Shown piece after piece: positions 1 to 26,870 of a DNA stretch of 26,870 nucleotides (positions are counted from its first letter, which is position 1; every line of letters starts with the position of its first letter). Where the stretch lies: assembly GCA_030595925.1 (NCBI GenBank), contig JAUVLC010000025.1:1-26870 (forward strand), written 5' to 3'. Position numbers and translations under genes: made by a program. Source of the DNA: Clostridia bacterium. GTDB taxonomy: Bacteria; CBDUZB01; JAGLHV01. Below the pieces are notes generated by a model. That model searched no databases. It was given only the letters and a program-made list of their open reading frames with translations, and had not been told where the DNA came from.

Positions 1-966
1 AGATATAGAGAATTTCGGCAAATAGGGGCGGAATTATTTGGAAGTGATAATACCAGGAGTGATGCAGAAATTATAAATGTGTTTGTGGATTTTTTCAGGA
101 AGGCAGAGTTGAAAGAGAAGGATTTCAAATTACACATTAATAATGTAGGATGCGAGGATTGTAGAAAAAAGTATAAAGCGGTTTTTACTAATTCTATGCA
201 AGATAATCTTTCTAAGCTTTGCGATGATTGCCAGAGGAGATTTTCCCGCAATCCTTTTAGAGTGTTGGATTGTAAAAATAAAAATTGCAGAGGTTATGTT
301 GAAAAAGTGCCTCTTATTTCTGAGTGTTTATGTCAGGATTGTAAGAAAAAAACAGAAGAAGTAAAAAAATATCTTGAGAATTTGGGCATAAAATATGAGG
401 AAGATCCTTATTTAGTAAGGGGTTTAGATTATTATACCGGTATAGTTTTTGAAATAAAAAGTAGTAAATTAGGAGCACAGGATGCCATTGCTGCCGGGGG
501 AAGGTATGATACACTGGTTAAAGATATGGGGGGGCATTCTGTACCGGCAGTTGGTTGTGCGTTGGGGTTAGAGAGATTGTTAGAAGTGGTAAATTCAGAA
601 AAGATTGATTTGCTCATAAAGAAAGAATTAGGTGTATATTTTGCTTGTTTAGGAGAAAGGGCTTTAGCCAAAGGTGTTGATTTGGCCGGTGAGTTACGAT
701 GTAATAAAGTTTCCTGTCAGGTAGATTATAATGAAAAAAGTCTGAAAGCACAATTAAAAGAAGCGGATAGATTACAGGCAGGGTTTGCCGTTATTATTGG
801 GGATAGGGAACTCCAAAAAAATATAGTAATTTTAAGGGATATGAAGAAAAAAACACAGAGAGAAGTAAAATCAACAAAATTGGAATTGATGTCGGCAATA
901 AGAGGTTATGATAAAACGACGTTTCAACGAAGAAGTGAACAACAAATACATGGCATAAACTCATAA
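1..966 (+). CDS. hisS: Histidyl-tRNA synthetase, 5' end missing
   Basis: Class II aminoacyl-tRNA synthetase that charges tRNA-His in the cytoplasm. The reading frame is open from base 1 and enters inside the motif 2 region (RYREFRQIGAELFGS), so roughly the first 100 residues lie outside the window. A GTG at 79 is internal and not the start. The insertion domain has cysteine pairs (CEDCRKK, LCDDCQRR, LDCKNKNC, CLCQDC), a pattern I associate with the Firmicutes-like HisRS type. It is followed by the HisA signature LVRGLDYYTGIVFE, the motif 3 region AVGCALGLERL and a C-terminal anticodon-binding domain. The last 17 residues (KTTFQRRSEQQIHGINS) are a polar tail. aspS begins 13 bases downstream, so the two are probably co-transcribed, a pairing common in bacteria. 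Confidence 0.96.
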   Translation, partial: RYREFRQIGAELFGSDNTRSDAEIINVFVDFFRKAELKEKDFKLHINNVGCEDCRKKYKAVFTNSMQDNLSKLCDDCQRRFSRNPFRVLDCKNKNCRGYVEKVPLISECLCQDCKKKTEEVKKYLENLGIKYEEDPYLVRGLDYYTGIVFEIKSSKLGAQDAIAAGGRYDTLVKDMGGHSVPAVGCALGLERLLEVVNSEKIDLLIKKELGVYFACLGERALAKGVDLAGELRCNKVSCQVDYNEKSLKAQLKEADRLQAGFAVIIGDRELQKNIVILRDMKKKTQREVKSTKLELMSAIRGYDKTTFQRRSEQQIHGINS

Positions 967-979
967 AAAGGAAAAGAAA

Positions 980-2728
980 ATGAAATTAAAAAGGACTCAT
1001 TATTGTGCTCAACTAAACAAAGATAATGTCGGACAGGAGGTAGTGGTTTGTGGATGGGTACATTCACGGCGTGATCATGGGGGAGTAATCTTTATTGATT
1101 TAAGGGATAAAGGAGATATTCTTCAGGTAGTTTTTGATGCCAAATTTGAAGTTGCTCATAAATTACGTAGTGAATATGTTTTATCTGTTAAAGGAAAAAT
1201 AAGAAGACGCCCGTTAGATACGGAAAATCCTCAGTTAAAAACAGGGGAAATTGAGCTTGTTGCCGAAGAAGTGGAATTATTGAATAAATCGCTTACCCCC
1301 CCCTTTGAAATTTCTGAAAAAACAAAAACTTCGGAAGAAATCAGATTGAAATATAGATATCTTGATTTAAGGCGGCCGCAGTTATTGAAAAATTTCTCTC
1401 TGCGCCATAAAGTAAGTAAGATAATAAGGGATATATTAGACAAAAGAGGATTCATAGAGGTAGAGACTCCTATTTTAACTAAATCTACCCCTGAAGGAGC
1501 CAGGGATTATTTAGTTCCCAGCAGGGTTAATCCCGGTGAATTTTTTGCTTTGCCGCAATCTCCTCAATTATTTAAACAGCTTCTAATGGTTGCCGGAATG
1601 GATAAGTATTTTCAAATTTGTAAATGTTTTAGGGATGAAGACTTAAGAGCTGACAGGCAGCCGGAATTTACCCAGGTGGATATGGAAATGTCTTTTGTAG
1701 ATGAAGAAGTAATTTTTGCCGTAGTTGAGGAAATAATAAGCACTCTGTTCCAACAAGTATTAAATAAAAAAATAACCCTGCCTTTTCCACGGCTAAGCCA
1801 TGGGGAGGCAATGGAAAAATATGGAACGGATAAACCTGATTTACGTTTTGGCCTGGAAATTATTGACCTTTCGGGAATAATGAGTAATTGTCAATTTAAG
1901 GTTTTTAAGGGAGCGGTGAAAAAAGGGGGAAAGGTGAGAGGTCTTCGGGTTAAAGGAGGGTTTTCACGGAAAGAGATAGAGGAAATGACTGCATGGATTG
2001 CTTCTTTTGGAGCAAAAGGTTTAGCCTGGATGAAAGTAACTTCTGAAGGGTTGGAATCAAATATTACTAAATTTTTTTCAAAAGAAGAATTACAGCAAAT
2101 ACAGGATAAAATGCAGGGAGAAGAAGGTGATTTGTTGTTATTTGTGGCTGATAAGGAAAAAATAGTAAATAATAGTTTGGCGAATCTACGGTTGTATCTG
2201 GCTGAAAAAAAGAAGTTGATTAATTCTGATAATTTTCATTTTTCCTGGATTATAGATTTTCCGCTTTTGGAATACAGTGAAGAAGAAAAACGGTTGCAGG
2301 CTTTGCACCATCCTTTTACCAGTCCAAAAGAAGAAGATATTTGCCTTTTAAGCGAATCACCGCAAAAGGTTCGTTCCCGTGCTTATGATTTGGTTTTGAA
2401 CGGGTATGAATTGGGAGGTGGGAGTATAAGAATTCATAATGCCTCATTACAACGGGAAATGTTTAATGTTTTAGGTATTTCCGATGCTCAGGCAGAGCAA
2501 AAATTCGGATTTCTTTTGAAAGCTTTGGATTTTGGTGCGCCTCCGCATGGGGGAATAGCATTAGGATTAGACAGATTGATAATGCTTATGGTTGGGGCTG
2601 ATTCTATTCGTGATGTAATTGCTTTTCCAAAGACTCAAAAAGCAATTTGCCTTCTGACTGAATCTCCTTCTCTTGTCACAGAAAAACAATTGCAGGAATT
2701 ACATATTAAATTGGATATTGTTGAATAG
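980..2728 (+). CDS. aspS: Aspartyl-tRNA synthetase, possibly non-discriminating
   Basis: Class IIb synthetase of 582 residues, the usual bacterial length near 590. Order seen: N-terminal OB-fold anticodon-binding domain (GWVHSRRDHGGVIFIDLRD, about 25-43), class II core with motif 2 around FRDEDLRADRQPEFTQVDMEMSF, a GAD-type insertion in the middle, and motif 3 GGIALGLDRLIMLMVG followed by RDVIAFPKTQ near the C-terminus. ATG start with AAAAGGAAAAGAAA just upstream. In the anticodon domain it has His33 in RRDHGG. This matches the His reported for the non-discriminating Pseudomonas enzyme, where E. coli has Leu. It may therefore also make Asp-tRNA-Asn for a GatCAB amidotransferase, which is not in this window. 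That specificity is inference. Confidence 0.97.
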   Translation: MKLKRTHYCAQLNKDNVGQEVVVCGWVHSRRDHGGVIFIDLRDKGDILQVVFDAKFEVAHKLRSEYVLSVKGKIRRRPLDTENPQLKTGEIELVAEEVELLNKSLTPPFEISEKTKTSEEIRLKYRYLDLRRPQLLKNFSLRHKVSKIIRDILDKRGFIEVETPILTKSTPEGARDYLVPSRVNPGEFFALPQSPQLFKQLLMVAGMDKYFQICKCFRDEDLRADRQPEFTQVDMEMSFVDEEVIFAVVEEIISTLFQQVLNKKITLPFPRLSHGEAMEKYGTDKPDLRFGLEIIDLSGIMSNCQFKVFKGAVKKGGKVRGLRVKGGFSRKEIEEMTAWIASFGAKGLAWMKVTSEGLESNITKFFSKEELQQIQDKMQGEEGDLLLFVADKEKIVNNSLANLRLYLAEKKKLINSDNFHFSWIIDFPLLEYSEEEKRLQALHHPFTSPKEEDICLLSESPQKVRSRAYDLVLNGYELGGGSIRIHNASLQREMFNVLGISDAQAEQKFGFLLKALDFGAPPHGGIALGLDRLIMLMVGADSIRDVIAFPKTQKAICLLTESPSLVTEKQLQELHIKLDIVE

Positions 2729-2769
2729 AATATTTTATCTATATGAATTTTTTGATTTTTTAAATAATA

Positions 2770-3768
2770 ATGAATAAAGAAATTTTTTTAAATAATAATG
2801 AAGAAAGTTTAAATCTTTGTGGGCAATTTGATGAGAACTTGTATTTAATGGAAAATGCATTCAAGGTCACTATTATTGCCAGAGGGAATAAACTTACTAT
2901 AAAGGGAAAAGAAAAAAATATACAAAAAACGGAAAAAGTTATAGAAGAGATTTTAGCGGTTTATTGTTCAGGACATATTCTTGAAGAGCAAGAAATTAAA
3001 TATATAATTGACCGAATTGGGATAGGGGTGAAAGATAAAATGTCTCCGGTTTTTTCCGAAGTGATTTATACAACAGTAAAAGGTGAAAATATAAAATCAA
3101 AAACTCTGCAACAAAGAAAGTATATTCAGGCAATTAAGAAGTATGATATAGTTGTTGCTATTGGCCCGGCGGGTACGGGAAAAACTTATCTTGCAGTAGC
3201 TTCTGCTTTAGCTGCTTTAAAGGCAAAGGAAGTTTCCCGTATTATTTTAACCAGACCTTTAGTAGAAGCAGGGGAAAAAATAGGTTACTTGCCGGGGGAT
3301 TTATATGAAAAAGTAAATCCTTATTTGTACCCTCTTTATGATGCTTTTTATCTTATGTTAGGCTCCGAAAAATTTCAGAAATTAAGAGAAGAGAAAATTA
3401 TTGAGGTGGTTCCTTTGGCTTATATGCGGGGAAGGACGTTGAATGATGCTTTTATTCTGTTAGATGAAGCACAAAACAGTACTGCTGATCAGATGAAAAT
3501 GTTTTTAACCAGACTGGGATTTGAATCCCGTATGGTTATTACCGGAGATATTACACAAATAGATCTCGAAAAAAAGGACTTTTCCGGATTAGTTCAGATG
3601 CAGCACGTGTTAGATAAAATAGAGGAAATTGGATTTGTTTGTCTTACCAGTAAAGATGTAATACGGCATAAATTAGTTAGTAGAATTATTGAAGCTTATT
3701 CTTTTTGGGAAAAAGCGAATAATTCTCATAAGTTTTCGAATACGCGGATGCAGCGGAAAAAAGAGTAG
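2770..3768 (+). CDS. phoH: PhoH-family ATPase
   Basis: PhoH-like P-loop ATPase of 332 residues, the length typical of the YbeZ/PhoH branch. An N-terminal region of about 110 residues resembles the KH-like RNA-binding part of these proteins. It is followed by the ATPase core: Walker A GPAGTGKT at residues 132-139, TRPLVEAGEKIGYLPGD at about 161-177, Walker B FILLDEAQN ending near 236, and RMVITGDITQIDL as sensor segment. In many bacteria phoH/ybeZ lies next to ybeY and works with it in rRNA maturation and ribosome quality control. Here one membrane HD gene separates the two, which supports the same role. The ATG has only a poor ribosome-binding site (AAATAATA). The exact substrate is not known. 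Confidence 0.93.
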   Translation: MNKEIFLNNNEESLNLCGQFDENLYLMENAFKVTIIARGNKLTIKGKEKNIQKTEKVIEEILAVYCSGHILEEQEIKYIIDRIGIGVKDKMSPVFSEVIYTTVKGENIKSKTLQQRKYIQAIKKYDIVVAIGPAGTGKTYLAVASALAALKAKEVSRIILTRPLVEAGEKIGYLPGDLYEKVNPYLYPLYDAFYLMLGSEKFQKLREEKIIEVVPLAYMRGRTLNDAFILLDEAQNSTADQMKMFLTRLGFESRMVITGDITQIDLEKKDFSGLVQMQHVLDKIEEIGFVCLTSKDVIRHKLVSRIIEAYSFWEKANNSHKFSNTRMQRKKE

Positions 3769-3789
3769 TTTTAAAAAAAGGAGAGAATA

Positions 3790-5304
3790 ATGTTTGAATG
3801 GAGATTACCGTTAAGGAAGTTGTTATTACGTCTATTGCGGGGAATAAAGAAAAAATCCTCAAAAGCTTCTGTTCGAAGAAACGGCGTTTTTTTAGAAAAT
3901 AAGATGCGTATGCCCATCTGGGCAGTAGGCAGTTTAACTTTTTTTATTTTATATTGGATTTTATTTCTTGAACTTGGCCTGAATTGGAATAATGCAATAG
4001 GAATATTTATTTTTGTCTCTTTATTAATTTTTGGTAGTAGATTTTATTTACATCGTTATTCTCCGGAAATTATTTCCAACAACAATCGATTAGCTCTGTT
4101 GAGTGTAATAGCAAGTGTGATTGTGTTATTTATGGTAATGGTTGTAGAGCTTAAAATGACTATTCCGGGTATTTCCCCTTATATCGTTCCTATTCCGGCA
4201 GCAGCGATGTTGGTGACTATTCTTCTGGGAAGTAGTCCGGCGATAATGATTGTTTTTGCTTTAAGTATGATTTTGAGTATGTTAAATGGCTTTAATTTTA
4301 ATTGTTTTTTTGTAGGTTTTATCGGGGGGGTAACAGGTATCGGAAGCGTTTTAGGAGTACGCAACAGAAAAGATTTTACACGTGCGGGTTTATTTATAAA
4401 CATTGCTAATATTTTGTCGATATTAATTCTGGGGTTTTTGCAAAACACTTCTCCTTTTATAATAGGTAAAGATTTCCTATGGGGAATAGGAAACGGATTT
4501 TTATCTGTAATTTTAGCGATAGGTCTTTTGCCTTATCTGGAAAGTCTCTTTTCTATTACTACGGATATTAAACTTTTAGAGTTAGCTGATTTTAATCAGC
4601 CGTTACTTAAAAGATTGATGTTAGAAGCTCCCGGGACTTATCATCATAGTCTTTTAGTAGGTAATTTGGTGGAAACTGCTGCAGAAATAATAGGGGCTAA
4701 TCCTTTGTTAGCCAGAGTAGGGGCCTATTATCATGATATTGGGAAGCTTACTAAACCTGAATATTTTATTGAGAATATTCCTACTTTTAAAAGCAAACAC
4801 GATACGTTAGTCCCTTCGATGAGCAGCCTTATTTTAGTTTCTCATGTAAAAGACGGAGTAGCTTTGGCGAAAGAATATCATATAGATAAGGGAATAGTAG
4901 ATATTATTCAACAACATCATGGGACGTCTTTAATTCACTTTTTTTATCAGAAGGCTTTGGAGGAATATGAATCAGAAGAAATTGAAGAGGGGACATATCG
5001 TTATCCCGGCCCAAAACCTAAAACCAGAGAAGCAGCTTTGATAATGTTAGCGGATGCAGTAGAAGCTGCTTCCCGTTCATTGGAAGAACCCTCTCATCGT
5101 AGAATAGAAGAGATAGTGAATAAAATTATTAATAATAAATTTATTGATGAGCAGTTAAATGATTGTAATATTACTTTATCTAATTTGCATCGTATTGCGG
5201 AGAGTTTTGTTCATTCTTTGGTTAGCATTTATCATTCAAGAATAGAATATCCCGGATATGGAGAAGAAAAAGAGCAGGAAAAAAGTGAAAATTTTAATTC
5301 ATAA
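3790..5304 (+). CDS. 7TM-HD membrane phosphodiesterase, PgpH-like, short form
   Basis: Membrane protein of 504 residues with a basic N-terminus, seven or eight hydrophobic segments between about 41 and 255, and a cytoplasmic HD domain. The HD metal residues are visible: His285/286 in YHHSLL, H315-D316 in HDIGK, a His in VSHVKDG, the pair in QQHHG and the Asp in LADAVEAASR. The family (7TMR-HD; PgpH/YqfF) hydrolyses cyclic di-AMP to pApA. Compared with Bacillus or Listeria PgpH of around 700 residues, the large extracytoplasmic 7TMR-HDED domain is absent, so this copy has no obvious ligand-binding head. The position between phoH and ybeY is the classic one for this family. Start: AAAAAGGAGAGAATA before ATG, a strong site. 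c-di-AMP specificity is inferred. Confidence 0.9.
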   Translation: MFEWRLPLRKLLLRLLRGIKKKSSKASVRRNGVFLENKMRMPIWAVGSLTFFILYWILFLELGLNWNNAIGIFIFVSLLIFGSRFYLHRYSPEIISNNNRLALLSVIASVIVLFMVMVVELKMTIPGISPYIVPIPAAAMLVTILLGSSPAIMIVFALSMILSMLNGFNFNCFFVGFIGGVTGIGSVLGVRNRKDFTRAGLFINIANILSILILGFLQNTSPFIIGKDFLWGIGNGFLSVILAIGLLPYLESLFSITTDIKLLELADFNQPLLKRLMLEAPGTYHHSLLVGNLVETAAEIIGANPLLARVGAYYHDIGKLTKPEYFIENIPTFKSKHDTLVPSMSSLILVSHVKDGVALAKEYHIDKGIVDIIQQHHGTSLIHFFYQKALEEYESEEIEEGTYRYPGPKPKTREAALIMLADAVEAASRSLEEPSHRRIEEIVNKIINNKFIDEQLNDCNITLSNLHRIAESFVHSLVSIYHSRIEYPGYGEEKEQEKSENFNS

Positions 5305-5728
5305 TCTTCAAAAAACAGTAAAAATTAATAACGATTATATGCAAAAGGTTGTAAGGAAAACCTTAAAAGCCAGTGATTCTCTTGTAAATAATGAAATTAA
5401 AAAAGATGCAGAAATGAACATCGTTTTTGTTGACAATAAATATATAAAACATTTAAATAAAAAATATTTGAATAAAAATCGTCCCACGGATGTAATTTGT
5501 TTTTTAATTGGGGAGAATGGTATGTTCGGGGATGTTTTTGTTTCTGTAGAACAGGCTAAGAAACAAGCAAAGGAACAGGGACACTGGTTAAAGAAAGAAT
5601 TGACTTTGTTAGTGATTCATGGGGTTCTTCATTTATTGGGTTATGATCATATGACGGAAAAAGAAAATTTTATTATGAGACAAAAAGAAGATAATCTTTT
5701 ACGGGCATGTTTAAAACTAAATTTTTAA
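5285..5728 (+). CDS. ybeY: Endoribonuclease YbeY (rRNA maturation factor)
   Basis: Zinc-dependent single-strand endoribonuclease used in 16S rRNA 3' processing and 70S quality control. The zinc motif H-x3-H-x5-H is seen as HGVLHLLGYDH (His112, His116, His122), with the upstream family segment NRPTDVICFLI, where the usual PTDVLSFP is altered. I chose GTG at 5285, giving 147 residues, because AGGA lies five bases upstream and MKILIHNLQ is a normal YbeY beginning. An in-frame ATG at 5258 would add nine lysine-rich residues, has no ribosome-binding site and lies deeper in the previous gene. With GTG the overlap with the 7TM-HD gene is 20 bases, suggesting translational coupling. Confidence 0.94.
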   Translation: MKILIHNLQKTVKINNDYMQKVVRKTLKASDSLVNNEIKKDAEMNIVFVDNKYIKHLNKKYLNKNRPTDVICFLIGENGMFGDVFVSVEQAKKQAKEQGHWLKKELTLLVIHGVLHLLGYDHMTEKENFIMRQKEDNLLRACLKLNF

Positions 5729-5754
5729 AAAAACATAGAGGAACTTTTTTTTAA

Positions 5755-6480
5755 ATGGATATTATTAAAAATAAAACATTATGGTCGAGTTTTAATAATG
5801 CAATCAAGGGGATAATTTATGTATTGAAGACACAACGTAATATGCGGGTACACTTTTTACTGGCATTTGCAGTTTTAATTGCTATTTTATTTTTGAATTT
5901 GACGAAAATTGAAGTGTTGATTCTTGTTTTTTCGATAATGCTTGTCTTGATTGTAGAAATGATTAATACTGCAATAGAAGTGGTTATAAATTTGATTACG
6001 GAAACTTATCATCCTTTAGCCCGGATGGCCAAGGATATTGCTGCCGGCGCTGTTTTGTTTGCTGCGATAAATGCTTTTATTGTCGGATATTTAATTTTCA
6101 TGAAATTTGTAAAATTATATTTGGAATCTGAATTAGAAGCAGTGTTGTTTAAAGTGCAGCGTTCATCGGAGTATATTACTCTTATCTGTCTATTAATGGT
6201 GGTAATTTTAGTGCTTATGGGGAAGACTATATTTAAAAAGGGCAGTCCTTTGCGTGGAGGGATGCCCAGTGGTCATAGTGCTCTTGCTTTTGCTATTTGG
6301 ACGAGTACTTTGTATGTTCATCCGGGGAATGTGCTTATTGTTTGTGTGCCTGTTTTTATTCTGGCGGTTTTGGTTGTTCACAGCAGGATTGCTTTAGGAA
6401 TTCATAGTTGGTGGGAGGGTTTGACAGGAGCTTTTTTAGGGGTGTTGGTTACTACACTGATTTTTCAAATATTTACTTAG
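5755..6480 (+). CDS. DgkA-type lipid kinase fused to PAP2 phosphatase
   Basis: Two-domain inner-membrane enzyme of 241 residues. Residues 1-118 are a prokaryotic DgkA/undecaprenol kinase domain: an amphipathic N-terminus, three membrane helices and the catalytic signature EMINTAIEVVINLI (68-81) followed by YHPLARMAKDIAAGAV. The usual Asp in the EVVDL segment is Asn here. Residues about 135-241 are a PAP2 phosphatase: GKTIFKKGSPLRGG (a loose KX6RP box), MPSGH (170-174) and SRIALGIHSWWEG (210-222). DgkA phosphorylates diacylglycerol or undecaprenol. PAP2 enzymes dephosphorylate lipid phosphates or pyrophosphates such as undecaprenyl-PP. The fusion thus joins opposing steps of lipid-carrier recycling in one chain. 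The natural substrate cannot be read from the sequence. GAGGAA lies about 12 bases before the ATG. Confidence 0.9.
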   Translation: MDIIKNKTLWSSFNNAIKGIIYVLKTQRNMRVHFLLAFAVLIAILFLNLTKIEVLILVFSIMLVLIVEMINTAIEVVINLITETYHPLARMAKDIAAGAVLFAAINAFIVGYLIFMKFVKLYLESELEAVLFKVQRSSEYITLICLLMVVILVLMGKTIFKKGSPLRGGMPSGHSALAFAIWTSTLYVHPGNVLIVCVPVFILAVLVVHSRIALGIHSWWEGLTGAFLGVLVTTLIFQIFT

Positions 6481-6530
6481 TCCTGAGGTATATTTTACTA
6501 TTAGACAGGGATCAATAACTATAACAAAAA

Positions 6531-6661
6531 AGAGTTCTGCAAAATGACACATTCTGTCATTCCGCACTTGATGCGGAATCTATAATGTGATTAAAATATC
6601 AATAGATTCCTGCTTTCGCAGGAATGACAATAAAGGTAAAAAATCTATTTTGCATAACTCT
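6531..6661. mobile_element. MITE-like element with 14-bp terminal inverted repeats
   Basis: A 131-bp non-coding element. The left end AGAGTTCTGCAAAA (6531-6544) is an inverted copy of the right end TTTTGCATAACTCT (6648-6661) with one mismatch. Inside are two perfect hairpins: ATTCCGCA/TGCGGAAT (6559-6579) and ATTCCTGC/GCAGGAAT (6606-6625). They are nested within a further inverted pair, GTCATTCC (6556) and GGAATGAC (6621), and GGAATCTA/TAGATTCC closes around the centre. No clear target duplication is visible. The GTCATTCC...CGCAGGAATGAC core resembles a dispersed palindrome common in many bacterial genomes. It carries no transposase, so mobility would depend on an enzyme elsewhere. It ends 28 bases before the CNNM start. 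Confidence 0.65.
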
Positions 6662-6689
6662 AATAGCAAAAAAATAAGGGGGGTAGTAG

Positions 6690-7727
6690 TTGTTTTTATT
6701 GAAAGGGTTGAGTTTAGCCTTATTGTTGAGTTTCTCATTCTTTTTTTCGTTAATGGAGACGGTTTTTGTTTCTTTAGATAAATTTAAGATAAGAGAATTA
6801 AAAGAGAAAAAATCTTTTTTGATCGTTGATAGACTATTACAAAAACCTTCCTGGTGGTTGACGGATATTTTAGTAGGAAACACGTTGGTTAATATACTGT
6901 TTACTACCTTAGCTATAAATATGGCAGTTGATTTTGCTCATAGATTGTCTATTAGGAGGGAATTACTAACAGGTATAACGGTTGTTTTGGTAACAGTCGT
7001 TATTCTTATCTTTGGAGAAATTATTCCCAAGACATTAGCCAGGGTGCAAACAGTTAAGTTTTTTTCTTTATTGATTAAGCCCTTTTTAATGGTGGATAAA
7101 ATTTTGTTTCCGGCGAGTAAATTACTTTTATGGATTACCCACCTTTTTATTAAGCCCAAAAAAGAACAGCCGGAGAAAAAAAAGGTAACTAAAAAAGAAT
7201 TATATTTTTTTCTTCGTACAGGCAGAAAAGAGGGAGCATTAGAAGAAGAAGAAGAAAAAATAATTTATCGGGTATTAAGTCTGAGAGATATTTCAGTAGA
7301 AAAAATAATGACTTCCCTGGGTGAAATAGATGCGATTTCTTTGTCTCAAATTCAGGATAAAGAGAATTTTTTTTATCAGATAATGGAAATAGGAAGATCC
7401 CGTATTCCGGTATATGGAGACAATTTTGATGACATAAAGGGGGTTCTTTATGTTAAGGATTTATTATCGGTTATAGGAAAATCGGAATCCTTTTCCATTT
7501 CTAATTTTTTGCATTCTCCGTTTTTTGTCGCTCCGGATATGAAAATAGACGATTTGTTTAACGAATTTAATATTAAAAAAATACATATTGCTATGGTAAA
7601 AGAAAAAGGAATTTTAAAAGGGTTGGTAAGTATGGAAGATATTGTAGAAGAAATTGTGGGAGAAATTATGGATGAATATGATTTGGCCAGGATTAGAGAA
7701 AGGCAATACGGAGGGTTCTCATTGTGA
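6690..7727 (+). CDS. CNNM/CBS-domain membrane protein (CorC/hemolysin-like), copy 1
   Basis: Membrane protein of 345 residues. The N-terminal DUF21/CNNM domain (about 1-150) has hydrophobic segments and family features such as SLMETVFVSLDKFKIRELKEKK, LVGNTLVNILFTTLAINMA and FGEIIPKTLARVQ. A cytoplasmic CBS pair (about 185-330) follows, with EKIMTSLGEIDAI, RSRIPVYGDNFDDIKGVLYVKDLL and GLVSMEDIVEEIVGEIMDEYD. Relatives take part in divalent metal (Mg2+, Co2+) efflux or homeostasis; the old hemolysin label is unreliable. The C-terminal CorC/HlyC domain found in longer homologues is missing. The start is TTG at 6690, chosen because AAGGGGGG ends seven bases upstream and the protein then begins directly with a hydrophobic helix. 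It forms a tandem pair with the next gene. Confidence 0.88.
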   Translation: MFLLKGLSLALLLSFSFFFSLMETVFVSLDKFKIRELKEKKSFLIVDRLLQKPSWWLTDILVGNTLVNILFTTLAINMAVDFAHRLSIRRELLTGITVVLVTVVILIFGEIIPKTLARVQTVKFFSLLIKPFLMVDKILFPASKLLLWITHLFIKPKKEQPEKKKVTKKELYFFLRTGRKEGALEEEEEKIIYRVLSLRDISVEKIMTSLGEIDAISLSQIQDKENFFYQIMEIGRSRIPVYGDNFDDIKGVLYVKDLLSVIGKSESFSISNFLHSPFFVAPDMKIDDLFNEFNIKKIHIAMVKEKGILKGLVSMEDIVEEIVGEIMDEYDLARIRERQYGGFSL

Positions 7728-8734
7728 TGATTGGAATTATGGCGGTAGGGGTCTTAATGTTTTTGTTGGTAGGTGTTGTTTTTTTTGCAGGAGGAGAAAT
7801 AGGGCTTACCTCTTTAAGTAAATGGACGGTAAAAAAAATGATAGAAGAAAGAGGGGAAAAAGCATATCCTTTGAAGCGATGGTTAGAAAAACCAAATCAG
7901 TTGTTAACCACTATGTTGGTGGGCGGGAATTTAATGGTAATTGCCGTTTCGGCCTGGTCAGCGAATGTTGCTTTAAATTTTTCATATATTATGCAATGGG
8001 AAAAGCGGTTAGTACTTCTGATTGCTACTGCTATAACCTCTTTTTTAGTTTTGCTTTTCGGGGAAATAATGCCGAAAGTTTTTACCCGTTATAATGCGGA
8101 GAAAGTGTCGCTTTTGGTTATTAGACCTATTCTTTTGATTGATAAAATTTTGAATCCGTTAGTAGTCACTTTGGTAAAGTTTACGGATTTATTTGTTTGT
8201 TTTTTTGGCGGGGATACGACAAAACAAAGTAGTTTATTGACGGAGAAAGAAATCCTTCAGTTAATAGATATGAGTCAAAAAGACGGACTCCTGGAAGAAG
8301 AAGAAAAGGAAATGATAAATGGAACGTTGGAATTTACTGATACGGTAGTGAGCGAAGTGATGGTCCCTTTATCTGATATGGAAGCAATAGATGTTAGTAA
8401 ATCTTCCGGGGAAATAATTGATTTGGTAGTTAATATGAAATACTCGCGAGTTCCGATTTTTAAAGATAATATTGACAATATCATTGGTATTCTTTATACC
8501 AGGGATTTATTGTATACTACTAAAAACGAATCTCTTTTTGTTCTTCGGGATATTATGCGTCCGGTTTATTTTATAGAAGAAAAACAAAAAATAGGTGAAT
8601 TATTAAAAGAATTTAAAAAAGGGTATATGCATATAGCAATAGTAGTGGATAAAAACAAAAAACCTTTAGGATTAGTAACTATCGAAGATTTAATTGAAGA
8701 AATAATGGGGGAGATTTTAGACGAATATGATTAA
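7724..8734 (+). CDS. CNNM/CBS-domain membrane protein (CorC/hemolysin-like), copy 2
   Basis: Second CNNM-type protein, 336 residues, with the same layout as its neighbour: an N-terminal DUF21 domain (FFAGGEIGLTSLSKWTVKKM, LVGGNLMVIAVSAWSANVAL, FGEIMPKVFTRYNAEKVSLL) and a C-terminal CBS pair (SEVMVPLSDMEAIDV, YSRVPIFKDNIDNIIGILYTRDLL, GLVTIEDLIEEIMGEILDEYD). It also ends right after the CBS domains and so lacks the CorC/HlyC domain. The two copies are clearly paralogous but diverged, and could work as a heterodimer, which is inference. Start: GTG at 7724 overlaps the upstream stop by four bases; ATG at 7727 is an alternative. GGAGGG lies about nine bases upstream, so translation is probably coupled. 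Confidence 0.88.
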   Translation: MMIGIMAVGVLMFLLVGVVFFAGGEIGLTSLSKWTVKKMIEERGEKAYPLKRWLEKPNQLLTTMLVGGNLMVIAVSAWSANVALNFSYIMQWEKRLVLLIATAITSFLVLLFGEIMPKVFTRYNAEKVSLLVIRPILLIDKILNPLVVTLVKFTDLFVCFFGGDTTKQSSLLTEKEILQLIDMSQKDGLLEEEEKEMINGTLEFTDTVVSEVMVPLSDMEAIDVSKSSGEIIDLVVNMKYSRVPIFKDNIDNIIGILYTRDLLYTTKNESLFVLRDIMRPVYFIEEKQKIGELLKEFKKGYMHIAIVVDKNKKPLGLVTIEDLIEEIMGEILDEYD

Positions 8735-8815
8735 TTTTTTTTCAGGAAGCAAGCAAACAGGTAAAAAAAATATGGAAAATCAATATAAATGTTTTTGTGA
8801 AGAGAGGATATTTGG

Positions 8816-9610
8816 GTGTATATAACAACGGAGGCTTTTGTTTTAAAATGTTATGATTTGAAAGAAACAGATAAGATTATTACTTTATATACCGGGGATT
8901 TAGGCAAAATTCAGGCAGTAGTAAAAGGGATAAGGAAAGCAAAAAGTAAATTAGCTGCTGCTCTGGAACCTTTTACTCATATTGATTTAACTCTTTACCG
9001 CAAATCTCAAAACAAATTATTTACTATTACTCAGGTTAAAATTAGACAATCTTTATATAAAATAAAAGAAGATTTTTCGCGAATAGTTTATGGAGATTAT
9101 TTGTTGGAGTTGGTAGACAAACTGACAGGGGTAGAGGACAAAAATGTCGAACTTTTTAATTTATTAAAAACGTTCCTTTTTTTAATGGAATATAAAAATA
9201 CGGAACTTGTTTTATGGTGTTTCAAAGTAAGATTTTTGAGATTAATAGGGTACCAAATGTGTTTGGATGTTTGTGCTCTTTGCGGGAAAGAAGTTCAACC
9301 TTTTAAAAAAGGGGATGATTGGAAAATAGGGTTTAGTCCCAACGAAGGTGGGGTTCTTTGTTATAAATGCAGAGATATGTGTAGTTATAAAAAAGATATT
9401 TCCCCGGGAGCAATAAAAGTATTTAAAAAATTGTTAGAAATAAATTTAGAAAAAATAGATTGTTTAAAATTTTCAAATAAAATGCGTGAAGAAGTAAGGC
9501 AGGGTTTACAATATTTTTTGGCATATCATTTGCCCGGGGAATTGAAAACACAACAGTTTATTGGAAAAGTTGACCGGTATAAGCGGTGTTCCCAGGGAAT
9601 ATGGGGATAA
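8816..9610 (+). CDS. recO: DNA repair protein RecO
   Basis: RecO of 264 residues, normal length. It helps RecR load RecA onto SSB-coated single-stranded DNA in gap and break repair. Visible are the N-terminal OB-fold start TTEAFVLKCYDLKETDKIITLYTGDLGKI, the conserved VVKGIRKAKSKLAAALEPF, a helical middle and a zinc finger of two CxxC pairs (Cys153/Cys156 in CALC; Cys182/Cys185 in CYKC). The start is GTG at 8816 with GAGAGG eight bases upstream, and the protein then begins MYITTEAFVL like other RecO proteins. recO next to glyQ-glyS is a recurring bacterial arrangement. Confidence 0.94.
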   Translation: MYITTEAFVLKCYDLKETDKIITLYTGDLGKIQAVVKGIRKAKSKLAAALEPFTHIDLTLYRKSQNKLFTITQVKIRQSLYKIKEDFSRIVYGDYLLELVDKLTGVEDKNVELFNLLKTFLFLMEYKNTELVLWCFKVRFLRLIGYQMCLDVCALCGKEVQPFKKGDDWKIGFSPNEGGVLCYKCRDMCSYKKDISPGAIKVFKKLLEINLEKIDCLKFSNKMREEVRQGLQYFLAYHLPGELKTQQFIGKVDRYKRCSQGIWG

Positions 9611-9771
9611 TGGGAACAATAATTTATTTAAATAAAACAAAATTAGGGAAAGTAATAATCGGATAATTTACATTTGTAAGGTAGAGTATAAAGTTAAAAT
9701 TATGAACGGAATATGTTTTATAGAGATTATACGTTAATGATAAAATAAAAAACAAGGAGAATGGAGTTAAA

Positions 9772-10641
9772 ATGACTTTTCAGGAAATTATTTTTACATT
9801 GGAAAAATTTTGGGCAAAAGAAGGGTGTGTTGTTTTTCAACCTTATGATATAGAAAAAGGTGCCGGAACTTTTAATCCGGCCACTTTTCTTAAATGTTTG
9901 GGGCCCGAACCCTGGGAGGTATGTTATGTAGAGCCTTCCCGCCGTCCTACGGATGGAAGATATGGGGAAAATCCTAATAGGCTTCAACAATATTATCAGT
10001 ATCAGGTTGTTATAAAACCGCCTCCTGCAAATATTCAGGAACTTTATTTGAGAAGTCTAAGAAAGTTGGGTTTGGATGCTCATCAGCATGATATTCGCTT
10101 TATTGAAGATAATTGGGAATCACCTACTCTGGGAGCATGGGGTTTAGGTTGGGAAGTACAGTTGGATGGGATGGAAATTACTCAATTTACCTATTTTCAA
10201 CAAATAGGAGGCATAGACCTGGATCCTATAAGTTGCGAAATCACTTATGGATTGGAGCGGATAGCAATGTATCTGCAGAGAGAGGATAATGTGTTTGAAT
10301 TATTATGGTCGAATAAAGTTAAATACGGAGACATCCAGTTATTAAATGAAGTTCAATTTTCCAGGTATAATTTTCAGGAAGCGGATTTAGAAATGTTATT
10401 TACTCTTTTTCAAATGTATGAAAAGGAAAGTAAAAGATCGTTGGAAAAAGAATTGGTTTTACCGGCGTATGATTTTGTTATGAAATGTTCGCATACATTT
10501 AACTTATTGGATGCCCGGGGAGCGATGAGTGTGACTGAACGAATTGGCTTTATTGGCAGAATAAGAAATTTAGCTCGTCAATCAGCTCAATTATATCTTA
10601 AAACTACAAAATCTGAAAGGAAAAAAGATGGAGAAAAGTAA
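9772..10641 (+). CDS. glyQ: Glycyl-tRNA synthetase alpha subunit
   Basis: Catalytic alpha subunit of the bacterial alpha2-beta2 glycyl-tRNA synthetase, 289 residues as usual. The sequence is very conserved: [94 protein letters not shown] and [13 protein letters not shown]. The ATG is preceded by AACAAGGAGAATGGAGTTAAA. The 161-bp gap after recO shows no recognisable T-box or attenuator to me, though it is long enough to hold a promoter. The beta-subunit gene overlaps its end by 14 bases, which should keep the subunits balanced. Confidence 0.97.
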
Positions 10642-12808
10642 GGATTTTTTATTAGAAATAGGGACAGAAGAGTTTCCGGCAGCTTACATAAGGTCGGCAT
10701 TATCGGAAATAAAAAAACTTATGGAAGAAAAACTCAAGGAAAAAGGTATTGAATATTCTAATTTTGTTATTTATGGGACACCCAGAAGGTTAGTGCTTAA
10801 AGGGGAGGAGTTAAGGTGTAAAGGAAAAGAGAGGTTTTTAGAAATAAATGGTCCTTCTAAGGATAGAGCGTTTGATGAAAATAATGTACCAACAGGTGTT
10901 GCTATCGGTTTTGCTAAAAAGCAGGGAGTGAGGATTGAGGATTTGTTGGTTAAAAACACAAAAAAAGGCGAATATGTTTATATAAAAAAGAAGGAACCAC
11001 AGGAAGATACAAAAAAAGCATTAGCGGAGATTGTTCCCTGGATTATTACTTCTTTAAATTTTCCTAAAACGATGCGTTGGGTAACCGGGAGTAATTTCCA
11101 ATTTGCCCGTCCGATCAGATTATTACTATGCCTTTATGGAAATAAAGTAGTTAAATTTACTTTTGAAAATATAAGATCCGGTAATTATACTTATGGGCTT
11201 TATGCTTTATCCCGGCAGAAAGTAGTTGTTTCCCTTGCAGAAAAGTATAAGGAAATTTTGAGGAATAATTATGTTATTGTTGATATGGAAGAGAGAAGAA
11301 AAATAATTATTCAGGCAATCACCCATGTTACCGGAAAAACCGGAGGAAAGATATTAGAAGATGATGCACTTGTAGAAGAAATAAATTTTCTTCTGGAATA
11401 TCCCACGGCTGTGTTGGGAAAGTTTCCGGAAAAATATTTAAATTTACCCAGAGAGGTTCTGATTACTTGTATGCGTCATCATCAGAAGTATTTTTCTGTA
11501 ATTGATAGTGAAGGGAACCTTCTTCCCTATTTTGTTGCCTTACGCAACGGAACTTCGGAATATTTAGAGGTGTTGAGGGAAGGGTTGGAGAAGGTATTAG
11601 TGGCGCGTTTCCAGGATGCAGAATTTTATTTTAAACAGGACACCGGTTCATCCCTGGAAGAAAAAGTAGAAAAACTCAAAAAAGTTGTTTATCATAAAGA
11701 ACTGGGTAGTTTGTATGATAAGGTTGAAAGGGTTATAAAAGTTTCCGAATTTATTGCCCGTAAAATGGAGAGGATGGATTTTCGTTTGTCAATTGTAAAA
11801 CGCATTGCTTTTTTATCTAAAGCGGATTTGGTTACTGAAATGGTTAAGGAATTTCCCGAACTGGAAGGAATAATGGGGAAAAGATATGCTATTCATTCCG
11901 GCGAAGAGGATATTGTATCGGAAGGGATAGAAGAACATTACTTGCCTCAGTCTATGGAAGATGGTTTACCTCAGACAATAGAAACACAGATGGTAAGTAT
12001 TGCTGATAAAATGGATACGATTGTAGGTAATTTTTGTGTAGGTTTGATTCCTTCCGGCTCACAGGATCCTTATGGTTTAAAAAAATGTGCTCAAGGAATT
12101 ATTCGGATTATAATCGATAAAAAATGGAATTTATCCCTGGAAGAATTGGTGAATTTATCAATGGGTTTATTTAATTTGGAAGAAGAAAGGCGAACATTAA
12201 TAAAGCAACGAATATTAAAGTTTTTTTATCAAAGAATTGAAAAGACTTTTACTTTTTTTCAGCTTAGTTATGATGAAATCAGTGCTAGCTTGAGTATAGG
12301 ATTTGTAAATATATCGGATAGTTTTAGCAGGGCTTGTGCTCTTCATCGCATTCGGCATTTGCCTGATTTTATACAATTAATTACTTTATTTAAAAGAGCA
12401 GGTAATATTGTGAAACAGGCAGAAAAAGAAGGAAAATTAAAGAAAGATGAAAGACTTTCCCGGGAGGAACATATAGTATGCGGGTCAGGGAATATTGAGG
12501 TAAAAACAGAATTATTACAGGAACCGGCGGAAAAGGAACTCTGGGAAGTTTTTAACCGGGAAATAAAAAAACAAACAGAGGAATTATTAAAGGAAGGTAA
12601 ATATGAAGAGGGGTTGAAAGTGTTATTAGGTTTACAAGGATATATAAATAATTTTTTCGATTCAGTTAAAATAATGGTGGAAGATGAAAATTTAAGAAAT
12701 AATCGGTTGACTTTATTACAAAATATTGTAAAATTGTTTTTGAAAGTTGCCGATTTTTCTAAAATAGTGATTGAAGGCAAAGAAGAGACAAAAAAAATTG
12801 ATAAATAA
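10628..12808 (+). CDS. glyS: Glycyl-tRNA synthetase beta subunit
   Basis: Beta subunit of heterotetrameric GlyRS, which binds tRNA-Gly. At 726 residues it is slightly longer than the roughly 690 typical of E. coli-like proteins. Family segments are clear: [18 protein letters not shown] at the N-terminus, [60 protein letters not shown], an HD-like stretch [53 protein letters not shown] and [11 protein letters not shown]. The C-terminal third is a helical anticodon-binding region ending in charged residues. It overlaps glyQ by 14 bases and has AAAGGAAAAA before its ATG. Confidence 0.96.
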
Positions 12809-12830
12809 TGGATTTAGAAAGGGAGAAAAA

Positions 12831-14129
12831 ATGAATATTTTTGACAAATGTGAAAAGTTTACAGTGGCTAAAAAAGTAATGGCGACAGGGTGTTATCCCT
12901 ATTTTCATTGTGTTGAATCTGGACAGGATCCGGAGGTTATTATTGAAGGTAAAAAAATGATAATGATGGGGTCTAATAATTATCTCGGCTTAACTTCTTA
13001 TTGGCGGCTAAAAGCATCATCTATTCGAGCGACCCAAAAATATGGGGTAGGTTGTGTCGGATCACGTTTTTTAAATGGGACGTTGGATATTCACGAAGAA
13101 TTAGAAAAAAAATTAGCTGCATTTGTAAGAAAAGAGAAAGCGTTACTTTTTTCTACGGGGATGCAGGCGAATTTGGGGGCGCTTTCTTCACTAATCGGGA
13201 AAAATGATACAGTAATTACGGATAAATATGATCATGCCAGTATTATTGATGGTTGCCGGCTTTCTTTTGGACAAATGAAGAGATTTAAGCATAATGATAT
13301 GAAGGATTTAGAGCGGATTTTAATTCCTTTGAAGGATATGACTAAGTTGATTGTTGTTGATGGGATTTTTAGTATGGAAGGGGATATTGCTAATCTTCCG
13401 GGAATTGTAAAATTGGCCAAGAAATATAATGCCCAGATTATGGTAGATGATGCTCACTCATTAGGGGTTTTAGGGAAACAGGGAAGGGGAACATGTGAAC
13501 ATTTTGGATTGACTGACGAAGTGGATATTATTATGGGAACATTTTCTAAATCTTTTGCTTCTATGGGAGGATTTATTGCTGCCAGTGAATCAATAATTCA
13601 TTATCTTAAACATAATGCGAGGGCATTAATTTTTAGTGCCAGCCCTTCTCCCAGCAATGTAGCTTCGGTGATAACTGCTCTGGAAGTGATTAAAAAAGAT
13701 AATTATCGGATTAAACGGTTGTGGCGGAATACACATAAAATGATGAAAGGTTTTAAAGATTTGGGGTTTGATACAGGAACAAGCGATACCCCTATTATTC
13801 CCATTGTTGTTGGTGATGATTTTAAGGCTTTTCAAATGTGGCGAACGCTTTTTGATCAGGGAATTTTTACTACTCCCATAGTGTCCCCGGCAGTTCCTCC
13901 CGGGAGGGCTCTTATTCGGGTAAGTAATATGGCTACTCATACGGATAAGCAACTAGATAAGGTATTGCAAATATTCGGAGAAGTGGGAAGAGAGTTGGGT
14001 ATTATTAAGCCTGTTAATAAAAAAGTAGTTGTTTCATCAGTAAACAAAAAAAGGTTTCGTTTCTGGAAAAAGATGAATATGGATCTGGTAAAAAAATGGA
14101 TGAAAAGGCTATGGAATATAAAATCATAA
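12831..14129 (+). CDS. Serine palmitoyltransferase-like PLP enzyme (alpha-oxoamine synthase family)
   Basis: PLP enzyme of 432 residues that condenses an amino acid with an acyl-CoA or acyl-ACP. The PLP lysine is K240 in MGTFSKSFASMGG. His135 in DHASIIDG stacks on the cofactor; Asp206 and His209 lie in VDDAHSLG. The segments MGSNNYLGLTS, VGSRFLNGTLDIHEELE and TFSKSFAS look more like serine palmitoyltransferase than like KBL (ALGG-type lysine loop) or BioF, so a role in making 3-ketosphinganine-like lipids is my preferred guess. A basic tail of about 35 residues (KKRFRFWKKMNMDLVKKWMKR) could touch the membrane. I chose ATG 12831 because GGGAG lies just upstream; the frame extends to 12771 inside glyS without a ribosome site. 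BioF, KBL and CqsA-like functions remain possible. Confidence 0.85.
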   Translation: MNIFDKCEKFTVAKKVMATGCYPYFHCVESGQDPEVIIEGKKMIMMGSNNYLGLTSYWRLKASSIRATQKYGVGCVGSRFLNGTLDIHEELEKKLAAFVRKEKALLFSTGMQANLGALSSLIGKNDTVITDKYDHASIIDGCRLSFGQMKRFKHNDMKDLERILIPLKDMTKLIVVDGIFSMEGDIANLPGIVKLAKKYNAQIMVDDAHSLGVLGKQGRGTCEHFGLTDEVDIIMGTFSKSFASMGGFIAASESIIHYLKHNARALIFSASPSPSNVASVITALEVIKKDNYRIKRLWRNTHKMMKGFKDLGFDTGTSDTPIIPIVVGDDFKAFQMWRTLFDQGIFTTPIVSPAVPPGRALIRVSNMATHTDKQLDKVLQIFGEVGRELGIIKPVNKKVVVSSVNKKRFRFWKKMNMDLVKKWMKRLWNIKS

Positions 14130-14146
14130 TTATAAAAAGAAAATGA

Positions 14147-14176
14147 TTGACAAATAAATAAAAAGTGATAATTTAT
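14147..14176 (+). promoter_or_regulatory. Possible promoter before the FHA-propeller gene
   Basis: A perfect TTGACA (14147-14152) is followed by an AT-rich stretch with several weak -10 candidates between 14167 and 14176; GATAAT at 14167 is the best match but only 14 bases away. It lies in the 84-base gap after the PLP enzyme and would start the signalling cassette. The AAGGAGG site at 14201-14207 then serves the ATG at 14214. Confidence 0.35.
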
Positions 14177-14213
14177 ATTGATAAGAGGAAAACATTTAAA
14201 AAGGAGGAAAAAG

Positions 14214-16325
14214 ATGGAAGATGATGTAAGAGGGCATGAAGAAGAAATGAATGAACAAACACAAGAAGAAGAGTTGGATGAAAAAACCTGTTTGGAAAAT
14301 AGTCCCAAGATAACGGTAAAAACGAATGGGGAAATAGTATTAGAGTATGAAATGCTTAAAAATCTGGTAGTTATTGGCCGTAGAGCAGGGAATGATATAG
14401 TTCTTGACAGTCGCAAAGTATCCCGCAAACATGCTCAGATAAAGAGAGAAGGAGATGATTTTACCATAGAGGATTTGCAGAGTACAGGAGGTACGGAGAT
14501 TCATGGGGAAAAAATAACTTCGCGGCAGATATCTACGGGAGAGATTATTAAAATAGGGGATTTTGAACTGCATTTTAATTCAGGTATAGAAGGAGAAGAA
14601 AAAACAGTTTTTGAAGAAGAGGATAAAACTATTTTTGATGACGATAAAACTGTTTTCTATGAAGAACCAATAGCAAAGTTGATTGTTGAACGCTCACAAA
14701 ATCTTGAGGGTGAAATTAGCATAGAAGGGGAAACTATAATCGGGCGGGGAGAAGAAGCTACTATTCAATTGGAAGACCAGCGTGCTTCCCGGGAGCATTG
14801 TAAGATTGTCTTAGTGGAAAACAATTTTGTGCTTACAGATTTAGAAAGTAGTAATGGTACTTATGTTAATGGGGAAAAAGTAACTGAAAAGCCTCTGGAA
14901 AATGGAGACAAAATTCAAATTGGTGATGCTGTTTTCGAATTTCAAATGGAAATAGGTGTTAAGGGTGGAACTAAAAAAATTATAGGGAAAAAACTGGTGA
15001 AAAACATAGGGTTGGTGGCATTAGGGGTGTTTGTTTTTGTTGTGCTTTTTCAATTAGCCAATAGGGAAAAACCTCATTCAGTCGTGCTTAGCCAAATATG
15101 GGAAAAGCAGGTTAAAGGAGAAATTCGTATTTGCCCTGCTATAGGGGATTTAAATAATGATACCTTCAATGACATTGTAGTTGCTGATACTGAAGGATTT
15201 ATTTATGCCATGGATGGTCGCACGGGAGGTAGTATTTGGAATAAACCGTATATTGCCGGCCGGCCTGTTCTTTCTTCTCCCGTATTGGGGAATATTAATC
15301 ATGAGGGTGGTAATTTAGATGTTATCATTGGGGCTGAGAGAAAAAGAGTGATTGGTGGAATGGATAGTTCCCAAACAGGAAAAGTATTTGCTATTGATGG
15401 TGATAAGGGGAAGCTAATTTGGGAAAGTAGTGTAGTTAAAGGAGGTATTATTTCCTCTCCGGCATTGGCCGATTTAAATGCGGATAAAGTTTTGGATGCG
15501 GTTGTGGGTTCAAAAGATAAGTTTATTTATGCTCTGGATGGGAGACAGGGAGGAGAAATTTGGAATTTTGAAACCGAAAGTGGAATAGGTGCTACCCCTT
15601 CTTTAACGGATATTAACAGTGATGGTGTTCTTGATGTAATTGTTGGTGCGAAAGATAATCTTTATGCTTTATCCGGAACGGACGGTAAAAAATTATGGCT
15701 TTTTCATCGGGTAGGAAATCCATCCTCAACTGCTATTGGGAAATTCGATGAGGATGATATTGACGATGTAGTTGTTGCTTTTGCCGGAGAAATAGTAGTG
15801 CTTAACGGAAAAACAGGTGCTATTATTTGGGAATGGGAAAGTTCTGTAGCATTAACAGATGAAACATCGTTGCCCATTGCTCCTGTTTTAGGAGATGTTA
15901 ATAATGATGGTGTTCTGGATGTTGTGTGTGGTTCGGATAAAGGGCATGTTTATGCTGTAAATGGAGTAACCGAAGGGGAAAAATATCTCTGGGATTTTAA
16001 TATGGGAGAAGAAATTCCGTTTTCTGCCGCACTTTTTGATTTTAACGGTGATAAAACTATTGATGTAGCTATTGTTTCACGGAAGGGGATTATTTATTTG
16101 GTTAGCGGAGAAGACGGACATTTATTATGTCAATTTGATATTCATTCTCCGGTAGAAGTTCCTTTAGTAATTGCTGATGTAAATGCTAATGGAATAGCTG
16201 ATTTGGTTGTCGGTACCCTGGATGGTAAAGTTATAGTTGTAGAATCAAATGCAAAGTGCAATGAGAAAGAAATTATCTGGGGTGTTTTAGGAGGTAATAG
16301 TTTACATACTGCCCGGGCGAAGTAA
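14214..16325 (+). CDS. Membrane protein with two FHA domains and an outside beta-propeller
   Basis: A 703-residue protein whose exact architecture I do not recognise. Residues 1-40 are acidic. FHA1 (about 43-122) has VIGRRAGNDIVL and RKVSRKHAQI. An acidic linker (126-152) carries three K-T-[V/I]-F motifs. FHA2 (about 155-246) has IIGRGEEATIQL, RASREHCKI and ESSNGTYVNG. One membrane span (about 264-282) follows a lysine-rich stop, giving N-in, C-out topology. Residues 290-703 hold eight repeats of about 50 residues mixing FG-GAP-like acidic loops (DLNNDTFND, DINSDGVLD, DVNNDGVLD) with PQQ-propeller-like IYAMDGxTGxxIW strands. FHA domains bind phospho-threonine, and PP2C and kinase genes follow, so this is probably a sensor or scaffold. 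FHA1 has TGG where the canonical SxNG loop would be. ATG 14214 was chosen for its AAGGAGG site. Confidence 0.85.
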   Translation: MEDDVRGHEEEMNEQTQEEELDEKTCLENSPKITVKTNGEIVLEYEMLKNLVVIGRRAGNDIVLDSRKVSRKHAQIKREGDDFTIEDLQSTGGTEIHGEKITSRQISTGEIIKIGDFELHFNSGIEGEEKTVFEEEDKTIFDDDKTVFYEEPIAKLIVERSQNLEGEISIEGETIIGRGEEATIQLEDQRASREHCKIVLVENNFVLTDLESSNGTYVNGEKVTEKPLENGDKIQIGDAVFEFQMEIGVKGGTKKIIGKKLVKNIGLVALGVFVFVVLFQLANREKPHSVVLSQIWEKQVKGEIRICPAIGDLNNDTFNDIVVADTEGFIYAMDGRTGGSIWNKPYIAGRPVLSSPVLGNINHEGGNLDVIIGAERKRVIGGMDSSQTGKVFAIDGDKGKLIWESSVVKGGIISSPALADLNADKVLDAVVGSKDKFIYALDGRQGGEIWNFETESGIGATPSLTDINSDGVLDVIVGAKDNLYALSGTDGKKLWLFHRVGNPSSTAIGKFDEDDIDDVVVAFAGEIVVLNGKTGAIIWEWESSVALTDETSLPIAPVLGDVNNDGVLDVVCGSDKGHVYAVNGVTEGEKYLWDFNMGEEIPFSAALFDFNGDKTIDVAIVSRKGIIYLVSGEDGHLLCQFDIHSPVEVPLVIADVNANGIADLVVGTLDGKVIVVESNAKCNEKEIIWGVLGGNSLHTARAK

Positions 16326-16421
16326 ACAGGAGATATAGATATTCTGAAAATAGGTTAGCAAAGAATAGGGAGCTATCGGAGCGAATTAAACGTTATTTCC
16401 TGTTAAATTTCGGGAGTGATG

Positions 16422-16447
16422 AATGCAATCGTTACGGACGATGCATT
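16422..16447 (+). repeat. Hairpin in the leader of the PP2C gene
   Basis: AATGCA-A-TCGT (16422-16432) pairs with ACGA-TGCATT (16438-16447). This gives a ten-base-pair stem with one bulged A and a five-base loop. No T run follows, so it is not a convincing terminator. It lies in the 177-base gap between the FHA-propeller and PP2C genes and may be a small dispersed palindrome or an mRNA processing or stability element. Confidence 0.4.
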
Positions 16448-16502
16448 TCGAATAAATCTTATTTACAAAAGAACCAGTCTTTGGGGTTTTAAAAAAGGAA
16501 AG

Positions 16503-17285
16503 ATGAAAAGAATGAGAATTTCTGTTTTTAGTATTACTGATTTAGGAAAGAGACGTTCTTTAAATGAAGATTTTTATATTTGTGACAGGGAGAGACAAGT
16601 ATATTTGGTTGCTGACGGAATGGGAGGAAGAGAAGGCGGAGAAGTAGCAAGCAGGATGGCGGGGGAGACATTTATGGCAAAAATTTCTCCCTTTTTGGAA
16701 GAGGAAGATATTACGGTCCCTTTTGAATTTAAAGAAGAGGAAGATTTTTTTTCTGCAATTATTAAATATGCAATTGAACAAGCTAATACTGCAGTGTATC
16801 AATATGGTTTAAAGGAAACTTCAAAAAAAGGAATGGGAACTACTTTTACCGTAGCGATTCCTTATGAAGGGAAGCTTTATGTAGGCCATGTCGGGGATTC
16901 CAGATTATATAGAATTCGTCAGGGAAGTGTTGTCCAGCTCTCGGAAGATCATACTTTAGTACAGCAGATGATTAAAGAAGGACGTCTTGATGCAAAGGGT
17001 GCCCGACAACATCAAAAAAAGAATGTAATTACCCGTTCCCTTGGCCCCAAAAAAATAGTTAAACCCGATATTTTTTTTAAACAAATCATTAAAGGTGATA
17101 TTTATTTGCTTTGTAGTGATGGTTTATACCAGATGGTAGAAGATGACGAATTGTTTGGGGAACTTCTTTCTCTCGGGGAAAAAGATTTAGAAACCGTAGG
17201 GAAGAATCTTGTTTCTGTTGCTAATAAAAAAGGAGGAAAAGATAATATAACCTTACTCCTTTTTAGAGTAGAGGAAGAAAATTAA
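16503..17285 (+). CDS. PP2C-type Ser/Thr protein phosphatase
   Basis: Soluble phosphatase of 260 residues, a standard length for bacterial Stp/PrpC enzymes, with no membrane segment. Metal-binding and catalytic motifs are present in order: DLGKRRSLNEDFY (Asp23), VADGMGGREGGE (Asp39), a GTTFTVAI strand, VGHVGDSRLYRI, LSEDHTLVQQMIKEGRL, LCSDGLYQMVEDDEL and GGKDNITLLLF. It should remove phosphate from Ser/Thr residues using two Mn2+ or Mg2+ ions. The adjoining kinase and FHA protein are the obvious partners. The start is uncertain: ATG 16503 has AAGG only four bases away, ATG 16512 is in frame and gives MRISVFS, and an upstream extension to 16416 has no family similarity. The kinase follows after seven bases. 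Confidence 0.93.
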   Translation: MKRMRISVFSITDLGKRRSLNEDFYICDRERQVYLVADGMGGREGGEVASRMAGETFMAKISPFLEEEDITVPFEFKEEEDFFSAIIKYAIEQANTAVYQYGLKETSKKGMGTTFTVAIPYEGKLYVGHVGDSRLYRIRQGSVVQLSEDHTLVQQMIKEGRLDAKGARQHQKKNVITRSLGPKKIVKPDIFFKQIIKGDIYLLCSDGLYQMVEDDELFGELLSLGEKDLETVGKNLVSVANKKGGKDNITLLLFRVEEEN

Positions 17286-17292
17286 TCCAAAA

Positions 17293-18468
17293 ATGCTTAA
17301 AGAATTAGGAAAATATAAAATAATTAAACAACTTAGTACAGGTAGTGCAGCTAATATTTATTTAGCAGTGCAAAAGAACCTGGAAAGACAGGTTGTTATT
17401 AAGCAGTTAATGCGGGAATTTTCTCTGCATAAAAAACTGGTCGCCCGTTTTGAACAGGAAGCAAAGGTAATTTCTTCCCTCCGTTATGATTCTATTATCC
17501 ATATTTATGATTATTGGAAAAAAGGTAATTCGTACTATATTGTGATGGAATATGTTTCCGGTAAAACCCTCAAGGAAATCCTTCACCAAACCTCTTTTTT
17601 CCCGAAGACGGAAGGTTTAATCATTTTCTACGAAATTCTGAAAGCTCTGGAATATGCTCATAATCAGGGGGTTGTTCACCGTGATTTAAAACCGGCTAAT
17701 ATTATGATTTCTGAAGAAGGAAGGTTGAAAATTTTAGACTTTGGTATTGCTCATGTTGTGGAAAAAAATATGACGAACATGGGTGTAGTTATCGGAACTT
17801 ATTCTTATATGTCTCCGGAACAGGCAATTGGGAATAAAATAGATCATCGTTCGGATATTTTTTCTTTAGGGATAGTAATGTATGAACTTTTATGTGGAAA
17901 GAAACCTTTTAAAAAAGATGAGCAGGGGGAAGTGACTGATAAAATAATTAACCAAAAACCCCTTTCCGTAAGGAAAATTAATTCCCAAATTCCCTGGGGG
18001 GTGGGGAGAATTATAAAGAAATGTTTGAGAAAGAAACCGAATAAACGATTTCAGGATACGGGACAAATTAAAAAAAAGTTAGAAAAATATATTCGTAAAT
18101 TACCCGTGGATCATCAGTCGGTGCTAAAGAAATTTGTAGAAGATTCAACCCCATTACCTGATCAAAAGACCGTTTTAATGGAGAAAATAGAAAAGAAAGA
18201 AAAAAAAGAGAAAAGAAAAAAGAAGAAAAAAAGTAAAATAAAAGAAAAAATAGCAAAGCTTAAAGATTTTTTAAAGATAACTAAAACCCCCCGTTTTAGA
18301 ATTTTTATAATAACAATGTTGTTATTTATTATCCTGATAGAAATAGAAGTTTTGTTTAATTTTTTTAATATAACACTTAGTGTACAAAAGGAATGGTTAA
18401 TATCGTCTGGTAAATGGATTTTTTTAATGACAAAAAAAATGGGGCACAAAGTAGGGGAGTGGCGGTGA
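17293..18468 (+). CDS. Membrane-anchored Ser/Thr protein kinase (Hanks type)
   Basis: PknB-like kinase of 391 residues. Kinase domain 8-270: glycine loop LSTGSAANIYLA (canonical G-x-G-x-x-G replaced, only Gly17 kept), Lys37 in VVIK, alpha-C Glu56, catalytic HRD at 129-131 in VVHRDLKPANIM, DFG at 149-151, Thr161 in the activation segment and MSPEQA at 173-178. A linker (285-325) holds DQKTVLM with Thr293 and a very lysine-rich stretch. One membrane helix (about 336-358) leaves only some 32 residues outside, so there is no PASTA or other sensor. It sits directly behind the PP2C phosphatase and the FHA-propeller gene, and the latter may supply the missing sensor. The ribosome-binding site is weak, so coupling to the PP2C gene is likely. 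Confidence 0.93.
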   Translation: MLKELGKYKIIKQLSTGSAANIYLAVQKNLERQVVIKQLMREFSLHKKLVARFEQEAKVISSLRYDSIIHIYDYWKKGNSYYIVMEYVSGKTLKEILHQTSFFPKTEGLIIFYEILKALEYAHNQGVVHRDLKPANIMISEEGRLKILDFGIAHVVEKNMTNMGVVIGTYSYMSPEQAIGNKIDHRSDIFSLGIVMYELLCGKKPFKKDEQGEVTDKIINQKPLSVRKINSQIPWGVGRIIKKCLRKKPNKRFQDTGQIKKKLEKYIRKLPVDHQSVLKKFVEDSTPLPDQKTVLMEKIEKKEKKEKRKKKKKSKIKEKIAKLKDFLKITKTPRFRIFIITMLLFIILIEIEVLFNFFNITLSVQKEWLISSGKWIFLMTKKMGHKVGEWR

Positions 18469-18583
18469 TTTGCTTGCTATTTCAAGGATATATTGTTATT
18501 TAAATCCGTCAAAAACATATTTTATTTTTGCCAAACAACCTTATCTATTAAAATTCTTACCTTATTATGCATTATTTACAAAA

Positions 18584-18609
18584 GAACCCAAAAAAACTGA
18601 TGGGGGTTC
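18584..18609 (-). terminator. Weak terminator-like hairpin after the radical SAM gene
   Basis: GAACCC (18584-18589) and GGGTTC (18604-18609) form a six-base-pair stem with a 14-base loop. Read on the minus strand it lies immediately after the stop codon and is followed by TTTTGT. The loop is long and the T run short, so efficiency would be low. The kinase gene ends convergently at 18468. Confidence 0.35.
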
Positions 18610-18610
18610 A

Positions 18611-20017
18611 TTAACTATTGTTTGCGGAAAAATCCGGTACTTTTAAATTTAACTCTTTCCATATATTCGGATACTCCATACATAAGTATACAACAGCATT
18701 TTTATCGTATTTTTTTATCCATGTCAGCATTTTTAGGTAAATTTCTTTTCGCATAAAGTCCGGATAACGCATCTTTTTGTCGTCCGGATGAATTAATAGT
18801 TCACCATTAAGAATTTTAGTGGAAGGGAATCTATTTTCGATTATTGGTTTTAGTGTTCGATGAAATCTTAAACTTCCGATACTTATCCAGGCAATATTTT
18901 TTTCTGCATAATGATACATTTTTTCAATAATATCCTGATAGTCTTTTTCCCATGTTTCATAGTAAATTACCGGGTCAAAATGAAAACCGACCTTAAAGCC
19001 GTTATCTACCAGTTTTTTTGCGGATTTAAGTCTTTCTTCCAGTGAAGGAGTAAAATGTTCTTCGGAATCTATTATCTTTTGAGGATTTATAGACCAGGAG
19101 ATTACAATATGTGGAGTGGGCTTAAAGTTCAAAATATTATCAATATTTGTGCTTTTTGTTTTGAATTCCAGAATATATTCTGTTTGGTTAAAAAAAGGAA
19201 TTATGTATTTTGAATATTCAGTAATATCGTCAAGGGCGAGTGAATCAGTAAATTCACCGGTACCAATCCTTTTTTTAATTATTTTTGTTTGTTGTAACAG
19301 TGGTTTTAACTTACTTAAAATTTCTTCTATATTTACCGGCATAAGTATTCCGGGGAAATTTGTATAATGTTGAAGGTAACAATAAGTGCAGTCATAAGGG
19401 CAGCCAAAACCTAAGTTGAAAATGTAATATCCGCAGGAGATTACATTTTTTGTACAGGGACATGGTTTTAGTATATCGTAATTTTGCCTGATAAGAAAAA
19501 GTTTGTCTTTTTCCAGAAAACTAGTATTTTTTATGTTTTGGGTTTTGAAATTTTTTACTTTAGAAATAATTTCAGGGGTGATTTTGGGGAATTTGTGTAA
19601 TATTTTTTGAGTAAGAGGATAATTTAAACATTCTTTTTCAATATAAATAGATTTTGGTTCGAATTTTCCGGAATAAATGTATTTTTTATCCGGGTTTAAG
19701 TTTTTTAATGGGGGTATAAATATTTCATAATTTTGAATGTTATCATTTTTAATTGTTTCCGGATAACGTAATTGCAAAAGGATTTTTTTAAACGTGCTGA
19801 ACTCAACTTTTTGTTTAAGTAAATATGATTTGAGCAAATCAAGATTTAAAAACTGTGAAATGGTAATCTCATTTTTTTTCAAAATTTCAAAGATTAACCT
19901 TATAATTTCATTTTTTTTATTTAAGCCCAAATAAAAAGGAATCTTTTCTTTAATTAATTTTTTAATTTCTTTTTTTGTAATTTCATATTGGTTGGTTGTA
20001 TTTTTTTGCCAGTGCAA
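18611..20017 (-). CDS. Radical SAM protein of the spore photoproduct lyase family
   Basis: A 468-residue protein. Residues 1-180 are a lysine-rich helical region without motifs I know. From about 184 a radical SAM core has the iron-sulfur motif Cys206-x3-Cys210-x2-Cys213 in FGCPYDCTYCYLQ, preceded by further cysteines 186, 188 and 195 in KPCPCTKNVISCGY. GTGEFTDSLALD (252-263), VISWSINPQ, GFHFDPV and VYLCMEYPNIW all fit the SPL family. Spore photoproduct lyase repairs thymine dimers in spore DNA. I see no Cys at the place of the Bacillus hydrogen donor (Cys141, CTSD segment), where EFTDS stands instead, so photoproduct repair is doubtful. This longer subtype is common in non-sporulating bacteria, with unknown substrate. 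Its start overlaps the glycosyltransferase gene by 35 bases. Confidence 0.82.
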   Translation of the reverse strand: MHWQKNTTNQYEITKKEIKKLIKEKIPFYLGLNKKNEIIRLIFEILKKNEITISQFLNLDLLKSYLLKQKVEFSTFKKILLQLRYPETIKNDNIQNYEIFIPPLKNLNPDKKYIYSGKFEPKSIYIEKECLNYPLTQKILHKFPKITPEIISKVKNFKTQNIKNTSFLEKDKLFLIRQNYDILKPCPCTKNVISCGYYIFNLGFGCPYDCTYCYLQHYTNFPGILMPVNIEEILSKLKPLLQQTKIIKKRIGTGEFTDSLALDDITEYSKYIIPFFNQTEYILEFKTKSTNIDNILNFKPTPHIVISWSINPQKIIDSEEHFTPSLEERLKSAKKLVDNGFKVGFHFDPVIYYETWEKDYQDIIEKMYHYAEKNIAWISIGSLRFHRTLKPIIENRFPSTKILNGELLIHPDDKKMRYPDFMRKEIYLKMLTWIKKYDKNAVVYLCMEYPNIWKELNLKVPDFSANNS

Positions 20018-20825
20018 GATAATTTTCTCCTTCTTCTTGTTTGTTATGCTTCAGACAGCCTTTTCCGTAAATAATACATTTACGCCGTAATTCTTTAATA
20101 ATCATTTCTAATTTATCTTTTTCCAAGGTTATTTTTGGATTGTTTAACAATTTTTCCAGCGCATAGATTCTAAATTTATCCATACCGGTAAATTTTTGCG
20201 AAAGTTGATCGGAATGTCCGCCTTGTTTAATAGCCAGAGCTTCCGGGATTAGTAGTATTGGGAATCTGGCAGTAAATCTGAGCCAGAGGTCATAATCTTC
20301 ACAGACCATAAGATTTTCATCGAAAAGGCCGATAATATCGAATAAATCTTTTCTTGCCAGTACAGTGGAAGGACTAATTGCACAAAGTTTTAAAGATTGG
20401 TGGAAGATGTTACCGTGGTGTTTTTTATGGATTTTTTTGGGATTTAGTATTTTTCCGTTTTTATACCATATTTCTTCCGTATGAGATAATAAATATTGGG
20501 GATTTTCCAGCATTGTTTTATATTGAATTTCTAGTTTATTTTTTTTCCAGGTATCATCGGAATCAAGAAAAGAAATAAAAGGGGCTTGTGCCAATTTTAT
20601 TCCCCTGTTTCTTGCTGAAGATACTCCCTGATTTTTTTGGTAGATATATTTAATTTTTTTATGCTTGAAGGATTTAACTTTTTCTTCGGTGTTGTCTGTT
20701 GAACCGTCATCGATAATCAGAATTTCAAAATTTTGGAAACTTTGCTTCAAAACCGATTCAATGGCAGTCTTCAGAAAGTTTTGCCGGTTACAAGAGGTTA
20801 TAATTACTGATATAAGTAGATTCAT
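19983..20825 (-). CDS. Family 2 glycosyltransferase (GT-A fold)
   Basis: Cytoplasmic glycosyltransferase of 280 residues without membrane helices. N-terminal GT2 motifs: LISVIITSCNRQNFLKTAIESVL, the nucleotide-binding IIDDGSTDNTE (DDGS 39-42), QGVSSARNRGIKLA and the metal-binding FLDSDDTW (88-90). An acceptor-side region follows with CEDYDLWLRFTARFP, the ED-type catalytic-base segment of this family. It would move a sugar from a nucleotide donor onto a glycan or lipid; the specificity cannot be read. ATG at 20825 has AGGA seven bases upstream. It is the first gene of a minus-strand pair with the SPL-like gene and lies behind its own promoter (20865-20892). No other polysaccharide genes are nearby, so it may be an isolated accessory gene. 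Confidence 0.9.
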   Translation of the reverse strand: MNLLISVIITSCNRQNFLKTAIESVLKQSFQNFEILIIDDGSTDNTEEKVKSFKHKKIKYIYQKNQGVSSARNRGIKLAQAPFISFLDSDDTWKKNKLEIQYKTMLENPQYLLSHTEEIWYKNGKILNPKKIHKKHHGNIFHQSLKLCAISPSTVLARKDLFDIIGLFDENLMVCEDYDLWLRFTARFPILLIPEALAIKQGGHSDQLSQKFTGMDKFRIYALEKLLNNPKITLEKDKLEMIIKELRRKCIIYGKGCLKHNKQEEGENYLALAKKYNQPI

Positions 20826-20864
20826 TTTTTATCCTGGAGGTTTAATAAAACAGATTTATTATCT

Positions 20865-20892
20865 ATTGTATTATTTTTATTATTATTGTCAA
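20865..20892 (-). promoter_or_regulatory. Sigma-70 promoter for the glycosyltransferase pair
   Basis: On the minus strand TTGACA (20892-20887) is followed after 16 bases by TACAAT (20870-20865). The -35 box is perfect and the -10 box has one mismatch. The start codon at 20825 follows about 40 bases downstream. It is back-to-back with the promoter for the patatin gene. Confidence 0.6.
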
Positions 20893-20922
20893 TAAAATTA
20901 TCGTAATTTCTGAAATGAAAGC

Positions 20923-20951
20923 TTGAAATGAAATTTTAATTGTAGTATAAT
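20923..20951 (+). promoter_or_regulatory. Sigma-70 promoter for the patatin-TPR genes
   Basis: TTGAAA (20923-20928), a 17-base spacer and a perfect TATAAT (20946-20951). Transcription would begin near 20958, leaving a leader of about 65 bases before the patatin gene. Only 30 bases separate its -35 box from that of the divergent promoter, so one regulator could control both directions. Confidence 0.7.
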
Positions 20952-21023
20952 TTTTTAATGCCTAGTAGCCTTTATTTTAAGAGTTATAAAATTGAAAAGC
21001 ATAAACAATAAAAAGAAAAGGAG

Positions 21024-21935
21024 ATGGATGAATTGGGTAAAACAGCTTTGGTTTTAAGTGGTGGAGGGGCAAAAGGTTCTTTCCAGGTAGGGGTTCTTGA
21101 TTATTTGCTCAATGAGAAGAAGATGGATTTCGATATTATTTGTGGTGTATCAGTAGGAAGTTTAAATGCTTCTATGGTAGCCCAGGGGGATTTTCCCAAA
21201 TTGTTGGAATTATGGGAAGGAATAAAATCTAACAGGGATATTTACAAAAAGAAATTTTTAGGTATTTTTGGGGGATTATTTGGGAGTCGAAGTATGTACA
21301 GTAATGAACCGCTCTGGGAGAAGATAAATAAGTATATTGATCCGGATAAAATCAGGAAGTGTGGCAAAGAATTAAGAATAGGATCCGTATCCTTGCAGAC
21401 AACAAAATATGTTTCCATTAATCAAAATAATGAAGATTTGAAGAAATGGATTTTGGCCAGCACCTCTATTCCTATTGCTTTTCAACCCCCTTTTATAGGA
21501 AATGAACAGATTGTTGATGGAGGAATAAGAGATGTTACCCCTCTTTCTACAGCCATAAAGTTGGGTGCGGAAAAAGTTATTGTTGTTTTGGCTTCACCTG
21601 CTGAAATGTCTTATAATCCTAAGCTTTATAAAAACTTGATTTCTATTGGGGTAAGAACCTTAGAAATTCTTCTTGCTGAGATATTTGAGAACGATCTTAA
21701 AGTTTCTAAAAAAGTTAATGATAGTGTTCTTTTATGGAAAAAAATTAAGGATAGATTAAAAGAGGGAGATAATTTATCCGAAGAGATGGATGTTTCTTTT
21801 AATAAATATCGGGAGGTTGAAGTAATTACCATTATGCCCGGGAAACAGGTGATTGATACCCTGGAGTTTAATCCTGTAAAAATAAGGGAAGCCATTTGTT
21901 ATGGAAAGGAAATGGCTCAAAATATTATTCCTTAA
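21024..21935 (+). CDS. Patatin-like phospholipase (RssA/YlbK type)
   Basis: Acyl hydrolase of 303 residues with the Ser-Asp dyad of patatins. Oxyanion-hole motif LSGGGAKGSFQVGVLDYL (11-28), nucleophile Ser43 in GVSVGSLNA, and Asp165 in VDGGIRDVTPL. There is no signal peptide or membrane segment, so it is probably cytoplasmic, like bacterial RssA/YlbK relatives; substrates of this subgroup are mostly unknown lipids. Start: the ATG at 21024 directly abuts AAAAGGAG, leaving no spacing, whereas TTG at 21033 sits nine bases from the same site and yields MGKTALVLSGGG. TTG may be the true start. A strong promoter precedes it and the TPR lipoprotein genes follow after 60 bases. Confidence 0.92.
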   Translation: MDELGKTALVLSGGGAKGSFQVGVLDYLLNEKKMDFDIICGVSVGSLNASMVAQGDFPKLLELWEGIKSNRDIYKKKFLGIFGGLFGSRSMYSNEPLWEKINKYIDPDKIRKCGKELRIGSVSLQTTKYVSINQNNEDLKKWILASTSIPIAFQPPFIGNEQIVDGGIRDVTPLSTAIKLGAEKVIVVLASPAEMSYNPKLYKNLISIGVRTLEILLAEIFENDLKVSKKVNDSVLLWKKIKDRLKEGDNLSEEMDVSFNKYREVEVITIMPGKQVIDTLEFNPVKIREAICYGKEMAQNIIP

Positions 21936-21995
21936 AAATATGTTGTGAAATTTGTTTATGTAATTTTTCATAGGAAAATATGGAGGAAAAAGAAA

Positions 21996-23546
21996 GTGTA
22001 TTTTAAAAAACGGAGGGGAAAGTATATATATAAAATAATATGTCTTTTATTAAGCATTAATTTTTTATGGGGGTGTTCAAGGTCGGAAGAAAGTTTAAGA
22101 AATAAAGAAATAAAAAAATTTGAAAAAGAAATAAAATTAAATCCCAGGTCTATAGATGCATATTATAAACTGGGGGTTTTTTATTCAAAAGAAAAGATGT
22201 ATGATCAAGCAATAAAAGAATTTGAGAAAATATTAAAAATTGATTTTAATCACGCGAAAACTTATTATAGTCTCGGAAAGGTTTACGCCCAAAAAAAATT
22301 ATATGATAAAGCAATAGAAATGTTTAAAAAATCAATAAAACTGAATCCCAAAGACGCTGCAGCTTATTACCAATGCGGAATGGTTTATAAAGAAAGAGGA
22401 CTTTATTGGAAAGGAATGCAACAATTTAGAAAGGCAATAATGAATAAGTATGATTATGCAGATGCACATTATGAATTAGGATGGATTTATAATCAGAAAG
22501 GGTCTGGTGAGAAAGCTTTGGAAGAGTTTAATGATGCAGTACGACTGAATTCTAAGTATGCCGATAAACCGTATAAGACCAGTGAATTAGCCGGGAATAA
22601 AGGTATTTTAGATGATGAAGTAATAGAAAATTATAAAGAAAGGGTTAGGCTTGATCCCGGAAATAGAGATAATCATTATGATTTAGCCGGGGCTTATGTG
22701 GAAAGGGAACGGTATGATGAAGCAGTGGGAGAATATATAGAAACGATAGTTCTTGACTTTAGTTTTGTAGATGCCCATTATAATCTTGGTGTTGTTTATG
22801 AAAGAATAAAGGAATATGATGAGGCTATAGCAGAATATAATGAAGCACTTGCACTCGGATCCAAAGATCCCATTGTGTATTATAGTTTGGGGGTAGTTTA
22901 TAATAAACAAGGCCTGGATGATCAGGCGCTAATGGAATTTAAAAAAGCAATGAAACTTGACCCTGAAAATGAGAAGATTTATTGTAATATGGGGGTGATT
23001 TATGCTAATAAAGGGTTTATTGATAAAGCAGAAGAGATGTATAAAGAGGCGATAAGAATTAATCGTTATTTTGCGGAAGCGCATTATAATCTCGGATTAA
23101 TTTATGATAAAAAGGGTTTACATGCCAAAGCAATAGAAGCGTTTAAAAAATCAGTGGGAGCTCGTTCTAATTATCCGGAAGCGCATTATAATCTCGGATT
23201 AGCATATTATAAAAAAGGAATGTATAATAAGGCGATAAAAGAGTATAAAGAAGCCATAGAACTTAAATCGGATTTTATGAAAGCATATTATAATCTTGGA
23301 TTAATTTATTATAAAAAAAAGTTGTATCTTCAAGCAATAACAGAATGTAAAAAAGCATTGGGACTAAATGCAGCTAATGCAGATGCTTATTTTATCCTGG
23401 GACTAGCACATTTGGAAATAGGTAAATATGAAGAAGTTCGCGAAGAATATGAAGCATTGAAAAAGTTAAATGAAACATTAGCTTTTAAACTTTTGAATGA
23501 AATTGATAAAAAAGATCCCCGGGAGAAAAACATAATCGCAAAATGA
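21996..23546 (+). CDS. TPR-repeat lipoprotein, copy 1
   Basis: A 516-residue lipoprotein: basic N-terminus, hydrophobic IICLLLSINFLWG and lipobox LWGC with the modified Cys27, then SRSEES. The rest is 13 tetratricopeptide repeats of 34 residues, for example AHYNLGLIYDKKGLHAKAIE, forming a superhelical protein-binding scaffold on the membrane. The fifth repeat (SKYADKPYKTSELAGNKG) is degenerate and may make a kink. GTG 21996 is chosen because GGAGG lies nine bases upstream and it gives a clean signal peptide; an upstream GTG at 21945 adds a basic stretch without a ribosome site. It is paralogous to the next gene and overlaps it by four bases. Partners are not known. Confidence 0.9.
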   Translation: MYFKKRRGKYIYKIICLLLSINFLWGCSRSEESLRNKEIKKFEKEIKLNPRSIDAYYKLGVFYSKEKMYDQAIKEFEKILKIDFNHAKTYYSLGKVYAQKKLYDKAIEMFKKSIKLNPKDAAAYYQCGMVYKERGLYWKGMQQFRKAIMNKYDYADAHYELGWIYNQKGSGEKALEEFNDAVRLNSKYADKPYKTSELAGNKGILDDEVIENYKERVRLDPGNRDNHYDLAGAYVERERYDEAVGEYIETIVLDFSFVDAHYNLGVVYERIKEYDEAIAEYNEALALGSKDPIVYYSLGVVYNKQGLDDQALMEFKKAMKLDPENEKIYCNMGVIYANKGFIDKAEEMYKEAIRINRYFAEAHYNLGLIYDKKGLHAKAIEAFKKSVGARSNYPEAHYNLGLAYYKKGMYNKAIKEYKEAIELKSDFMKAYYNLGLIYYKKKLYLQAITECKKALGLNAANADAYFILGLAHLEIGKYEEVREEYEALKKLNETLAFKLLNEIDKKDPREKNIIAK

Positions 23547-25051
23547 AAAGAAAAAATTGTATTTTAAAAACAGTTTTGATTTTGATGACAATTAATTTTT
23601 TATATGGATGTTCAAAATCAGAAGAGAGTTTACAAAATAAAAGCATAAAAAAACTTGAAAAAGAAATAAAAAAAAATCCTGATTCGATAGATTCTTACTA
23701 TAACCTTGGATGTGTATATGTAAAAAAAGGATTAAACGATCAGGCGATAGAAAAATTCAAGAAGACATTAAGTATGGACTCTAATTATGCAAATGCCCAT
23801 TTTAATCTTGGAAAACTTTATCGGCAGGAGGGTTTAACTGATCGAGCAATTGAGGAATACAGAGAGGCGATAAGAATAAATCCTAATTTTATAGAAGCCT
23901 ATTATAATATGGGAATGATTTATAAACAGAAGGGGTTATACTGGAAGGCGATAGAGGAGTTTGAAAAGGCAATAAGATGTCAATATAATTATGCTCAGGC
24001 TCATTATGCTCTGGGCGTTGTTTATGCTCAAAGGGGTGCCAGGGAGCAAGCGATAGAAGAATTTGAGATAGCATCAAGGATTAATCCTGATTATATAAAT
24101 TTGCCTTATACTTTTAGAAAACCTGATGAAAATGAAGGGATGTATGATGAAACTATAGAGGAATATAAAGAGAAAGTCAGGTTTAATCCTGAAGATGAAA
24201 ATATACACTATGATTTAGGAGAAGCTTATTTAAAAGAAGGATTGTATAAACGGGCAATTGATGAATATAGTGAAGCAATAAGACTTAAATCAGATTTCGT
24301 TGAAGCTTACTATAAATTAGGAATTAGTTATGGAAAGCAAGAGCAATATGATGAGGCAATAGAGGCGTATAAGCAAGTGCTTGTACTCAAACCGGATGAT
24401 ATCCGGGTGCATTATGATCTTGGAGTAGTTTATTTTGGGAAGGGTTTATACGAGAAGGCAAGGGAAGCATTTGAAGAGTCACTTAAAACTGACGGGAGTA
24501 ATGAAAAAATTTATTATTATTTGGGGATGATTTTTGATAAACAGGGTTTTTATGATCAAGCAATAGTAAAATACAGAGAAGCCGTTAGCTATAATGTTTA
24601 TTTTGTAGATGCTTATTATAAACTGGGAGTAGTTTGTAAGAAGGAAAGATTATACGATAAAGCAATAGAATCATTTGAAAAAACAATAATAATTGATTCC
24701 GATTTTTCGGAAGGCTATTATAATTTAGGGTTAATTTATATGGAAAAAAAATTATATGACAAAGCAGTGGAAAAATTTACAGAAACAATAGCGATTAACA
24801 AAGATAATGTAAATGCTTATTATAATTTGGGATTGATTTATTATAAAAAAGGATTGCATGAGCAGTCCTTTGAAAGTTGTAAAAAAGCAATAGAAATTAA
24901 ATCAGACAATGCAGATGTTCATTTTATTTTAGGTTTAGTTTATCTGAAATTGGATAAAAAGGAAGAAGCAGTAGGGGAATATGGAATATTAAAGGAATTA
25001 GATAAAAAATCGGCTGGTAAACTTTTGAAAGAGATAAATAAAATAAAGTAA
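23543..25051 (+). CDS. TPR-repeat lipoprotein, copy 2
   Basis: A 502-residue lipoprotein with signal ILKTVLILMTINFLYG and lipobox LYGC (Cys23) followed by SKSEESL, nearly the same junction as copy 1. Thirteen TPRs of 34 residues run in step with copy 1, and the same fifth repeat is degenerate (PDYINLPYTFRKPDENEG). This shows that the whole gene was duplicated. ATG overlaps the previous stop as ATGA. The nearest ribosome-like site (GGGAG near 23520) is far away, so translation is probably coupled. A role as envelope scaffold or assembly factor is inferred from the fold and the lipid anchor only. The gene-free repeat region begins right after its stop. Confidence 0.9.
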   Translation: MKRKNCILKTVLILMTINFLYGCSKSEESLQNKSIKKLEKEIKKNPDSIDSYYNLGCVYVKKGLNDQAIEKFKKTLSMDSNYANAHFNLGKLYRQEGLTDRAIEEYREAIRINPNFIEAYYNMGMIYKQKGLYWKAIEEFEKAIRCQYNYAQAHYALGVVYAQRGAREQAIEEFEIASRINPDYINLPYTFRKPDENEGMYDETIEEYKEKVRFNPEDENIHYDLGEAYLKEGLYKRAIDEYSEAIRLKSDFVEAYYKLGISYGKQEQYDEAIEAYKQVLVLKPDDIRVHYDLGVVYFGKGLYEKAREAFEESLKTDGSNEKIYYYLGMIFDKQGFYDQAIVKYREAVSYNVYFVDAYYKLGVVCKKERLYDKAIESFEKTIIIDSDFSEGYYNLGLIYMEKKLYDKAVEKFTETIAINKDNVNAYYNLGLIYYKKGLHEQSFESCKKAIEIKSDNADVHFILGLVYLKLDKKEEAVGEYGILKELDKKSAGKLLKEINKIK

Positions 25052-25180
25052 ATATTTTTTTGCAGTAATTTTCCTTTCTAACATACTGTGCCATAACCCT
25101 CCTTTAGGTAGCTGCAGGGCTTTCTTGTCCGCCTGTGGAGGAAGCCTGCGTAATTTTTCCGTAGAGAACGCAACCTTCTG

Positions 25181-25323
25181 AGCCTGTGCCAAAACCCCCT
25201 TTTTTGCAACAATTGTAATTGCCTCATTTATGAGGCTCATCGACAAAATCATTCAGCAGCCCAATACTTCGATTACACTCAGTACAAGTTCATTGGGCAA
25301 CTACATTGATTATGGCACAGGCT
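25181..25323. mobile_element. MITE-like element A
   Basis: A 143-bp element. The left end AGCCTGTGCCAAAAC (25181) is an inverted near-copy of TTATGGCACAGGCT (25310-25323), and the pairing resumes outside with GCAACCT (25170-25176) against AGGTTGC (25328-25334). Internal hairpins: GCCTCAT/ATGAGGC (25221-25236) and GCCCAAT/ATTGGGC (25259-25298). The loop of the second hairpin holds 26 extra bases compared with element B. There is no coding capacity. Confidence 0.6.
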
Positions 25324-25381
25324 CTTCAGGTTGCGGCTACCAAACAAAAAATTGAATTGTCTTCCTTTGAGTTTCAATCTC

Positions 25382-25396
25382 TGGACTTTTAGTCCA
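25382..25396. repeat. Hairpin TGGACT-TTT-AGTCCA
   Basis: Six-base-pair perfect stem with a three-base loop, lying between elements A and B. Its centre GACTTTTAGTC resembles the two hairpins further right. Confidence 0.5.
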
Positions 25397-25447
25397 TAAC
25401 TTCAGTATAGTAGGAGATATAGAATACTATAGAAGGACATCACATAC

Positions 25448-25566
25448 AGACTGTGTCATAACTCTGATTTTTAAAACAATTGTAGTGGCGACATTTATGA
25501 CGCCCGTCGGAAAAGGTCTTCATTAGCCCAATAAATTGGGCAACTACATTGATTATGACACAGTCT
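25448..25566. mobile_element. MITE-like element B
   Basis: A 119-bp element with perfect 14-base inverted ends: AGACTGTGTCATAA (25448-25461) and TTATGACACAGTCT (25553-25566). It shares a 23-base identical block near its right end (25535-25557) with element A (25292-25314) and the ACAATTGTA motif near its left end. Inside are GGCG...CGCC (25487-25504) and the tight hairpin GCCCAAT-AA-ATTGGGC (25526-25541). Confidence 0.65.
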
Positions 25567-25607
25567 GATAGTGTGACTGATGAAATCTTTAAGATAAGTG
25601 AGTAAAT

Positions 25608-25649
25608 GAGACTTTCAGTCTCTTACAACCTATGCACTTTCAGTGCATA
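25608..25649. repeat. Two adjacent hairpins sharing an ACTTTCAGT core
   Basis: GAGACT-TTC-AGTCTC (25608-25622) and TATGCACT-TTC-AGTGCATA (25631-25649), eight bases apart. Both share the same nine-base centre with different outer stems. No T runs follow, so they are not typical terminators for either convergent gene. Confidence 0.5.
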
Positions 25650-25688
25650 GTGGTTGAGTTATTACACAGTCTGTAAATAAGCCTGTTA

Positions 25689-26603
25689 TTATGGTAATAC
25701 CATTTTTAAAGCTTTAGGATACACCTCAAATTCTGCGGGTAATTTACCGCTCACATCCCCATCTATTTGAATAGGAATGGATTTTTCCCCGGAATGATAA
25801 ATTTTGAATTTTTTTGCTTGAAAAGAAAGTGTGTTTTTAGATTTTGAGGAAGGCTGTTTAGTTATTAAATTGAAGAAAAAGGATAGTAGTGCTCTACGGT
25901 GTTTATTTTTTAATAAACAAATATCCAGAACCCCGTCGGTGATGCTTGCCTGGGGGAAAAAGGTGAATTTCCCTCCGTAGTGTTTAGCATTACAGACAAT
26001 AGCCAGAAAACATTTCTCGGGAGTTCCATTATCTTGTTGAATGTAAAAAGGGGTGGGATTATATTTAATAAAGTCATAAAGCCCCTGCAGGATAAAGGCT
26101 TTTGCTCCGAGAATATGTTTTAATTTCGGGTGTACCCGTTGAGTTACTTCAGCATCAAACCCAATGCCGGCCATAGAAATAAAGTAGCACGTTTTTCCAG
26201 GCATACTTATTTTGCCGATATCTAAATCTTTGGTTTTTGCTTTGAGAATAATTTCGCAAGCGGCAAGAGGGTTTTGAGGAATACCGGTTTCCAAAGCGAA
26301 AACATTGGTTATGCCTAAGGGAATAAAACCAAGGGGAATATCATTGGATTGTTTGGGGTTAGAAGAAGCGGTTTTTATTGCTTTTATAGCGATATTTAAT
26401 GTGCCGTCGCCTCCTCCGACAACGAGAAGGTCATAATTTTTTTGGGAAGCTGTCTGAAAAGCGATTTTTTCAATTTGGATAATGTCATTAGTTTCAGTGG
26501 TATCCAATATATTGTTTTTACTTAGAATTTCTTTTATTTTAGGTAAATATTTTCTTGCTTTTTTTCCCCCGGAAAATGGATTGATAATCAATTTAATACG
26601 CAT
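25689..26603 (-). CDS. Diacylglycerol/sphingosine kinase-family lipid kinase (DagK_cat)
   Basis: Soluble lipid kinase of 304 residues, the usual length of DgkB/YegS/BmrU relatives. N-terminal IINPFSGGKKARKYLP, nucleotide-binding GGGDGTLN (63-70), then IPLGITNVFALETGIP, where the usual PLGTxN has Ile for Thr. AGIGFDAEV, ITDGVLDICLL and IPIQIDGDV close the C-terminal beta-sandwich. It uses ATP to phosphorylate a lipid hydroxyl; diacylglycerol is the common substrate. The Asn-Val-x-Ala pattern is also seen in sphingoid-base kinases, which is suggestive given the serine-palmitoyltransferase-like gene at 12831. ATG is preceded on its strand by AAGGAAAGGA. Confidence 0.9.
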   Translation of the reverse strand: MRIKLIINPFSGGKKARKYLPKIKEILSKNNILDTTETNDIIQIEKIAFQTASQKNYDLLVVGGGDGTLNIAIKAIKTASSNPKQSNDIPLGFIPLGITNVFALETGIPQNPLAACEIILKAKTKDLDIGKISMPGKTCYFISMAGIGFDAEVTQRVHPKLKHILGAKAFILQGLYDFIKYNPTPFYIQQDNGTPEKCFLAIVCNAKHYGGKFTFFPQASITDGVLDICLLKNKHRRALLSFFFNLITKQPSSKSKNTLSFQAKKFKIYHSGEKSIPIQIDGDVSGKLPAEFEVYPKALKMVLP

Positions 26604-26633
26604 TTTAAGTCCTTTCCTTATTTTATGAAACCT

Positions 26634-26663
26634 AATATATCAAAAGAATTGATAAAAAGTCAA
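26634..26663 (-). promoter_or_regulatory. Promoter for the lipid kinase gene
   Basis: On the minus strand TTGACT (26663-26658), an 18-base spacer and TATATT (26639-26634), each with one mismatch to the sigma-70 consensus. The start codon at 26603 lies about 30 bases downstream. Confidence 0.5.
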
Positions 26664-26725
26664 TGGAATAAGAAAAGAAGAAGATGTGCTTTTTATTCTG
26701 CCTGTAAAAAAGGAGTGTGTTTAAA

Positions 26726-26815
26726 ATGAAAGTCAGAATAAATCTTGACACTTCCCTGTTGACTTTATCCTTGAATACTTTTTTAAAATATGATATTTTA
26801 AGGTGCATAGACTAA
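26726..26815 (+). CDS. Possible 29-residue small ORF or leader peptide
   Basis: ATG 26726 has AAAGGAG ten bases upstream and opens a frame of 29 codons ending in TAA at 26813. The peptide (MKVRINLDTSLLTLSLNTF then LKYDILRCID) resembles nothing I know. It lies between the divergent lipid kinase and the exported-protein gene at the window edge, and could be a leader peptide or chance. Confidence 0.2.
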   Translation: MKVRINLDTSLLTLSLNTFLKYDILRCID

Positions 26816-26832
26816 CTAGAAAGGAAAAACAA

Positions 26833-26870
26833 ATGAAATTTTTTAAAACAATATTAGTTTTAATAGGCAT
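26833..26870 (+). CDS. Start of a probable exported protein, truncated by the window end
   Basis: ATG 26833 follows AAGGAA at six bases spacing. The twelve complete codons read MKFFKTILVLIG, a short basic start and then a hydrophobic run, as in a signal peptide or N-terminal anchor. Nothing further can be said because the window ends. Confidence 0.6.
   Translation, partial: MKFFKTILVLIG

Follow-up and report, generated by a model that had tools for sequence, protein, structure and literature searches.

A linked kinase, PP2C phosphatase and membrane-spanning FHA-propeller protein form a conserved bacterial cassette with a putative phospho-threonine docking motif

Three adjacent plus-strand genes in the window (the whole 26,870-nucleotide stretch analysed, lying on contig C17; the genome measures 2.6 Mb) encode an FHA-FHA-TM-propeller protein, a PP2C phosphatase and a membrane kinase. 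Coordinates and Pfam matches agree on this with an earlier, sequence-only reading of the locus, which had described a set of writer, eraser and reader. The three genes and their features are as follows:

14214-16325, plus strand: reader gene, 703 aa, FHA1-linker-FHA2-TM-propeller (Pfam, start site, AlphaFold)
14307-14579, plus strand: FHA1, residues 32-122 (model)
14601-14657, plus strand: three KT[VI]F motifs (KTVFEEEDKTIFDDDKTVF) in the disordered linker between the FHA domains (shuffling test)
14667-14954, plus strand: FHA2, residues 152-247, with the full GR / SxxH / NG set
14994-15059, plus strand: TM helix of the reader, Lys-rich toward the FHA side (hydropathy; model helix 265-282)
15081-16313, plus strand: propeller, predicted to lie outside (Pfam, model, Foldseek)
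16503-17285, plus strand: PP2C phosphatase (eraser), Stp1/IreP type, without TM (Pfam, NCBIfam, motifs)
17293-18468, plus strand: PknB-like Ser/Thr kinase (writer), one TM, minimal outside part (Pkinase E 5e-59)
18166-18177, plus strand: KTVL motif in the kinase juxtamembrane linker, counterpart of KT[VI]F (sequence)
18301-18357, plus strand: kinase TM helix, residues 337-355 (hydropathy)

The reader starts at ATG 14214, immediately 3' of a GGAGG, and Pfam finds FHA twice (E 1.9e-39) together with a PQQ_2/FG-GAP propeller. The AlphaFold model (mean pLDDT 75.9) places FHA1 at residues 32-122, FHA2 at 152-247, a TM helix at about 261-282 and the propeller at 290-700, with a disordered linker (pLDDT ~25-28) between the two FHA domains, which are predicted to be cytoplasmic, with the propeller outside the cell. 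FHA2 possesses all of the phospho-threonine-binding FHA residues tested (GR, SxxH and NG), and its phosphate-binding Arg, Ser and His (GR, SxxH) are kept in every version aligned; it is the likely phospho-threonine-binding domain of the reader, and the solved structures it matches include GarA, OdhI and TB39.8. FHA1 retains GR and SxxH and has GG where NG is expected, the Asn being lost. Its Arg is lost in the 23 other aligned homologues covering the region, and the window reader is the sole row to keep it. Eight DxNxD-type (FG-GAP) loops, possibly calcium-binding, are distributed along the propeller, whose nearest fold by Foldseek is BamB (E 2e-16). Two FHA protein models stay under their cut-offs on the reader, namely TIGR03354 (TagH/Fha-type; 74 bits, cut-off 120) and NF049868 (FhaB/FipA; 113.5 bits, cut-off 125), and the reader has two FHA domains and a propeller.

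The phosphatase gene matches Pfam PP2C (E 1e-14), passes the NCBIfam Stp1/IreP model NF033484 (242.1 bits against a cut-off of 230) and carries the conserved PP2C motifs NED, DGMGG, SDG and GG.DN. Its start is 16503 (AAGGAAAG-ATG) or 16512; the start at 16416 given by the mechanical ORF call lies too far upstream, because the orthologue L009 starts at the equivalent of the later position, and the ribosome site agrees. The kinase has its catalytic residues (K37, HRD 129-131, DFG 149-151 and SPE), with Ser in place of the first P-loop Gly, and scores 323 bits (E 4e-96) on the PknB-PASTA model NF033483, whose cut-off is 450. Hardly any outside domain had been ascribed to it, and indeed its one TM (337-355) is followed by ~36 residues with no PASTA match; by hydropathy, an outside domain is absent from both the kinase and the PP2C of the window.

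A scan for promoters and terminators gave no more matches than shuffled sequence did. A minus-strand gene adjoining the cassette (18611-20017) encodes a radical SAM protein resembling spore photoproduct lyase, and a glycosyltransferase gene lies next to it. Farther off, at 3790-5304, a 7TM-HD protein (PgpH-like by family) is encoded beside PhoH, YbeY, DAGK and CNNM genes.

In the set searched, the phylum of the window consists of three genomes of one genus, and the window form of the cassette is found solely in that genus. Sister genome G002 carries the three window genes in the same order on one contig, and G001 holds equivalent parts spread over two contigs. The window genome also has a second, diverged cassette on contig C69 (L005:3931-13256), in which reader, PP2C and kinase follow one another as in the window. 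This cassette encodes an FHA-FHA-TM-propeller-TM protein, a PP2C with a TM, and a large kinase with a receiver domain, a TM, PEGA and TPR. An exported coiled-coil protein encoded upstream of it resembles, by eye, the gene that precedes the reader in the second phylum described below. At a third locus, on C74 (L006), a gene with a single FHA domain precedes one for a short TM kinase. Contig C71 of the same genome (G000) encodes a 1757-aa protein (L007:2376-7649) with an N-terminal Ser/Thr kinase domain and, by eye, further parts that resemble ATPase, GAF and histidine kinase domains.

Full-length identity between the window cassette and the C69/second-phylum form is 30-32%. The branch of the window reader is very long (3.19 changes per site), and its propeller alone matches the paralogue (6e-41) only slightly better than an unrelated propeller (1e-36). 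The window set may have been separately assembled, because its kinase is nearer to the C74 kinase than to the C69 cassette kinase; the window cassette thus arose either by duplication and strong divergence or by assembly in parallel.

A reader profile search of 386 genomes in 327 genera confined full-length matches to the genus of the window and one other phylum, where the FHA-FHA-TM-propeller architecture occurs in 38 of 294 genomes and 15 of 90 genera. We fetched 22 of these 38 neighbourhoods, of which 21 were evaluable, with sequence past the reader gene. PP2C is the next gene downstream of the reader in all 21, mostly with a 4-nt overlap, and the kinase lies directly upstream, or some kb upstream, in most neighbourhoods whose fetched stretch reaches that far; exported and PorV/PorQ-like genes intervene where the distance is some kb. 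At one locus (L091), no kinase was seen within ~9 kb. The linkage of FHA-propeller homologues to PP2C and kinase genes on which the sequence-only reading had staked its proposal is thus borne out. This commoner form (C69 and the second phylum) pairs a kinase bearing a TM and a PEGA ectodomain with a PP2C bearing a TM and a PEGA-like domain. The PP2C is followed by a response-regulator-like gene in all seven loci listed, confirmed by Pfam in L095 and recognised by eye in the others. At L083:655-2265, downstream of the reader, the PP2C and two response-regulator-like genes, lies a gene for an FHA protein that also has, judging by eye, parts resembling GAF and nucleotide cyclase domains, a possible output of the pathway. 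FlgD/T9SS-like sorting ends and PorV/PorQ-like proteins are encoded at L084:4708-6963 and L095:13403-15628, suggesting an envelope or secretion link for the common form. A Planctomycetota locus (L004) was rejected as a homologue, matching in the propeller only, with no FHA, kinase or PP2C seen, and the plasmids searched held no full-length homologue.

Co-inheritance is clearest in the best family (f57, 76 genomes), where the reader is present in 33 genomes, the PP2C in 38 and the kinase in 40, as nested sets. Both partners accompany the reader in 33/33 genomes, and 36 of the 76 have none of the three (Fisher p 3e-16 for reader/PP2C and 6e-15 for reader/kinase, kinship between genomes ignored). 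Genomes with one or both partners and no reader have contig-end or short-contig loci (G429, G548, G567) or broken genes (G464, G500 and G552, and a fragment in G453); in G464, G500 and G552, the kinase and/or PP2C genes contain stops or are split into pieces. Joint decay of this kind in reduced genomes argues that the genes belong to a single unit, and the relatives of the cassette in the second phylum are inherited or lost as such. Kept in sister genomes, and linked and co-inherited in its diverged versions elsewhere, the cassette exceeds chance: it is real and conserved in kind, and it follows an established plan with familiar parts.

A short threonine motif suggests how these parts may dock. 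The sequence-only reading made no mention of this KT[VI]F motif, and the second cassette and the homologues lay beyond its reach. The window reader contains three KT[VI]F copies against 0.017 expected per shuffled protein (maximum of two in 5000 shuffles), and the KTVFEEEDKTIFDDDKTVF stretch of its linker is also kept in a sister species (G001; L001). We propose these copies as phospho-threonine sites. The window kinase carries the counterpart KTVL, with Met instead of Glu at +3, and at this site the sister-species kinases have KTIL (G002) and KTVL (G001). Across cassette kinases, the linker between kinase domain and TM is long, variable in length and unalignable except for a terminal KT[VI]F, mostly GKT[VI]FEE, placed 16-24 residues ahead of the TM. 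All ten kinase linkers contain KT[VI]F, where shuffling predicts 0.009, a count that is descriptive, the motif having been picked after it was sighted; the ten linkers, that of the C69 kinase included, span two phyla at ~30% identity. The invariance of the motif next to unalignable sequence, by contrast, is seen directly. The motif could also be a membrane-proximal structural element and no phospho-site. Docking may differ between the window form and the common form, because the second-phylum reader linkers lack KT[VI]F and the FHA2 domains there mostly have GG in place of NG.

A wider KT[VI]F regulon was considered and rejected. Elsewhere in family f57, KT[VI]FEE falls mostly in GatB and ABC-F proteins (among the loci read, judged by eye), and KT[VI]F[DE] beyond the cassette genes of the window's own genus falls in unrelated proteins, with total matches not above control. 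No target list follows from the motif, because its matches outside the cassette fall in unrelated proteins at control level.

The best explanation, and one we hold to be somewhat probable, is that the three genes form a single inner-membrane unit for phospho-threonine signalling, in which KT[VI]F/L motifs are marked, read and erased. The kinase would phosphorylate the Thr of these motifs: in the common form, the target would be the motif that the kinase itself carries next to the membrane, and in the window the three reader-linker copies would be targets as well. FHA2, and in the window perhaps FHA1 too, would bind the marked motif and thereby join, cluster or hold the kinase, and the PP2C would erase the phosphate. 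Since the reader crosses the membrane, its propeller could recognise an envelope partner by binding or sensing it, and this might alter how strongly the kinase is engaged.

Whether this unit works as a receptor is a further step. We tentatively entertain as possible, with somewhat less confidence, that the propeller steers a nearly headless kinase in trans, with the FHA domain docked on a conserved juxtamembrane KT[VI]F phospho-site and a dedicated PP2C resetting the system, and that this holds for at least two phyla. The sequence-only reading had gone further, describing a split receptor in which sensing has moved to the FHA protein. A move of sensing fits the window cassette, where the propeller is the sole large outside domain of the set, and a split receptor is a possible reading there. 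As a general rule, the idea is not supported: sensing has not simply moved, because the kinase and PP2C of the commoner form carry PEGA or PEGA-like outside domains of their own.

These same outside domains make an effector or scaffold role for the FHA-propeller protein the main rival to the signalling unit. Here, the protein would be a downstream effector, an envelope scaffold whose assembly depends on a phosphorylation switch like that of T6SS Fha1; its propeller would aid envelope assembly without sensing, and the signal would enter through the outside domains of kinase and phosphatase. The PEGA ectodomains on the common-form kinase and PP2C fit this account, as do the BamB-like fold of the propeller and the PorV/PorQ-like and exported genes of the second-phylum neighbourhoods. 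The neighbours in the window are housekeeping genes, however, and no other input is visible in the window cassette, because its kinase and PP2C lack outside domains; overall, we consider an effector or scaffold role rather unlikely.

Two further accounts concern whether the genes belong together and in what kind of system. A generic PknB/PP2C pair could merely lie beside an unrelated FHA-propeller gene, with independent shuffling of common domains producing a layout like that on C69. The long branch of the window reader and the nearly equal scores of its propeller against unrelated and paralogous propellers lend this some weight, but the identical gene order of the C69 cassette, the linkage retained in G002 with equivalent parts in G001, and the KT[VI]F/L motif common to reader and kinase make it quite improbable. 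The strong match of the kinase to PADLOC PD-T4-6 models (E 1e-89) would suggest an anti-phage defence kinase system, yet these models match Hanks kinases generally, the window kinase matches PknB-PASTA at 4e-96, and housekeeping genes surround the cassette. We regard a defence role as very improbable.

For the phospho-threonine signalling unit that we prefer, the co-inherited genes define kinase, phosphatase and reader as a single pathway in poorly known phyla, and the short threonine motif predicts a docking point, so the idea is testable with one peptide and one mutation. Outside-signal input to bacterial Hanks kinases is known mostly where the kinase bears its own sensor, and here it is the phospho-reader that bears the outside domain. 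Literature searches on FHA with FG-GAP, PEGA or PQQ found no description of this arrangement among the papers covered, in line with the sequence-only reading, which had not recognised it as a described system.

The individual parts have well-described parallels. In the T6SS pathway, a kinase (PpkA), a PP2C (PppA) and an FHA protein (Fha) are co-encoded, the Fha protein is described as cytoplasmic, and in Agrobacterium it is recruited by phospho-TssL through the peptide SSWQDLPpTVVEITEE (PMC5995506). The cassette likewise groups kinase, PP2C and FHA genes, and T6SS Fha is a kinase substrate or recruited to phospho-threonine (pTVVE); unlike Fha, the cassette FHA protein spans the membrane with its propeller outside, and no T6SS genes are among the window genes scanned. 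PknB of the mycobacterial cluster bears an outside PASTA sensor. That cluster, PknA-PknB-PstP-FhaA-FhaB of mycobacteria and corynebacteria, combines kinase, phosphatase and two FHA genes, and PknA phosphorylates FipA, whose FHA domain is required for the interaction (PMC3989709, PMC1262709). It differs from the present cassette, in which the outside domain is on the reader and cell-division neighbours are absent. Next to its FHA domain, GarA has a disordered stretch with an ETTSVF motif that Hanks kinases phosphorylate (PMC5448819). GarA and OdhI share with the reader an FHA domain plus a disordered Thr motif and are among its nearest solved FHA structures, whereas GarA regulates metabolism and has neither a TM nor a propeller. 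The PrkC/Stp pair is comparable in its Stp1/IreP-level PP2C and PknB-like kinase domain; the cassette kinase, in contrast, lacks PASTA repeats, and an FHA-propeller reader is added. PknD and AfsK-type kinases tie a propeller to Ser/Thr kinase signalling, and that of PknD lies outside the cell (PMC3601408, PMC1262709). Their propeller is fused to the kinase, whereas that of the cassette is fused to the phospho-reader. Writer, eraser and reader sets with FHA domains are already known, and the new element here is that the reader, rather than the kinase, carries the fused propeller.
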